Origin: Methylotuvimicrobium alcaliphilum 20Z
GTDB lineage: Bacteria; Pseudomonadota; Gammaproteobacteria; Methylococcales; Methylomonadaceae
DNA: 64,000 nt
Direction of reading: 5' to 3'
NCBI RefSeq assembly: GCF_000968535.2
Contig: NC_016112.1
Location: 496,001 to 560,000, forward strand
The notes beneath the pieces are model-generated. The model saw only the letters and a program-made list of their open reading frames with translations, ran no database searches and was not told the origin of the DNA. Position numbers and translations under genes: made by a program. Shown piece by piece: positions 1 through 64,000 of the stretch. Position 1 is the first letter of the stretch. Every line of letters begins with the position of its first letter.

Positions 1-1
1 T

Positions 2-406
2 ATTTGGCATAACGAGCCGAAAAAGCCGGATGTATCGTGTTACCTAGGTGATCGGCGCTTGGATTTGGAAATTGCGCATTTGTACGGTAGTGAAGAAGAA
101 GCCCAACTGATTTTGGGGCGCAAAGTCAGTATCCGGACGCTAGAGGCGCTGCATCGCTTGATTACCGTTCCGGTCGGCGATCGTTTGTTGAATGCGTTGA
201 ATGCGATTTTAGCCAGCAAGGCCGAAAAGTCCTATCACAGCGACCGGGTTTGGCTGGTTTTGCGTAACGCCAATCCGCTTTGGAGCCGTGAAGAACTGGA
301 AGATAATTTGCACCGGGTAACGCTACCCGAGTCTCATCCGTTCGAGCAGATTTGGGTCGTCGGAGACATGGAAGGAAAGTCCGGTATTTTGCGGCTGTTT
401 CCTTGA
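2..406 (+). CDS. Hypothetical protein, C-terminal part (cut by left edge)
   Basis: An open frame runs from the first bases of the window to a TGA at 404-406. The frame is open upstream of a TTG at 59, so I treat the gene as 5'-truncated rather than starting there. The visible 134 residues are mixed charged and hydrophobic, with no membrane segment and no motif I recognise. A short stretch around SEEEAQLILGRKVSIRTLEAL looks helical. No function is assigned. The gene is followed by 850 bases of repeats, so it probably ends its transcription unit. Confidence 0.55.
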   Translation: MWHNEPKKPDVSCYLGDRRLDLEIAHLYGSEEEAQLILGRKVSIRTLEALHRLITVPVGDRLLNALNAILASKAEKSYHSDRVWLVLRNANPLWSREELEDNLHRVTLPESHPFEQIWVVGDMEGKSGILRLFP

Positions 407-449
407 GCTATCCTGGTTCTCACGCTCCTTCCGTCGCGACGCATAAACT

Positions 450-565
450 GTAGGGTACGCTGCGCGTACCTTCATGCCGTTAAGCACCGAATCCCGCCCT
501 GGATCACACCATTGAGGCTTGAATTAACAATGGTGGGATGCCATGGTACGCGCAGCGTACCCTAC
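450..565. repeat. REP-C pair (GTAG + GGTACGC/GCGTACC hairpins)
   Basis: A GTAG tetranucleotide followed by the palindrome GGTACGCTGCGCGTACC lies at 450-470. Its reverse complement, ending in CTAC, lies at 545-565. The two copies bracket about 75 bp. The same module recurs at about 7.25-7.35 kb, 7.75-7.85 kb and 38.4-38.5 kb. A conserved tetranucleotide before a hairpin is the known signature of REP sequences moved by RAYT enzymes. Confidence 0.7.
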
Positions 566-596
566 TGGCTGATACCCTCGGGGGCCCGGATGCCCT

Positions 597-665
597 GTGG
601 GAGCGATCCCCTGATCGCGATTTCGAGGTCGAGACGGTTGGATAACAATAAATGGTATCGAGGCC
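597..665 (+). repeat. REP-B element (GTGG + GAGCGATC hairpin)
   Basis: GTGG is followed by GAGCGATC-CCCT-GATCGC and then a conserved tail (ATTTCGAGG...AACAATAAATGGTATCGAGG). Similar copies occur throughout the window, often in head-to-head pairs. It resembles the GTGG-type REPs of pseudomonads. Confidence 0.65.
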
Positions 666-684
666 GCAAAAACTAAAATATGCT

Positions 685-710
685 GTTACCCAAGCTCCAG
701 CTTGGGTAAC
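685..710. repeat. Short perfect palindrome (GTTACCCAAGCTCCAGCTTGGGTAAC type)
   Basis: An 11-bp stem (GTTACCCAAGC / GCTTGGGTAAC) with a 4-base loop. The closely related palindrome GTTCCCACGC-TCCA-GCGTGGGAAC recurs at many places in the window (about 13.9, 15.95, 25.9, 30.3 and 38.3 kb). Confidence 0.6.
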
Positions 711-750
711 CTGTTCAGGAAGCTCTAGCTTCCCGAAAATCAAGAAAAAT

Positions 751-980
751 CCTGATTAGCAAGGTTCTTCAGCTAAAGCCCAAAAAACCAGCATATCCCT
801 AGCAGGATGGGGTTTGCAGCCCCGTCCTAAACGTTTTGACTTTGGCCGAAGTTAGCCGAAATGTTTAGGGCAAACCGAAACGTTGGGGACGGGTTAAATA
901 ACCCGCCCCGCAGAAGTGGCTACGACTGGCCACTGCTCGGACAATTGGCTTCAGCAAGCTGAAGTATCTTGCTAATCAGG
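751..980 (+). mobile_element. Element E copy 1: 230-bp MITE-like element
   Basis: It begins CCTGATTAGCAAG and ends with the inverted copy CTTGCTAATCAGG. The inverted similarity extends about 25 bp (through CTTCAGCT). The flanks AGAAAAAT (743-750) and AGAAAGAT (981-988) match at 7 of 8 bases, consistent with an 8-bp target duplication. There is no ORF inside, so it is non-autonomous. Other copies lie at 29876-30023 and 44467-44695, with fragments at about 1096-1242 and 7480-7558. Confidence 0.75.
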
Positions 981-1095
981 AGAAAGATTGAACGAGCGAG
1001 TCGGGGGGATTGAGAGTGTGCGGAGCTTGTGTCGGTCTCAGGAAGCTGGAGCTTCCGGGGTGTCTTTCCCAAGCTGGAGCTTGGGAAAGAGCGAA

Positions 1096-1242
1096 GTTTC
1101 TTCAGCTAAAGCCCAAAAACCAGCATATCCCTAGCAGGACGGGGTTGCAACCCCGTCCTAAGCGTTTTGACTTTGGCCGAAGTTAGCCGAAATGTTTAGG
1201 GCAATCCGAAACGTTGGGGACGGGTTAAATAACCCGCCCCGC
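1096..1242 (+). repeat. Element E, truncated copy
   Basis: The inner part of element E (from TTCTTCAGCTAAAGCCC to AACCCGCCCCG) without either terminal CCTGATTAGC. It ends 13 bp from the pilU stop codon. The 115 bp between this copy and the full copy at 751-980 hold two short AAGCTGGAGCTT palindromes and no gene. Confidence 0.6.
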
Positions 1243-1255
1243 GCGGAAAAAAGGT

Positions 1256-2431
1256 TTAGCTTTGCTCTTCTTCTTCTTCTTCTTCCTCCTGATCCTTTTC
1301 AATCGCCTCGAGCGAGAATCTTGAAGTCAAGCCGCCAGTCGATTTAGCGACCGCTTCGGTCGCCGATCCCTTGCCTTCGCTGAGGTTGATTTTCAATTTC
1401 AAGTTATTCGGCGAGTCGGAGTTTTGCAAGGCTTCTTCGAGTGAAATTTTGCCTTCCTTGAAAAGTTTGAGCAAATGGCTGTCGAAGGTTTGCATGCCGA
1501 TGTTTTCGGATTTTTCCATCGCTTCCTTGATCGTATGAATTTCGCCTTTATGAATCAAGTCTTTGACCAATTGCGTCCCCAGCAAAATTTCGATCGCCGC
1601 GACCCGTTTTCCGTCCACGGTAGGAACAAGTCTTTGCGAAACAAAGGCCTTCAAATTCAGCGATAGATCCAGCAATAATTGGTTACGCCGCTCTTCCGGG
1701 AAGAAATTGATGATACGGTCCAGGGCCTGATTGGCGTTGTTGGCGTGCAGCGTCGACAAGCATAAATGCCCGGTTTCGGCGAAGGCGAGTGCATGTTCCA
1801 TCGTTTCTTGAGAGCGGATTTCGCCGATCAGAATCACGTCCGGTGCCTGGCGTAGCGTATTTTTCAACGCGTCCTCGTAACTGAGCGTATCGACGCCGAC
1901 TTCGCGTTGATTGACCAGGCAGCGTTTGTGCGGATGAAGATATTCGATCGGGTCTTCGATCGTGATGATGTGCCCCGACGAATTGCTGTTGCGGTGATCG
2001 ATCAGTGCGGCCAGGGAGGTCGACTTGCCGGAGCCGGTGCCGCCGACGAATAGAATCAAACCGCGCTTTTCCATGATGACTTTTTTCAGCACTTCGGGCA
2101 GGCCTAATTGATCGGCATTCGGAATATCGACCTTGATGTTTCGAATGACCAAGGCCAGGTTGTTGCGCTGTTTGAAAATATTGACCCGGAATCGGCCGAT
2201 GCCCTGTTCGGTGATCGCCAGATTCATTTCCGGGACGTGTTCGAAGTCTTTTTGCTGATCGGCATCCATTAAACTGTAAGCGATAGCCTTGATGCGTTCG
2301 CCGGTCAGTTTTTCGCTTTCGAGCGGTTTCAATGCGCCTTGAAATTTTGCCGCGGCCGGCGCGCCGACCGTTAAGTAAAGATCGGAACCGTCTTTGTTGA
2401 CCAAAATTTTTAGATAATCTTTAAAATCCAT
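1256..2431 (-). CDS. pilU: PilU-type twitching motility / pilus retraction ATPase
   Basis: A hexameric secretion-type ATPase that would drive type IV pilus retraction at the cytoplasmic side of the inner membrane. The N-terminus (GSDLYLTVGAPAAAKFQG) fits PilU better than PilT. Walker A GGTGSGKST is at about 130-138, the Walker B region VILIGEI at about 199-205, and the His box HLCLSTLHA at about 222-230. The 391-residue length suits PilU (about 380). The C-terminus ends in an almost uninterrupted glutamate run. The start ATG at 2431 is used; no other reading is needed. It is the only minus-strand gene before the toxin-antitoxin loci, and no pilT lies next to it. It is separate from the pilus-like cluster at 14-37 kb. 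Confidence 0.85.
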   Translation of the reverse strand: MDFKDYLKILVNKDGSDLYLTVGAPAAAKFQGALKPLESEKLTGERIKAIAYSLMDADQQKDFEHVPEMNLAITEQGIGRFRVNIFKQRNNLALVIRNIKVDIPNADQLGLPEVLKKVIMEKRGLILFVGGTGSGKSTSLAALIDHRNSNSSGHIITIEDPIEYLHPHKRCLVNQREVGVDTLSYEDALKNTLRQAPDVILIGEIRSQETMEHALAFAETGHLCLSTLHANNANQALDRIINFFPEERRNQLLLDLSLNLKAFVSQRLVPTVDGKRVAAIEILLGTQLVKDLIHKGEIHTIKEAMEKSENIGMQTFDSHLLKLFKEGKISLEEALQNSDSPNNLKLKINLSEGKGSATEAVAKSTGGLTSRFSLEAIEKDQEEEEEEEEQS

Positions 2432-2452
2432 AATGAATCCATTAGTTTACAT

Positions 2453-2483
2453 GTAGGATGGGTAGAGCGGAGCGAAACCCATC
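2453..2483 (+). repeat. Single REP-A element
   Basis: GTAG followed by GATGGGTAGAGC...AAACCCATC, a GATGGGT/ACCCATC imperfect hairpin, just upstream of pilU. Confidence 0.65.
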
Positions 2484-2559
2484 GGGGAGCGCCACGAAAG
2501 CCACTGTAACGCTTATGAAGGCCTGGCAATCGCCCCGGTAAATGAAAGTGCGAGGGTGT

Positions 2560-2775
2560 GAGGGAGGACGCGGTCACTCGCCCGACAGGACCCAGCCCCT
2601 AAATTAGTAAGACTATTAACCATGACCGATGGGCTATGGAATTTAGGGGCTGGGTGAATACGTCCATGTAGGCTCGACGGCGGAATCTGATTGCCATGGA
2701 TGGCATGAATGCAGATTTTGCAGGAGCAAAAATCTGCCCTGCCGCCGACGCCTGTCGATCGAGCAACCGCACCCT
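2560..2775. mobile_element. Foldback element F (copy 1) carrying nested G and H hairpins
   Basis: The ends are inverted copies of about 25 bp (consensus GAGGGTGCGGT..CTCG.CCGACAGG). Compared with short copies such as 26050-26154, two segments are extra. G (2591-2654) has 15-bp perfect inverted ends CCCAGCCCCTAAATT. H (about 2683-2736) contains the hairpin GCAGATTTT...AAAAATCTGC. There is no coding content. Confidence 0.65.
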
Positions 2776-2894
2776 CTTTGGAACCGCCATTGTTTTTCAT
2801 ATCGAAAAATTAGAGCCACGGTGCCAAAAATTTGATGGCTAGCTATTCTAGGCGATAATCACCGAAGTTGAACCCAGTTTAGCCAAGAAATGCG

Positions 2895-2900
2895 TATAAT
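2895..2900 (+). promoter_or_regulatory. Possible -10 box (TATAAT) for the PP-loop gene
   Basis: A perfect TATAAT lies 44 bp before the ATG at 2945. No good -35 sits at 16-18 bp; a TTGAAC lies 21 bp upstream. This is a weak call. Confidence 0.3.
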
Positions 2901-2944
2901 GACGCAATTTTTTAAACAAGCATTTTAAACACGATAATAGCGTT

Positions 2945-3988
2945 ATGTCCGAACAAAGAAAAGCGGCGGCATTGATATCCGGAGGATTGGATTCGATGTT
3001 GGCCGCCAAAGTAATCATCGAACAAGGGGTGCATGTCGAAGGCATCAATTTTTTCACAGGCTTCTGCGTGGAGGGACACACGCATGCGATTCGCGAACGG
3101 GACCGCGCCAAACCCAAGCGCAATAATTCGCTGTGGGTGGCCGAACAACTCGGCATCAAATTGCACATCGTCGATGTCATCGAGGAATACAAGGATGTGC
3201 TGATCAATCCTAAGCACGGCTACGGCAGTAACATGAATCCTTGTCTGGATTGCAAGATTTTCATGGTCAACAAGGCCAAGCAATGGATACAAGAGAACGG
3301 CTTCGATTTCATCATCACCGGCGAGGTCATCGGTCAACGGCCGATGTCGCAGCGCAAACAAACGATGCCGATCATCGCGCGCGAATCCGGTGCCGACGAT
3401 TTGCTGCTCAGACCCTTATGCGCCAGAAATCTTCCGGAGACTCTGCCGGAGCGCGAAGGCTGGGTCGACCGCGCCAAATTGTTCGGCTTTAGCGGACGAT
3501 CTAGAAAACCGCAAATGGAATTAGCGCAGCAGTTCGGCTTCGTCGATTATGCGCAGCCGGCCGGCGGCTGTTGTTTTTTGACCGACGAGAGTTATTCGGC
3601 GAAATTAGTCGATTTATGGCAAAACCGGGGTACGAAAGACTACGAACTCGACGATGTAATGTTGTTGAAAGTCGGGAGGCATATCCGTCCCAAGTCCAAT
3701 TTCAAAGTCATCGTCGCGCGCGAGGAGGGCGAGAGCCGTTTTCTCGAAGGCTATAAAAAAGAATTCACCAGCTTGATCAGTAGCAGTCACAGCGGACCGT
3801 TAGCGTTGATCGACGGCGAACCGACCGATGAGGACTTAGCCTTGGCCGGACGCATCATTGCACGTTACGGACAAGGGCGCGACGCCGATCAGGTCGATAT
3901 TTTGGTTAGAAGTCAAAAAGGTCTGGAACAAACGATTCAGGTGGCCCCGTTCGCGCCGGAGCAAATTGTCGAGGAGTGGTTCGTATGA
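2945..3988 (+). CDS. PP-loop ATPase, MnmA/ThiI-like sulfur-transfer protein
   Basis: Predicted cytoplasmic enzyme that adenylates a target through an N-terminal PP-loop (ISGGLDS, residues 11-17), as in tRNA-thiolating enzymes. Further possible sulfur-handling cysteines are seen in PCLDCK (about 99-104) and the adjacent pair in GGCCFLTD (about 206-211). The 347-residue length and the C-terminal half do not fit MnmA or ThiI. It belongs to the less studied group often labelled tRNA methylaminomethyl-2-thiouridylate methyltransferase-like. Its stop overlaps the start of a TusA-like sulfur carrier (ATGA), which strongly suggests the two act together, with TusA delivering persulfide sulfur. The true substrate (tRNA or another acceptor) is not shown by the sequence. 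Confidence 0.7.
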   Translation: MSEQRKAAALISGGLDSMLAAKVIIEQGVHVEGINFFTGFCVEGHTHAIRERDRAKPKRNNSLWVAEQLGIKLHIVDVIEEYKDVLINPKHGYGSNMNPCLDCKIFMVNKAKQWIQENGFDFIITGEVIGQRPMSQRKQTMPIIARESGADDLLLRPLCARNLPETLPEREGWVDRAKLFGFSGRSRKPQMELAQQFGFVDYAQPAGGCCFLTDESYSAKLVDLWQNRGTKDYELDDVMLLKVGRHIRPKSNFKVIVAREEGESRFLEGYKKEFTSLISSSHSGPLALIDGEPTDEDLALAGRIIARYGQGRDADQVDILVRSQKGLEQTIQVAPFAPEQIVEEWFV

Positions 3989-4212
3989 GCCGGGAAACCC
4001 TAAATGCGCGGCGTCTGCTTTGCCCGTTGCCGGTAATACGAACGCAAGACCGGGTCAAACGCATGGCGGCCGGAGAACAATTGGAAGTTATTTGCACCGA
4101 CCCCGGCGTGATGCAGGACATCCCCGCCTGGTGCCGCATCAATGGACACGCGATCCTTGAAACCAAAGCCGAGGACGGCGAATATATTATTGTTCTCGAA
4201 GTAGGCGAATAA
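3985..4212 (+). CDS. TusA/SirA-family sulfur carrier protein
   Basis: A small (75 aa) cytoplasmic sulfurtransferase with the family motif LCPLPV. Cys13 in CPLP would carry the persulfide. I chose ATG 3985 over an in-frame GTG at 3976. GAGGAG at 3971-3976 is correctly spaced for 3985, and the ATG overlaps the upstream stop as ATGA, a normal translational-coupling arrangement. The downstream CDF transporter overlaps by one base (TAATG at 4210-4214), so three genes form a tight operon. The partner is most likely the PP-loop protein just upstream. Confidence 0.8.
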   Translation: MSRETLNARRLLCPLPVIRTQDRVKRMAAGEQLEVICTDPGVMQDIPAWCRINGHAILETKAEDGEYIIVLEVGE

Positions 4213-5354
4213 TGATCGAAGCGCGCCAGTCAGTCGAATCCGATCGGCTAAAAGCGAAGGTCAGTATCGTTGCTGCATGGACCAACCTAGCATTGTCGGT
4301 TCTGAAAATCGGCTTCGGTATACTGGGTCAATCGGCGGCCTTGATCGCGGACGGTGTCCACTCCTTATCCGATCTGGTCAGCGATTTACTGGTCATTACC
4401 GCGATTAAACTGGGCGCGCGAGAGGCCGATTTCGACCACCCGTACGGGCATCGGCGTTACGAGACGATCGCGACGGTCGCGCTAGGCGTCGGGTTGATTA
4501 TAGTGGCCGGCGGCATCGCCTATGATGCAATGGAAAGAGTTCGCCAGCCCGAGCGCTTGTTGATGCCGGAATTCGAGGCGATGGCGATAGCCGCCTTATC
4601 GGTATTGACTAACGAATGGCTCTATCAATACACCAAGCGCATTGCCAAGCAAACCCGGTCCAAATTATTACTGGCCAATGCCTGGCATCATCGTAGCGAT
4701 GCGATATCTTCGATCGTGGTGATCATCGGCGTGGCCGGCGTTTGGGTCGGTTATGAATATGCCGATGCGGTCGCCGCCGGGATCGTCGCATTGATGATCG
4801 CTAAAATCGGTTTAAGTCTGGTGATTCAAAGCATCAAGGAGTTGGTCGATACCTCATTGCCCGAGACCTTGATCCGCGAGATACGCAGAGTGATCAAAAC
4901 GACTCCCGGCGTGCGCGGCATTCATCTGCTTAGAACCCGCCAAATGGGCGAAGATGCCTATATCGACGCGCATATCGTCGTCGATGCCAGAATCAGCGTT
5001 TCCGAAGGACATATGATCGGCGATGCGGTCCGGCAAAATCTGAAAGCCGAATTCGACGACGTGGTCGACGTATTGGTCCATGTCGACCCCGAAGACGACG
5101 AATTCATCGACGAGCCGGTCGATGTGTTGCGTGCGGATGTGCAGGGTTACTTGCGTAACTATCTGGCCGAATTATTCGAAGATATCGAAGATTTCAAGAT
5201 TCATTATCTGGAAGGGACGATCGAAATCGAAGTGATTTTGCCGCATCTGATGGGGAGTCAGCCGGAACGGATGGAAAAAGTTAAGCAACAATGCGCGCTG
5301 ATGCAAGGCGCGTTTCCCAACATTAGCAAAATAAGCGTTTTATTGAAGATTTAG
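4212..5354 (+). CDS. Cation diffusion facilitator (CDF) metal exporter
   Basis: Inner-membrane divalent-metal/proton antiporter of the CDF (FieF/MamM-like) family. The metal site is visible as HSLSD (about 50-54) in the second membrane helix and HHRSD (about 159-163) in the fifth, with the family motif DHPYGH at 75-80. About five to six hydrophobic helices precede a long cytoplasmic domain. At 380 aa it is longer than FieF (about 300). The extra is an acidic C-terminal region with repeated DDE/EDIEDF stretches. The start overlaps the TusA stop. Pairing a metal exporter with sulfur-transfer genes may reflect iron or zinc handling, but that is inference. Confidence 0.85.
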   Translation: MIEARQSVESDRLKAKVSIVAAWTNLALSVLKIGFGILGQSAALIADGVHSLSDLVSDLLVITAIKLGAREADFDHPYGHRRYETIATVALGVGLIIVAGGIAYDAMERVRQPERLLMPEFEAMAIAALSVLTNEWLYQYTKRIAKQTRSKLLLANAWHHRSDAISSIVVIIGVAGVWVGYEYADAVAAGIVALMIAKIGLSLVIQSIKELVDTSLPETLIREIRRVIKTTPGVRGIHLLRTRQMGEDAYIDAHIVVDARISVSEGHMIGDAVRQNLKAEFDDVVDVLVHVDPEDDEFIDEPVDVLRADVQGYLRNYLAELFEDIEDFKIHYLEGTIEIEVILPHLMGSQPERMEKVKQQCALMQGAFPNISKISVLLKI

Positions 5355-5540
5355 TATCTAATCAGTGTATGTGGTTGGTGTCAGGCATTAATTTCTAAGG
5401 ACGCGTGAATATATCCCTGTAAGCTCTGACTGCAACGTCCTGTTGCAGACTGCCTTATAAATTAATGCTCGACATCTTCTTACTTATCCTAATGATTATG
5501 AAAAAGCTGTCATCACACTGGCAAATAAGAGTGCGAGGGG

Positions 5541-5709
5541 TGGGGGTGGGTACGGTTACTCGCCCGACAGGACCCAGCCCCTAAATTAGTAAGACTATTA
5601 ACCATGACCGATGGGCTATGGAATTTAGGGGCTGGGTGAATACGTCCATGTAGGCTCGACGGCGGCTTTCCCTGCCGCCGACGCCTGTCGGTCGAGCAAC
5701 CGCACCCTC
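5541..5709. mobile_element. Foldback element F (copy 2) with nested G
   Basis: Same terminal inverted repeats as the other F copies, with nested G at 5573-5636 (CCCAGCCCCTAAATT ends) and no H. The gap 5355-5540 has no recognisable gene. Confidence 0.6.
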
Positions 5710-5817
5710 TCCGGAGCCGGCATTTTCTCTGCCGAGCTTCTTATATCGAAAAATTAGATAAAGAGCCAAAATCTACTAACTTTCACAGTAACAATTACAA
5801 GATTTAAAGGAGTCTAT

Positions 5818-7032
5818 ATGGCGGTGGGGCAGGTGGTGTTTCCGGTAATGCACCGGGTGGACGGGATCGAATTGGGCACGGCGTGCGCGGGCATCAAGCA
5901 AACGCAACGCGACGATCTGTTGCTCATACAAATGCGCGAAGGATCGACTTGCGCGGCGGTGTTTACACAGAACGCGTTTTGCGCGGCTCCGGTAGTTGTC
6001 GCGAAGGAACATTTACAACAGGCACCGCGTTGGCTGCTGATTAATTCCGGTAACGCCAATGCCGGCACCGGAAAAAGGGGGCTTGACGATGCCTTGTCGA
6101 CCTGCGCGGACTTGGCAGAACTTGCCGGCGCGGATGCCCGGCAAGTTCTGCCGTTTTCGACCGGCGTGATCGGCGAACCGTTGGCCGTCGATAAAATCAA
6201 GGCGGCTTTACCGAAGGCCTTTGCCAATCTGGCCGAGGATCATTGGGAACAGGCCGCGCGCGCGATCATGACCACCGATACCTTTCCGAAAGGTGCATCG
6301 TTTACTCTCGGAATCGGCGGCGAGACGATCACGTTGACCGGCATATCCAAAGGCGCGGGCATGATTCAGCCGAACATGGCGACGATGCTGTCTTTCATCG
6401 CGACCGATGCCAAAATCGAGCGGGAGTTGCTGCAAGCTTGTTTGGCGCGCGCCGCCGAGTTATCGTTTAACCGCATAACCGTCGACGGCGATACCTCGAC
6501 CAACGACGCCTGCGTCTTAATGGCCAGCGGGTGTTCCAAAGTACCCGAATTGACCGAAGGCAGCCCGGCCTACCAAGTCTTTGCCGACGCCGTGTTGAAG
6601 ATTTGCAAGCAACTCAGCGAAGCGATCGTCCGGGACGGCGAAGGCGCGACCAAGTTGATGCGAATCGTTATAAATCAAGCCTTAGATGATGAAGAGGCCG
6701 TGCGCGTCGCCAAGACCATAGCCCATTCGCCGCTGGTCAAAACCGCGTTTTTTGCTAGCGATCCGAATTGGGGTCGCATTCTGGCGGCGGTCGGCAGGGC
6801 CGGCGTCGACAACATGGACCTGGAGCGGGTCGATATACACCTGGGCGACGTGTGCATCGTGCGAGGCGGCGGCCGCGCCGAAGACTATACCGAAGCGGCC
6901 GGCCAGCGAGTGATGAACGAACCGGAAATTACCGTAACCGTAACGCTCGGACGCGGCAGCGCCTCGCAAGAAGTCTTGACCTGCGATTTTTCCTACGACT
7001 ATGTGCGGATCAATGCGGAGTATCGGACTTAG
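5818..7032 (+). CDS. argJ: Bifunctional ornithine acetyltransferase / N-acetylglutamate synthase ArgJ
   Basis: Catalyses acetyl transfer from N-acetylornithine to glutamate in the cyclic arginine pathway. The whole 404-residue length fits the family. The self-cleavage site is visible in KGAGMIQPNMATML: cleavage between Ala188 and Thr189 would free the catalytic Thr189. The oxyanion-hole motif FSTGVIGE (about 113-120) is also seen. AAGGAG at about 5807-5812 sits ideally for ATG 5818. It stands alone between repeat elements. Whether it also has the acetyl-CoA-dependent first activity cannot be read from sequence. Confidence 0.95.
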   Translation: MAVGQVVFPVMHRVDGIELGTACAGIKQTQRDDLLLIQMREGSTCAAVFTQNAFCAAPVVVAKEHLQQAPRWLLINSGNANAGTGKRGLDDALSTCADLAELAGADARQVLPFSTGVIGEPLAVDKIKAALPKAFANLAEDHWEQAARAIMTTDTFPKGASFTLGIGGETITLTGISKGAGMIQPNMATMLSFIATDAKIERELLQACLARAAELSFNRITVDGDTSTNDACVLMASGCSKVPELTEGSPAYQVFADAVLKICKQLSEAIVRDGEGATKLMRIVINQALDDEEAVRVAKTIAHSPLVKTAFFASDPNWGRILAAVGRAGVDNMDLERVDIHLGDVCIVRGGGRAEDYTEAAGQRVMNEPEITVTVTLGRGSASQEVLTCDFSYDYVRINAEYRT

Positions 7033-7042
7033 GAGGGAAAGG

Positions 7043-7085
7043 TGAAAGAGGAAAGAGGAAAGAGGAAAGAGGAAAGAGGAAAGGA
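7043..7085 (+). repeat. Heptanucleotide tandem repeat (GAAAGAG)n
   Basis: About six near-perfect copies of the 7-base unit GAAAGAG just after argJ. A related (GTAAGAG)n run lies at about 7565-7585, before the second copy of the adjacent direct repeat. Confidence 0.7.
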
Positions 7086-7474
7086 AGCCCGGCGCTCTGT
7101 GGGAGCGATCCCCAGATCGCGATTTCGAAGCCCGAGAGTGTTAAGTGACAATAAATGTTATCGAGGTCTCATTGGCTAAGATTATCCTTCCCACGCTCCA
7201 GCGTGTGAACCATTTGAAATACCGGAAATACTTATAAATCCAAAGTGAATTGTAGGGTACGCTGCGCGTACCTAACGTCGGCACAACGGAACACATGAGA
7301 ACACATTAATCTATGGGCGGGTCTCCTGCGGTACGCACAGCGCACCCTACAGTTTTTTCACCGTTCCCACGGTCCGGCATCCAGCCGTAGGATGGGTAGC
7401 AGCGAAGCGGAAACCCATCAGGGGGGCACGATAAGCGGCAGGAAAACGTTACGGAGTCATTCGAATAGTCCCCC
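7086..7474 (+). repeat. Direct duplication, copy 1 (REP-B, REP-C and REP-A composite)
   Basis: A block of about 390 bp holding one REP-B, an inverted REP-C pair and one REP-A. It is repeated almost exactly at 7584-7970, with a spacing of about 498 bp. No gene is seen. Confidence 0.75.
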
Positions 7475-7479
7475 CTATT

Positions 7480-7558
7480 AACTTTGGCCGAAGTCAGCCG
7501 AAAGGTTAAGGGCAAACCGAAACGTTGGGGACGGGTCAAATAACCCGTCCCGCAGAAG
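7480..7558 (+). repeat. Element E internal fragment
   Basis: Matches the middle of element E (AACTTTGGCCGAAG..., GGGGACGGG..., ...CCCGCAGAAGTG). It lies between the two copies of the direct duplication. Confidence 0.5.
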
Positions 7559-7583
7559 TGAAAGAGGTAAGAGGTAAGAGGTA

Positions 7584-7970
7584 AGCCCGGCGCTCTGTGG
7601 GAGCGATCCCCAGATCGCGATTTCGAAGTCCGAGAGTGTTAAGTGACAATAAATGTTATCGAGGTCTCATTGGCTAAGATTATCCTTCCCACGCTCCAGC
7701 GTGTGAACCATTTGAAATACCGGAAATACTTATAAATCCAAAGTGAATTGTAGGGTACGCTGCGCGTACCTAACGTCGGCACAACGGAACACATGAGAAC
7801 ACATTAAGCAATGGGCGGGTCTCCTGCGCTACGCACAGCGTACCCTACAGTTTTTTCACCGTTCCCACGGTCCGGCATCCAGCCGTAGGATGGGTAGCAG
7901 CGAAGCGGAAACCCATCACGAAGCACAATAAACGGTAGGGAAACATTAAGGAGTCATTCGAATAGTCCCC
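7584..7970 (+). repeat. Direct duplication, copy 2
   Basis: Second copy of the 7086-7474 block. Differences cluster at its right end. It runs to within 50 bp of the Nudix-ThiE gene. Confidence 0.75.
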
Positions 7971-8016
7971 GGAGCGTGAAAACCATTTGAAACAGCATCA
8001 ACAAGAACAAAAACTT

Positions 8017-8955
8017 ATGAAATCGGTTTTAGAAGTCGCCGTTGGCGCGGTTGTCGACCGGCACGGCAAAATTCTGATCGCCAAGCGCCCCGACGATAAA
8101 CATCAAGGTGGCCTATGGGAATTTCCGGGCGGTAAAATCGAGCCGGGCGAAACGCAGCGACAAGCATTGGACCGCGAGCTCCATGAAGAACTGGCCATCG
8201 ACGTTAAAACCGCAACGCCGCTGATCACGATTCATCACGACTACCCGGACCTCAGCGTAAGACTCAAAGTTTGGCGGATCGACCGGTTCGAAGGCGACCC
8301 GCATGGCAGAGAAGGACAAGCGGTCGAGTGGGTCGCTCCGACCGATCTTCAAAACTATTCCTTTCCGGCGGCGAATCGTCCGATCGTGACCGCGCTCCGC
8401 CTGCCGCCGTTTTATGCCATCCTGGACGACAGCACCCCCTCGGCGTTATTCTCTAACTTAAAAACCATTCTCGCCAACGGCATCAAACTGATTCAATTGC
8501 GCTTGAAAAAAGTAACGGCCGGCGAAGCGGCGGAATTTATCGCGCGCATCCTTCCTTTATGCCGCCGTCATGGCGCATCAGTCTTGCTCAACTCGGCCGT
8601 ATCCGGAATCGAGGCGAGTGCAATAGACGGCATACATTTAACCGGAAAGGATTTAATGGCGTTACGCGAACGGCCGGACAGCCAAGGCTGGCTGGCCGCC
8701 TCTTGCCATAATGAAGCGGAACTGCGCCATGCCGAAACCGTCGGCGTCGATTTTGCCGTCTTGGCGCCGGTATTGCCGACCGCCACGCATCCGGGAGCCC
8801 GAATACTCGGTTGGCAAGGCTTTACAGCGCTCGCCGAAACCGCGAATATTCCGGTATTCGGCTTGGGAGGCTTAGCAAAGGACGATCTGGCGCGAGTCCG
8901 TGAAGCCGGCGGCCAAGGCGTGGCCGGTATCCGGGCGTTTATCGAAACAGAATAA
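8017..8955 (+). CDS. Nudix hydrolase (MutT-type) fused to a ThiE/TenI-like domain
   Basis: The N-terminal half is a MutT-type 8-oxo-dGTP diphosphatase. The Nudix box is complete at residues 39-61 (G39, E45, R53-E54, E57-E58), preceded by GGLWEFPGG. The C-terminal half (from about residue 140) reads like the thiamine-phosphate synthase fold, with LIQLRLKK, DGIHLTG and PVFGLGG. Such fusions are common in proteobacteria, and the ThiE-like part is often thought inactive or regulatory. I start at ATG 8017 (MKSVLEVAVGAVV). The frame is open to a TTG at 7987, but that lies in repeat DNA. No clear ribosome site is seen. Confidence 0.85.
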   Translation: MKSVLEVAVGAVVDRHGKILIAKRPDDKHQGGLWEFPGGKIEPGETQRQALDRELHEELAIDVKTATPLITIHHDYPDLSVRLKVWRIDRFEGDPHGREGQAVEWVAPTDLQNYSFPAANRPIVTALRLPPFYAILDDSTPSALFSNLKTILANGIKLIQLRLKKVTAGEAAEFIARILPLCRRHGASVLLNSAVSGIEASAIDGIHLTGKDLMALRERPDSQGWLAASCHNEAELRHAETVGVDFAVLAPVLPTATHPGARILGWQGFTALAETANIPVFGLGGLAKDDLARVREAGGQGVAGIRAFIETE

Positions 8956-8982
8956 AAGCGTTCCCATGTTCCGGCATTCAGC

Positions 8983-10240
8983 AGTAGGATGGGTAGGAAC
9001 CTCGCAAACGGTAGGGAAATATGACGCGGCCGAATCGATAAAACTCGCCCGACGGGAAATAGGAGTTTAAAAACCCGTATGGCGGAGGATTTGCCGGCGG
9101 GGTGAAAACGATGGGTTTCGGCTTCCGCCTCTACCCATCCTACGCAAGAACGGCGATGCGGGGTGTGCTGTAGGATGGGTAGGAGCAAAGCGGAAACCCA
9201 TCATGGGAACCTCGCAAACGGCAGGGAAACATTACGCGGCCGAATCGATAAAACTCGCCCGACGGGAAATAGGAGTTTAAAAACCCGTATGGCGGAGGAT
9301 TTGCCGGCGGGGTGAAAACGATGGGTTTCGGCTTCCGCCTCTACCCATCCTACGCAAGAACGGCGATGCGGGGTGTGCTGTAGGATGGGTAGGAGCAAAG
9401 CGGAAACCCATCATGGGAACTCCGCAAACGGCAGGGAAACATTACGCGGCCGAATCGATAAAACTCGCCCGACGGGAAATAGGAGTTTAAAAACCCGTCC
9501 GGCGGAGGATTTGCCGGCGGGGTGAAAACGATGGGTTTCGGCTTCCGCCTCTACCCATCCTACGCAAGAACGGCGATGCGGGGTGTGCTGTAGGATGGGT
9601 AGGAGCAAAGCGGAAACCCATCATGGGTGCCCGCAAACGATAGGAAAACCTTACGCGGCCGAATCGATAAAACTCGCCCGACGGGAAATAGGAGTTTAAA
9701 AACCCGTATGGCGGAGGATTTGCCGGCGGGGTGAAAACGATGGGTTTCGGCTTCCGCCTCTACCCATCCTACGCAAGAACGGCGATGCGGGGAGTGCTGT
9801 AGGATGGGTAGGAGCGAAGCGGAAACCCATCATGGGCGCCCGCAAACGGCAGGGAAACATTACGCGGCCGAATCGATAAAACTCGCCCGACGGGGAATAG
9901 GAGTTTAAAAACCCGTATGGCGGAGGATTTGCCGGCGGGGTGAAAACGATGGGTTTCGGCTTCCGCCTCTACCCATCCTACGCAAGAACGGCGATGCGGG
10001 GTGTGCTGTAGGATGGGTAGGAGCAAAGCGGAAACCCATCATGGGCGCCCGCAAACGGTAGGAAAACCTTACGCGGCTGGATTGATAAAACCCGTCCGGC
10101 AGGGGGGGCGATAAATTAAGCCATCCATGGTTCAACAGGGCTCACCACGAACGGCTTAACTTAATGGCGAAAAAACGATGGGTTTCGGCTTCCGCCTCTA
10201 CCCATCCTACGCAAGAACGGCGATGCAGGGTGTGCTGTAG
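8983..10240. repeat. REP-A tandem array, 210-bp period
   Basis: Five full units plus edges. Each unit has GTAG-GATGGGT...AAACCCATC, a spacer, then the opposite REP ending ACCCATCCTAC. Units begin at about 9171, 9381, 9591, 9800 and 10009. Units are nearly identical, implying recent tandem amplification. Short ORFs repeated in each unit are by-products. At 10090-10165 a different spacer appears before the last REP. Confidence 0.85.
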
Positions 10241-10296
10241 GGAACCTCGCACACAACCGGCACCCCAACAGTTTAAGACCCTAAAAGGCAAAACCA

Positions 10297-11577
10297 ATGC
10301 GATTCGACCCCCCTCGATTTTTCTTGATAATGTTCTTGCTGACGCTCCTAAGCCAAACGGTTACGGCAAAGACCGACCCTGAACTCGTCATGGACGTGTT
10401 TTGGGGCCAAAACTGTCCTCATTGCCTGGATCAAAAGCCCTTTCTGAGCGAATTGGCAGCCCGTTACCCGCAATTGCAAGTCCGGCAGCATGAAGTGTGG
10501 CGCAACCGCTTCAACCGGGAACTCTTTCAATTGACCGCGCGAGAACACGGCGTAGAAGCCGGCAGCGTGCCCGCCGTATTTGTCGACGGCAAGGTTTTTT
10601 TCGGCGATGCGCCGTTTATCCGGAAACAAATCGAAGATACGGTTAGGACCTCCCTAAGCCGAAAGCAGCAGCCGGACGACAGGCTAAAGGAAACGTTGGC
10701 GCAGCAGTCTCAAACTGACCTAGGATCGCCAACTAACGTCTCAACTACAATCGAAGTCCCCTGGCTCGGCACCATAGACCTGGTCCGGCAACCGCTGATA
10801 TTCAGCACCCTCTTGATTGCCTTTGTCGACGGCTTTAATCCATGTTCGTTATGGGTGTTGACGCTGCTGTTAGGCATGGTGATACATTCAGGCTCCAGAA
10901 AACGAATGTTGCTGGTCGGCCTGGTGTTCTTGTTCACCACGGCAACCCTCTACGGCGCCTTTGTCGCCGGCGTCTTTAAAGTGCTGGGCTATGTCGCCTA
11001 TCTAATCTGGGTGCAGTGGCTGGTGGCCTTGTTCGCACTGCTATTCGGTTTGGTCAATGTCAAAGATTATTTTTGGTTTAAAAAAGGCATTTCGTTCACG
11101 ATATCGGACAAACATAAACCGGGTATTTATCAATCGATAAGAGGCTTGTTGAATCCGGAAACAAAAGGTCTTGCGCTCGCGGGCGCTACCTTCGTCATGG
11201 CCTCGGGCATCGCATTGGTCGAATTGCCTTGTACGGCAGGCTTTCCGGTGATATGGAGTCAACTGGTCAGATCGCAGCAAGTCGGCACGATGGAATTTTT
11301 AGGCTTATTGCTGGTTTATCTATTGATCTATCTTTCGATCGAAATCATTATTTTTTTGACGGCCTTGATAACGCTGAAAAGGCAAAAATTTGAAGAAAAG
11401 CACGGTCAAACGCTCAAACTTATCGGCGGCATGATCATGATCGCGCTGGGGATCGTCATGATCGTCGCCCCGGATATGATGAACGATCTCACCGGAACCT
11501 TAATCGTATTCTCGGCCGCCTTGTTCGCGGCGGCAGTAATCATACTCGTCCAAAAAATGCGAACCGATGCGAAATAA
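10297..11577 (+). CDS. Thioredoxin-like domain fused to a CcdA/DsbD-type membrane electron carrier
   Basis: Predicted to move reducing power from the cytoplasm across the inner membrane to a periplasmic thiol domain in one polypeptide. A signal-anchor at residues 8-24 is followed by a thioredoxin/glutaredoxin-like domain with the redox motif C40-P-H-C43 and the cis-proline site SVPAVFV (about 90-96). From about 165 there are six or more hydrophobic helices. The two membrane cysteines typical of CcdA are seen as GFNPCS (Cys183) and ELPCTAGFP (Cys312). In DsbD the thioredoxin domain is C-terminal; here it is N-terminal. The next gene encodes a Cys-rich membrane protein that could be a client. 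Confidence 0.8.
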   Translation: MRFDPPRFFLIMFLLTLLSQTVTAKTDPELVMDVFWGQNCPHCLDQKPFLSELAARYPQLQVRQHEVWRNRFNRELFQLTAREHGVEAGSVPAVFVDGKVFFGDAPFIRKQIEDTVRTSLSRKQQPDDRLKETLAQQSQTDLGSPTNVSTTIEVPWLGTIDLVRQPLIFSTLLIAFVDGFNPCSLWVLTLLLGMVIHSGSRKRMLLVGLVFLFTTATLYGAFVAGVFKVLGYVAYLIWVQWLVALFALLFGLVNVKDYFWFKKGISFTISDKHKPGIYQSIRGLLNPETKGLALAGATFVMASGIALVELPCTAGFPVIWSQLVRSQQVGTMEFLGLLLVYLLIYLSIEIIIFLTALITLKRQKFEEKHGQTLKLIGGMIMIALGIVMIVAPDMMNDLTGTLIVFSAALFAAAVIILVQKMRTDAK

Positions 11578-11590
11578 GCCGTATAGCGCA

Positions 11591-11623
11591 GTAGGATGGG
11601 TAGGAGCAAAGCGGAAACCCATC
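11591..11623 (+). repeat. Single REP-A element
   Basis: GTAG-GATGGGTAGGAGC...AAACCCATC, between the two redox-related genes. Confidence 0.65.
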
Positions 11624-11667
11624 ATGACAGCCATTGCAAAAGATGCGTCTAAAACAAGATTGTCGTA

Positions 11668-12090
11668 ATGAATACAATAAAGCCAACACTTAAATACAAA
11701 CTCATTGCCGCATCGCTGATGGGGTTCATTGCCTTGATTGCCATCACGCCGTTATGCGGCTTTCTATTTCAATGCGGCTGTGATTGGCCTTGGCTGGGTT
11801 TGGATGCCGGGTGTAATTATCACGATTTGCATGCCAAGCATAAATGCCCGTGGTGCGCTTCGCTGGGGACGGGAGTTTTGTCGACAGTCGCGGCAACGTT
11901 GCTGTCGGTGTTAACCGTAATGATCGCGCCTGTTCCGCGCTTCTTGCGGTTCGTTAATGAATGGGTTTTAAGGATTTCCTTTGGATCGGCAATTTTTGCG
12001 GGGACCGCTTTGGTAATGGCCGCAATCGCCGCAGTCCGGCAAGACTACCCTTTAGGCGTGGGAAGATTGTTGATAAACGCTACGATCTAA
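11668..12090 (+). CDS. Cys/His-rich small membrane protein, unknown function
   Basis: 140 residues with three predicted membrane helices (about 12-35, 65-87, 100-122). Between helices 1 and 2 lies a loop rich in possible metal or redox ligands: Cys30, Cys36, Cys38, Cys49, His52, His55, His58 and the pair C60-P-W-C63. I do not recognise the family. Its position 90 bp after the thioredoxin-CcdA fusion, with only one REP between, suggests it may be kept reduced by that protein or may carry metal. Both are inference. No ribosome site stands out before ATG 11668. Confidence 0.6.
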   Translation: MNTIKPTLKYKLIAASLMGFIALIAITPLCGFLFQCGCDWPWLGLDAGCNYHDLHAKHKCPWCASLGTGVLSTVAATLLSVLTVMIAPVPRFLRFVNEWVLRISFGSAIFAGTALVMAAIAAVRQDYPLGVGRLLINATI

Positions 12091-12102
12091 TCCTTATCGC
12101 AC

Positions 12103-12130
12103 CCACGCTTCAGCGTGGGAGCCATTTGAA
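12103..12130. repeat. Palindrome (CCACGC-TTCA-GCGTGG) flanking the parDE-like locus
   Basis: ACCCACGCTTCAGCGTGGGAGCCAT lies just before the toxin-antitoxin pair. The half ACACGCTTCAGCGTGGGAGCCAT recurs at about 12893-12915, just after it. The two therefore bracket the module as near-direct repeats. Confidence 0.45.
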
Positions 12131-12223
12131 ACCTTGATGAAGAATAACAGAAAATAATCGAGCCAATTGTCATTGGTCTATCAAATTGGCAGAATATGCC
12201 AACACTAATCATCGGAGCTTACT

Positions 12224-12496
12224 ATGCCTACGCGCAATGTTGTTCTTACCGATCCACAAATGCAATTTGTGGAGCAATTGGTCCAATCGGGTCGTTATCA
12301 GAATGCCAGCGAAGTGCTGCGAGAAGGATTGCGCTTGATGCAGCAGCGAGAACAAGAGCAAACTGTCCGCTTGCAAGCGTTGCGTGAGGCTGTCGCTGTG
12401 GGTATCGACGATATGGAGGCGGGCCAGTATACGACGCTGGAATCGGCCGAGGCCATTCGCATGCATATGGCTGGGTTGGTCAAACACGCTACGTAA
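12224..12496 (+). CDS. ParD-type antitoxin (ribbon-helix-helix)
   Basis: A 90-residue antitoxin. The N-terminal RNVVLTDPQMQFVEQLV plus the GRYQNASEVLREGLRLM helix fit the CopG/ParD DNA-binding fold. The C-terminal part would wrap the toxin. A GGAG lies 9 bp before ATG 12224. The toxin gene starts 8 bp downstream, the usual antitoxin-first order, and autorepression of the pair is expected from the family. Confidence 0.85.
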   Translation: MPTRNVVLTDPQMQFVEQLVQSGRYQNASEVLREGLRLMQQREQEQTVRLQALREAVAVGIDDMEAGQYTTLESAEAIRMHMAGLVKHAT

Positions 12497-12504
12497 CCGC
12501 GCTG

Positions 12505-12831
12505 ATGACCTGCTGGACGGTCCGTCTTGCTCGGCAAGCCGAACAAGACATTGCGGATATTTTAACCTGGACAGCCGAGCGATTCGGCCCGCAACAGGCC
12601 GAGGTCTATAGGGAAACCCTGACTCAAGCATTGGCAGCCCTCATCGATGGACCCGGTGTTATGGGTGCCAAATGCCGTGATGACATTCAGCAAGGGGTTT
12701 TTGTTCTTCCCGTTGCGAGGCACGGGCGGCGCGGTCGCCACATCCTTGTCTTTCGGCAAAGCGAAGCATGCTTTGTCGATGTTCTTCGCGTGCTTCACGA
12801 CAGCATGGACATGGCTCGTCACATCGAGTGA
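12505..12831 (+). CDS. ParE/RelE-superfamily toxin
   Basis: A 108-residue toxin of the ParE type: WTVRLARQAEQDIADILTWT at the start, FGPQQAEVYRETL in the middle, and a C-terminal FVDVLRVLHDSMD typical of the family's last strand. ParE toxins poison gyrase, but RelE-like activity cannot be excluded from sequence. It is paired with the ParD-like gene 8 bp upstream and appears intact. Confidence 0.85.
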   Translation: MTCWTVRLARQAEQDIADILTWTAERFGPQQAEVYRETLTQALAALIDGPGVMGAKCRDDIQQGVFVLPVARHGRRGRHILVFRQSEACFVDVLRVLHDSMDMARHIE

Positions 12832-12924
12832 TAAATCGCTAAGGTCGGTGTTTACATGACTTTCATCATTCCCACTCTCCGGCTAGCGTTCACACGCTTC
12901 AGCGTGGGAGCCATGTAAAATGGC

Positions 12925-13227
12925 TCAAGCCGCCTCGCGCGGCAAAACCTCGCGCTCTATGGCGTCAAGCGAGGATTGCTGTGCCCGGCGTAAGTCATAA
13001 GCTGTTTGCAGGTTCAGCCAGGATTGTGCATCTCCGCCAAAATAACGCGCCAAGCGCAAAGCGGTATCCGGCGTAATCGCGCGGCGTTCCTTAACGATTT
13101 CATGCAAACGCGTGGTCGGAACGTGCAAAGCGGTTGCCAACCCGTTTACGCTTAATGCCAAGGGATTCAAAAAATCTTCACGCAGGATTTCGCCGGGGTG
13201 TATCGGACGCATACGGTTTTCTATCAT
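12925..13227 (-). CDS. higA: HigA-type antitoxin (XRE family)
   Basis: A 100-residue helix-turn-helix protein. RPIHPGEILREDFLNPLALSVNGLATAL and ERRAITPDTALRLARYFGGDAQSWLNLQ are the signature of HigA/VapI antitoxins. It is second in the pair, 12 bp after the toxin, which is the usual HigBA order (toxin first). It converges with the ParDE-like pair. Confidence 0.9.
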   Translation of the reverse strand: MIENRMRPIHPGEILREDFLNPLALSVNGLATALHVPTTRLHEIVKERRAITPDTALRLARYFGGDAQSWLNLQTAYDLRRAQQSSLDAIEREVLPREAA

Positions 13228-13239
13228 GAAATTTTTTCC

Positions 13240-13518
13240 TCAATGGTAATCAACAATTTCAACCTCAAAAGCATCGTTATCCAACCAGCGAAAACCCACT
13301 CGCCACTGGTCATTGATGCGAATGCTGTATTGTCCCGCACGACTCCCTTTTAGCGCTTCCAGGCGATTGCCCGGAGGGCTGCGTAAAAACGCCAGGCTAG
13401 CCGCGGCATGCAGTTGCGCCAACTTACGTTCGGCAATAGCTTGAAACGCGCGAAAACGTTTAGGCGATTCTCCTTCGAACAAGGCTTGGGTGTCTTTGCA
13501 GCGAAGCGACTTAATCAT
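13240..13518 (-). CDS. higB: HigB-type toxin (RelE superfamily mRNA interferase)
   Basis: A 92-residue protein starting MIKSLRCKDTQALFEGE. It carries the family features AERKLAQLHAAASL, PPGNRLEALKGSRAGQYSIRINDQWRV and the final FEVEIVDYH. HigB cleaves mRNA at the ribosome. I prefer the ATG at 13518; the frame is open 20 codons further upstream but the extra residues do not fit the family. It is followed after 12 bp by higA. Confidence 0.9.
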   Translation of the reverse strand: MIKSLRCKDTQALFEGESPKRFRAFQAIAERKLAQLHAAASLAFLRSPPGNRLEALKGSRAGQYSIRINDQWRVGFRWLDNDAFEVEIVDYH

Positions 13519-13598
13519 TCGGAAGAGAATATTACGCAAAGCGTAATACGTCAAGCAGGCGATTTTTATCGATTCCACACTCCAGTGCCCAGAAAAAC

Positions 13599-13920
13599 GA
13601 TGGGTTTCGGCTTCCGCCTCTACCCATCCTACGCAAGAGCCACCTTGTAGGATGGGTAGTAGCGAAGCGGAAACCCATCATGGGCGCCCGCAAACGGCAG
13701 GGAAACACTACGCGGCCGAGTCAATAAAACCCGTCCGGCGGGAGATTTAGCGGCGAGGGTGAAAACGATGGGTTTCGGCTTCCGCCTCTACCCATCCTAC
13801 GCAAGAGCCGCCTTGTAGGATGGGTAGCAGCGAAGCGGAAACCCATCATGGGCGCCCCCAAACGGCAGGGAAACACTACGCGGCCGAGTCAATAAAACCC
13901 GTCCGGCGGGAGATTTAGCT
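13599..13920. repeat. REP-A array, 168-bp period (2 units)
   Basis: Inverted REP-A pairs begin at 13599 and 13767, exactly 168 bp apart. The pair is ACCCATCCTAC, about 14 bases, then GTAGGATGGGT. Confidence 0.8.
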
Positions 13921-13998
13921 ATCGTTCCCACGCTCCAGCGTGGGAATGCATCCCACACCGCTCCGCGGTGCGAGGACGCTAAAGCGTGAGAGCCATTC
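13921..13998. repeat. GTTCCCACGC palindrome cluster
   Basis: GTTCCCACGC-TCCA-GCGTGGGAA is followed by CACCGCTCCGCGGTG and an ACGCT..AGCGT pair. The same cluster recurs at about 15945-16018. Confidence 0.6.
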
Positions 13999-14011
13999 GA
14001 ATTAAGTCATT

Positions 14012-14041
14012 TCACACAGTTTAGGTGTGTGATATCACACA
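14012..14041. promoter_or_regulatory. Probable activator-binding palindromes upstream of the prepilin promoter
   Basis: A perfect 16-bp palindrome TGTGTGATATCACACA (14026-14041) is preceded by a further half-site TCACACA (14012-14018). They lie about 60-90 bp upstream of the -24 element. That is where enhancer-binding proteins of sigma-54 promoters (PilR-like) usually bind. Confidence 0.55.
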
Positions 14042-14102
14042 GTCCCATCCTTTATTTTTTCGAGCCCTCAGAAATAACCTTATTATTCAATAGGATAAAA
14101 GT

Positions 14103-14118
14103 TGGCATGCCGTTTGCT
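14103..14118 (+). promoter_or_regulatory. Sigma-54 promoter of the prepilin gene
   Basis: TGGCATG-CCGT-TTGCT matches the -24/-12 consensus (TGGCACG-N4-TTGCW), with the required 12-base distance between the GG (14104-14105) and the GC (14116-14117). Transcription would start near 14130, giving a leader of about 180 nt. Confidence 0.8.
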
Positions 14119-14199
14119 TTATATGCAGGGACTGACCAAGTTGGTTCCGGTTAAGGAGGCACATAGCCCACGATGGGCGAATAGAAGGAGTTTCGGAAC

Positions 14200-14271
14200 A
14201 TGGGGGAAGGGCTTCCCCCCCGCTGCCGTTACGCTCTGCTACAGCCAAGGGCAGCGACTTCGTTAGCGTAA
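14200..14271 (+). CDS. Possible 23-residue leader peptide in the prepilin 5' leader
   Basis: AAGGAG at 14185-14190 lies 9 bases before an ATG at 14200 that opens a 23-codon frame ending TAA at 14269-14271. It starts MGEGLPPRCRY and ends AATSLA. Its first codons form a tight hairpin (GGGGGAAG/CTTCCCCC), and GTTACGCT (14228-14235) can pair with AGCGTAAC (14264-14271). It may be chance; no homologue is known to me. Confidence 0.3.
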   Translation: MGEGLPPRCRYALLQPRAATSLA

Positions 14272-14312
14272 CTTAAAACACTAACTAACGAAAAATGGGG
14301 AGAAACCCAACA

Positions 14313-15257
14313 ATGAAAGATTATAAAGTAAAACGCATTGCAAGACAGGCCGGTTTGACCTTGATCGAGTTGACCGTCGTGCTGTTGATCCTGATCGGCC
14401 TGGCCGGTTTGATGCTGCCTTATGTCGGCGGCTTCGTCGATAAAACCCACGACAGCGCCAACTCGGACAGCTTGGTGGAAGTGAGCAAGGCGATTCAGCG
14501 TTATGACGTGCAGTTCATGGGGCAGCCTAAGGACTATGATTCGTTGATTGTTCAAGATACGGCGGGCGAGTGGGCTGCAGGCACTCTCTATCCCCACATG
14601 ATGAATGCCATGGGTAGTGGTTATCTTCAAGTTACATCAGTTCCAGCTAATGCCTTAAAAAGTGTCGGTATTACCAGTTTGTTGCCTATGGATGCCACTG
14701 CTGACGATAAGACATTCGATGCTGCTCTTCCTGCAGTTGCTTTGCCTGCTATTAATTCAGATCCTGTTGCCGTGGCGGCGCTTCGGGTTAATAATGCTCC
14801 TTGTGCGGGGGTAATGGGCTGTATTGACGGCGATGCGGCCTTGGCTAAAATCTTGGGTCGTCCAGTAGGATCGATCGACACCAGTGCAAAAGACTATGTG
14901 GCATTCGGTGTAGGCCAAGGTTCCGGCATGGTTGGTAAAACCATCTCTGAAGCGCCTGTTCATTTCGCGAAAACGGGAGCAATGAGTGCGGCTAACAAAT
15001 ACAACCGTATTCTGGCCATTTATGAAGTGCCTAGAGCTGAGTTTTGTGAGGGTGGTACTCGTGCAGATCCTTTGGTACCAGCCGCAGACCAAACTGATTG
15101 TGAATCTGATACGGGAAATATGTCTGTTGCCGGCACTTGGCGCGAACTTACTCCAATGGAACGCAGAGCCAAATTCCTGACTACCGTCATGCCGATGATG
15201 AGACTGGAAGGCTTGGGCGGCGCATTGTCTAACCACTATCAAAACGTGGATGGCTAA
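14313..15257 (+). CDS. Type IV prepilin-like protein (PulG/MshA type)
   Basis: A class III signal is clear: a 14-residue basic leader ending RQAG, then LTLIELTVVLLILIGLAGLM. Cleavage is predicted after the Gly, with the conserved Glu at +5. ATG 14313 is chosen because GGGGAG at 14297-14302 lies ten bases upstream; ATG 14295 lies inside that site. The mature part (about 300 aa) is large for a major pilin. It ends with a Cys pair of the form FC-x(17)-TDCES..GTW that recurs in the prepilin at 33.2 kb. It is the first gene after the sigma-54 promoter and is followed by a terminator, so it may be made in larger amounts than the rest. It would need a prepilin peptidase, not found here. Confidence 0.85.
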   Translation: MKDYKVKRIARQAGLTLIELTVVLLILIGLAGLMLPYVGGFVDKTHDSANSDSLVEVSKAIQRYDVQFMGQPKDYDSLIVQDTAGEWAAGTLYPHMMNAMGSGYLQVTSVPANALKSVGITSLLPMDATADDKTFDAALPAVALPAINSDPVAVAALRVNNAPCAGVMGCIDGDAALAKILGRPVGSIDTSAKDYVAFGVGQGSGMVGKTISEAPVHFAKTGAMSAANKYNRILAIYEVPRAEFCEGGTRADPLVPAADQTDCESDTGNMSVAGTWRELTPMERRAKFLTTVMPMMRLEGLGGALSNHYQNVDG

Positions 15258-15294
15258 TCTTTGAGCCAAGCAGGATGGCTTGAGCATGGCTCTA

Positions 15295-15323
15295 GCCGTC
15301 TTGCCCGCCACGGACGGCTTTTT
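15295..15323 (+). terminator. Rho-independent terminator after the prepilin gene
   Basis: GCCGTC (15295-15300) pairs with GACGGC (15313-15318) and is followed by TTTTT. It lies 38 bp past the prepilin stop codon. Confidence 0.7.
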
Positions 15324-15459
15324 CTTACCCCGCCGGAGCGCACGACAGTCATGTCGCCCGCGCTCCGGTTTCGATACTCCCCGATAGCAATGCGTTTTTT
15401 TTCGCGAGAGCGTATCGCTATCGGCCGGTTACAAAATCCATGCGATGCCGAGCGGTAAC

Positions 15460-15735
15460 GACGGGTTTCGGCTTCCGCCTCTACCCATCCTACGCAAGAG
15501 CCACCCTGTAGGATGGGTAGCAGCGAACCGGAAACCCATCATGGGCGCCCGCAAACGGCAGGGAAACATTACACGGCCTATTCAATAAAACCCGTCCGGC
15601 GGGAGACTTAGCGGCGAGGGTGAAAACGATGGGTTTCGGCTTCCGCCTCTACCCATCCTACGCAAGAGCCACCCTGTAGGATGGGTAGCAGCGAAGCGGA
15701 AACCCATCATGGGCGCCCGCAAACGGCAGGAGCCA
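15460..15735. repeat. REP-A array, 168-bp period
   Basis: Inverted REP-A pairs begin at 15460 and 15628 (exactly 168 bp). The spacer sequence is nearly the same as in the 13.6 and 20 kb arrays. 15736-15940 shows no gene. Confidence 0.8.
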
Positions 15736-15939
15736 CGCCAATCCCGTATTCCGCTACGCTGCATACGGGCTACGTGCTCCGTGTTGTGACCATTGTGAAG
15801 TTTCGCCAAGACTTTAGTTGATGTTTGGTGTTGATGTTGTTGCATGCATCTCTGTTGGGGTGGCAACACCCCTTTTTTTGAATTTATCGTTCGCACGGTC
15901 CGGTTATCGTTCCCGCGGTTCGGCCTCGTTTCCGCTCTC

Positions 15940-16115
15940 TAGCTATCGTTCCCACGCTCCAGCGTGGGAATGCATCCCGCACCGCTCCGCGGTGCGAGGA
16001 CGCTGAAGCGTGGGAGCCAATTTGATAGGGAGTTGTAAAACCCGTCCGGCGGCAGATTCGGCGGCGGGGTGAAAAAAGATGGGTTTCGGCTTCCGCCTGT
16101 ACCCATCCTACGCAA
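15940..16115. repeat. GTTCCCACGC palindrome cluster and a half REP-A
   Basis: The palindrome cluster at about 15945-16018 repeats that of 13.92 kb. It is followed by one arm of REP-A at 16079-16112. Nothing else is seen up to the gene at 16232. Confidence 0.6.
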
Positions 16116-16231
16116 GCTTATCGTTACCACGCCGGAGCGTGGAAACGAGATGGGGGAAAGTTGTCCTCATTCCTTAGCGCAGGCTTCGGAATGGGGTTTT
16201 TATTTACATTTGCATTGAGATTTGAAACTTT

Positions 16232-16627
16232 ATGAAAAAGAGCACTTTACTTATTACCGCACTGCCCTTGTTGCTTGCCGCGAGCGTGGCTAACGCCATG
16301 CAGCCGCCTGCGCCTATCGTCATCAACCCGTTCGGAAACCAAGGCAATGGCGGCTGCAATATCGCCTCGGAAGCGGGCGATAGCGTATATCACGGTCCTG
16401 CCAGCGTTAAAGTCACCATCAACAAAAATTTCGCGATCGCTTCTTGTACCGTCACTCCGGATACCGACGGCGATGTGCAACCGGCTTTCGTCGAACGCGA
16501 CGACGTGCCTTGCCGGATTAAATATGATCATCCAGGGCCTTACTTTTACAACGGCTTCGGCGGCTTCACCGCCACGCCTAGCGGCAATGTCATTGCCCGT
16601 TGCAAGGCCGAATTAACTTCTGAATAG
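16232..16627 (+). CDS. Small secreted protein, unknown function
   Basis: 131 residues with a clear signal peptide (MKKSTLLITALPLLLAASVANA). The exported part is about 109 aa, Gly/Pro rich, with four cysteines (in GGCNIAS, ASCTV, VPCRI, ARCKAE) that could form two disulfides. I do not recognise the family. It lies between the prepilin and the assembly genes, so a surface or periplasmic role in the same system is possible. REP arrays on both sides suggest its own transcription unit. Confidence 0.65.
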   Translation: MKKSTLLITALPLLLAASVANAMQPPAPIVINPFGNQGNGGCNIASEAGDSVYHGPASVKVTINKNFAIASCTVTPDTDGDVQPAFVERDDVPCRIKYDHPGPYFYNGFGGFTATPSGNVIARCKAELTSE

Positions 16628-16667
16628 GTTGCGTGGATAGAAGGATTTGGCGGCGGGGGTGAAAACG

Positions 16668-16760
16668 ATGGGTTTCGGCTTCCGCCTCTACTCATCCTAC
16701 GCAAGAGCCTCGTTGTAGGATGGGTAGGAGCGAAGCGGAAACCCATCATGGGGCCCCCGC
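16668..16760. repeat. REP-A inverted pair
   Basis: One head-to-head pair (ACCCATC-like arm ending CTAC, 14 bases, GTAGGATGGGT arm). Confidence 0.75.
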
Positions 16761-16801
16761 AAACGGCAGGGAAACGTAACTTATAGAGAGAATAGATTTA
16801 C

Positions 16802-17371
16802 ATGGCGCTACCTTTTCGTTTTTTATCGTTGCTGTTACTCGCGGCATGTACGGCTTTCGCATTGGGCCCTTGGTGGGCGATGCGTTCGATTGCCCAGGCC
16901 GCGGACGAGCGGGACGAGGCGCAATGGCATGCGCTGGTGAGAACCGATCATTTGCAAACCTATGCCGGTAAGTTGCTCGAAGCCATGTTGGATTTGCGCA
17001 TGTACGCGGATATGAAAAACGACACGCGCGAAGCATTGCGCGACAATTCGGACGGCAAGCGGCTGGTCGAAAGCACCGCGCGGCTGTTGGCCGGGCCGCA
17101 AGGTTTCAGGCATTTGCTGTGCGGCGAGTTGACCGATGACCCGAACGGCGAAGCGCAGGGCCAAGCCGGTTGTTGGGCGTTGGACGGTTCGGTTCGGTGG
17201 GAGTCGCCGATCAAGGCGCGGGTCGGCTTTACCAATCCCGAAACGCTTTGGCAATCCGAGTTGGTTTTGCTGCGCATCGGTTTGTTTCAATGGCAAGCGA
17301 TCGCGGTCGATTTGCCGGCCGATGCCATTTTAAAACGCTTTACTCAGTCGCTGGGGTTGGAGTCTAAGTAA
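16802..17371 (+). CDS. DUF2939-like membrane-anchored or secreted protein
   Basis: 189 residues: an N-terminal hydrophobic segment (about 5-24) and then GPWWAMRSIAQAADERDEAQWHALV, which resembles DUF2939 proteins (a hydrophobic anchor followed by a helix that counts as 'AIRxAxxxxD'). The two Cys in LLCGEL and GCWALD may pair. The function is unknown even in the family. The start at ATG 16802 gives a good signal-anchor. It has REPs on both sides. Confidence 0.5.
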   Translation: MALPFRFLSLLLLAACTAFALGPWWAMRSIAQAADERDEAQWHALVRTDHLQTYAGKLLEAMLDLRMYADMKNDTREALRDNSDGKRLVESTARLLAGPQGFRHLLCGELTDDPNGEAQGQAGCWALDGSVRWESPIKARVGFTNPETLWQSELVLLRIGLFQWQAIAVDLPADAILKRFTQSLGLESK

Positions 17372-17380
17372 GTTTTAAAC

Positions 17381-17690
17381 GATGGGTTTCGGCTTCCGCC
17401 TCTACCCATCCTACGCAAGAGCCTCGTTGTAGGATGGGTAGGAGCGTAGCGGAAACCCATCATGTGCGGCAAACAATAGCGAAACGTTGCGGACGGGTTT
17501 ATAAAACCCGTCCGGCGGCGGTGAGCCTAAGTAAGTTTTAAACGATGGGTTTCGGCTTCCGCCTCTACCCATCCTACGCAAGAGCCTCGTTGTAGGATGG
17601 GTAGGAGCGCAGCGGAAACCCATCATGGGCGGCAAACAATAGCGAAACGTTGCGGACGGGTTTAAAAACCCGTCCGGCGGCGGGATGCCA
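17381..17690. repeat. REP-A array, 163-bp period (2 units)
   Basis: Inverted pairs begin at 17381 and 17544. The spacer AAACAATAGCGAAACGTTGCGGACGGG differs from the 168-bp family. 17691-17834 holds no gene. Confidence 0.75.
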
Positions 17691-17834
17691 TTTTAGGTCG
17701 CTTTTCCCGTTCGGTCGGTTTGGAGCCGAAACCTATGGTTTAGTAAGAAGACGGGTTCGGCTTCCGCGTTGAAGCCCTATGAGAAGCCCGGTATTTTCGC
17801 CTGTTTTTCGGTAGTCGGATAATTATTACTCTAA

Positions 17835-19232
17835 ATGAAACTGCCTCAATTTTTTTCACGTCCATCCCATACGCTGCTGTATATCACCGAAGTCAAAACG
17901 TTCCGTATCGATACCGACCGCAAGGGCGCTATCACAGACGCTTTGAACGTGTTCGACATTGACTGCGACAAGGCCGGAAAGCTGCCGACCGCGCTTGAAC
18001 AGATTATTTCCGAATCGCCTCCGCTGGGCCGCAAGGTCTGGGTGTTCTATGTCCGTTTGAATACGCACGCGTTGAGTTTGCCTTCGGCGCAGGTTGAAGG
18101 CATCGAGGGCGACATGCTGGAGCAGGCCTTGCAATTCGAATATGAGGCGATGACCGGCAGGTCTATCGGCAAAAACCGTTTGGCGTATTGCTTTCTCGGC
18201 AGCGATGAAGACATGAGTCATTATTGGTTGAATTTGATCGCGGAGGAAACTTTGGCCGACACCGCGGCCGTTTTAAAAAAAGCCGGTTGCGCGTTGGCCG
18301 GTTTGTCTCATCCGGGCGGCTTGCCGGTGCTGTTGTCCGAAGACGGCAAGTCGAGTTGGTGGCGTATCGAGTGTTGGTCGACGACGGTTTTCGCGCTTGC
18401 AAAAACGCCGGATCAGGGGATGACGTTGCAAATCATGATCAAGGAGCAACATCCGCAGTGGCATGAAGAACTCGATCAATGGCTGCTGGAAATCGGCGCG
18501 GTCGATAAGACCGAAGTGTTGTTGAATAATCAGATCGAATTTACTCCCGAGTCCGATGCGAAATTTCATTTGACCGATGAGGCCGCTTTGACGCAGTGGC
18601 TGGCGCATTGGGCGAAGCATCTGATCAAACAGGATGCAGTCGGCGTACCGCTGTTGAATCCTAAAGCGCCGATCAATCGGGAGTTGTTTTATATGATCGG
18701 CAGCGGCGTTTCGGCGGCATTGCTGTGTGTAGGTCACGGCGCCTGGCTGTTGTATCAAACGCAGGATTACGAATACAAGACCGAAGCGTTGACGCAAGCG
18801 GAACAAGATCTGAAAGTCTATCGCGAGTCGGTTTATAAAAATCAGCAGGAAATCGGCAAGCTCGAAAAGAAGATAAAGACTTTGCAGGGTAATGTCGATT
18901 TGGTTCCGAAGGCGTTGAGCGCGTTTAAGGCGCGTCCGGCCGCGCTATTGAAGCATTTGGCCGTGGCCAGCCCCGATGATTTGTTGATCGAGAGCGTTGA
19001 GGTTGTCAATGGGGGTTTGCGGGTGTCGGGCGTCGCGCTAGAGGCCGATTTACCGAACCGGCTGAGCAATCGCTTGGAGCCGGTTTTGTCGACGCTCGGT
19101 TGGCGTGTCAATGCGCCGTCCAAGAAGGATATGGTCTTGCTTGAAGGGGGCGGTCCCTGGGAGTTTTCCGTGATGATCGACGATAACGGGTTGAGCGGTT
19201 TTATCGAGCATGCGGAGCAGACGCCGCTATGA
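17835..19232 (+). CDS. Fused PilM/PilN-like (GspL/MshI-like) assembly platform protein
   Basis: 465 residues. The first about 280 form a cytoplasmic domain that resembles the actin-like PilM/GspL fold only loosely. One membrane helix (about 286-308, FYMIGSGVSAALLCVGHGAWLLY) is followed by a predicted coiled coil (about 312-350) and a PilN/GspL-like periplasmic ferredoxin fold (LLKHLAVASPDDLLIESVEV...). The layout matches GspL and MshI+MshJ type proteins that link the motor ATPase to the pilus. It overlaps the next, PilO-like gene by four bases, which supports the assignment. The exact gene name is not certain. Confidence 0.7.
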   Translation: MKLPQFFSRPSHTLLYITEVKTFRIDTDRKGAITDALNVFDIDCDKAGKLPTALEQIISESPPLGRKVWVFYVRLNTHALSLPSAQVEGIEGDMLEQALQFEYEAMTGRSIGKNRLAYCFLGSDEDMSHYWLNLIAEETLADTAAVLKKAGCALAGLSHPGGLPVLLSEDGKSSWWRIECWSTTVFALAKTPDQGMTLQIMIKEQHPQWHEELDQWLLEIGAVDKTEVLLNNQIEFTPESDAKFHLTDEAALTQWLAHWAKHLIKQDAVGVPLLNPKAPINRELFYMIGSGVSAALLCVGHGAWLLYQTQDYEYKTEALTQAEQDLKVYRESVYKNQQEIGKLEKKIKTLQGNVDLVPKALSAFKARPAALLKHLAVASPDDLLIESVEVVNGGLRVSGVALEADLPNRLSNRLEPVLSTLGWRVNAPSKKDMVLLEGGGPWEFSVMIDDNGLSGFIEHAEQTPL

Positions 19233-19882
19233 CGCCCGAGCAAAAGCGCGAGCGTCTGCTGAAACGGATTTTACCGGGCATGGCGATTACTGTGATTTAT
19301 TTTGTGTTCGTTAGCGGGTTGCTATCCGAAAAGATGCAAAAGGCCGAAGAGACTTATCAGGGGCTGTATCGGCAAGGGATTTCGCCGGCGGCGCTGCCGG
19401 GCGTGATGAATCAGGTCGATCAAACGCGGCAGCAAATCGATACGCTGCAACGGCAGCAGTCCGATCTGGGCAAGAAAATGTTGGAGATTGCCGGTTTTTT
19501 AAGCGGCGAGTCGTCGATCAACGAGGCGACGGCGCTGCTTTCCGAGATCATGATGCGGCATAACATTTGGGTGATCGAGGAAAAGCGCGAAAGTTTTCCG
19601 GCGGAGCAATTGAGCGTGTCATTGCGGGAGGTGTTGCAATGGGTCGAGCCGGAGGGCGGTTCGGATAGTTCCGGAGCCGGTAAAGGTCAGGGCAAATCGG
19701 CGCGGACGATTCAGGTCGGCCGGTTGTCGTTGCGCGGCGCTTATTTGGATATGTACCGGGCGATGGCTGAGTTGGCCGCGAGCGGTTTTAAGGGGGTGCC
19801 GGTGCAATTGACGATGCAGACGCCGGAAGACGGCGCGCTCAGGCAGGGCGAGTTGGAGTGGGAGTTGATTTTGTGGATGTAG
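19229..19882 (+). CDS. PilO/GspM-like inner-membrane platform protein
   Basis: 217 residues: a short basic cytoplasmic tail (KRERLLKR), one membrane helix (about 15-32), a coiled coil with QVDQTRQQIDTLQRQQSDL, and a periplasmic domain. This is the PilO/GspM architecture. It overlaps the PilMN-like gene (ATGA), so the two are co-translated. The likely role is to dimerise with the upstream protein and connect the motor to the secretin. Confidence 0.7.
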   Translation: MTPEQKRERLLKRILPGMAITVIYFVFVSGLLSEKMQKAEETYQGLYRQGISPAALPGVMNQVDQTRQQIDTLQRQQSDLGKKMLEIAGFLSGESSINEATALLSEIMMRHNIWVIEEKRESFPAEQLSVSLREVLQWVEPEGGSDSSGAGKGQGKSARTIQVGRLSLRGAYLDMYRAMAELAASGFKGVPVQLTMQTPEDGALRQGELEWELILWM

Positions 19883-19929
19883 TTATCGTTCCCGTGTTTC
19901 GGCGTGGGAATGCAGCCCGGTAGAGCTGT

Positions 19930-20640
19930 AGGATGGGTAGCAGCGAAGCGGAAACCCATCATGGGCGCCCGCAAACGGCAGGGAAACACTACGCGGCCGA
20001 GTCAATAAAACCTGTCCGGCGGGAGATTTAGCGGCGAGGGTGAAAACGATGGGTTTCGGCTTCCGCCTCTACCCATCCTACGCAAGAGCCACCTTGTAGG
20101 ATGGGTAGCAGCGAAGCGGAAACCCATCATGGGCGCCCGCAAACGGCAGGGAAACACTACGCGGCCGAGTCAATAAAACCCGTCCGGCGGGAGATTTAGC
20201 GGCGAGGGTGAAAACGATGGGTTTCGGCTTCCGCCTCTACCCATCCTACGCAAGAGCCACCCTGTAGGATGGGTAGTAGCGAAGCGGAAACCCATCATGG
20301 GCGCCCGCAAACGGCAGGGAAACATTACGCGGCCGAGTCAATAAAACCTGTCCGGCGGGAGATTTGGCGACGAGGGTGAAAACGATGGGTTTCGGCTTCC
20401 GCCTCTACCCATCCTACGCAAGAGCCACCCTGTAGGATGGGTAGTAGCGAAGCGGAAACCCATCATGGGCGCCCGCAAACGGCAGGGAAACATTACGCGG
20501 CCGAGTCAATAAAACCCGTCCGGCGGGAGATTTAGCTGCGAGGGTGAAAACGATGGGTTTCGGCTTCCGCCTCTACCCATCCGACGCAAGAGCCGCCCTG
20601 TAGGATGGGTAGCAGCGAAGCGGAAACCCATCATGGAAGC
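19930..20640. repeat. REP-A array, perfect 168-bp period (4 units)
   Basis: Inverted pairs start at 20048, 20216, 20384 and 20552, each exactly 168 bp apart, with a partial unit at 19930. Units differ by only a few bases. The array splits the pilus operon between the PilO-like and ATPase genes. Confidence 0.85.
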
Positions 20641-20721
20641 GGCTCAGCGCCGGGTTGCTGGAGCGTGGGGAAGCATAGTTTTAGCCGAAGACGGCACAAT
20701 GAATTCTAATAAGTTGAAGAT

Positions 20722-22530
20722 ATGACGCAATTACCGGGGTTTTCGTTGAAGAATTGGCAAAATCAGGCGCAACAAAGCCATGAGGAATTACGTGCTCAGG
20801 CGCGGGAGCCGGTTCAGGATGGCGAGGCGATTTTATTTACCGACGATGTTCTGTCGCTGACCACGGCTGTCGAGGATATCTCTTCGGGCGGAGCCGGTTT
20901 GGTGCTGCGCGACGAGGTTTGCGCAATCCGGGAAAACGTGACCTTGACCTTGACGATACAGTCGGGGCATCAGCGCATGACGCGTCAGGCGGTCGTGCGA
21001 TGGGTCAGGGTGTCGGGCCCGGAAACGCGCTTAGGTATCCAATATATCGATCATATTTGTTTGTCGCCGGATTCGCATCGGTTGGACATTGAAAGCGTGC
21101 GCATCGATCCTTCTTGCGCGTTGCGCATTCCGGCATCGATCGCGGTGCGCCGAAAGTTGCTGCCGTTTTTGGCGATGGACGGGGTCGTGCATGTCGCGAC
21201 GGGAAGCCTGATCAATGCCGGCTTGACCAATGCGGTGGAGCGGCTGGTCAAGTCGCCGGTTCGTTTATGGGATGTCGACAAGTCCGCATTGGATAAGGTC
21301 ATTCACGAGGTTTACGGCAACGCCTTGACGGTCAAGGCGTTGCCGGTGGCGGGCGCGGCAAGCAACGATGCGGTCGACTTGGGCGATAAGTTGCTGTATG
21401 CGGCCTATATTCGCCAAGCTTCGGATATTCATATCGATCCGGGTTTCAACGGGGCGCGCATCCGGTTTCGCGTCGACGGTCAATTGGAAAATTACGATGT
21501 GGTTAAACACGGGGCCTATACCGAGTTGGCCAGCCGTCTGAAAGTCATGGCGAATTTGGATATCGCCGAAAAACGTTTGCCGCAAGACGGACGTTTTTCG
21601 CATCAATTCGTCAGAGGCGGGCGGCGCGTCGACATTCGCGTCGCGACACTGCCGACCAAATACGGCGAACGCATCACGATGCGGCTGTTGGCCTTGCAAA
21701 CCGGCGCGTTGACGTTGGACCGGCTGGGCTTTATCGGCGAGCATCAGCGCATTATCGAAAGTTTTCTGCGCCGGACTCAAGGCATGATGATTTTGACCGG
21801 GCCGACCGGTAGCGGCAAAACGACGACGTTGTACGCGGCGATTCGGATGCTGCTCGAAAGCCGCGATTTAAACGTCATTACGATAGAAGATCCGATCGAA
21901 TACGAAATCGAGGGCGTCGCGCAGTGCGAGGTCGATCCGACGTCGAACAAGGTCGATTTCGCGAAGGCCTTGCGCAGTATTTTACGGCACGACCCCGATG
22001 TCGTGATGCTCGGCGAGATTCGCGATCAGGAGACTGCGAATATCGCGATCAAGGCCGCGTTGACCGGGCATATGGTGCTTGGAACCTTGCATACCAATTC
22101 GGCGGCGGCGACCGTGACGCGCTTGATCGATATGGGCGTAGAGCCTTATTTGGTCGCGGCGGCGTTGCGTTTGGCGGTGGCCCAGCGCTTGTTGCGGCGC
22201 TTGTGCAAGCATTGCCGCATTCCGCGTCCGTTGACGGAACAAGAGGCGTTGATTTTAGGGCGAGCTAATTTGACCGGCGCGCGAATTTACGATCCGACCG
22301 GTTGCGTGTATTGCGGCAATCGCGGTTATGCCGGGCGTATCGGTTTGTACGAGTTGTTGGAGCTGCGTGCGGATTGGGCCCGCGATGTCGCGCAAGGTCG
22401 CGGCGAGGCGCAATTGGTCGAAAATATGCGCGAAGCCGGCATGCACGGTTTGATAGACGATGCGATCGACAAGATGATAACCGGGGAGACGTCGTTTCAT
22501 GAGGTGCTGCAAGTGGTTTCTTCATGGTAG
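20722..22530 (+). CDS. GspE/PilB-family motor ATPase with N-terminal PilZ domain
   Basis: 602 residues; powers pilus or pseudopilus assembly in the cytoplasm. At the N-terminus R24-A-Q-A-R28 followed by EDISSGGAGL (about 52-61) is the RxxxR...(D/N)xSxxG signature of cyclic di-GMP-binding PilZ domains. The ATPase core has Walker A GPTGSGKTTT at about 360-369, the Asp box ITIEDPIEYEIEG, the Walker B region DVVMLGEIRD and the His box HMVLGTLHTNSA. A zinc site is formed by Cys495, Cys498, Cys528 and Cys531. MshE and PilB of other bacteria bind cyclic di-GMP through a different N-terminal domain; here a PilZ module takes that place. It is followed by the PilC/GspF gene. Confidence 0.85.
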   Translation: MTQLPGFSLKNWQNQAQQSHEELRAQAREPVQDGEAILFTDDVLSLTTAVEDISSGGAGLVLRDEVCAIRENVTLTLTIQSGHQRMTRQAVVRWVRVSGPETRLGIQYIDHICLSPDSHRLDIESVRIDPSCALRIPASIAVRRKLLPFLAMDGVVHVATGSLINAGLTNAVERLVKSPVRLWDVDKSALDKVIHEVYGNALTVKALPVAGAASNDAVDLGDKLLYAAYIRQASDIHIDPGFNGARIRFRVDGQLENYDVVKHGAYTELASRLKVMANLDIAEKRLPQDGRFSHQFVRGGRRVDIRVATLPTKYGERITMRLLALQTGALTLDRLGFIGEHQRIIESFLRRTQGMMILTGPTGSGKTTTLYAAIRMLLESRDLNVITIEDPIEYEIEGVAQCEVDPTSNKVDFAKALRSILRHDPDVVMLGEIRDQETANIAIKAALTGHMVLGTLHTNSAAATVTRLIDMGVEPYLVAAALRLAVAQRLLRRLCKHCRIPRPLTEQEALILGRANLTGARIYDPTGCVYCGNRGYAGRIGLYELLELRADWARDVAQGRGEAQLVENMREAGMHGLIDDAIDKMITGETSFHEVLQVVSSW

Positions 22531-22554
22531 TGCGCGGCGCTATTCCAGCAATTC

Positions 22555-22807
22555 CCAGGTTGAGCAGTTTCGCCGATCTTAGGGTGTGGGGTATGCCTGT
22601 CGAGGAACGCCGTAAACCCATCCATGGGGGCTTGGCGGCAGCTAAGCGCCAAGGATGGCGTGAATGCAGATTTTGCATTACGCCATGGATGGCGTGTATT
22701 AGGGCAATGCAGGAGCAATTGCCGAGGAGCAAAAATCTGTCCCGCTGCCGACATCCTCGCCAAGCATACCCCACACCCTTTTTGGTCCCCAAATTGGGAA
22801 TTGCTGG
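22555..22807. repeat. Foldback element (253 bp) between motor and platform genes
   Basis: Perfect 13-bp inverted ends CCAGCAATTCCCA / TGGGAATTGCTGG (22555-22567 and 22795-22807). An inner inverted pair based on AGGGTGTGGGGTATGC lies about 25-30 bp inside. The middle resembles the H module of element F (ATGGATGGCGTGAATGCAGATTTTGC). There is no gene. Confidence 0.65.
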
Positions 22808-22830
22808 CGACATTCATCGGTGATTGCATA

Positions 22831-24048
22831 ATGGCGTTATTTACTTATACCGCCCGCGATCGTAGCGGGCAGCAAGTCGCCGACAGTATCGAGTCGCCGA
22901 ACCGGGAGCGCGCGATTGCCGCTTTGCGCAAGCAAGGTCTGTTGGTGCTGGGTATCGACGAGCAGAAACCCAAAGGCGAAGGCGGGCAATTTAGTCTGAA
23001 TCCGCTGGATTATCGGTCGATGCATAACGGCGATATCGAGCATAATTTTCATCAAATCGCGGTGATGTTGCGTAGCGGTATCAGTTTATTGGAAGCACTG
23101 GAGTTGACGTTGGCGCATGCGCGGTTCGGCACCCGCAAGACTTGGCGCAAGCTGCGCGATCGGATTCAAGAAGGCAGTTCGTTTACCGAGGCGTTGGCGG
23201 AACATTCGATTTTTAGCCAGTTTACGATTCAGTTAGTGCGCGTCGGCGAGCAAACCGGTCATCTGGGGACGGTGCTGGATCAGGCGGCGCATGAGGTGAA
23301 AGCGAGCCGCAAGTTGAAAAAACAGATTATTTCGGCATTGAAATACCCGCTGTTTACGTTGTTGTTTGCGATCGGTTTGGTCGTTTTTATGTTGACCAGT
23401 CTCGTGCCGGAGATCAAAAAATTGCTGCAGATTACCGGCAAGCCGATGCCGCCGATTACGCAGGCGCTGATCGATGTGTCCGATTGGTTTTTGGCGAACG
23501 GTGTGTTTATCGGAATCGGTTTGGTATCGGCGGCGGCCTGTTTTATCGCGTTTTATAGTTGGCCGACGAGTCGTTGGTGGATAGACCGGTACGCGCTGCG
23601 GGTGCCGGTGTTCGGCTATGTTTTTCGTTTGTCCGGTACGGTGATGTTTTCGCGGGCGATGGGCTTATTGCTGCGTAGCGGCGTGGTGATCGTCGAAGCG
23701 TTGGAAACGATGGAAAAGCTGCATGTCAATCAATATATGGCTAGCTGCGTTGGTCATGCGCGAGACAGTATTTTGCACGGCGTCGCGCTGGGCGATGCGC
23801 TATCGCCGCGATCGGGTTATATGCCGTTGATGTTGCAAATGGTCCGTGTCGGCGAAAGTTCGGGCACATTGGATCAGCTCTTGCAGGAGATGGCCGATTA
23901 TCACGATGAGCTGTTGCAAAAGGCCATCGCGACCTTGACCGGGATGATCGCGCCGGCGATGACGATTATCGTCGGCGGTGTGGTCGGTTTTGTGTATGCC
24001 GCTTTTTTGGTGGCGATGTTTTCGGCCGCCGGAGGCAGTCCGTCATGA
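22831..24048 (+). CDS. PilC/GspF-family inner-membrane platform protein
   Basis: 405 residues starting MALFTYTARDRSGQ, the standard opening of PilC/GspF. Two homologous cytoplasmic halves, LRSGISLLEALEL (about 80) and LRSGVVIVEALET (about 280), precede membrane helices. Three helices are seen in total, the last at the C-terminus (TIIVGGVVGFVYAAFLVAMF). It interacts with the motor ATPase and converts rotation into pilus growth. I use ATG 22831. The frame is open upstream, but that part lies inside the 253-bp foldback element. It overlaps the next gene by four bases. Confidence 0.9.
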   Translation: MALFTYTARDRSGQQVADSIESPNRERAIAALRKQGLLVLGIDEQKPKGEGGQFSLNPLDYRSMHNGDIEHNFHQIAVMLRSGISLLEALELTLAHARFGTRKTWRKLRDRIQEGSSFTEALAEHSIFSQFTIQLVRVGEQTGHLGTVLDQAAHEVKASRKLKKQIISALKYPLFTLLFAIGLVVFMLTSLVPEIKKLLQITGKPMPPITQALIDVSDWFLANGVFIGIGLVSAAACFIAFYSWPTSRWWIDRYALRVPVFGYVFRLSGTVMFSRAMGLLLRSGVVIVEALETMEKLHVNQYMASCVGHARDSILHGVALGDALSPRSGYMPLMLQMVRVGESSGTLDQLLQEMADYHDELLQKAIATLTGMIAPAMTIIVGGVVGFVYAAFLVAMFSAAGGSPS

Positions 24049-24509
24049 GGTTTTGGTTAGGAGTGTCGATGCTGGCTGCGATATGCGGTTCGGCTTTCGG
24101 CGAAGTCGCCGGTGACGATCGGGCGCCGCAAGCGGATGTTGTGCGCAGCAAGGCGTTGACGCGAGGCAATATTGCCGAAGCGACCGAGGTTTTGCGCGAC
24201 CCGACGCAAATGAGCGGTAATTTTCGTCAAGCGGTGAAAAATATGGCGCCGGCTCAAGCCCCCTCATCAAGCGCCGGAGCCGCCCGGCAAAATTTTCCGA
24301 CGATAGAGTTGGTCGCCAAGGCGATGCGCACCGAAAAGGCGGGCAAGGTTGTGTTACGCGTCGGCAATAGCTTGCTGCATATGCGGTTGGATAATAGCGT
24401 GTCGATCATGCACAACGGCGCGCTGTTGACCTTGCGCATCGATGAAATAACGGCCGAGCATGTTCAAGTTCATCTACTTGAATTCAATCAAACGTTGATT
24501 TTGCAGTGA
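24045..24509 (+). CDS. PilP/MshK/GspC-like periplasmic linker
   Basis: 154 residues with an N-terminal signal (MRFWLGVSMLAAICGSAFG), a low-complexity linker (about 60-80) and a C-terminal small beta domain (VLRVGNSLLHMRLDNSV...LLTLRIDEITAEHVQVHL). This fits the homology region of PilP/GspC and the tail of MshK, which bind the secretin. It overlaps the platform gene (ATGA). Its last 40 bases are repeated twice more downstream (25808 and 26206), so it was once directly joined to the secretin gene before repeats and the intron entered. Confidence 0.65.
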   Translation: MRFWLGVSMLAAICGSAFGEVAGDDRAPQADVVRSKALTRGNIAEATEVLRDPTQMSGNFRQAVKNMAPAQAPSSSAGAARQNFPTIELVAKAMRTEKAGKVVLRVGNSLLHMRLDNSVSIMHNGALLTLRIDEITAEHVQVHLLEFNQTLILQ

Positions 24510-24644
24510 TGCCCGGTGTTTAAAAGTATGCGAAGTAACGCTAGCGCTTGCCGTTATACAAAAGAAGAACCGGTAAGCTTGCTGAACAAAGGGTATCGAA
24601 TATTTGGGAACTGGGCTGTTTGATAAAATTTCGGATATTAAAAG

Positions 24645-24683
24645 TCAGTGGCTTCGATAGTCGCGACGAAGGCGTCGCTCCCA
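24645..24683 (-). repeat. REP-B (reverse) forming the 5' exon of intron copy 1
   Basis: The hairpin GCGACG-AAGG-CGTCGC lies at 24663-24678 and is followed by TCCCA (24679-24683). The intron begins at the next base. It is the left half of a head-to-head REP-B pair whose right half is at 25472. Confidence 0.7.
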
Positions 24684-25450
24684 GTGCGCCCAGGAGGGCA
24701 CAAAATCAGCAGGGTGTAAGTCCCTGTCGGCGTAAGCCATAACGTCGTAGCTGAAAGTAACTGCGTCACCGCGAGGTGGGGTGGAGAGCAACTGGAGGCA
24801 AAAGAGCAGTCCGCAGTAAAGCGAATCCGATTCGGCAGGGTAAGGCGGCGAGTCCCCTGGGAGTCGACGAAGCCTGAAAACCATCATTTACGTTGTTGTG
24901 GCAGATAAAACGATAAATGGGCCTACCTTGTGGTTGGGAGTGGAATGTTCAGAAGGTATTGTGAAGAAACTGGGGAGACCTGTTACGGAGGTGACCGTGG
25001 CAGGAGTCAGAACCCTTATATTACCGTAAGTCGAGGAAGCTCAAGGCAAGGCGAGGATAGTGTGGCACCGCTGGGAAACCAGGCGGAAACAGAGAAAACA
25101 AACACGAGCCTAAACCGAGAGGGGAAAAGATGGTAAAAGCCGGCTAGCAAAACCGGCCATAGGAAAGAAGGGTAGGAAGGTGGAAACGAGGTAGCGTTCG
25201 GTGTCACGGCCATTAAGCCAACCTCAGGTAAAAGGCTTAAAGAGGCTCAGCCGTTGAAGGGAGCCGAAGGTAACGAATCAAACCGAGTTTGCGGGCTGAC
25301 GTGGTAACGCGGAGTAATGGGGTTCACCAATTAATAACACCATTGCTCACCAGCTTGTCCCGATGAGGAAACCACCGACTGGAGAGCCGTGTGCGGGAGA
25401 ACCGCATGCACGGTTCGGAGGGAGGGGAGAGAAATCTTCCCTACCCCTAT
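24684..25450 (+). mobile_element. Group II intron, ORF-less, copy 1 (767 nt)
   Basis: It starts GTGCGCCC and ends ACCCCTAT, fitting the GUGYG...AY rule. Domain V is at 25384-25416 (GAGCCGU stem paired with ACGGUUC, catalytic AGC at 25385-25387). A domain VI-like hairpin follows. The copy at 46042-46808 has the same length; I count two base differences. No reverse transcriptase is encoded; the usual ORF site in domain IV is short. Possible EBS1 sequences TGGGAG at 24858-24863 and 24935-24940 complement the 5' exon CTCCCA. It lies in the sense direction of the pilus operon, so splicing would restore the mRNA. Mobility would need an enzyme made elsewhere. Confidence 0.9.
25384..25416 (+). ncRNA. 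Group II intron domain V, copy 1
   Basis: 33-nt hairpin: GAGCCGUGUGCGG pairs with CCGCAUGCACGGUUC, with the catalytic AGC near the base. This is the most conserved part of group II introns and the strongest reason for the intron call. Confidence 0.85.
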
Positions 25451-25471
25451 CAGTGGGGCGGCGGGTGGCCT

Positions 25472-25555
25472 GTGGGAGCGATCCCCTGATCGCGATTTCG
25501 AAGTCGGGTACGTTAGGTAACAATAAATGGTATCGAAGTCACATTAGCTAAGATT
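25472..25555 (+). repeat. REP-B (forward), right side of the intron-split pair
   Basis: GTGGGAGCGATCCCCTGATC then the usual tail ending TCACATTAGCTAAGAT. The bases between intron end and this REP begin CAG, as in the empty pair at 35.97 kb. Confidence 0.65.
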
Positions 25556-25651
25556 TATCGTTCTCACGCTCCAGCGTCTCGTGCCGTTGGGGCGGTACTC
25601 AAGCGTTCTCACGCAGAACGGGGGAACGATAAAAGTGCGGGCGCGTTGGGG

Positions 25652-25756
25652 GAGGGTGCGGTCACTCGCCCGACAGGACGCCGTGAATACGTCCCTGTAG
25701 GCTCGACGGCGGCTTTCCCTGCCGCCGACGCCTGCCGGTCGAGCAACCGCACCCTC
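25652..25756. mobile_element. Foldback element F (copy 3), 105 bp, no insert
   Basis: Short uninterrupted form: inverted ends GAGGGTGCGGT / ACCGCACCCTC (with CTCG..CCGACAGG further in), and an inner GCCGTGAATACG and GGCGGC..GCCGCC hairpin. A useful reference for the nested insertions in the other copies. Confidence 0.7.
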
Positions 25757-25807
25757 CTCGGAGCCGGCATTTCTGTCGTTCTCACGCAGAGCGTGGGAAC
25801 GATAAAG

Positions 25808-25922
25808 TTCATCTGATTGAGTTTAATCAATCGTTGATTTTGCAGTGATGCTCGGTGTTTAGGTTTTTTTCGGATTTAAGAATGCTCAGGATTTTTCGTT
25901 TTTGCGTATTGTTGGCCGGTTT
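25808..25922 (+). pseudogene. Duplicated junction: PilP/MshK-like tail plus secretin 5' end
   Basis: 25808-25850 repeats the last codons and stop of the PilP/MshK-like gene. 25855-25922 repeats the first 66-70 bases of the secretin gene (GTGTTTAGG... through TTGGCCGGTTTG), after which the match stops at a palindrome. No function is expected; it is a duplication scar. Confidence 0.75.
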
Positions 25923-26049
25923 GTTTATCGTTCCCACGCTCCAGCGTGGGAACGAATACCGAGACGCTCCAGCGTCTCGTGCCGTTGGGGCGGTACTCAA
26001 GCGTTCTCACGCAGAACGGGGGAACGATAAAAGTGCGGGCGCGTTGGGG

Positions 26050-26154
26050 GAGGGTGCGGTCACTCGCCCGACAGGACGCCGTGAATACGTCCATGTAGGC
26101 TCGACGGCGGCTTTCCCTGCCGCCGACGCCTGCCGGTCGAGCAACCGCACCCTC
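26050..26154. mobile_element. Foldback element F (copy 4), 105 bp
   Basis: Second F copy in the tandem duplication, nearly identical to 25652-25756. It is followed by another GTTCTCACGC palindrome and, at 26206-26252, a third copy of the PilP/MshK-like gene tail. Confidence 0.7.
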
Positions 26155-26252
26155 CTCGGAACCGGCATTTCTATCGTTCTCACGCAGAGCGTGGGAACGA
26201 TAAAGTTCATCTGGTTGAATTCAATCAGTCTTTGATTTTGCAGTGATGCTCG

Positions 26253-28625
26253 GTGTTTAGGTTTTTTTCGGATTTAAAAATGCTCAGGATTTTTCGTTTT
26301 TGCGTGTTATTGGCCGGTTTGTGGGCCGGGCTTTGCTTTCATTCTTCGGCGCATGCGCTAAGGAGTCCGGAGCAGAAAATCGCGCAATTGGATTTTCGCG
26401 ATATCTCTGTCGGCGATGCGCTGAAAGTCCTGTCGGATCAATCCGGCTTGAATGTGATCGCTTCGCAGGAAGCGGCGCAGATTCACATCACGATGTATTT
26501 GCAAGACATTACGCCGATGGAGGTGATCGATGCACTCTCCAAAACCTACAATTTGTGGTATCAGCACGACGGCAGCGCCAACATCATTCGTATTTACACG
26601 ATCAAGGAATATCGGATGGAGCAGGTGGAGTTTAAAAGGGAAGAAACCGAAATCTTCACGATGAAGAACGCAAAGAACGCGCTGGATTTGGCCGAAACGA
26701 TACAGAATTTGTTCATGGAGCGGGTGCGCTTGAGCTACGGGCGCAACCAAAACGAACTGATGATGGATTTGAGTCAGCGTTTTCAACGCTTCAATATGTT
26801 GGATAGCCAGACGACGCTGGGCTCCGGCGGGTCGCGCGGTGGCGGTGGCGGCGGCGGAATGGGCGGAATGAGCGGCGGCATGGGAGGAATGGGCGGCGGC
26901 ATGGGCGGCGGTATGGGAGGCATGGGCGGCAGTATGGGAGGTATGGGCGGCCAACAAAACATGCGCTCCAATCGTCAAGTCGAAATGGACGAACAAATGC
27001 GTCTCCAGACCGAGTTGATGCGTAAATATGCGGACGACCCGCAAACCTTTCTGGCGGGCGATTCCGAACGCGGACGTACGTTGTTGAGAGAAAGCGTGCA
27101 ATTGCAGGCGCCGATCTATGTCGGCGTTATCAAGCACCAGAACCGTGTTTTGGTTCGCACGCGCGATTTCGATGCGATGCAGGAAATACGTCAGTTGTAC
27201 AAAACACTGGATACCGAGAGTTCCATGTTGTTGATGGAGGTCAAGATCCTGTCTCTGGATTTGTCGGACGGTTACGACTCTTTGTTCGATTTCAAGATTC
27301 GTCAGGGCGATGCCAATATTTCGACCTTGAATGCGACCAGCGCGCTCAATAGCGCCATCAATACCGCGGCCGCCGTGTTCGATCCGAGTTTGCTGGCGAC
27401 CGTGATCAGCGAAAAGTTCGAGATGCGTTTGCAGTTATTGGAAAAGGAAGGCCGCGTGACCGAGTTGGCGACGCCGATGTTGATGACCACCAACCAGGAA
27501 GTCAGCCGCGTGTTCGTCGGCGAGGAACGGCCGATCGTCAGCGGTTATTCGGCATCGAGCACGCCGGGCGGAACCGGTACCGTCCAGCAAATCGTTCAAC
27601 CGATTCTGGTGCCGGAAACCGATACCCGCGCGATCGGCACGACTTTGTTGTTGACGCCGAATATCAATGCCGACCGCACCGTGACCATTCAATTGTTGGT
27701 CGAGCAATCCACGATCGCCAACGATCAAGCGACGATTCCGGTACAGGTGGCTAATGCGCTGGTCGAGGCGCGTATTGATTTGGTCCAGGAACGGACTTTC
27801 AGCGGCACGGTTGTCGCCAATGACGGTTCGTCGATCGCGGTCGGCGGCTTGATCGAGGAAGGCGCGCGCAGCCGGGAAAACAAGGTGCCTATCTTGGGCG
27901 ATTTGCCCCTATTGGGTTTTTTCTTTCGCGAAGAGGCGCAGGCGCGCGAGCGGCGCGAACTGGTCATCGTCATCAAGCCGCATATCATCGGCACGCCGGC
28001 CGAAGCGCAAGACGTGAGCCGAGCCATGGCCGAGAAAAACAGCGTGCATCCGAACGCGCCGATGATGGACAACATGGATGTCTACAGCAATCCGGACCGG
28101 CGGCATAAAGGTTATGTGCTCGAACAGCCTTATAAGCAATACATGAAGCAAGATGCGACCGATAAGTATCGGGGGCGCGGGGATTCCAGAGAATTTCCTG
28201 GACGATCCGGCGCTTCGCGCTCGGAATCGACTTCGGCGCAGCAAACTTATATGGACTTGACGCGCTATGCGGCCGAATCGATTCGGGTATTGCCGGAACA
28301 GCGCCAACCCCATGCCAAAATTCAACCGGCCGCATTGCAACAACAAACACCGCTGGCATTGTTGCCGAACGAGTCGATTCGGATATTGCCGTTTGAAAGT
28401 TGGCGGCAAGGCGGGGTTTATGTCACGGCGCTGGAGGTTCGCAATGCGTCGCCGCAACCGGTCGCGATCGATCAAAGGCAGCTCAAGGGGCGCTGGCTGG
28501 CGGCGACTTTGGAGGGCGATCATCTTGCCGCGCAAGGCGATTTTGGCGATTCTACCTATTTGTATCTGATCTCCGCCGAACCGTTCGACGATATCATCGC
28601 CCATTTGCCGGTAGGCGGAGGTTAG
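26253..28625 (+). CDS. Secretin (PilQ/MshL/GspD family)
   Basis: 790 residues; forms the outer-membrane ring for a pilus or pseudopilus. After a signal peptide (ending near SSAHA) comes an N0/STN-type domain (LDFRDISVGDALKVLSDQSG...). Then a Gly/Met-rich stretch at about 195-240 made of GGM/GGMGG repeats, then the secretin core with VFVGEERPIVSG and the VPILGDLPLLGFFFR beta-gate region. A C-terminal extension of about 170 residues follows the core, twice containing an ESIR.LP motif. Start: GTG 26253 is the first codon; ATG 26280 gives an equally good signal peptide. No clear ribosome site supports either. Confidence 0.85.
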   Translation: MFRFFSDLKMLRIFRFCVLLAGLWAGLCFHSSAHALRSPEQKIAQLDFRDISVGDALKVLSDQSGLNVIASQEAAQIHITMYLQDITPMEVIDALSKTYNLWYQHDGSANIIRIYTIKEYRMEQVEFKREETEIFTMKNAKNALDLAETIQNLFMERVRLSYGRNQNELMMDLSQRFQRFNMLDSQTTLGSGGSRGGGGGGGMGGMSGGMGGMGGGMGGGMGGMGGSMGGMGGQQNMRSNRQVEMDEQMRLQTELMRKYADDPQTFLAGDSERGRTLLRESVQLQAPIYVGVIKHQNRVLVRTRDFDAMQEIRQLYKTLDTESSMLLMEVKILSLDLSDGYDSLFDFKIRQGDANISTLNATSALNSAINTAAAVFDPSLLATVISEKFEMRLQLLEKEGRVTELATPMLMTTNQEVSRVFVGEERPIVSGYSASSTPGGTGTVQQIVQPILVPETDTRAIGTTLLLTPNINADRTVTIQLLVEQSTIANDQATIPVQVANALVEARIDLVQERTFSGTVVANDGSSIAVGGLIEEGARSRENKVPILGDLPLLGFFFREEAQARERRELVIVIKPHIIGTPAEAQDVSRAMAEKNSVHPNAPMMDNMDVYSNPDRRHKGYVLEQPYKQYMKQDATDKYRGRGDSREFPGRSGASRSESTSAQQTYMDLTRYAAESIRVLPEQRQPHAKIQPAALQQQTPLALLPNESIRILPFESWRQGGVYVTALEVRNASPQPVAIDQRQLKGRWLAATLEGDHLAAQGDFGDSTYLYLISAEPFDDIIAHLPVGGG

Positions 28626-28810
28626 GAATATGCACAAAATAACTTCGCGAAACAGTCAGATTTGTGGAGGTTCGGTAACTCGCTTGACAGGCCGCCGTGA
28701 TTACATCCTTGTAGGCTTGACGGCGTCTGTCCCTGCCGCCGACACCTGTCAAGCGAGCCACCGAACCCCCTTCCTGCATTTGAAGAAGTTATTTCATGCT
28801 CGCTCTTTAA
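28624..28810. mobile_element. Foldback element F (copy 6, extended form)
   Basis: Core F hairpin at about 28667-28770. It is enclosed by an outer inverted pair, AGGAATATGCACAAAATAAC on the left and AAGTTATTTCATGCTCG on the right, also seen in the 60.4 kb copy. The element begins at the secretin stop codon. Confidence 0.6.
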
Positions 28811-28845
28811 TCGTAACAGGACCGGACAACATTCGACGGAGCCTT

Positions 28846-29874
28846 TTGGAAAAGCGGTGTCGGTTTCTTGCGCTAGTGGGATTGGTTTCCGTTTCGGCTT
28901 GGGGGCAAGTGCCCGAGCTTAACATGCATGTCTTCGAGACGCCGCCCGCGCCGATTTCGGTAACGAATATAACGGCCGGACTCGATCAAGATGAAATGAC
29001 GTCCTTTCAAATGGTCATTTTCGACCCGGAGGCCGAAGCCGAAACCTTGGATGAATATCCCCGGCATCGGCGGCAGGTGGTCGACGATTTTAGCGTTTTG
29101 GTCGCCGGCGATATCGGTTATCAACGGGAAAGCCTGGCGTGGAGCGTCGCTTCGGCGGATGGTGCGATAGACCCGATTACGCGTGTCGAATGGCAAGACC
29201 TCGACACCTGGAAGTTAAAAGGCCGCATGGATATCGTTTCGCCGAGCGGCATTACGCTACGCGGCGATGCCGGTTACGCCTGGGTTTTGAACGGCAGCGG
29301 ACAGGAAGCCGGCTTCGACGGCGCACCGAATTCCCAGAATGCCGGTGACGGTTATAGTTGGGATGTCTCGGTCGGACTAGGTTACCGCCTACAGGTCGGC
29401 GACACCGAATCGGTTGCCTTCGCCGCGACGCCTTTGGCGGGTTATGCCTGGCGTCGGCAACGTTATGTAATGCAAGGCGTGGAAGAAAACCGCTATGCCG
29501 CGAGTTGGCAAGGGCCTTGGGTCGGCCTGGATACGTCTTTGACCTGGCTCGACTATCACCAGTTGTTTGTTTCCGCGCAGTATCATTGGGCCGATTACGA
29601 GGCATCCGGCGACTGGCGGCAGTTGGCCGATGTGCGTCATCCCGATAGTTTCGAGCATGAAGCCGATGCAACCGGTTATCTGGGATCGTTGGGATACCGT
29701 TATATGCGTCCCGAGGGCTGGGGCTTGAGTCTGAGTTTCGATTATCAAAAATGGCAGGGCGATCCAGGGCAGGAGCGGTTTTATTTTGCCAACGGCGAGG
29801 TCGTGGAGTCGCGATTCAAAGACCTGTCGCGCGAGTCGGTCGGCGTGAATTTAGGCATTAATTTACAATTTTGA
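28846..29874 (+). CDS. Outer-membrane beta-barrel protein
   Basis: From TTG 28846 the protein starts with a signal peptide (EKRCRFLALVGLVSVSAWG). About 320 residues of alternating strands rich in aromatic and acidic residues follow, ending in Phe (LGINLQF), the usual last residue of outer-membrane barrels. Motifs such as GPWVGLD and FEYHW-like FVSAQYHWADYEASGDW recall omptin-fold proteins, but I cannot confirm protease residues. The frame is open to ATG 28630, but those codons are element F. GGAG at 28838-28841 supports the TTG, with short spacing. The stop codon lies in the 8-bp target duplication of element E. It may be a secretin partner or an unrelated porin. Confidence 0.65.
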   Translation: MEKRCRFLALVGLVSVSAWGQVPELNMHVFETPPAPISVTNITAGLDQDEMTSFQMVIFDPEAEAETLDEYPRHRRQVVDDFSVLVAGDIGYQRESLAWSVASADGAIDPITRVEWQDLDTWKLKGRMDIVSPSGITLRGDAGYAWVLNGSGQEAGFDGAPNSQNAGDGYSWDVSVGLGYRLQVGDTESVAFAATPLAGYAWRRQRYVMQGVEENRYAASWQGPWVGLDTSLTWLDYHQLFVSAQYHWADYEASGDWRQLADVRHPDSFEHEADATGYLGSLGYRYMRPEGWGLSLSFDYQKWQGDPGQERFYFANGEVVESRFKDLSRESVGVNLGINLQF

Positions 29875-29875
29875 A

Positions 29876-30023
29876 CCTGATTAGCAAGTTCCTTCAGCTA
29901 AAGCCCAAAAACCAGCATGTCCCTAGCAGGACGGGGTTTGCAACCCCGTCCCGCAGAAGTGGCTACGACTGGTCACTGCTCGGACAATTGGCTTCAGCAA
30001 GCTGAAGCATCTTGCTAATCAGG
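29876..30023 (+). mobile_element. Element E copy 3 (148 bp, internally deleted)
   Basis: Terminal CCTGATTAGCAAG/CTTGCTAATCAGG as in copy 1. It is flanked by a perfect 8-bp direct repeat ATTTTGAA (29868-29875 and 30024-30031). The middle part of copy 1 is missing. Confidence 0.8.
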
Positions 30024-30037
30024 ATTTTGAATGCGTA

Positions 30038-30820
30038 TGTTGGGAGCGATCCGGCTCCTTGTGGGAGCGACGCCTTCGTCGCGAATTCGAAGCGCTGCAG
30101 GATGGTTTTCCGCTTCGCTGCTACCCATCCTGCAAGGCGGCTCTTGCGTAGGATGGGTAGAGGCGAAAGCCGAAACCCATCGTTGTTCGCGCCGCCGACG
30201 GATATTTTGCCGGATAGAGGTCATAAACTCGTCCGAAACGTTTTAATGGTCCCCACGCTCTGCGTGGTAACCCAGGCGGGGACGCTCCAGCGCCCCCGAA
30301 CCGCGGAGCGGTTCGGGCTGCATTCCCACGCCGGAGCGTGGGAACGATGGCATGTTGGGAGCGATCCGGCTCCTTGTGGGAGCGACGCCTTCGTCGCGAA
30401 TTCGAAGCGCTGCAGGATGGGTTTCCGCTTCGCTGCTACCCATCCTACAAGGCGGCTCTTGCGTAGGATGGGTAGAGGCGGAAGCCGAAACCCATCGTTG
30501 TTCGCGCCGCCGACGGATATTTTGCCGGTTAGAGGTCATAAACTCGTCCGAAACGTTTTAATGGTTCCCACGCTCTGCGTGGGAACCCAGGCGGGGACGC
30601 TCCAGCGCCCCGAACCGCGGAGCGGTTCGGGCTGCATTCCCACGCCGGAGCGTGGGAACGATGACATGTTGGGAGCGACACGGCTCCTTGTGGGAGCGAC
30701 GCCTTCGTCGCGAATTCGAAGCGCTGCAGGATGGGTTTCCGCTTCGCTGCTACCCATGCTACAAGGCGGCGCTTGCGTAGGATGGGTAGAGGCGGAAGCC
30801 GAAACCCATCGTTTCACTTA
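30038..30820. repeat. Composite repeat array, about 315-bp period
   Basis: Units start near 30038, 30353 and 30667. Each has a short GGAGCGATCCGGCTCC-type hairpin, a REP-B hairpin with GCGACG..CGTCGC, a head-to-head REP-A pair and palindromes of the CCCACGC type. Long frames across the array are by-products. Confidence 0.75.
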
Positions 30821-30827
30821 AATTTGA

Positions 30828-33236
30828 ATGCTTATGATGAATCGATACCGTTTAGTGTTTTTATTGATGGTCTGTTGCGGCGTGTCGGCACAGGGCGCGG
30901 ACATACGCTTGAGCAGTCATCTGCAACGCTTGCAAGCCGAATTCCGTCAGCATAGCGCTGCCGGCAAATCCGTTCAGAGTTTCGTTTCCGCCGACCGAAC
31001 GCTGTCGGTGATCGATCATCGCTATGTCGTGATCGACATTTCGGCAGCCGATTCGGCACAGGCCGAAACGCTGCTCGAACACTTGCAATCAATCGGCATG
31101 ATGCACGCGGTCCGCTATAAACAACTCGTTTCCGGCGTGTTTCCGATTGAAAGCTTGCATGAGCTCGAAGGATTGTCCGGCGTCAATTGGGTGCAAGCAT
31201 CGAGCGCATCCCGCCATGCGCTGGGACCGCCCGGCGGCTTGGCCTACAACGCGGCCGATGCGGCGATGTTCACCGATGTCGTGCGCAAACGCTATAACGT
31301 CGACGGAAGCGGCGTGACGATCGGCGTCTTGTCCGATAGCTACAACTGTTTGGATGGCGCGGCGGACGACGTGCTAAGCGGCGATCTGCCGGACGATGTC
31401 GTCGTGTTGCAGGACTATCCGTTTTGCGATGAGGGTTTAAGCGACGAAGGCCGGGCGATGATGCAATTGGTTTACGACATCGCTCCGGGGGCGAAACAGA
31501 TGTTTTATACCGCATGGATGGGCGCGGCCGGCTTTGCCCAAGGCATTCAGCGTTTGGCCGATGCCGGCGCCGATATCATCGTCGACGACATCGCATACCT
31601 GACCATGCCGATGTTTCAGGACGGCCCGATCGCGCAATCGGTCGACGAAGTCAAGGCGCGCGGCGTCGCTTATTTTTCTTCGGCGGGGAACATGGCCCGC
31701 TTGTCTTACGAAAACGATTTCGTGTCGGGCCGCGAGCCCTTGTCGTCCGATACTGCGCATGATTTCGGCAAGGCGGCGGGGCAGGCTTCCGATTTTTATC
31801 AGAAAATCACAATACCTCAAAACACGGGTGTGCGCATCGTGTTGCAATGGGACGACCCGGCTGAAATCGCCGGCGGAGCAGGCGCGAAAACCGATCTGGA
31901 TTTGTTTTTATTGGATCATAGCAAACGGCGCATCGTGACCAGCAGCCAGGACAGCAATATCGGACACAATCCGGTCGAGATTCTTGGCATCGAACACTCG
32001 ATGGAAACGACCGAGTTTTATTTATATATCAGCCATCGGGCCGGGCCCGCGCCCAAGCATGTTAAATATGTAATGTTCGGCCCGCCCGCGCCTTGGCCGG
32101 ACGATGAAAGTGGCGTTGATAACGAAAATGTTGGGGCGATCGGTATCGATACCTACCCCACCCACAGCGGCACCGTTTACGGTCATGCCAACGCGGCCGG
32201 CGCAATGGCGGTCGGCGCGATTCCCTACGAGGAAACGCCGTGGTTCGGAACGCCGATTACAGACAGCAAAATTCAGTATTTTTCATCGGCGGGCGGCACG
32301 CCGATTTATTTCAATCGGAACGGGATCAGGCACAATCAGGCCGAACAGCGCCTTAAACCCGATATCGTCGCGCCCGATAATAGCGACACGACATTTTTTG
32401 GCAATGACAACGACGGCAGCGGCTTTCCCAATTTTACCGGCACCTCGGCGGCAGCCCCGAATGCCGCCGCCTTGGCCGGCTTATTGAAACAGGCGTTTCC
32501 GTTTTTAAGCCCCGATCAAGTTCATCTGGCGATGCGTAAAGGCAGCCTGCCGCTACACGATCCCGCAGGCAATGTTTCACAACCGGCTCCACCCAATCCG
32601 GACTGTGAATTCGCGGACGACTTCAACTGGGGGACCGGTTGCGGTCTGGTAAAGGCGGACCGGATTTTTAGCGAAGCCGGTAATGCGGCCGACTCCGTGT
32701 ATTTAACCCTAAAGGCAATCGAGCCTCTCGTCATTGCCGGCCGCGAATTCGCCTATCGCTTCGAAGTGCACAATTTCAGCGGACAAACCTTGACCAATTT
32801 ACAGGTAAGCGCCAAGCGTCTGCCGAAATTCCTCCGCTATCGCTACGTCGACGGCTGCCCGAGCTTCAACAGAAAGAAAGTCGAATGCAAACTCCCCGAC
32901 TTGCCTTCCGGCGGCACGGCGGCTTTTAGCATCGGCGTGATGCCGAGAAACAACCCGACCCGGCGCTTACTGCTCGAAGCGGAAGTGTCGACCGACGCGC
33001 CGGTCGATTTAAGCGGCGCGCAAGCCGTGCTGGATATCGAACTACTGGCGGTGCCCGGCGATATCAACGGAGACGGCTGCGTGGACAAAGCCGATTGGCG
33101 CCGCCTGTTCAGCGCCTATCGACGGGGCGATCATAAACCGGCCTACGACTTGGACGGCGACGGCCTGGTCGGACAAAGCGATTTGCAGATATTGAAAACG
33201 CTCTACTCCAGACCAGGAGGTAGACGATGCCGTTGA
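30828..33236 (+). CDS. Subtilase-fold (S8-like) secreted protein with dockerin-type C-terminus
   Basis: About 800 residues with a signal peptide (ending near VSAQGA). A propeptide-like region leads into a subtilase domain with GVTIGVLSDSYN (Asp), SDEGRAMMQLVYDIAPGA where the classical His motif would be, YFSSAGN (oxyanion Asn region) and GTSAAAPNAAALAG (Ser). The His position appears to be Glu, as in a known S8 subgroup. After a DUF11-like beta domain comes GDINGDGCVD...DLDGDGLVGQSD, two Ca-binding loops of a dockerin. The exact start is unclear (ATG 30828, 30834 or 30837). Its end overlaps the Cys-rich prepilin gene, hinting at a joint role, such as a protease or scaffold displayed by the pilus. 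Confidence 0.75.
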   Translation: MLMMNRYRLVFLLMVCCGVSAQGADIRLSSHLQRLQAEFRQHSAAGKSVQSFVSADRTLSVIDHRYVVIDISAADSAQAETLLEHLQSIGMMHAVRYKQLVSGVFPIESLHELEGLSGVNWVQASSASRHALGPPGGLAYNAADAAMFTDVVRKRYNVDGSGVTIGVLSDSYNCLDGAADDVLSGDLPDDVVVLQDYPFCDEGLSDEGRAMMQLVYDIAPGAKQMFYTAWMGAAGFAQGIQRLADAGADIIVDDIAYLTMPMFQDGPIAQSVDEVKARGVAYFSSAGNMARLSYENDFVSGREPLSSDTAHDFGKAAGQASDFYQKITIPQNTGVRIVLQWDDPAEIAGGAGAKTDLDLFLLDHSKRRIVTSSQDSNIGHNPVEILGIEHSMETTEFYLYISHRAGPAPKHVKYVMFGPPAPWPDDESGVDNENVGAIGIDTYPTHSGTVYGHANAAGAMAVGAIPYEETPWFGTPITDSKIQYFSSAGGTPIYFNRNGIRHNQAEQRLKPDIVAPDNSDTTFFGNDNDGSGFPNFTGTSAAAPNAAALAGLLKQAFPFLSPDQVHLAMRKGSLPLHDPAGNVSQPAPPNPDCEFADDFNWGTGCGLVKADRIFSEAGNAADSVYLTLKAIEPLVIAGREFAYRFEVHNFSGQTLTNLQVSAKRLPKFLRYRYVDGCPSFNRKKVECKLPDLPSGGTAAFSIGVMPRNNPTRRLLLEAEVSTDAPVDLSGAQAVLDIELLAVPGDINGDGCVDKADWRRLFSAYRRGDHKPAYDLDGDGLVGQSDLQILKTLYSRPGGRRCR

Positions 33237-34705
33237 TAGCGACCGACAGAATCGACCGAATGCCCGCCCCGAAACGCCGCCAGCGAGGACTCACCCTAGT
33301 CGAACTGACCGTAACGCTGTTGATACTAACCGTACTGGCAACCATCGCGATACGCTCGACCAACGACCTAGGCTTTCAAGTGCGTTACGAACAAACCAAA
33401 GAACGCCTGGAAATGATCCGAAACGCAATCCTCGGCAATCCGAGGTTGATTATTAACGGCCAGCAAGCGATTAGCGGGTTTGTGGCGGATATGGGGCGGT
33501 TGCCGGTTAATATTCGGGAGTTGATTCAAAGGAAAGGAGATTGTGATGTTGATGCCGGTGATGTTAGTGAAACAGAATGTTTGGGGCTTAGTGGCACATG
33601 GAATCCCGATGCCTGGAATAGTAATCCGGTGACTAGGATTCATTCTACTGGTCTTAGATATGGCTGGAATGGGCCGTATTTGAATATTTCCGGCAATCCG
33701 GCAGATGAATATGCGTTCACCGATGGCTGGGGGCGAGAAGCGAAAGGTTACTGCGAAACGTCTATCGATACAGATCAAGGTGCATGCGACGTTTCGGACT
33801 GGATTGGCGTAGCAAATGATCACAACTATGGGTGGTATTTCAATCAGCTTCCATTGGAAGAAAAAACTCTAACCATTTTGAGTTACGGCAAAGATCAAAT
33901 TAGCGGCGACGGTGATGATTATTACGATGCCGATTATCCTAGCCCGGCTTCCCAGCCTGTAGTGCGAGGCAATGATTGGTTAGTAAATATATCGGGGGGT
34001 ATAAGCGTAAGTTTTTTAAAGCCGGGCGTTGAATATTTATCAATGTTTTCACGATGCTCCGACCCTCAGAAAACCTCAAGGGACGAATGCGAAGAGCCCA
34101 ATCTTTGGTACGGTGGATGCGATATCGCAGGATTTTACAACAAATCGAGTTGCGAAGCCCATACAACGGGAAGCTGGTCCAATTGTTCCGATGACACAGA
34201 TAAAAACAAAGAAGACTGTCACAGTGCGGGATTTACCTATTACGGACAGGGCTATGGTTGTTCCGACCAATTCAAAACAACAAAAACGGATTGCGAGAGT
34301 CCCGCAGTCTGGCGAAACTGCAGTGATGACGGAACGATTGACAATGAAAGCGATTGCTTGAGCGCCAATGAAGTCTGGTTTGGTGATTTGATTTTCGCGC
34401 CGAAGAGTAAATCGATTTGTATGAAAATTTATTACAGAAATCTCAACTCACTGATCGGAACATTGGTTAGCGATGCAAAAACGATTTCGGCCGAAAGCGG
34501 TTTGAAAACGATCCGATTTACTCATTTCAGAGACGAGGATGACGAGGATACTGAAATTGTAGATAAAATCCCGCTCGGAACGATTGCGATCGGTATTTAT
34601 AAGCATAATGGTTCAGTTTGCACGAACGATCTATACCCAGTAGGGCGGCAACCGGTAGCCGTAAATCTTTATTCGAAGGCACATTTGCCTGTAATTAATT
34701 GGTAA
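33227..34705 (+). CDS. Large Cys-rich prepilin-like protein
   Basis: 492 residues. A 20-residue leader ending RRQRG precedes LTLVELTVTLLILTVLATIAI, with Glu at +5. AGGAGG at 33215-33220 is six bases before ATG 33227. The start overlaps the end of the subtilase-like gene by 10 bases. The pilin head is followed by a region (about 265-390) of repeated modules of the type C-S/D-x(n)-K/S-x-x-D/S-C-x-x-x-W, each with two or three Cys; similar modules occur earlier (about 100 and 170). Such repeats could form a disulfide-stabilised tip. A minor pilin or adhesin role is likely, but no binding target is visible. Confidence 0.75.
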   Translation: MPLIATDRIDRMPAPKRRQRGLTLVELTVTLLILTVLATIAIRSTNDLGFQVRYEQTKERLEMIRNAILGNPRLIINGQQAISGFVADMGRLPVNIRELIQRKGDCDVDAGDVSETECLGLSGTWNPDAWNSNPVTRIHSTGLRYGWNGPYLNISGNPADEYAFTDGWGREAKGYCETSIDTDQGACDVSDWIGVANDHNYGWYFNQLPLEEKTLTILSYGKDQISGDGDDYYDADYPSPASQPVVRGNDWLVNISGGISVSFLKPGVEYLSMFSRCSDPQKTSRDECEEPNLWYGGCDIAGFYNKSSCEAHTTGSWSNCSDDTDKNKEDCHSAGFTYYGQGYGCSDQFKTTKTDCESPAVWRNCSDDGTIDNESDCLSANEVWFGDLIFAPKSKSICMKIYYRNLNSLIGTLVSDAKTISAESGLKTIRFTHFRDEDDEDTEIVDKIPLGTIAIGIYKHNGSVCTNDLYPVGRQPVAVNLYSKAHLPVINW

Positions 34706-34712
34706 TTGTAAC

Positions 34713-35253
34713 GATGGGTTTCGGCTTCCGCCTCTACCCATCCTACGCAAGAGCGACCTTCCATCGTTCCCACGCAGAGCGTGGGAACCATTAAAACGTT
34801 TCGGACGGGGTTATGATCTCTAGCCGGCAAAATATCCGTCGGCAAGGCGAAAAACGATGGGTTTCGGCTTCCGCCTCTACCCATCCTACGCAAGAGCGGC
34901 CTTCCATCGTTCCCACGCAGAGCGTGGGAACCATTAAAACGTTTCGGACGGGTTTATGATCTCTATCCGGCAAAATATCCGTCGGTGGGGTGCAAAACGA
35001 TGGGTTTCGGCTTCCGCCTCTACCCATCCTACGCAAGAGCGACCTTGTAGGATGGGTAGCAGCGAAGCGGAAACCCATCACGGGTACCCGCAAACGGCAA
35101 AAAAACATTGCGACCGGATTGATAACACCCGTCCGGCGGGAAAACCGGCGGCGAGGCGAAAAACGATGGGTTTCGGCTTCCGCCTCTACCCATCCTACGC
35201 ATGAGCGACCTTGTAGGATGGGTAGCAGCGAAGCGGAAACCCATCATGGGTAC
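34713..35253. repeat. REP-A array upstream of the RAYT gene
   Basis: Units start at 34713, 34856, 34999 (143-bp period) and 35165. The last unit is a complete head-to-head pair that ends 60 bp before the transposase gene. Confidence 0.8.
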
Positions 35254-35316
35254 CCGCAAACGGTAGGCAAGCCGTCCGGTGGCGGTGTCTCGTTCGATCG
35301 ATGAGTGGAGATGAAT

Positions 35317-35847
35317 ATGGCTAATTATCGGCGTTATCGGGTTAAAGGCGGAACGTATTTTTTTACGGTGGCTATATACAATCGGCGACAGGCGTTATTG
35401 GTCGATTATATCGATGCGCTGCGGGACGCTTTTGCAGAAGTCAAACGTGCGCATCCGTTCCATATCGATGCCATTGTGATCTTGCCGGAGCATATGCATT
35501 GTATTTGGACCTTGCCGGAGGGCGACGATGCTTTTTCGATGCGTTGGCGGCAAATCAAGTCTGCGTTTACCGAGCAGTTGCCGGATGTCGAGCCGCGTTC
35601 GGCAAGTCGAAAACGGAAGGGTGAACGGGGTATTTGGCATCGGCGATTTTGGGATCATGTCATTCGGGACGATAACGATTTTGCTCGGCATGTGGATTAC
35701 ATTCATTTTAATCCGGTTAAGCATGGTTGGGTCAAGCAAGTAGCGGATTGGCCTTATTCGACATTTTTTCGTTATGTCGAACGAGGGGTTTATCCCTTGT
35801 CTTGGGGGAGCGATTACAGCGATGACCTAGAGGTGGCGGGAGAGTGA
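35317..35847 (+). CDS. REP-associated tyrosine transposase (RAYT, Y1/IS200-like)
   Basis: 176 residues, single-strand DNA transposase of the HUH class. The metal site His59-x-His61 (PEHMHCIW) and the catalytic Tyr128 in HVDYIHFNPVKHG are present, as is the conserved GIWHRRFWDHVIRDDNDF block, so the enzyme looks active. ATG 35317 is chosen because GGAG at 35307-35310 is six bases upstream. It is bracketed by head-to-head REP-A pairs at 35165-35253 and 35858-35939, each with the GTAG tetranucleotide that RAYTs recognise. It is therefore the probable source of REP-A spread in this genome. There is no companion IS structure. Confidence 0.9.
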   Translation: MANYRRYRVKGGTYFFTVAIYNRRQALLVDYIDALRDAFAEVKRAHPFHIDAIVILPEHMHCIWTLPEGDDAFSMRWRQIKSAFTEQLPDVEPRSASRKRKGERGIWHRRFWDHVIRDDNDFARHVDYIHFNPVKHGWVKQVADWPYSTFFRYVERGVYPLSWGSDYSDDLEVAGE

Positions 35848-35857
35848 CGGTAGAAAC

Positions 35858-35939
35858 GATGGGTTTCGGCTTCCGCCTCTACCCATCCTACGCAAGAGCG
35901 GCCTTGTAGGATGGGTAGCAGCGAAGTGGAAACCCATCC
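35858..35939. repeat. REP-A inverted pair downstream of the RAYT gene
   Basis: Head-to-head pair with CTAC and GTAG facing each other across about 14 bases. It mirrors the pair upstream of the RAYT gene. Confidence 0.8.
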
Positions 35940-35948
35940 TGCAGCGCT

Positions 35949-36080
35949 TCGAAATCGCGACGAAGGCGTCGCTCCCACAGAGGGCTGCGGACGCTCTGTG
36001 GGAGCGATCCCCTGATCGCGATCTCGAGGCCGAGAGTGTTAAGTAGCAATAAATGGCATCAAGGTCTCATTGGCTAAGAT
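35949..36080. repeat. Uninterrupted head-to-head REP-B pair (intron empty-site analogue)
   Basis: Reverse REP-B (GCGACG-AAGG-CGTCGC then TCCCACAG, 35971-35980) is followed by a forward REP-B with its full tail. It shows what the loci at 24.68 and 46.04 kb looked like before the group II introns entered, between 35977 and 35978 by analogy. Confidence 0.75.
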
Positions 36081-36122
36081 AGCAAGATGGTAATAAACAA
36101 CTTATGTATAACGATGAGCGCA

Positions 36123-36290
36123 GAGCGTGGGAACCATTAAAACGTTTCGGACGGGTTTATGACCTCTATCCGGCAAAATATACGTCGGCGGGGTGCAAAA
36201 CGATGGGTTTCGGCTTCCGCCTCTACCCATCCTACGCAAGAGCCACCTTGTAAGATGGGTAGCAGCGAAGCGGAAACCCATCATGGGTTC
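36123..36290. repeat. REP-A pair and spacer
   Basis: Spacer of the 143-bp type (AAAACGTTTCGGACGGG) followed by an inverted REP-A pair starting at 36202. 36081-36122 shows nothing. Confidence 0.65.
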
Positions 36291-36343
36291 CCGCAAACGT
36301 CAGGAAACCCGTTCGGCAGCATGTATTTTGAGGATTTGAGCGA

Positions 36344-37045
36344 ATGAAACGATGTTCTTGTTTTTTGCAACGCGGTTTGACGTTGTTGGAGTTGAGTGTT
36401 GTCTTGCTGGTGTTGATTGCGCTGGCCGGGTTGATGGTGCCTTATGTCGTCGGCACCGGGCAAATGGCGATGTGCCGGGCGACCGATGCGTCGATGACGG
36501 TTGTGAAAGAGGCAATCATGGGTGGTTCTGCGGGGCCGGGTTATTACATGGATACTTTGGGCCATTATCCTTCACCAAAAGACAATCCCGATCATAAATA
36601 TGGCTTGCATTATTTATTCGTGGCTGGAGGTCGGGATAAATATAATCCCAAGACCGCAGTCGGTTTGCGAGATCCGTATTTATCGACCGGTGGCAGATCA
36701 ACTGATCAATATCATGCCAGCTTCGGCGCTGTTTTTGATTCGTCGAGCAATCCAAACGGTACGGTGCATATCGATCACAATGATCTGGACCTAGATTTGT
36801 ATCATGTATTCGACGCCTGGGGCAGACCGATTGTTCTACAAGTTCCAATCGATACCAGCGACTCAGAAGATCCCTTTAAATACGCGCGGTTGGTTTCGGC
36901 GGGACCTGGGCATGGGCTTGGGCCAAAAGACGCCGCAATTGATACCACGATTAGCAATCTAGATGCCTCCGACCGCAACGACGACCGGGTGCTTTATCTA
37001 CGCATGCCCGATCCCGGTCGTAATGAGCCTTGCGATAACTATTAA
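36344..37045 (+). CDS. Prepilin-like protein
   Basis: 233 residues. The 11-residue leader MKRCSCFLQRG precedes LTLLELSVVLLVLIALAGLMVP, with Glu at +5, so cleavage after Gly11 is expected. The mature part resembles T2SS/MSHA minor pseudopilins (DAWGRPIVLQVP, GPGHGLGPKD). It lies 66 bp before the moxR-like gene and could share its transcript. A GAGG ten bases upstream supports the start. Confidence 0.8.
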   Translation: MKRCSCFLQRGLTLLELSVVLLVLIALAGLMVPYVVGTGQMAMCRATDASMTVVKEAIMGGSAGPGYYMDTLGHYPSPKDNPDHKYGLHYLFVAGGRDKYNPKTAVGLRDPYLSTGGRSTDQYHASFGAVFDSSSNPNGTVHIDHNDLDLDLYHVFDAWGRPIVLQVPIDTSDSEDPFKYARLVSAGPGHGLGPKDAAIDTTISNLDASDRNDDRVLYLRMPDPGRNEPCDNY

Positions 37046-37111
37046 CACTGTTGCGGGTTCTGACGGCACTGACCTGCGCGACATTATTTTCGACCGAGAA
37101 GGATTGACAGT

Positions 37112-38017
37112 ATGGAACATGACTTAGAAGCGTTAATTAACCAAGCGAATCAAATTATTCTGGGTAAGGATCGGCAAATTCGATTGGCGGTGTGTTGTTT
37201 GCTGGCCAAAGGGCATTTGTTGATCGAGGATTTACCCGGCGTGGGGAAGACGACTTTGTCGCATGCGCTGGCTAAATTATTCGGTATGGATTATCAGCGT
37301 TTGCAATTTACCAGCGATCTGTTGCCGGCGGATATTATCGGTTCGTCGGTGTTTATGGCGAATGAGCATGCGTTTAAGTTTCATCCCGGCCCGATTTTCA
37401 GGCAAATGATCTTGGCCGATGAAATCAATCGGGCTTCGCCGAAGGCGCAAAGCGCTTTGCTCGAGGCGATGGAGGAGCGGCAAGTAACGGTAGACGGCGA
37501 AACGTATGCTTTGCCCGAGTTGTTTTTTGTGATCGCCACGCAAAACCCGAATCATCATGTGGGTACGTTTTCTTTGCCCGAGTCGCAATTAGACCGGTTT
37601 TTGATGCGGATCGAGCTGGGTTATCCGGATCATCGCGCCGAGTTGTCGTTGTTGTCCGGCGAGGCGCGCTATCGCTTGCTTGAGGATTTGCCGGTGATGA
37701 TGCCGGCAGAGCGTTTGTTGCAGTTGCAGGATCAAGTGGCGCGCGTGTATGCCTCGCCGGCTTTGTTGAATTATGTATTGGCGGTCGTGACGTTTACTCG
37801 GCAATCCGATCAGTATCATTGCGGTTTATCGCCTCGGGCCGGTTTGGCTTTGCTGAACGCGGCTAAGGCTTGGGCGTTGTTGGCCAATCGCGACGCGGTG
37901 TTGCCCGAAGATGTGCAAGCGGTATTGCCGGCGGTTGCGGGGCACCGGATTCGTTCCGGGGTGGGGAATTCGGAGGCTATCGTGGCGCCGATTTTACAAA
38001 ACGTGCCGGTGGTTTGA
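37112..38017 (+). CDS. MoxR-family AAA+ ATPase
   Basis: 301 residues, cytoplasmic chaperone-type ATPase. Walker A is at 43-49 (GVGKTTL) and Walker B LADEINRA at about 101-108. The usual sensor region ATQNPNHHVGTFSLPESQLDRFLM is complete. GAAGGA lies ten bases before the start. The order MoxR, DUF58, transglutaminase-like is conserved in many bacteria. MoxR proteins mature or assemble metal or extracellular complexes, but the client of this one is unknown. Element F and other repeats separate it from the DUF58 gene by 600 bp. Confidence 0.9.
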   Translation: MEHDLEALINQANQIILGKDRQIRLAVCCLLAKGHLLIEDLPGVGKTTLSHALAKLFGMDYQRLQFTSDLLPADIIGSSVFMANEHAFKFHPGPIFRQMILADEINRASPKAQSALLEAMEERQVTVDGETYALPELFFVIATQNPNHHVGTFSLPESQLDRFLMRIELGYPDHRAELSLLSGEARYRLLEDLPVMMPAERLLQLQDQVARVYASPALLNYVLAVVTFTRQSDQYHCGLSPRAGLALLNAAKAWALLANRDAVLPEDVQAVLPAVAGHRIRSGVGNSEAIVAPILQNVPVV

Positions 38018-38072
38018 GTGCGGTCTTTTCCTGCCGCCGACGCTCCGGTAAATGAAAGTTTGAGACGTGGGG

Positions 38073-38177
38073 GAGGGTGCGGTCACTCGCCCGACAGGAC
38101 GCCGTGAATACGTCCATGTAGGCTCGACGGCGGCTTTCCCTGCCGCCGACGCCTGTCGGTCGAGCAACCGCACCCTC
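38073..38177. mobile_element. Foldback element F (copy 5), 105 bp
   Basis: Complete short form with ends GAGGGTGCGGT / ACCGCACCCTC, starting 56 bp after the moxR-like gene. Confidence 0.7.
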
Positions 38178-38194
38178 TTCGGAACCGGTATCTG

Positions 38195-38502
38195 AGCAGG
38201 ACGGGGTTTAAACCCCGTCCTAAACGTTTCGCCCGTGGCCAAAGTAAACCGAAAGTAACTATTCAGTCCCCCGGAAATTATCGTTCCCACGCCGGAGCGT
38301 GGGAACGATAGGGGCTGTGAATAATTACAACCGAAATGTTTGGAGCAAATCGAAACGTTCGGAGCGGGTTGAATAACCCGCCCCGCGCTCATCGTTATAC
38401 ATAAATTGTAGGGTACGCTGCGCGTACCAAAGCCGTGCCCTGACGGTTCGGCTGGCACATGAACATCGAGGGGTTACCATGGTACGCACAGCGTACTCTA
38501 CG
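38195..38502. repeat. Diverged E-like fragment, CCCACGC palindrome and REP-C pair
   Basis: 38195-38390 shares phrases with element E (ACGGGGTTTAAACCCCGTCC, ...AATAACCCGCCCCG) broken by a GTTCCCACGC palindrome. An inverted REP-C pair follows at 38408-38428 and 38481-38501. 38503-38626 has a REP-B tail and no gene. Confidence 0.55.
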
Positions 38503-38626
38503 CGGATCAACGAGCGTTAGGTGTGGGATATCCAAGGGTGTTAAGTGACAATAAATGGAATCGACGTCTCATTGGTTAAGATTGCGAAAGGTATATTTTG
38601 AAACGAATTACGGTTAGAGGTGTGGG

Positions 38627-39601
38627 ATGAACGCAGATCTAGCGTCATTGAAACAAGGTTTCGGGTTCGGGCGTTTTTTCAGGCGGGACGAGTCTGCGAG
38701 CGGTCCGTTGGAGTTGACGCGGCGGCGGGTTTTTATTTTGCCGACGCAGCGGGGGCTGAGCTTGGTTTATACCATTGTGTTATTGTTGTTGGTCGCTCTG
38801 ATTTATAACAATAATTTGGTGTACGGCTTGGCGTTTTTTCTGGCTAGCCTATTTTTTGTGTCGATTTTGCATACCTATCGGGCGCTGGCCGGGTTGGTGG
38901 TAAAAACCGGTTATGCGGCCCCGGTTTTTGCCGGCGAATCGGCGGGTTTGTCATTGACGGTGAGTAATCCGACGGACACTCGACGCCATGCTTTGTCGGC
39001 GCATCTGGAAAACGAGTCGGTTTTCGATTTGGAGGCTCGGCAAAGTAAAACGCTCACCTTATATATGCGTACTCAACAACGCGGTTGGCATTCGATTGGC
39101 GCGATAACGCTGGCCAGTCATTATCCGTTGGGTCTTTTCCGGGCCTGGTCGCCGCTGCGCTTTAGCGATCGGATTTTGGTTTATCCGAAGCCGGCTCGGG
39201 ATGTCGTGCCTTTTCCAGACGCAAGCGGGTCTGACGCAGCCGGGCAGAGCGTTAGCGACCGCGGCGGGCAAGACGATTTTATCGGCACTCGCGAATATCA
39301 GGCGGGAGATTTGTTGCGCCAGATTCATTGGAAGGCTTATGCCAAGGGTCAAGGCTTGTTGTCTAAACAATATGCCGGCGAGTCGGTCGGCACCGAGTTG
39401 TGGTTGGATTATGGGCAGGCTTTCGGGGAGCGAACCGAAGATCGTTTGAGCCGTTTATGCCGCTGGATTTTGGATGCCGATACGGCCGGTTTGCGTTATG
39501 GCTTGCGTTTGCCGGGCTGCCGTATTCCGCCGGATCACGGTGCTTCGCATCGAGCCCGCTGCTTGAAGGCTTTGGCTCTTTTTGAGGGCGAGCGATCATG
39601 A
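38627..39601 (+). CDS. DUF58 membrane protein
   Basis: 324 residues with two adjacent membrane helices (about 45-85) and a C-terminal von Willebrand-like DUF58 region. The hallmark YQAGDLLRQIHWKAYAKGQGLLSKQY is clear. It overlaps the transglutaminase-like gene by four bases (ATGA). Proteins of this group work with MoxR ATPases, probably as a membrane-bound scaffold. The exact function is unknown. Confidence 0.9.
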   Translation: MNADLASLKQGFGFGRFFRRDESASGPLELTRRRVFILPTQRGLSLVYTIVLLLLVALIYNNNLVYGLAFFLASLFFVSILHTYRALAGLVVKTGYAAPVFAGESAGLSLTVSNPTDTRRHALSAHLENESVFDLEARQSKTLTLYMRTQQRGWHSIGAITLASHYPLGLFRAWSPLRFSDRILVYPKPARDVVPFPDASGSDAAGQSVSDRGGQDDFIGTREYQAGDLLRQIHWKAYAKGQGLLSKQYAGESVGTELWLDYGQAFGERTEDRLSRLCRWILDADTAGLRYGLRLPGCRIPPDHGASHRARCLKALALFEGERS

Positions 39602-41547
39602 ATGCAGGTATCTTGCGAGGCTTGTTATTTGCGGTCGCTTTGATCGTGCTGCCTCACGTCGGTCATATTCCGCCGCTTTTATCCGTATTTTTTGGGGTGT
39701 TGTGGGTTTGGCGTTTTTGCGGTATTCGTTATCCGAATTGTCTGCCTAAGGGTATGGCCGCTTCGGTGTTGATGTTGGTCGGTATTGGTTTGCTGGTCGC
39801 TCATCATCAAGGCGAATGGGGGATCGGTAGCGGTACGGCCTTGTTTGTGACGGCCTTGGGCTTGAAGTTGTTGGAGTTGAATAAGCCGCGCGATGTTTAT
39901 TTGATTGCTTATTTGGGCTTTATCGTCATTGCCGCTCAGTTTTTGTATTGGCAAAACATCGTTGCCGCCGTTTATGGTTTGTCGGTCAGTTTGTTGTTGT
40001 TGGCCTGTTTGGTCGCCGTGAATCAGCATGGCCGTCTGTTTCGCGTCGATGTATTGCGCAGGATTTCGTATTTGTTTTTGCAGGCCCTGCCGATGACGGC
40101 AATTTTATTCATGGTGTTCCCTCGGGTGCAGGCGCCTGCCTGGGCATTTTTGAATGACGAAAAGCATCGGGCGCAGTCGGGCCTCGGCGATATTTTGGAG
40201 CCGGGCGCTTTCGATCAATTGGCTTTGTCGCCCAAACTGGCGTTCCGGGTCAAGTTTGACGGTGCGATGCCGCCTAAGGATCAATTGTATTGGCGCGGCC
40301 CGGTGTTTAGTTTTACCGACGGTGTTCGGTGGCGCAGGTCTACTAATGCTCATGCCAAGTATTATCAAGAACCCTTGCAGGTATCCGGTCAATCGTATGC
40401 CTATCGCTTGTTGCTGGAACCGCAAGCTCACTCATGGGTGTATGGGCTGGAGATGCCCGTCGAATACGATGATTCGTTGCGGCGCGATGCCAATTATCAG
40501 TTGCTTAGTCGGGTTCGGAGCGAGGAGGCCGCCGAATTTAAGCTGGTGTCTTATTCGCACTATAACACCGGTCGCATTACGCGTTCGGAGTATGCGGAAA
40601 ACCGGCAATTACCCGGCGAGCCTTCCGTTGAAGTCGAGTCTTTGGTTCGGCAGTTACACGGTTTTGACGAGGCGCCCGAGCGGTATTTGAATAATGTGTT
40701 GGCGTGGTTTCGGCGGCAGGGTTTTCAATACAGTCTGACACCGCCTTTGATGCCGGATCGTCCGATTGAAACATTTTTGTTCGAGGCCAAAACGGGTTTT
40801 TGTAATCACTATGCGACGGCGTTTGTTTATTTATTGAGGGTCGCCGATATTCCGGCCCGTGTGGTTACGGGTTATCAGGGCGGCGAGTTCAATAAAATCG
40901 GCCGGTTTTTAGAAGTCCGGCAATCGGATGCGCATGCCTGGGCTGAGGTTTGGCTGGACGGCAAGGGTTGGGTTCGGGTCGATCCTACGAGTGCCGTTAT
41001 GCCGGTTCAGACCTCGCAAGATTCGCTTAGGGATGAGCGTTCGGACTTCGGAGAGGCGGGCTCGGCGCCCATTGACCGGGAAATTCGAGATTCCTGGTCC
41101 GATTTGAAGCCGGTCGAGCAGTTTTGGAATAGTTTGGAATATTACTGGCAGCGCTGGATCGTGAGTTATGGCAGCGGGACGCGTAGCGATCTGTTGAATC
41201 GCCTTCATCTGAAGCATTGGCAAGAGGTGTTGTTCGGCTTGCTGGCCGTATGGCTTGCGGTGATGTTGATTTTGGCGGGTATGTTGTTGAGGCCTTGGGG
41301 CAAGCGTGACGATCCGGTGGTGAAATTGTATCGGAATTTTTGCCGGAAAATGACCCGGTTGGGCGTGGAGAGAGCAAGCAGCGAAGGACCGATCGATTTT
41401 GCGCAAAGAGCAAAGGTGCATTGTCCGGAATTGGCGCGCGATATCGATGAGATTACCGAGATATTCGTTAGATTGAAATATCAGCGTGCGGATTCGGACG
41501 GCGATTTTAGGCGCTTGAGAAGGAAGGTTTCGGGGTTGCGATGTTGA
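39598..41547 (+). CDS. TgpA-type membrane transglutaminase-like protein
   Basis: 649 residues: about six N-terminal membrane helices (DUF3488), a periplasmic transglutaminase-like domain, and one further helix near 545-565 with a C-terminal cytoplasmic DUF4129-like tail. The catalytic triad appears complete: Cys402 (KTGFCNHYATAF), His446 (SDAHAWAEVW) and Asp462 (RVDPTS). It is the last gene of the MoxR-DUF58-TgpA set. TgpA of Pseudomonas is essential in that species, and its substrate is unknown. The short C-terminal segment fits the family. Confidence 0.9.
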   Translation: MNAGILRGLLFAVALIVLPHVGHIPPLLSVFFGVLWVWRFCGIRYPNCLPKGMAASVLMLVGIGLLVAHHQGEWGIGSGTALFVTALGLKLLELNKPRDVYLIAYLGFIVIAAQFLYWQNIVAAVYGLSVSLLLLACLVAVNQHGRLFRVDVLRRISYLFLQALPMTAILFMVFPRVQAPAWAFLNDEKHRAQSGLGDILEPGAFDQLALSPKLAFRVKFDGAMPPKDQLYWRGPVFSFTDGVRWRRSTNAHAKYYQEPLQVSGQSYAYRLLLEPQAHSWVYGLEMPVEYDDSLRRDANYQLLSRVRSEEAAEFKLVSYSHYNTGRITRSEYAENRQLPGEPSVEVESLVRQLHGFDEAPERYLNNVLAWFRRQGFQYSLTPPLMPDRPIETFLFEAKTGFCNHYATAFVYLLRVADIPARVVTGYQGGEFNKIGRFLEVRQSDAHAWAEVWLDGKGWVRVDPTSAVMPVQTSQDSLRDERSDFGEAGSAPIDREIRDSWSDLKPVEQFWNSLEYYWQRWIVSYGSGTRSDLLNRLHLKHWQEVLFGLLAVWLAVMLILAGMLLRPWGKRDDPVVKLYRNFCRKMTRLGVERASSEGPIDFAQRAKVHCPELARDIDEITEIFVRLKYQRADSDGDFRRLRRKVSGLRC

Positions 41548-41560
41548 ATTCGGAAGGGCC

Positions 41561-42255
41561 GATGGGTTTCGGCTTCCGCCTCTACCCATCCTACGCAAGA
41601 GCCACCTTGTAGGATGGGTAGCAGCGAAGCGGAAACCCATCACGGGTACCCGCAAGCGGCAAAAAACATTACGGTCGGATTGATAATACCCGTCCGGCGG
41701 GAAAACCGGCGGCGGAGAAAAACGATGGGTTTCGGCTTCCGCCTCTACCCATCCTACGCAAGAGCGACCCTGTAGGATGGGTAGCAGCGAAGCGGAAACC
41801 CGCAAACGGCAAAAAAGCATTGCGACCGGATTGATAACACCCGTCCGGCAGGAAAACCGGCGGCGGCGAAAAACGATGGGTTTCGGCTTCCGCCTCTACC
41901 CATCCTACGCAAGAGCCACCTTGTAGGATCGGTAGCAGCGAAGCGGAAACCCATCACGGGTACCCGCAAACGGCAAAAAAGCATTGCGACCGGATTGATA
42001 ACACCCGTCCGGCAGGAAAACCGGCGGCGGCGAAAAACGATGGGTTTCGGCTTCCGCCTCTACCCATCCTACGCAAGAGCCACCTTGTAGGATGGGTAGG
42101 AGCGAAGCGGAAACCCATCATGGTCTCCCGCAAACGGCAGGAAATGTTACGGACGAGTTTATAATATCTGTCCGGCGGGAGAATCGGCGATGGGGAGAAA
42201 AGCGATGGGTTTCGGCTTCCGCCTCTACCCATCCTACGCAAGAGCGACCCTGTTG
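41561..42255. repeat. REP-A array (5 units, 151-165 bp apart)
   Basis: Head-to-head pairs or arms start at 41561, 41724, 41875, 42039 and 42204. It sits between two convergent genes (TgpA-like and GH57-like), where it could also act as a terminator. Confidence 0.8.
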
Positions 42256-42277
42256 GATGGATTGTTACCTACCGACT

Positions 42278-44377
42278 TCATGCCAAATAAATCCTCTCCA
42301 ATGCACTGCGCGAGACATTGCCGCGTGAGTCTTCGGCTTCGATGTAGTAGCGCACATTGCCTGCCCCGACCGGTAAGGACGCGGTGCAATAATCGGCCGA
42401 TACCGAGGCGCCGGTGTGGCTTGGATATGGGCCGTGATTGTTGAGATCTAGGCGTTTCTCGCCGGAAGCTGTGCGCAGTACGAGTGTCGAGCGCTTCAGG
42501 CCCGATAGATCGTGGATGAAAGTATGCAACGTGGCTTCTCTCGGCGCGGCTTTAAGGCAACCCTGTCCCCAGCAATCGCCGCCTGGGTTTTCCGGCGTAA
42601 CCCAGGGGGCGAAAATGGTAGGTCCGGTGCTGTCGCCGACTTGTTTAACGGCGCTGCCGAGTAATTGCCAGCCTTTATTGGCCGCTTCGGTGACTTGTTT
42701 ATCCCAGACGTCCTGACCGGTCCAATACCAGTAACAGCTGGTTTCGGCCGTGAGCATCAAGCGCGAGGCTTCTTGCAGCGCGGCATGTTCCGGCGCGCTG
42801 TCTTCGATCGTATGCACGAGGTTTTGCAGTGCCGTTAGAACGGCCCAGGAGTTGAGGTCCGGTGAGTAGGGTTGGTCGTAGCGGCTGAACCATTTCATGA
42901 ACTGCGGATCGCCGTTATCGGCGCCGCTCCAGGAGCCGGGTTCGATATGCACGGCCTGAGCTGGGTCGGGCGGGAAACGCTGCAAATAATCCTCGCTGGT
43001 GGTCAGTTCGAAGCGCGGGTCTTGATGCAGCCAGCGCACCAGTTCGCCGGTGTTGTGATGATAATAGCTGTCGGCGCCGCCGCCGTGGTTATCGCCGTCG
43101 GAATGCAGCAGAAAAAATGGCGGATGTTTCGGATCGAAACTGCCGGTTTCGACGATTCTGTCGTAAACCTGACCGAGTACGTCGGGATATTGCAAGGCGC
43201 CGAAGCCGCCCCGGGCATCTTCGTTGCCGATGTAGCGCTCGGCCGGAATGCCGATGATTTTATGAATCTTGCCGTCAGGGTCTTCGTAGGCGATATATTC
43301 GGGCCGCATCAGGCTTGGAGAAATTTTCGAGCCGGCCCAGATGTTGTGCAGTTGCAGCCAATCGTCGACCGGCGGGTTGACTTGTTCCGCGGGGTTGGGC
43401 GGCAGCATGCCTTCGTTGATACCGGCGTAAGGATAGTCGCGGCAGGCGCGGTAGCGGTGGATGGAATCGTAGATCACCGCCTCGATGCCTGCCTCCTTCA
43501 GTGCCGGAATCATGCGTACATGGAAGGCGGTCTCCGGGGGAAACAAGACTTTGGAGGCTTCGGCTCCGAAGTGGGCGCGTATGGCGTCTTGGTGCCACTG
43601 AATGTGGCGCACGATGTTGCGCTCCGGGATCAGCGCCATCAGCGGATGAAAGTAGCCGAACGCGGAAAAAGCCATGCGGGGATTGCCGAGTGCGGTTTTG
43701 GCGCCGGCGATGCCGCGCAACTCGTTTTTCCAGCCAGAGAAACGGCCGCCGCACAAGCCTTGCGCTTCGCAGCGATCGAGTTGTTCGATCAGCGAACCGC
43801 TCCAGCTGGTGGATAGGCCGGCATGCGGCAAGTTTCCTTCGTCATATTGGCGTACCGCGGCCGGTAGGAAACCGGTGTAATTGCCGACCCGAGATCCGAA
43901 GATCTCGTCTTTTTCGCCATCCCAATAATCGGGGTCGGCCGCGCGGTAATAGGGTTGGTGCATGTGTTTGTGAATGCCGAAGTACACCTTGACGCCGTCT
44001 GCAATCTCTATTTTTCGTGCGGCGCGGGGAGGAGCTTCTAGCCGGAGATCTCGGTAGACTTTGATCCAGTCGTCTCCGCCGGCCCGGCTCAAGTCGGCCT
44101 GGCGGCAACCTTCGATCTGTATATGGATATGGTTTGCGGCAAATAAACCGGCCGGTATCTTTGCGGTATAAATATAGCCGCCTTTGTCGTCGGCCCGGCT
44201 GTCGATCGCCTCATCCTTTATGATTTTTTGCCGGCCTTCGCCATGCAATATCACTTGCGGAAACGGGATTATGCCGTCGGCGCGAAAGCTGATCTCGAAT
44301 GATGGATTTTTTCCCGAGGCATCGCAAGCAAGCGATTCGGGGCAATTGATATCCGATAGTTTGGAAAAAATACTCAT
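42278..44377 (-). CDS. Glycoside hydrolase family 57-like protein
   Basis: 699 residues, no signal peptide, so probably cytoplasmic. The GH57 first motif is seen as H136-x-H138-x-H140-QPYY, and the nucleophile motif as LFPPETAFH with Glu282. LLHSDGDNHGGG may supply the Asp. The N-terminal 130 residues and C-terminal 110 residues look like beta-sandwich domains. GH57 enzymes act on alpha-glucans (amylase, branching or amylopullulanase activities), so a role in glycogen metabolism is likely; the exact activity is not readable. It stands alone on the minus strand. Confidence 0.8.
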   Translation of the reverse strand: MSIFSKLSDINCPESLACDASGKNPSFEISFRADGIIPFPQVILHGEGRQKIIKDEAIDSRADDKGGYIYTAKIPAGLFAANHIHIQIEGCRQADLSRAGGDDWIKVYRDLRLEAPPRAARKIEIADGVKVYFGIHKHMHQPYYRAADPDYWDGEKDEIFGSRVGNYTGFLPAAVRQYDEGNLPHAGLSTSWSGSLIEQLDRCEAQGLCGGRFSGWKNELRGIAGAKTALGNPRMAFSAFGYFHPLMALIPERNIVRHIQWHQDAIRAHFGAEASKVLFPPETAFHVRMIPALKEAGIEAVIYDSIHRYRACRDYPYAGINEGMLPPNPAEQVNPPVDDWLQLHNIWAGSKISPSLMRPEYIAYEDPDGKIHKIIGIPAERYIGNEDARGGFGALQYPDVLGQVYDRIVETGSFDPKHPPFFLLHSDGDNHGGGADSYYHHNTGELVRWLHQDPRFELTTSEDYLQRFPPDPAQAVHIEPGSWSGADNGDPQFMKWFSRYDQPYSPDLNSWAVLTALQNLVHTIEDSAPEHAALQEASRLMLTAETSCYWYWTGQDVWDKQVTEAANKGWQLLGSAVKQVGDSTGPTIFAPWVTPENPGGDCWGQGCLKAAPREATLHTFIHDLSGLKRSTLVLRTASGEKRLDLNNHGPYPSHTGASVSADYCTASLPVGAGNVRYYIEAEDSRGNVSRSALERIYLA

Positions 44378-44466
44378 CTTTATGTCCTATGATTTCAACG
44401 ACCGAGAATGATAAAAGTGTAGGTCTTCTTAATCAATCTGTCGACTGTGTCGGGGGCTTTAGGGTT

Positions 44467-44695
44467 CCTAATTAGCAAGATGCTTCAGCTTGCCGAAGCC
44501 AACTGTCCGGGCAGGGGCTAGTCGTAGCCACTTCTGCGGGACGGGTTATTTAACCCGTCCCCAACGTTTCGGTTTGCCCTAAACAATTCGGTTGACTTCG
44601 GCCAAAGTCAAAACGTTTAGGACGGGGTTGCAAACCCCGTCCTGCTAGGGATACGCTGGTTTTTGGGCTTTAGCTGAAGAAACTTGCTAATCAGG
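44467..44695 (-). mobile_element. Element E copy 4 (229 bp, reverse)
   Basis: Same element as 751-980 in the opposite direction, with ends CCTAATTAGCAAG and CTTGCTAATCAGG. The flanking octamers (TTAGGGTT, TTATATTC) match only partly, so the target duplication has decayed. 44378-44466 shows nothing else. Confidence 0.75.
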
Positions 44696-44782
44696 TTATA
44701 TTCTTAGACGGTTTTTCAATCAAAAGGGAGTAATGTATGGTCTGTTATTAAAGGGTTTTTTAAAATTTAACGGGGGCGGGGT

Positions 44783-45646
44783 ATGAGTGAAGATATTCGA
44801 ATGGGTCCGGTACGTTTGATTCAAGGTATTGAAGTCCCAAGTTTCTTTTATGGGACGGCCTGGAAGGAAGAACGGACCGAGGCATTGGTTTTGGCCGCGA
44901 TCGAAGCCGGTTTTCGGGCCGTCGATACCGCGAATCAGCGGCGGCATTATTACGAAGAGGGCGTCGGACATGCGCTAAGCAAGGTGCTGGGGGAGGGCCG
45001 ACTTAAACGCGGCGAGCTGTTTCTGCAAAGCAAGTTTACCTATGCGGCGAGTCAAGATCATCGGCTTCCTTACGATCCCGATGCGGATTACGCCACGCAG
45101 GTCGAGCAGTCGTTCAGCCGCACGCTAAAGCATTTGGGCACCGATTATCTGGATTCCTTCATTTTGCATGGGCCTTCGCTAGGCCAAGGTCTGGCCGAAG
45201 CGGATCGCGAAGTATGGCGAGCGATGGAAAGTCTCTGCAAATCCGGTTCGGTTCGATTGATCGGCGTTTCGAATATCAGTGAGGATCAATTAAGGCTCTT
45301 GATTGAATTTGCCGAGATTAAGCCGGCATTCGTGCAAAACCGATGTTTTGCTCGGACGCAATGGGATTCCGAGGTTAGAAAGCAATGTCGCGATCATGGC
45401 ATCGTTTACCAAGGCTTTTCGTTGTTGACGGCGAACGTTTCCGAATTGAACCGCCCTATCATGGATCAGGTTACAAAGCGTCACGGCTGTACCAAGGCGC
45501 AGGCCGTGTTTCGTTTCGCGTTGCAACTCGGTATGATTCCGTTGACCGGCACGAGCGATCCGGAGCACATGAAACAAGACTTGTCGGTATATGACTTCGC
45601 GTTCAATGCAGATGAAATAGCTATGATTGAAAATGTTGCGGCTTGA
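44783..45646 (+). CDS. Aldo-keto reductase
   Basis: 287 residues, cytoplasmic NAD(P)H-dependent oxidoreductase with the TIM-barrel fold. The family tetrad is visible: Asp48 (FRAVDTA), Tyr56 or Tyr57 (RRHYYEEGVG), Lys84 (LQSKFT) and His129 (FILHGP). The nucleotide-binding region near the C-terminus (MIPLTGTSDPEHMKQDL) is typical. The substrate is unknown. GGGGCGGGG precedes ATG 44783, which is weak as a ribosome site. Single gene. Confidence 0.9.
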   Translation: MSEDIRMGPVRLIQGIEVPSFFYGTAWKEERTEALVLAAIEAGFRAVDTANQRRHYYEEGVGHALSKVLGEGRLKRGELFLQSKFTYAASQDHRLPYDPDADYATQVEQSFSRTLKHLGTDYLDSFILHGPSLGQGLAEADREVWRAMESLCKSGSVRLIGVSNISEDQLRLLIEFAEIKPAFVQNRCFARTQWDSEVRKQCRDHGIVYQGFSLLTANVSELNRPIMDQVTKRHGCTKAQAVFRFALQLGMIPLTGTSDPEHMKQDLSVYDFAFNADEIAMIENVAA

Positions 45647-45699
45647 ATCGATGATTCGAGTCATTGTTCAATGATCCTCGTTCCCGCATGCCGGCAGTG

Positions 45700-45822
45700 G
45701 TGATGAGTTTCCGCTTCCGCCTCTACCCATTCTAGGCGAGAGCCATTTGATAGGGGCGGCTCGGCGTCGGGGGTAGCAGGGTAGTAGGATGGGTAGTAGC
45801 GAAGCGGAAACCCATCATGGGG
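45700..45822. repeat. Diverged REP-A pair
   Basis: Two REP-A arms facing each other with several mismatches and a longer 60-bp linker. Confidence 0.55.
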
Positions 45823-45959
45823 AGCGGCAAGCGCTAGGCGATGCAGCTTGCACCGCTCCCCGTCTGGGAATGCATACTGATCTTGTCTCGGTAGCCAAGG
45901 TAGGGATTCCCACGGAGGACCGCGCGAAGTATATATAAGTTATAAATTATCCTTATGCA

Positions 45960-46041
45960 ATCTTAGCTAATGAGGCCTCGATACCATTTTATGTCACTTA
46001 ACATTGTCGGCCTCGAAATCGCGATCAGGGGATCGCTCCCA
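45960..46041 (-). repeat. REP-B (reverse, full length) forming the 5' exon of intron copy 2
   Basis: The complete REP-B tail is followed by the hairpin GCGATC-AGGG-GATCGC (46021-46036) and TCCCA (46037-46041). The intron starts at the next base. Confidence 0.75.
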
Positions 46042-46808
46042 GTGCGCCCAGGAGGGCACAAAATCAGCAGGGTGTAAGTCCCTGTCGGCGTAAGCCATAA
46101 CGTCGTAGCTGAAAGTAACTGCGTCACCGCGAGGTGGGGTGGAGAGCAACTGGAGGCAAAAGAGCAGTCCGCAGTAAAGCGAATCCGATTCGGCGGGGTA
46201 AGGCGGCGAGTCCCCTGGGAGTCGACGAAGCCTGAAAACCATCATTTACGTTGTTGTGGCAGATAAAACGATAAATGGGCCTACCTTGTGGTTGGGAGTG
46301 GAATGTTCAGAAGGTATTGTGAAGAAACTGGGGAGACCTGTTACGGAGGTGACCGTGGCAGGAGTCAGAACCCTTATATTACCGTAAGTCGAGGAAGCTC
46401 AAGGCAAGGCGAGGACAGTGTGGCACCGCTGGGAAACCAGGCGGAAACAGAGAAAACAAACACGAGCCTAAACCGAGAGGGGAAAAGATGGTAAAAGCCG
46501 GCTAGCAAAACCGGCCATAGGAAAGAAGGGTAGGAAGGTGGAAACGAGGTAGCGTTCGGTGTCACGGCCATTAAGCCAACCTCAGGTAAAAGGCTTAAAG
46601 AGGCTCAGCCGTTGAAGGGAGCCGAAGGTAACGAATCAAACCGAGTTTGCGGGCTGACGTGGTAACGCGGAGTAATGGGGTTCACCAATTAATAACACCA
46701 TTGCTCACCAGCTTGTCCCGATGAGGAAACCACCGACTGGAGAGCCGTGTGCGGGAGAACCGCATGCACGGTTCGGAGGGAGGGGAGAGAAATCTTCCCT
46801 ACCCCTAT
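46042..46808 (+). mobile_element. Group II intron, ORF-less, copy 2 (767 nt)
   Basis: Same length as copy 1 with two base differences noticed (near intron positions 156 and 369). Domain V is at 46742-46774. It is inserted in the same place of a REP-B pair as copy 1, but after a hairpin of different sequence, and is followed by CAG. No reverse transcriptase gene lies within 20 kb on either side. Confidence 0.9.
46742..46774 (+). ncRNA. Group II intron domain V, copy 2
   Basis: 33-nt domain V hairpin identical to that of copy 1. Confidence 0.85.
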
Positions 46809-46826
46809 CAGCGCTTGCAATCCTCT

Positions 46827-46990
46827 GTGGGAGCGACGCCTTCGTCGCGACTATCGAAGCCACCGATACTCGGCAGCCGGGGATTTTATCGAAGCTCCCG
46901 ATGTCACTTGCCGGACGGGTTTTATAAACCCGTTCGTAACGTTTTATCACCCTAAGATGGGTTTTCGCTTCGCCTCTACCCATCCTACTG
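46827..46990. repeat. REP-B (forward) and half REP-A after intron copy 2
   Basis: GTGGGAGCGACGCCTTCGTC at 46827 is the right half of the intron-split REP-B pair. A single REP-A arm lies at about 46957-46990. Nothing else is seen up to 47078. Confidence 0.65.
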
Positions 46991-47078
46991 CTTTTTTTCC
47001 TGGTTCTCACGGTCCTCCGTGGGAACCCATACACATTTAGGGATGTTATTTTTTACCGTATCTTAAGAGGAATTTGCG

Positions 47079-47426
47079 ATGCCTTATTTAAAACTCAATA
47101 CCAATACGCCCATCACCGATGAAAAATCTTCGCCATTACTGGCTGAAATGTCGCAACTGATGGCCAAAGAGACCGGTAAGTCGGAGCGCTATGTCATGGT
47201 CGAGCTGGCTTCCGGCAAGCCGATGTTGTTCGGCGGGAGCGATAAGCCATTGGCTTATCTCGAATGTAAAAGTATCGGCTTGAGCGGCGCTCAGGCGCGT
47301 TCGTTGTCGACGTCATTAAGCCGCTTGCTGGAAAAGGAATTGTCGATACCGCCCGATCGCGTTTATATCGAATTCAGCAATTGCCCGGCGGAATTATGGG
47401 GATGGAACGGTTCAACATTCGGATGA
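47079..47426 (+). CDS. MIF/phenylpyruvate tautomerase-family protein
   Basis: 115 residues starting MPYLKLNTN. Removal of Met leaves Pro1, the catalytic base of the MIF/tautomerase superfamily. The regions SERYVMVELASGKPMLFGGS, PLAYLECKSIG and DRVYIEFSNCPAELWGWNGSTFG match the MIF layout. AAGAGGAA lies about ten bases before ATG 47079. The natural substrate in bacteria is usually unknown. Confidence 0.85.
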   Translation: MPYLKLNTNTPITDEKSSPLLAEMSQLMAKETGKSERYVMVELASGKPMLFGGSDKPLAYLECKSIGLSGAQARSLSTSLSRLLEKELSIPPDRVYIEFSNCPAELWGWNGSTFG

Positions 47427-47537
47427 GCGAGTGATAGGTTGCGCGGCGACTGTGCAGATTTGCCCTGCGATTCAGCCTTCGATAATTGTGATCACCTAAC
47501 GTACATGAAGGTGCTATTATCACTCCGGCAAATGAAG

Positions 47538-47644
47538 GCTCGACGGCGGAATCTGATTGCCATGGATGGCGTGAATGCCGATTTTGCATGGAGCAAAAAT
47601 CGGCCCTGCCGCCGACGCGCTTGTCGATCGAGCAACCGCACTCT
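47538..47644. mobile_element. Element F (copy 7), right part with nested H
   Basis: The left end is missing. H is present with the stem GCCGATTTT...AAAAATCGGC, which differs from other copies by a paired change. The rest of 47427-47743 shows no gene. Confidence 0.55.
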
Positions 47645-47743
47645 CTTCGGAGCCGGCATTTTCGTTGCTGAGTTTTTGTATATCGAAAATTAGATAAAGA
47701 GTCTAAATCTACGAACTTTCACAGTAAGGAGAAAGGAGGTTTT

Positions 47744-48091
47744 ATGTTATTTAAATTGATTATGGTCTTTGTCGATGAGGACAAGGTTGAAGACGTTATG
47801 GACGCGTCGAGAAACGCCGGTGCGACTGGTGCGACGATCATCAGCAAGGCTCGTGGGCAAGGTCTCGAAAAAGTCGTCGGTATTTTGGGTTTCGAAATAT
47901 TGAGCCCGCGTGCGGTCGTGCTGATACTGGCCGAGGCGAGGCGGGCCGAACGTATTTTGGAGGCGGTTACCGAAGCCGGCAATCTCGATGAAAGTCTCGG
48001 CACCGGCATCGCGATTCAGCTCGATGTCGACAAGGCCTTGGGGCTCAGCGAGCATGTCAAAGAACTGGAAAAAAAGAAGCCGTTCGTATGA
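47744..48091 (+). CDS. PII-like (GlnB-fold) protein
   Basis: 115 residues. The N-terminus MLFKLIMVFVDEDKVEDVMDASRNAGATGATIIS and the C-terminal GTGIAIQLDVDKALGLSEHV fit the PII-like fold. The T-loop is present but lacks the uridylylated Tyr motif of GlnB, so it belongs to the wider PII-like group. Two purine-rich tracts (AAGGAG and AAAGGAGG) precede ATG 47744. It lies 58 bp upstream of a Kef-type antiporter, in the same direction. Other PII-like proteins regulate a neighbouring transporter by binding nucleotides, so that is the most likely role here. Confidence 0.75.
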   Translation: MLFKLIMVFVDEDKVEDVMDASRNAGATGATIISKARGQGLEKVVGILGFEILSPRAVVLILAEARRAERILEAVTEAGNLDESLGTGIAIQLDVDKALGLSEHVKELEKKKPFV

Positions 48092-48149
48092 GCGACTGCC
48101 GTTGCTTTGAGTTATTTAACATTTTATTCGAAAACAAGCGCACCAACCG

Positions 48150-50126
48150 ATGATAGAACAAGCCTTTGTGCAGATATTATTGATGCTCGGCACGTCCGTG
48201 GCTGCCGTCATCCTGTTTCAGAAACTGCACATTCCCTCAAGTCTCGGCTATCTGATGGTCGGGGTGCTGTTCGGCGCGCATACGCCGGGGCCGGTCATCG
48301 ACGTTCAACAGATTCGGGAAGTTGCCGAATTCGGTATCGTGTTTTTGCTGTTCACGATCGGTCTGAGTTTTTCGTTGCCACAGATCCATGCCTTGCGCGG
48401 TCAAGTTTTGAGTCTCGGCACCGGGCAAGTCGTTTTGACGACAGCGTTGATCGGCACGGGCTGTTGGTTGCTCGGTTTGCCGCCGGCGACCTCGTTCGTG
48501 ATCGGCGCGGTGTTCGCACAATCGTCGACGACGATCATCAGCAAACAACTCGCCGAGCAGGGGGAGGAAAATAGCCGGCACGGCCGATTGGGTGTTGCGA
48601 TGTCAGTGTTTCAGGACGTGACAGCCGTGCCTTTGATTGTTGTCATTCCGGTGCTCGGCGTGCTTGATGACGATGCCGGCGTGTTGTTCGAATCGCTCGG
48701 CTGGGCAATGGCCAAGGCTATTGTCGCATTTTTGCTGGTTTTCATGCTGGGCAGATGGTTGCTTCGCCCGTTGTTTCATAGCGTCGCGGCAAGGCGTTCC
48801 ACCGAGCTGTTCACGCTGACGGTGCTGTTCGTATCGCTGTTGGCTGCGTGGACGACCAGCCAGCTCGGTTTGTCGATGGCGTTTGGCGCGTTTCTGGTCG
48901 GCATGATGCTCGGTGAAACTGAATTTCGGCATCAGGTTGAATCGACGATCAGGCCGTTTCGCGATGTCTTGATCGGTTTGTTCTTCGTCAGCATCGGCAT
49001 GCTGTTCGATCCTGCAGCGATTCCTCAGAATTGGCAATGGGCAACGATCGGCACCATCGCGATGCTCGTGTCGAAAACGGTCTTGGTCGCGCTGATCGTG
49101 CGCTGGTCGGGTCTCGACGGTCTGACTGCATGGCGTACCGGGTTCTTGCTCGCGGTCGGCGGAGAGTTCGGCTTTGCGTTGCTTGCGATCGCGCTCGACG
49201 TCAATGCCATTGCCAATCAATATTCACAGATCGTCTTTACTTCGGTATTGTTTTCAATGATAGTGGCGCCTTTTCTGATTCGCTATAACCATGTTCTGGC
49301 CGGCTTGTTGGTACGACGGTCGGTAAGGCGTCAAAATGATCCCGAAACGTTGCCGGTTAGTGCCGATGCGACGCAACATCTACACGATCATGCGATCATT
49401 TGCGGCTACGGTCGTATCGGACAGAGTGTCGGTCATTTTCTCGAAGAGGAAAAAATTCCTTATGTCGCGGTCGATCTCGATTCGGCGCGTATCAAAGAGG
49501 CTCATGTCGCTGGTGAACCGGTCTATTACGGCGACTCGTCGGAGCGCGACATTCTCGAGGCCTTGGGCATCGATAGCGCCAAATTGCTCGTGATCAGTTA
49601 CGACGATGTGTTGTTGGCGAAAAAGATTTTGCATCACGTTCGCGCATTGCGTCCGGATTTGCCGGTCATGGTGCGAACGCGCGACGAGGCCCATGTCGAT
49701 GAATTGCGGCAAGCCGGCGCGACCGAAGTCGTGCCCGAGGTGCTCGAAGCTGGACTGATGATTGCGTCTCATGCGTTGTTGTTGCTAAACGTGCCGTTCA
49801 AGCGTGTCGTGCGCAGGATGCAGCAGCAGCGGGCCGGCCGTTACCGGCTGCTGCGCGAATTGTATCGCGGCGAGGATGTGTTTTCGGATAATCCGAATAT
49901 TCTGACGGAGGACGGGCTGCGCAGCGTTTTGATGTTGCCGGGTAGTCGGGGAATCGGCAAAAAACTTTCCGAGTTTGCTTTCGACGGCGTGACGGTTTCG
50001 TCTTTGGTCAGGCAAGGGAGCAGAGAGGAGGATCCGCTCGATGTGTTCATCGTCGAAGGTGATGTCGTCGTGCTGTTCGGAGCGCCCGGCACTTTGGACC
50101 GGGCCGAGCGGCTTTTGCTCGGTTGA
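48150..50126 (+). CDS. Kef-type cation/proton antiporter (CPA2) with RCK domains
   Basis: 658 residues: about 12 membrane helices of the CPA2 type. An RCK N domain follows with the nucleotide-binding motif GYGRIG at about 419-424, and a C-terminal TrkA-C-like domain (LTEDGLRSVLMLPGSRGIGKKL...). Such proteins export K+ or Na+ in exchange for protons under control by bound ligands. It differs from KefB/KefC by the added TrkA-C domain. Translation may be linked to the PII-like gene upstream. The substrate ion is not determined. Confidence 0.85.
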   Translation: MIEQAFVQILLMLGTSVAAVILFQKLHIPSSLGYLMVGVLFGAHTPGPVIDVQQIREVAEFGIVFLLFTIGLSFSLPQIHALRGQVLSLGTGQVVLTTALIGTGCWLLGLPPATSFVIGAVFAQSSTTIISKQLAEQGEENSRHGRLGVAMSVFQDVTAVPLIVVIPVLGVLDDDAGVLFESLGWAMAKAIVAFLLVFMLGRWLLRPLFHSVAARRSTELFTLTVLFVSLLAAWTTSQLGLSMAFGAFLVGMMLGETEFRHQVESTIRPFRDVLIGLFFVSIGMLFDPAAIPQNWQWATIGTIAMLVSKTVLVALIVRWSGLDGLTAWRTGFLLAVGGEFGFALLAIALDVNAIANQYSQIVFTSVLFSMIVAPFLIRYNHVLAGLLVRRSVRRQNDPETLPVSADATQHLHDHAIICGYGRIGQSVGHFLEEEKIPYVAVDLDSARIKEAHVAGEPVYYGDSSERDILEALGIDSAKLLVISYDDVLLAKKILHHVRALRPDLPVMVRTRDEAHVDELRQAGATEVVPEVLEAGLMIASHALLLLNVPFKRVVRRMQQQRAGRYRLLRELYRGEDVFSDNPNILTEDGLRSVLMLPGSRGIGKKLSEFAFDGVTVSSLVRQGSREEDPLDVFIVEGDVVVLFGAPGTLDRAERLLLG

Positions 50127-50169
50127 TGGCGCAAGCCTTGTTAGCCGAACGTTTTGCCGCGGCTAATAT

Positions 50170-50199
50170 CTGACAGAAAATTGGACACTCCGATATAAT
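50170..50199 (+). promoter_or_regulatory. Sigma-70 promoter for tgt-yajC-secDF
   Basis: CTGACA (50170-50175), an 18-bp spacer and a perfect TATAAT (50194-50199) lie 56 bp before tgt. It is the best sigma-70 match noticed in the window. Confidence 0.7.
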
Positions 50200-50212
50200 A
50201 GCGCGCTTTTAG

Positions 50213-51370
<1,158 letters not shown>

Positions 51371-51413
51371 TGGCGGCCTTTTTGTATAACAACTACTATA
51401 AAAGAGGATAACA

Positions 51414-51761
51414 ATGAGTTTCTTAATTTCCGATGCCATGGCGCAAGCCGCGCCGGCGGCTCAGCAACCCGGTTTTGAAGGATTGCTGTTTCCGCTAGGA
51501 ATTCTGGTGTTTTTCTATTTTTTGTTTCTGCGGCCGCAATCTAAACGCAATAAAGAACACAAGCAGATGATCGCGTCGTTGACTAAAGGCGTCGAAGTCG
51601 TGACGAATGGCGGTGTTTTAGGTAAGGTCGCGGATTTAGACGATAACTTTGTCAAGCTTGAAATTAGCGAGAATGTCTTTATTCAGGTTCAGCGCCATGC
51701 CATTGGCAGCTTAATGCCGAAAGGCACCTATAAAGCAGTCGCCAAAAAACCGAAAGTTTGA
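51414..51761 (+). CDS. yajC: Preprotein translocase subunit YajC
   Basis: 115 residues: one membrane helix (about 22-40, LLFPLGILVFFYFLFLRPQSKR) followed by a small conserved cytoplasmic domain (GVEVVTNGGVLGKVADLDDNFVKLEI). It joins the SecDF complex. AAAGAGGAT lies about eight bases before ATG 51414. Confidence 0.95.
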   Translation: MSFLISDAMAQAAPAAQQPGFEGLLFPLGILVFFYFLFLRPQSKRNKEHKQMIASLTKGVEVVTNGGVLGKVADLDDNFVKLEISENVFIQVQRHAIGSLMPKGTYKAVAKKPKV

Positions 51762-51788
51762 TAGCGGGTTAAAAGTCGGAATAATAAA

Positions 51789-53636
51789 ATGCAAAATCGT
51801 TTCCCACTCTGGAAAAATCTATTAATCCTGATCGTCTTTTTGATTGGGCTTATTTATGCCTTACCCAATCTTTTCGGCGACGATCCGTCGGTTCAGGTGT
51901 CCTTCTCGAATGCCACTACGGTCGAGACCGCCCAGGTTCAGCAGATAGAAGAATTGGTCAAGCAAGCCGGAATGATCATTAAAGAAGTTGAAACCGGTAA
52001 TGGAAATGTCTTGGTTCGTTTCAACGATACCAACGACCAATTGAAAGCGGCGGATTTGCTGAGGGATAGACTGGGAAACGATGCTACTGTCGCGCTTAAC
52101 TTGGCGCCCGCGACGCCGGGTTGGCTGCGGGCGCTTGGTGCAAGCCCTATGTATCTAGGTCTTGATTTGCGCGGCGGCGTGCATTTTATGCTTGAAGTCG
52201 ATATGGATGCCGCGGTTAAGCAAGCCGAAGAGCGTTATAACGATGACGTTCGTTCCGCCTTGCGCGATGCCAAAATCCGTTACCAGTCTGTGTCGCAAGA
52301 GACCGGCTATATCCGTGTTAAGTTGAGAAGTGAAGAAGACACCAATGCCGCGGTTGCGGTGCTGGACAAGGATTTTTCGACACTGAATATCGAACGCCCG
52401 AATGTCGAGAACGAGCTTTGGCTCAGGATTACCGACGCCGAGCAAAAAGAAGTCAAAAAATTCGCGCTGGCGCAAAATATCACGACCTTGCGTAACCGGG
52501 TCAACGAGTTAGGTGTCGCCGAACCGGTCATCCAACAGCAAGGCAACAACCGTATCGTTGTGCAATTGCCCGGTATTCAAGACACGACCCGAGCCAAGGA
52601 TATTCTAGGTACGACGGCGACATTAGAATATCGCTTGGTCGACGTCGAGCATGACGTGCAAAAAGCATTGAAAGGACGCCCGCCGGTCGGCAGCCGCATC
52701 TATTACGAGAAAAACGGTAATCCGATTCTATTAGATAGACGCATCATCGTGACCGGCGATCAGATCGTCGACGCTTCGTCCGGTTTGGATCAAAACAGTT
52801 CGCCTGCAGTATTCGTGACTTTGAACGGTATCGGCGCGAAGAAAATGGGTAAGGTGACCAGCGAGAATATCGGTCGGCCAATGGCGGTCGTGTTCGTCGA
52901 ATATAAAGTAAAAACGCGTGAAGTTAACGGCGAAAAAGTTAGGACCAAGGAAAAGGTTGAAAAAGTGATCAGCATCGCGACGATTCGCGATGCGTTTAGT
53001 AAGCGTTTCCAAACCACCGGTCTCGATAGCACTACGGAAGCCCGTAATTTGGCTTTATTGCTTAGAGCAGGCGCCTTGGCAGCTCCGGTCGATATCGTCG
53101 AAGAGCGCACTGTCGGTCCGAGCCTCGGTCAAGATAATATCGATCAAGGGATGAGGTCGGTTATGGTCGGTTTTGTTCTGGTGTTGTTATTCATGGCGGC
53201 TTATTACCGCGTGTTCGGTCTGGTCGCGAATCTGGCGCTGGGTTTCAATCTGGTTCTGGTTGTCGCGGTGCTTTCGATGTTGCAGGCCACGCTGACTATG
53301 CCGGGCATTGCCGGGATCGTGCTGACCATCGGTATGGCGGTCGATGCGAACGTGCTGATTTTTGAGCGCATTCGCGAGGAAATCAAAAACGGCAACACGC
53401 CGCAATCGAGTATCTTTGCCGGTTACGAAAAAGCCTTCGGGACGATTTTCGATGCCAATATCACGACGCTTTTGGTGGCCTTGGTCTTGTTCGGATTCGG
53501 CACGGGGCCGGTCAAAGGTTTCGCGGTGACACTGTCGATCGGGATTTTATCGTCGATGTTCACGGCCATTTTAGGCACTCGCATGGTAATTAACTGGATT
53601 TACGGCAGTCGCCGTGTCGAGAAATTGTCGATTTAG
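51789..53636 (+). CDS. secD: Protein translocase subunit SecD
   Basis: 615 residues, inner membrane. A single N-terminal helix is followed by a large periplasmic part with the motifs GLDLRGGVHFMLEVD, TTLRNRVNELGVAEPVIQQQGNNRIVVQLPG and AGALAAPVDIVEERTVGPSLG. Five more helices with GMAVDANVLIFERIREE carry the conserved charged residues for proton flow. Length and order fit the family. Drives late steps of protein export. Confidence 0.97.
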   Translation: MQNRFPLWKNLLILIVFLIGLIYALPNLFGDDPSVQVSFSNATTVETAQVQQIEELVKQAGMIIKEVETGNGNVLVRFNDTNDQLKAADLLRDRLGNDATVALNLAPATPGWLRALGASPMYLGLDLRGGVHFMLEVDMDAAVKQAEERYNDDVRSALRDAKIRYQSVSQETGYIRVKLRSEEDTNAAVAVLDKDFSTLNIERPNVENELWLRITDAEQKEVKKFALAQNITTLRNRVNELGVAEPVIQQQGNNRIVVQLPGIQDTTRAKDILGTTATLEYRLVDVEHDVQKALKGRPPVGSRIYYEKNGNPILLDRRIIVTGDQIVDASSGLDQNSSPAVFVTLNGIGAKKMGKVTSENIGRPMAVVFVEYKVKTREVNGEKVRTKEKVEKVISIATIRDAFSKRFQTTGLDSTTEARNLALLLRAGALAAPVDIVEERTVGPSLGQDNIDQGMRSVMVGFVLVLLFMAAYYRVFGLVANLALGFNLVLVVAVLSMLQATLTMPGIAGIVLTIGMAVDANVLIFERIREEIKNGNTPQSSIFAGYEKAFGTIFDANITTLLVALVLFGFGTGPVKGFAVTLSIGILSSMFTAILGTRMVINWIYGSRRVEKLSI

Positions 53637-53663
53637 GCGCATTTCGGATTAAGAAGACTGATT

Positions 53664-54590
53664 ATGAATAATAAAACGATAGATTTTTTGGGAAAGCGTC
53701 AGTGGGCCTATATTTTTTCCGCGTTGCTGCTGCTGGTTTCGATCGGGTCGCTGGCGGTTCAAGGCTTAAAGATGGGCATCGACTTTACCGGCGGTACGTT
53801 GGTTGAAGTCGCTTATCAAGATGCGGCCGATTTGACGGTGATGCGCGCGGCGCTTGCCGATGAAGGGTTTGGAGAAGCAATGGTGCAGCATTTCGGTAGC
53901 GCCAGGGATGTCTTGATTCGTTTGAAGCCCGATGAGGCTGTGTCGAGTGCCGAGCTCAGCGCGCGCGTGGTTGCAGCGATCAATAAAAAAACGGCGGAAC
54001 CAGCCGAGTTGCGCCGTGTCGAATTCGTCGGGCCGCAAGTCGGCGATGAATTGGCCGAAGACGGCGGTTTGGCGATGCTGTATTCGATGTTCGGGGTGCT
54101 GATCTATATCGCGTGGCGCTTCGAATATAAATTTGCGTTGGGGTCGGTTGCGGCCTTGATTCACGATGTCATTATAACGCTTGGCTTTTTTTCGCTGTTC
54201 GGGCTTGAATTCGACTTGACGGTATTGGCTGCCGTTTTAGCGGTCATCGGTTATTCGCTAAACGATACGATCGTCGTATTCGATCGAATTCGCGACAATT
54301 TTAGGATTTTAAGGCAAGTCGGTTCCGAGGAAGTGATGAATACTTCCTTGAATGAAACTTTGAGCCGTACTCTGATGACCTCGTTCACGACGATTTTAGT
54401 GTTGATCGCATTGGCTGTACTCGGCGGCGAAATTATTCATAATTTTTCAGTGGCTTTGTTGGTCGGTATTTTGATAGGGACGTATTCTTCTATCTATGTT
54501 GCGAGCCCAATCGTGCTGGCCTTAGGGATTACGCAAAAAGATTTGATGGTGCCGATCAAGGAAGGTACCGATGTCGATGATTTGCCTTAG
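53664..54590 (+). CDS. secF: Protein translocase subunit SecF
   Basis: 308 residues with six helices. Conserved motifs are GIDFTGGTL, RVEFVGPQVGDELAEDG, LAVIGYSLNDTIVVFDRIRDN and NETLSRTLMTSFTTILVLIAL. It is the partner of SecD, 27 bp downstream of it. A run of 7-base repeats starts six bases after its stop codon. Confidence 0.97.
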   Translation: MNNKTIDFLGKRQWAYIFSALLLLVSIGSLAVQGLKMGIDFTGGTLVEVAYQDAADLTVMRAALADEGFGEAMVQHFGSARDVLIRLKPDEAVSSAELSARVVAAINKKTAEPAELRRVEFVGPQVGDELAEDGGLAMLYSMFGVLIYIAWRFEYKFALGSVAALIHDVIITLGFFSLFGLEFDLTVLAAVLAVIGYSLNDTIVVFDRIRDNFRILRQVGSEEVMNTSLNETLSRTLMTSFTTILVLIALAVLGGEIIHNFSVALLVGILIGTYSSIYVASPIVLALGITQKDLMVPIKEGTDVDDLP

Positions 54591-54595
54591 CATTG

Positions 54596-54630
54596 TTAGC
54601 AGTTAGCAGTTAGCAGTTAGCAGTTAGCAG
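54596..54630 (+). repeat. Heptanucleotide tandem repeat (TTAGCAG)5
   Basis: Five perfect copies of TTAGCAG beginning six bases after the secF stop codon. Confidence 0.9.
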
Positions 54631-54674
54631 TGAATAGTGAATTGGTCCTTGCTTAGAAAAGGCTATGTTTTGTC

Positions 54675-54886
54675 TCGTTCCCAAGCTCCAGCTTGGGAAC
54701 GCCTACCTTCAAGCTCTGCTTGACGAAGCTCGTAGGATGCGGTGAGGCACGAACCGCATCGATCGCGACCTGTGCGGTGCACGTTGTTTAACGCATCCTG
54801 CACGCCTTCACAGGCTCTTTGGTTTGGGAAACTTTTTAGTTAAGCTCTTGCTTACCGGTTTCGAGAAGCTGGAGCTTGGGAACGAG
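54675..54886. repeat. Foldback element I (empty form)
   Basis: The ends are inverted copies of TCGTTCCCAAGCTCCAGCTT. The inside includes GATGCGGTGAGGC..CGCATC type inverted segments. The copy at 60210-60754 is the same element with element F inserted after GGTTTGGGGAATCC. Confidence 0.65.
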
Positions 54887-54952
54887 TGAAACAGCGGTAT
54901 ATGTCAATGATTTTGAGACACCCATAATAAAAAATTAGTGTAGATTGTGAGT

Positions 54953-55966
54953 TTAGTTTTCCTGGTCGAGAGCCTCATTTGCCGTCCGTGAAGGGGGCGG
55001 GTTAATCCAAGCGGCTTCAGGTACGGCTTGGGCATGGGGTTGGCGGTTTTTGAAGCGTTCCGGATTGCGCTCGAATGCGGCATGCAGGACTTGCGTGCGC
55101 TGCGTAACTATCTCGACGGCTTGGCCGCTGTGAACGCTGGCCGGGGTTAACAGTGCAATGCCGGAGTGATAGTGGTCATGGTTGTACCAGTCGAAGAACG
55201 TTCCGCAAAAGCTTCTGGCATCTTCGATAGCGCCGAATTGAGCCGGAAAGCCCGGTCGGTATTTCAAGGTCTTGAACTGCGCCTCGGAATACGGGTTGTC
55301 GTTGGAGACATGGGGCCGTGAATGGGTTTTGGTCACGCCCAGGTCAGCCAGCAGTTGCTCGACGCCTTTGGAGGTCATACTGCTGCCGCGGTCGGCGTGA
55401 ATAGTCAATTGGCCTTCACGGATAGTTTGCCGAGTACAGCTTTCGCCAATCAGTCGCTTAGCCAGCTCGGTGGATTCGCGGTGCGCTACCATCCAGCCGA
55501 CCACGCAGCGGCTGAAAATGTCGATAATGACGTAGAGGTAGAAATACGTCCATTTGGCCGGGCCTTTGAGTTTGGTGATATCCCATGACCATACTTGGTT
55601 GGGCGCAGTGGCGAGTAACTCGGGCTTGGTGTAGTTGGGACGACGAAGCTGGTTGCGGCGCTCGCGCACTTCCTGGTGGCGCACCAGGATGCGATAGAGG
55701 GTGCTGATGGAGCACAGGTAAACGCCCTCGTCGAGCAGCGCCGCATAGACCTGATAAGGCGAGCAATCCATGAAACGCTCGCTGTGCAGATGCGCCAGGA
55801 CGTGTAGCTCTTCGTCCGTACTCAGTGCCAGCGGCGGGCGCGGACGTTCGACCGGCCACGAAGAGCGATCTTGTTGTGCGCGATAAAACGAGGCACGGTT
55901 GAAGTTGAGCGCCTCGCAGGCGGCCTTAACGCCAACCTCACGGCTGAGTTCAAGCGTGGCCTTCAT
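54953..55966 (-). CDS. IS3-family transposase OrfB (DDE)
   Basis: 337 residues. The DDE residues are seen in WSWDITKLKG, IHADRGSSMTS and NPYSEAQFKTLKYRP. The N-terminal helical region (VKAACEALNFNRASFYRA) is the HTH_21-type domain. I use the ATG at 55966, which overlaps the orfA stop as ATGA. The two proteins are probably coupled; a programmed frameshift is the alternative in this family. It looks intact. Confidence 0.9.
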   Translation of the reverse strand: MKATLELSREVGVKAACEALNFNRASFYRAQQDRSSWPVERPRPPLALSTDEELHVLAHLHSERFMDCSPYQVYAALLDEGVYLCSISTLYRILVRHQEVRERRNQLRRPNYTKPELLATAPNQVWSWDITKLKGPAKWTYFYLYVIIDIFSRCVVGWMVAHRESTELAKRLIGESCTRQTIREGQLTIHADRGSSMTSKGVEQLLADLGVTKTHSRPHVSNDNPYSEAQFKTLKYRPGFPAQFGAIEDARSFCGTFFDWYNHDHYHSGIALLTPASVHSGQAVEIVTQRTQVLHAAFERNPERFKNRQPHAQAVPEAAWINPPPSRTANEALDQEN

Positions 55967-56457
55967 GATGCTCTCCCGGTGTGGGCTGGAATCTCGCACA
56001 AGCCCAGCAGTTGCGAAAGTTTTTTTTGGACATCGATGATAGCCTCCGCCTGTGTTAGGCATGCCTGCAAACGCTGAATTTCGGCTTGCAGACGAGCATT
56101 TTCAGCGGCTAACGGATTCTTGTCCGAAGGTTTGCGGCCACGCGGCTTGGATAGACCGGCGCGGATGGCCTGCTCACGTTCGCTGCGCCATTTGCTGAGA
56201 TGTGAGGAATATAATCCCTCTGTGCGCAGCAACTTGCCGATGCAGCCCGGTTCGCTACACGCATCAGCCTGGGTCAAGATGCGCTCTTTGTATTCGGCGG
56301 TAAACGTCCGGCGGGCGGCCTTTTCAAGCACTTCGCTGGTGATGCGGGAAGGTTCCGCGGCGAACGCGGAGGACACTTCAGCCGCCCTACGGGCGTCTTG
56401 CGTGTCCTCCGCGTTCGCCGCGGCATGAGGAATAGCTTGTACGGTTGTGTCAGTCAT
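55963..56457 (-). CDS. IS3-family OrfA (helix-turn-helix)
   Basis: 164 residues. The middle part (RRTFTAEYKERILTQADACSEPGCIGKLLRTEGLYSSHLSKWR) is the transposase_8 HTH domain, followed by a leucine-zipper-like helix (ENARLQAEIQRLQACLTQAEAII). The N-terminal 50 residues are longer than usual. It binds the ends of the element and works with OrfB. Confidence 0.85.
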   Translation of the reverse strand: MTDTTVQAIPHAAANAEDTQDARRAAEVSSAFAAEPSRITSEVLEKAARRTFTAEYKERILTQADACSEPGCIGKLLRTEGLYSSHLSKWRSEREQAIRAGLSKPRGRKPSDKNPLAAENARLQAEIQRLQACLTQAEAIIDVQKKLSQLLGLCEIPAHTGRAS

Positions 56458-56606
56458 GAGATTTTCTCCGAAAATGTTCCCTAATTAATGCATGGGGCGG
56501 TGTCTCAGGTATATTGACACAGAGGGAACGATAGAAAAGCGATCACACTATCGGATAGTTATTCGTTAGTTTAATTTTTTTTAATACAATTTGGAGTTAT
56601 TTAAGA

Positions 56607-57038
56607 ATGGCAATAGAACGTACTTTTTCAATCATTAAGCCTGATGCAGTTGCGAAAAACGTCATTGGCGAAATTTACAGCCGTTTCGAAAAAAACGGTT
56701 TGCAAATTATTGCCGCGAAAATGCTGCACATGACCCGTGAGCAGGCCGAAGGTTTTTATGCCGTTCATAAAGAGCGTCCTTTCTTTAAAGACTTGGTCGA
56801 TTTTATGATTACGGGTCCTGTTATGATGCAGGTTTTGGAAGGCGAAGATGCGATTGCGAAAAACCGCGATTTAATGGGCGCGACCAATCCTAAAGAAGCG
56901 GCGCCCGGAACGATTCGCGCCGATTTCGCCGACAGCATCGACGCTAATGCCGTACACGGTTCCGATGCTCCTGAAACCGCTCAGCAAGAAATCGCTTTCT
57001 TTTTTACAGAAAATGAACTTTGTCCTCGCACCCGCTAA
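56607..57038 (+). CDS. ndk: Nucleoside diphosphate kinase
   Basis: 143 residues. The catalytic His117 is in NAVHGSD, and the whole sequence is typical ([11 protein letters not shown] at the start). GGAG sits about ten bases before ATG 56607. Its last 26 bases overlap rlmN. A TACAAT at 56585-56590 may be its -10 box. The IS3 element ends 87 bp upstream and may have displaced an older promoter. Confidence 0.97.
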
Positions 57039-58125
57039 GCTGAATAGAACCAATTTGCTCGATTTCGATAGAAAGGGCCTAGAAGCCTTTTTTGTCGAGA
57101 TCGGCGAAAAGCCTTTTCGCGCGACCCAGTTGCTCAAATGGGTTTACCAGGAAGGCGTCGAGGATTTTTCGCAAATGAGCAATCTGAGTAAGGCTTTGCG
57201 CACGCAGCTAGCCGAACAATGCTCGCTCGATACGCCCGAAATCGTGCTCGAACAAATCGCTTCGGACGGCACATGTAAATGGGTCTTGGAGACTTCTTGC
57301 GGAAATCGGATCGAGACGGTATTTATACCGGAAGAAGGACGGGGTACCTTGTGCGTATCGTCGCAAATCGGCTGCGCATTGGCGTGTACCTTTTGTTCGA
57401 CCGCCCAGCAAGGGTTTAATAGAAACCTGACGACGGCCGAGATTATCGGGCAGTTGTTCGCCGCGCAAAAGCGCTTGGGTTCGGCGCAAAAAATCACCAA
57501 TGTCGTAATGATGGGCATGGGCGAGCCCTTGCTTAATTTCGACAATGTCGTGGCCGCAATGAATCTGATGATGGACGATTTCGCCTATGGTTTGTCGAAG
57601 CGGCGCGTGACGATCAGTACATCCGGCATCGTACCGGCGATGTATCGTTTGACCGAAGTTTGCGATGTTAGTCTAGCGGTGTCTTTACATGCCGTGACCG
57701 ACGAGCTTCGTAACGAATTAGTGCCGATCAATAAGAAATACCCATTAAAGGAATTATTGGCGGCTTGCCGCGACAATGTTATACGTTCCCCGCGTCGTAG
57801 GATTACTTTCGAATATGTGATGCTCGATGGCATTAATGATTCAGTGCAGGATGCAAAGGCAATGGTCAAGCTTTTGAAAACCGTGCCGTCGAAAATCAAT
57901 TTAATTCCTTTCAATCCTTTTCCGAATTCGTCCTATCGTTGTTCGAGCAGCGATGCGATCGATCGTTTTCGTGCGGTTTTGCATAATGCCGGCATGGTCA
58001 CGACGATCAGAAAGACGCGCGGCGATGATATCGATGCCGCCTGCGGGCAGTTGGTCGGCAAAGTTCAGGATAAAAGCCGCCGGCACTTGAAATTACAGTT
58101 GGTGGAATCTGAACGTGCCGCATAG
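57013..58125 (+). CDS. rlmN: Dual-specificity 23S rRNA/tRNA adenine-C2 methyltransferase
   Basis: 370 residues, radical-SAM enzyme making m2A2503 in 23S rRNA and m2A37 in tRNA. The cluster motif is C121-x3-C125-x2-C128. The second catalytic Cys is at about 344 (DIDAACGQL), and [12 protein letters not shown] is conserved. I start at ATG 57013 inside the end of ndk, because earlier codons in this frame lack the family pattern. The stop is just before the pilW ATG. Confidence 0.95.
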
Positions 58126-58126
58126 G

Positions 58127-58894
58127 ATGTCGCTGTTTTGTCGTTTGGCTGCGGTAGCAAGTTTGTTGCTTTCACTACAGGGATGTTCCTTGTTCGGTTC
58201 TCGAGCGGACAACGTAGAAGCCGCCGATACTCAATTGCAATTGGGGGTCCGCTATATGAGCATGGATAAGCTGGCCATTGCTAAGGAGCATTTGGAGCGA
58301 TCTATCGATTTAAATTCAAAAAATGTCGAGGCATATAATGCCTTGGCATTTTTATATGAAAAGATTAATGAAGAAGAGTCGGCCCGGGAAAATTACGAGT
58401 ATGCCTTGAAATTGAATGCCGAGGATTTGAGCGTATTGAACAATTTAGGGCGCTTTCTTTGCGAACGCGGCGAGTACGAGGAAGGCATGGCTTATTTGGA
58501 TAAGGCGGTGCGCAGTCCTTTGAATAACCGCCAGTGGCTTGCGGCCACGAATGCAGGGCGTTGTGCATTGGCGCAAAAGAAGTCTATGAAAGGCGAAGCC
58601 TATCTGAGGCAGGCCTTACAGCGGCAACCCGATTATGCGCCGGCGCTTCAAACGATGCAAAAGCTCAGCTATCAAAATGGCGACTATTGGGCGGCAAAGG
58701 GTTTTTATGAGCGCTATAGTAGCGTTTCCCGGCAAACTGCCGAAGCGCTGTGGTATGCCTACCAAACCGAACGGGCGCTCGGTAATAAAGAGGCCGCCGA
58801 GCGATACAAAAAACAATTGATGGAATCATTTCCGTTGGCGGAAGAAACCAAACGGATTTATTCAACGCAAGAAAAATTAAAACATGGCAAATAA
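58127..58894 (+). CDS. pilW: Type IV pilus biogenesis lipoprotein PilW/PilF (TPR)
   Basis: 255 residues. A lipoprotein signal ends LQGC with Cys20 as the lipidated residue. About six TPR repeats follow ([30 protein letters not shown]...). In other bacteria it is needed for PilQ secretin assembly in the outer membrane, which links this operon to the pilus genes elsewhere in the window. ATG 58127 follows the rlmN stop by one base. A GTG at 58115 is less likely. It overlaps hisS by 11 bases. Confidence 0.9.
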
Positions 58895-60155
58895 TATTCA
58901 GGCAATCCGTGGAATGCATGACATTCTGCCGGATCAATCGCCGCTTTGGCAGTATGCCGAACGGATAATTTCGGAAGTGCTAGGATCCTACGGCTACAGC
59001 GAAATAAGGCTGCCGATTGTCGAAAAAACCGAGTTATTCAAGCGCTCGATCGGCGAGGTGACCGATATCGTCGAAAAAGAAATGTATACCTTCGACGACC
59101 GTAACGGCGATTCGTTGACACTACGTCCCGAAGGCACGGCAGGTTGTTTGAGAGCCTCGCTCGAACATGGCTTATTGCATAATCAAATGCATCGGTTATG
59201 GTATTACGGGCCGATGTTTCGGCATGAACGTCCGCAGAAAGGCCGTTACCGCCAGTTTTACCAATTGGGCGTCGAAGCTTACGGTATGTCGGGGCCCGAT
59301 ATCGATGCGGAATTGATTTTGCTGAGCCATCGTTTTTGGCAGCGCTTAGGGATTGCCGATAAAGTCGAATTGCAGCTCAATACGCTCGGCACAATTGAAG
59401 AAAGGCTGGTTTACCGCGAGAAGTTGGTCGATTATTTCAGCGAGTATCTTGAATTACTCGACGAAGATAGTCGCCGGCGTTTGCACACGAATCCGCTACG
59501 GATTCTTGACAGTAAGAATGAAGGGATGCGCGAGCTGATCGCTAATGCGCCCGAATTGAGCGACTTTTTAGGCAGCGATAGTCAAGCGCATTTCAAGTCG
59601 TTAACCGAGACTTTGAAGGTATTGGGTATCGATTTTGTTCTGAATACTCGTTTGGTGCGAGGCCTCGATTATTACAGTAAGACCGTTTTCGAATGGGTGA
59701 CGGCTGAATTAGGCGCGCAAGGCACGATCTGTGCAGGCGGTCGTTACGACGGTTTAATCGAGCAATTGGGCGGAAAAGCCAATCACGCGGTCGGTTTTGC
59801 GATGGGCATGGAGCGTATTTTGGCTTTGATGGAAACTTTGCCGAATTTGCCGATCAAACCGGTAGTTGACGTTTATATGATTCGAGTCGGCGAACAAGCA
59901 GAGCAAATTAGCATGGAATGGGCCGAGACTATTCGCAACGAGTTGCCCGGATTAAGACTGCAAATTAATTGCGGCGGCGGCAGTTTTAAAAGCCAATTCA
60001 AGAAAGCCGATAAAAGCGGCGCCGAATATGCTTTGATCATTGGTGACGATGAAGCGATGCGAGGCGAAGTGGGTATTAAAGCGCTGCGTCAGAATCAGGA
60101 TCAGCAAAATCTGCCGCTACAGCAAGCTTTGGAATTTTTAAAAAGTCGTTTTTGA
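58884..60155 (+). CDS. hisS: Histidyl-tRNA synthetase
   Basis: 423 residues, class II synthetase. Motifs include [47 protein letters not shown] and the His-A site [15 protein letters not shown]. The start overlaps the end of pilW. No anomaly seen. Confidence 0.97.
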
Positions 60156-60209
60156 ATTGCTGGTAAGGCAGTAATCGGATAAGACAAAGTTTACGGATCG
60201 GGTCCGTTG

Positions 60210-60754
60210 TCTCGTTCCCAAGCTCCAGCTTAGGAATGCCTACCTTCAAGCTCTGCTTGACGAGGCTTGCAAGATGCGGTGAGGCGCGAACCGCATTGAA
60301 CGCGACCGATGCGGCGCACGTTGTTTACCGCATCCTACGCGCTTTCACAGGCTCTCTGGTTTGGGGAATCCTTTAGGAATATGCACAAAATAACTTATAC
60401 AAGTAGTAGGCTTTGTGGCGGTTTGGTGACTCGCTTGACAGGACGCCGTGAACCCAGCACCTAAATTATGCGAGATAGTTATCATAGCTAAAGGGCTATG
60501 GAATTTAGGTGCTGGGTGAATACGTCCCTGTAGGCTTGACGGCGGAATCTGATTGCCATGGATGGCATGAATGCAGATTTTGCAGGAGCAAAAATCTGCC
60601 CTGCCGCCGACACCTGTCAATCGAGCCACCAAACACCCTTCCGACAGTTGTCTAAGTTATTTCATGCTCGTTCCTTAGTTAAGCTCTTGCTTACCGTTTT
60701 CGAGAAGCTGGAGCTTCTTGTACTGCATTCCCAAGCAAGGGCTTGGGAACGAGT
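60210..60754. mobile_element. Nested foldback elements: I containing F containing G and H
   Basis: The outer element I (TCGTTCCCAAGCTCCAGCTT ends) is interrupted by element F at about 60374-60677 (outer ends AGGAATATGC and GCTCGTTCCT). F itself holds G (60453-60516), flanked by TGAA on both sides, and H (about 60545-60599). The empty form of I is at 54675-54886. There is no gene in 60156-60801. Confidence 0.75.
60453..60516. mobile_element. Element G (64 bp) with TGAA target duplication
   Basis: Perfect 15-bp inverted ends CCCAGCACCTAAATT / AATTTAGGTGCTGGG. TGAA lies at 60449-60452 and again at 60517-60520. Uninterrupted F copies have one TGAA at this place. Confidence 0.75.
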
Positions 60755-60801
60755 GAATCTGAATAATCACTAATTTTTAGCAAAAGCACGATAGAGTATT
60801 T

Positions 60802-61440
60802 ATGGCAATTTACGAAACAGAAGAAGAACAGGTCGAAGCCCTTAAGCGTTGGTGGAAAGAAAATGGACGCTCTACGATTACCGGCGTGATTGTCGGTATT
60901 GTGATTATCGTCGGCTGGAATATCTGGCAGAATTATAAGGAAAACCAGGCATTGCAAGCATCGGCTTTGTATGCGCAATTATTGAATGCGCAAAACGAAG
61001 GTAATTTGGAGTCTGCCGAAAAAATCGCCGAACGGATACAGGACCAATTCGGTGGTACTGCTTACAGCGATTACGCCGGTCTATTCGATGCGAAAATCAG
61101 GGTGCAGCAAGGTGATTTAGCCGCTGCGCAACAGAGTCTCGAAGCCGTTGCAAAAAAGGGCAGCGACGAAATTGCTCAAGTTGCAAGGCTCGGTTTGATT
61201 CGTATTTTGCTGGCAAAGGGCGAGTATGAACAAGGTTTACAAATGATTGCCGAAGCAAAATACAGTGAGGGATTCTCCGGGGCTTATGAAGAGCTGAAAG
61301 GCGATTTGTATGTTGCGCTCGATCGCTTGGGAGAAGCGCGTACGGCTTATCAAGCCGCATTGCGTAGCGGACATAAATCGCCGTTGTTGCAATTTAAGCT
61401 GGATGACATAACCGAAGCTGAAATCATTGTTAATCAATAA
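60802..61440 (+). CDS. yfgM: SecYEG-associated periplasmic chaperone YfgM
   Basis: 212 residues: a short cytoplasmic head (MAIYETEEEQVEALKRWWKENGR), one membrane helix (about 25-43) and a periplasmic TPR-like domain. It matches the YfgM/UPF0070 family, which works with PpiD at the translocon. The bamB ATG follows its stop directly (no gap), as in other gammaproteobacteria. Confidence 0.93.
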   Translation: MAIYETEEEQVEALKRWWKENGRSTITGVIVGIVIIVGWNIWQNYKENQALQASALYAQLLNAQNEGNLESAEKIAERIQDQFGGTAYSDYAGLFDAKIRVQQGDLAAAQQSLEAVAKKGSDEIAQVARLGLIRILLAKGEYEQGLQMIAEAKYSEGFSGAYEELKGDLYVALDRLGEARTAYQAALRSGHKSPLLQFKLDDITEAEIIVNQ

Positions 61441-62622
61441 ATGAGACTATTACTTGCCGTTCTGTTGGCTTTGAGCGTGGCGGGGTGTACTGCCCTGGAA
61501 TCGTTAAGCGGGATTACCGATTATTTTTTAGGCGGTGAGGACAACACCGACCCGCCGAGCGAACTGACCCAGTATGAGTCTGAAATTGAAGTGGAGTATC
61601 TCTGGAAAGAGTCGGTCGGTTCGGGTGCCGGCGAGAAATTTTTAAAGTTGATTCCGGCTGTTCATGACGGAAAAATTATTGCCGCCGATACGAAAGGACT
61701 GGCATTGGCATTGGATTTGAAAACCGGCGACGAGATTTGGGAAGCCGATACCAAGGCTAAATTTGCCGGCGGCCCAGGCGTTTCCGATTCGACCGTCGTG
61801 CTCGGTACCAGCGACGGCAATGTTGTGGCGCTGAATATGTCCAATGGTTCGGAACGCTGGACCGTTCCGGTGTCGAGCGAAGTGATTTCGGTTCCGGTCA
61901 TCTCTCAAGGCGTTATCGTCGTCAGAACTACGGACGGCAGAGTGATGGCTTTGAATGAAGCCGATGGCGCCACGCTTTGGGAATACGAGCTGAGCGTCCC
62001 GGCGTTGAGTATCCGCGGCACCGGCGCGCCAATCGTGCTCAATGAAAATGTCATCTGCGGTTTTGCGAACGGAAAATTATTGTCGTTGAGGCTAACCGAC
62101 GGTAAGCATATTTGGGAAACCAGTATTGCAATTCCGGGCGGGCGAACCGAAATTGAAAGATTGGTCGATTTAGTTGTCGACCCGGTCGCAACCGATGGCG
62201 TGATTTTTATTGCCAGTTATCGCGGTGGAACGAGTGCGGTGCTGGAGCAAAATGGCGATGTTATTTGGCGTAATGCCGATGTTTCGTCTTATACCGGTAT
62301 GAGTCATGATTGGCGTTATCTTTATGTTAGCGATGTGAGCAGCGATGTATGGCAACTCGATCAGCGTAACGGCGCTTCATTATGGAAGCAAAGCGATTTA
62401 CATCAACGAAAGCTAACGGCGCCGGTAGCCTACGATAATTATGTCGTGGTCGGCGATTTCGAAGGTTATCTGCATTGGTTGTCTAAAAGCGACGGCAGGC
62501 AGATGGGGCGCATTCGGATTACCGATGCGGCGATCGACGCGCAGCCGGTCGTCGTTGACGACGTGCTGTATGTCTATGCAAAAAACGGCGTTCTTGCCGC
62601 ATTAAAGGCACGGTTATTATAA
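61441..62622 (+). CDS. bamB: Outer-membrane assembly lipoprotein BamB
   Basis: 393 residues. The lipoprotein signal ends SVAGC with Cys16. An eight-bladed beta-propeller of PQQ-like repeats follows ([40 protein letters not shown], ...). It is part of the BAM complex that inserts outer-membrane proteins. It starts at once after yfgM; der follows two bases after its stop. Confidence 0.97.
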
Positions 62623-62624
62623 AT

Positions 62625-64000
62625 ATGTTACCTGTGATTGCCCTAGTAGGGCGCCCCAATGTCGGTAAATCGACATTGTTCAATTATTTAACACGAAGCC
62701 GCGAGGCTTTAGTCGCCGATTATCCCGGGTTGACTCGCGACCGGCAATACGGTCGAGTAAAGCGCGGTCAGCGCGATTGTCTGGTCGTCGATACCGGCGG
62801 GATTGCCGATGACGCGGAGGGTATCGATAGCTTTGCCAAAAAACAAGTGCAAGTTGCGCTCGATGAGGCCGACGTGGTTTTTTTTATCGTCGATGCCCGC
62901 GAAGGGCTCAATGCCTCCGATCAAAGCATTGCCGAAAATCTTAGAAAACTCGATAAGCCGGTTGTCTTAGTCGTCAATAAAATCGACGGTGTCGACGCGA
63001 ATGCGGCTGCCGCCGACTTTTATGCACTGGCGCTTGGCGAACCTTGTAAGATCGCCGCGACACACGGGCGAGGCGTTTTCGAGTTATTGGCGCATGTCGA
63101 TGAATTGTTGCCAATGGCCGAGGCGGACGAAGCCGAGATCGATGGCGGAATCGGCATTGCAATCGTCGGACGGCCAAATGTCGGTAAGTCGACGCTGGTC
63201 AATCGGTTATTAGGAGAAGAACGAGTCGTCGTTTTCGATGAGCCGGGTACGACTCGCGATAGTATCTATATTCCGTTTGAACGCAACGGTCAAAAATTTA
63301 CGCTGATCGATACGGCCGGGATGCGTCGACGGTCTAAGATTGCACTAACCGTTGAAAAGTTCAGTGTCATTAAATCATTGCAAGCGATCGAAAAAGCCAA
63401 TGTGGTCATTTATTTGATCGATGCCGCCGAAGGCGTGACCGATCAGGATGCGCATTTGTTGGGGCTAGTCTTGGAAGCAGGGCGAGCATTGATTATCGGC
63501 TTGAATAAATGGGACGGCTTGGGTGTCGATCAAAAGGATCTGATCAAACGCCAGATGGACATTAAACTCTCTTTCGTCGATTTTGCGCAAAAGCATCCGA
63601 TTTCCGCTTTGCACGGAAGTGGAGTCGGTAAATTATTCGATGTCGTGCATGAGTTATACGATGCGGCGATGATCGACATGTCGACGCCGGTGCTGACCAA
63701 CTTTTTGAAGGATGCGGTGACTACACACCAACCGCCGCTGGTTCATGGAAGACGCATTAAGCTGAAATATGCGCATCAAGGCGGCAGAAACCCGCCGGTC
63801 GTGGTGATTCACGGTACGCAAACCGATGCCTTACCGGGATCCTATAAACGGTTTTTGATGAATTATTTCCGTGATCGTTTGGGGCTCAAAGGGACGCCGA
63901 TCCGTCTCGAATTCAAGTCGCCGGTCAATCCGTTCGCCGGAATCAAGAATAAGTTGACCGATCGTCAAGTCAAGAAAAAGCAAAGACAGGTCAAGCATGC
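62625..64000 (+). CDS. der: GTPase Der (EngA), cut by right edge
   Basis: Begins [19 protein letters not shown] and continues open to the end of the window (458 codons; only the last few residues should be missing). Two GTPase domains are seen: the first with [10 protein letters not shown] and DTGG, the second with [17 protein letters not shown] and NKWD. The KH-like domain follows ([23 protein letters not shown]). Needed for 50S ribosome assembly. ATG 62625 follows bamB closely. Confidence 0.96.

Follow-up and report, generated by a model that had tools for sequence, protein, structure and literature searches.

A multicopy group II intron without a reading frame lies behind REP hairpins and probably selects them by EBS1 pairing

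The 64-kb stretch of DNA analysed here (the window; G000:C2:496001-560000 of a 4.8-Mb genome) carries two copies of a group II intron that lacks an open reading frame. We consider it highly probable that this multicopy element works like a group IIC intron: it would insert at a REP hairpin followed by CTCCCA, use EBS1 for target pairing and depend on a reverse transcriptase (RT) provided in trans. Most likely, it belongs to a set of IIC-like introns that use the position behind dispersed palindromic repeats as insertion site and adapt their EBS1 accordingly. The two copies and their 3' domains are located as follows:

24684..25450, + strand: copy 1, ORF-less group II intron (GTGCGC...CCCTAT), with ends common to 14 identical or nearly identical full-length copies and an RF00029 match at its 3' end
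46042..46808, + strand: copy 2, ORF-less group II intron, with ends as in the 14 full-length copies
25382..25450, + strand: domains V and VI of copy 1 (RF00029, 58.4 bits)
46740..46808, + strand: domains V and VI of copy 2 (RF00029, 58.4 bits)

Both copies are 767 nt long and differ by exactly two mismatches (intron positions 154 and 375), which confirms the equal length and the two-base difference reported in a first-pass annotation of this DNA. That annotation had also classified both elements as group II introns and suggested a covariance model as a check of their ends. Here, we found that the Rfam model RF00029 (domains V-VI, gathering score 40) matches both copies and that its match stops at 25450 and 46808, precisely at the proposed 3' ends; together with a conserved domain I fold (see below) this supports the classification. 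A search of the full genome recovered 14 full-length copies of 767 nt each and two partial ones: L015, which keeps the 3' half, and L016, a 5' remnant of 64 nt. Each full-length copy has at most 3 differences from copy 1 over the 767 positions, and the spread of the intron is therefore recent. At intron positions 375 and 403, all four variant combinations are present among the 14 copies, which suggests that the copies have exchanged sequence through gene conversion or recombination. In a plasmid collection, 19 records gave partial matches, none of which covered 80% of the intron.

The sequences flanking both introns, and a pair of the same repeats without an intron, are as follows:

24663..24678, + strand: REP hairpin type A (GCGACG-AAGG-CGTCGC = GCGACGAAGGCGTCGC), directly 5' of copy 1
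46021..46036, + strand: REP hairpin type B (GCGATC-AGGG-GATCGC = GCGATCAGGGGATCGC), directly 5' of copy 2
25473..25493, - strand: facing REP type B with TCCCA, 3' of copy 1
46828..46848, - strand: facing REP type A with TCCCA, 3' of copy 2
35957..35977, + strand: REP type A with TCCCA, first half of an uninterrupted head-to-head pair
35999..36019, - strand: REP type B with TCCCA, second half of this pair

As described previously for this stretch, a hairpin and TCCCA precede each window intron and CAG follows it, and the uninterrupted pair indeed reads CTCCCA|CAG (35972-35980). The two REPs of this pair form one 37-nt inverted repeat, which is 81% complementary. Each of the two window hairpins matches six times in the window when up to two mismatches are allowed, compared with 0.15 and 0.12 expected matches. 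Genome-wide, types A and B have 50 sites each (hairpin plus TCCCA, at most one mismatch), whereas a reversed-pattern control gave none. By position, we also identified 25 head-to-head pairs whose inner gap is 18-22; nine of them carry an intron. With these 50 + 50 sites and 25 pairs, the repeats show the REP/REPIN trait of a short palindrome present in many copies and often in inverted pairs. The intergenic location of the REP copies was checked around the two window introns. Flanks such as those of copies L007 and L012 suggest that the REP pair forms the centre of a larger dispersed element, the similar arms of which exceed 100 bp.

Each of the 14 full-length copies, and the 5' remnant L016 as well, begins directly after a REP hairpin with CTCCCA at its end; unrelated flanks, sought as a refuting case, were seen at none of them. 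Nine of the 14 lie behind type A (GCGACGAAGGCGTCGC) and five behind type B (GCGATC[A/T]GGGGATCGC); on the 3' side, CA follows in every case (CAG in nine copies, CAA in five). Thus, the proposals that REPs serve as landing sites and that the target is a hairpin plus TCCCA, and not one particular sequence, agree with the genome-wide data, but a restriction to REP-B pairs is not supported, as both hairpin types are used. The rule that introns sit inside head-to-head pairs held only in part. When the flanks were judged by eye, a whole facing REP (some with base changes) was seen in 10 of the 14 copies; it was truncated in L013 and absent in L001, L002 and L014. Since three copies lack a second REP, one REP half suffices.

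Class C, g6, U1 and U2 introns are found directly behind rho-independent terminators according to excerpts of PMC8919778, and one might argue that the present intron aims at transcription terminators in a class C-like manner and uses REPs only as possible terminators. We consider this scenario very improbable. The sequence following the hairpin is TCCCACAG and involves no T-run, EBS1 is matched to TCCCA and, in relatives, to the base of the palindrome itself (e.g. GGAATC), and all 14 copies are located at REPs.

To pair with its target, the intron would use the following elements:

24678..24683, + strand: IBS1 of copy 1 (CTCCCA), six positions of which covary with EBS1
46036..46041, + strand: IBS1 of copy 2 (CTCCCA), as in copy 1
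24858..24863, + strand: EBS1 of copy 1 (TGGGAG), terminal loop of domain I, located by covariation, scan and consensus fold
46216..46221, + strand: EBS1 of copy 2 (TGGGAG), same sequence as in copy 1

The covariation analysis started from 33 rows, after eight hits without a usable 5' end and six that were too short had been set aside. Five of these rows were dropped because the 5' end was misassigned or the alignment broken (L055, L082, L159, L061, L065), which left 28 introns with 15 distinct IBS1/EBS1 combinations. In this set, 87 of 90 positions pair between the loop at 24858-24863 and the six bases 5' of the intron. When the IBS1/EBS1 assignments were shuffled 10,000 times, the mean was 41.9 and the maximum 69 pairs of 90. 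An unbiased scan of all domain I positions also gave its best match at 24858-24863 (z 7.7). Resolved by exon position, 21-22 of 22 rows pair at each of the positions -1 to -6, but only five of 22 do so at -7. Folding of domain I, which had been recommended as a control, yielded a consensus structure (22-sequence alignment) with 90 predicted pairs, 54 of which show compensatory change; this conserved fold places EBS1 in a terminal loop. Of the two EBS1 candidates that the first-pass annotation had left side by side, 24858 is thus retained. The motif at 24935 was rejected, as it is kept as TTGGGAG or a near variant in introns whose IBS1 differs. For EBS2, we searched with the IBS2 windows -13..-9, -12..-8 and -11..-7, and no intron position exceeded a z of 3.2 or a pairing of 0.60. 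In the search for EBS3, several alignment columns fitted equally well.

A pairing of 6 bp is longer than that of IIC introns (3-4 bp; PMC7923331, excerpt), and this length would suit a simpler scenario, in which the choice of target depends on the 6-nt IBS1 alone, the hairpin is idle and the presence of CTCCCA in REPs is a coincidence. We sampled 422,835 bases outside the window and counted 75 CTCCCA sites, only four of which (~5%) belong to a REP. Extrapolated to the genome, this corresponds to roughly 780 non-REP versus about 100 REP sites, yet 14 of 14 insertions are at REPs. Therefore, the CTCCCA sequence alone does not explain the distribution. For CTCCCAC, the count is smaller (25 sites in 304,019 bases including the window) and 13 of the 25 are in REPs. 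Moreover, a stem of at least 5 bp that ends 2-9 nt 5' of the intron was detected for all 14 copies of this genome and for 13 of 16 relatives, although IBS1 differs in the latter; such a stem was present at 6.6% of 5,000 random window positions. The relatives in this test are 16 of the 33 rows, without the five dropped rows, the copies of this genome, L157, L166 and the rows already selected by pattern. At the pattern-selected sites (see below), 23 of 27 carry the stem; at L159 and L160, which lie behind CGCTCCCA, this test detected no perfect stem. With these data, an insertion guided by IBS1 alone is hardly credible.

The orientation of the copies was compared with the direction of replication. 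The dnaA gene is located at C2:1194-1400 and the GC skew is positive to about 2.3 Mb and mostly negative thereafter; it turns between the samples at 2.28 and 2.32 Mb, with one further positive sample at 2.40 Mb. It can be seen that the sense strand of 12 of the 14 introns is on the lagging-strand template, and that of the other two on the leading template, versus 25 of 86 empty REP sites on the lagging-strand template (Fisher p 8.7e-5). If the copy at 2,452,637 close to the terminus is counted as leading, 11 of 14 remain lagging (p 6.3e-4). Similarly, when a head-to-head pair holds an intron, it is at the half that faces the lagging template in eight of nine cases (p 0.039). A lagging-template bias has been reported for class C introns and for certain other types of intron (PMC8919778, excerpt). 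The REPs themselves differ in orientation: the TCCCA strand of type B is on the leading template at 38 of 50 sites and on the lagging one at 12 of 50, and type A is evenly distributed (25 leading, 25 lagging).

An intron that never inserted more than once could also have reached its 14 sites as a passenger, if a REP-intron-REP unit had been spread by REP mobilisation (RAYT) or by recombination between repeats. The REPs are embedded in larger dispersed elements whose flanks resemble one another (over up to 182 bp on one side), copies L007 and L012 are similar on both sides (120 and 149 bp, ungapped), the four combinations at positions 375/403 show exchange between copies, and five PF01797 (RAYT-type) hits are present in the genome. 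However, the copies are found at two hairpin types and the sequences behind the hairpins differ. When the 14 copies were compared, ungapped similarity of more than 30 bp on both sides was restricted to L007/L012, L008/L011 and L006/L013. Within 1.5 kb on each side of the five RAYT-type (PF01797) genes, neither a GTGGGAGC REP nor GCTCCCAC was found. Finally, EBS1 covaries with IBS1 across hosts, as an insertion by base pairing predicts. Spread as a passenger therefore appears improbable to us, and repeated insertion of the intron behind REP hairpins is the preferred reading.

Relatives of the intron were sought in 200 genomes, for which the best two candidates per genome were scored; in a separate search, 150 of 337 candidates were scored. 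Some match was found in 46 of the 200 genomes, including the one studied here. Of 20 loci fetched, nine contain a reading frame for an RT in which the two motifs looked for are present; one of the nine is partial. The first-pass annotation had suggested looking for a full-length relative with a reverse transcriptase, and such elements do exist. An RT-bearing intron in a MAG named Methylococcus (L073/L157) lies behind a REP-like hairpin that ends in CTCCCA and has the EBS1 TGGGAG, and another one (L087) lies behind a REP-like hairpin that ends in CTCCTA and has the EBS1 TAGGAG. The pattern CGCTCCCA|GTGCGC detected 27 sites in 26 loci (Thiohalocapsa halophila, 8; MAGs named Hydrogenophilus, 7, Nitrococcus, 2, Thioalkalivibrio, 2, Thiobacillus and others). 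Relatives behind the CTCCCA hairpin are therefore present in other proteobacteria. Having been picked by this pattern, the 27 sites can support the hairpin only and not the CTCCCA rule, and one of them (L164) appears to be a fortuitous hit in DNA that is unrelated. Matching REPs number 111 in the Hydrogenophilus MAG, 41 in a betaproteobacterial MAG and 15 in the Thiobacillus MAG; the counts for Thiohalocapsa (5), Nitrococcus (4) and genome G189 (0) were obtained with a fixed pattern spacing that misfits at least the Thiohalocapsa repeat.

In two other genomes (G188 and G182), the introns lie behind a ATTCCGGC...GCCGGAAT palindrome and have the EBS1 loops TCATTT and TCATTC, respectively. This palindrome occurs 305 times in G188 and 280 times in G182, and 12, 6, 1 and 0 times in G085, G058, G003 and G007; target copy number was counted for one REP pattern in six genomes and for one palindrome pattern in six. 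In G003 the palindrome occurs only once, so an abundant repeat as target is not established for every relative. In a tree of 22 introns calculated without the EBS1 columns, the loop TGGGAG (seven rows) requires at least four changes, all of them forced by well-supported branches, and the window intron and its near copy L079 (support 100/99) are placed among five rows with other EBS1 loops. The TGGGAG label is somewhat clustered on this tree (25 of 500 shuffles were as low). Relatives that sit behind other hairpin repeats with a matched guide suggest, at the level of sequence comparison, that these elements retune to repeats that the host already carries. Whether this amounts to a general strategy, in which the lineage repeatedly and convergently retunes a 6-nt EBS1 to a common palindrome of its host, is a matter on which we lean slightly towards yes.

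The intron of the window is devoid of its own RT. The corresponding stretch is:

25024..25357, + strand: non-coding domain IV stretch (intron positions 341-674), at the position of the reverse transcriptase ORF in relatives

This stretch has stops in all three forward frames and tblastn found no RT remnant in it; at the DNA level, domain IV shows only short similarities to L087 (positions 463-505) and L081 (458-496). A similar non-coding domain IV is present in L079 (94% identical) and in four introns from a different family within the order (56-66%), so the ORF-less form looks old. The non-coding stretch 341-674 is thus conserved across two families of the order. Presumably, the ORF-less intron moves with an RT supplied in trans. 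We found no intact cognate RT in this genome, in which the single RVT_1 hit belongs to an intron of another lineage, and thus present mobility is doubtful. This second, RT-bearing group II intron (L022, G000:C2:2445905-2447700) is located some 5 kb from copy L013. Its domain I is of the RF01999 type (105.6 bits), which differs from that of the window intron. Because the two introns match different Rfam domain I families, the resident RT is an unlikely helper. A related maturase remnant was detected at C2:2022442-2022796, beside a domain V that is 87.5% alike. The nearest RTs of the same genus (G005:C84:71464-72855 and G002:C1:1702838-1704115) contain two in-frame TAG each.

On this basis, we propose the following mechanism. 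After splicing, the intron RNA together with a trans-supplied reverse transcriptase would recognise a REP hairpin with CTCCCA, probably as single-stranded DNA on the lagging-strand template. CTCCCA would pair with the EBS1 loop TGGGAG and the RNA would reverse-splice directly behind the hairpin and CTCCCA. The target would be one REP half, the facing second REP being common and dispensable. In other hosts, introns of the same group would use other hairpins together with a correspondingly altered EBS1; several of these hairpins are palindromic repeats dispersed in the host genome. Should REPs be an intron target, with an EBS1 that covaries with the host repeat, a link between two repeat systems would emerge, and the retuned EBS1-IBS1 pairs across hosts would give a natural series. 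As one EBS1 serves two hairpins with different arms, the roles of shape and sequence in stem-loop targeting become testable, and head-to-head pairs allow the chosen half to be related to the direction in which the replication fork moves. The target specificities of bacterial group II introns named in a review are homing sites, terminators and attC (PMC4424553, excerpt). If tracking of host palindromes holds true, it would stand beside these, and a REP family would offer a renewable set of safe landing sites.

Compared with known systems, the window intron appears IIC-like, as judged from its stem-loop, the short IBS1 and the lagging template. It shares with group IIC introns the insertion directly behind a stem-loop (all 14 own copies, 13 of 16 relatives), an IBS1-EBS1 pairing, the lagging-template bias and, in its relatives, an RT without endonuclease domain (PMC4424553, PMC8919778, PMC10190682, excerpts). 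Three RTs of relatives match RVT_1 and GIIM only (E up to 0.001), a feature that is not exclusive to class C (PMC4424553, excerpt). The best solved relatives of two RTs are 6ar1 (GsI-IIC RT, 227 bits) and 7uim (223 bits), and the unrelated resident RT also matches 6ar1 best. In contrast to group IIC, the stem-loop here is a REP or another dispersed palindrome without T-run, the stem in this genome has 6 bp compared with about 12 bp in the solved E. rectale IIC target (PMC10190682, excerpt), and IBS1-EBS1 involves six covarying pairs with a drop at the seventh. Domain I resembles Rfam RF02001 (group-II-D1D4-3; gathering score 32), with 31.3 bits for copy 1, just under the gathering score, and 34.8 bits for L160. 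Like group IIC-attC introns, the element would be specialised on a recurrent folded DNA site, at which a stem-loop replaces IBS2 (PMC7923331, excerpt), but its target is a REP with CTCCCA and theirs is attC with TTGT/T. In the open-licence literature, we found no paper describing group II introns that target REPs, except for a table row in PMC1525189, according to which two of nine copies of a Pseudomonas putida KT2440 group II intron are at REPs; this row is the closest published hint that we came across. The same source (excerpt) lists the REP-targeting insertion sequences ISPsy8, ISPa11, ISPpu9, ISPpu10, ISRm22 and ISRm19, every copy of which occupies a fixed place in a REP, as the window intron does. 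However, those elements are DNA transposons that break the REP, whereas here a ribozyme is located behind the hairpin.
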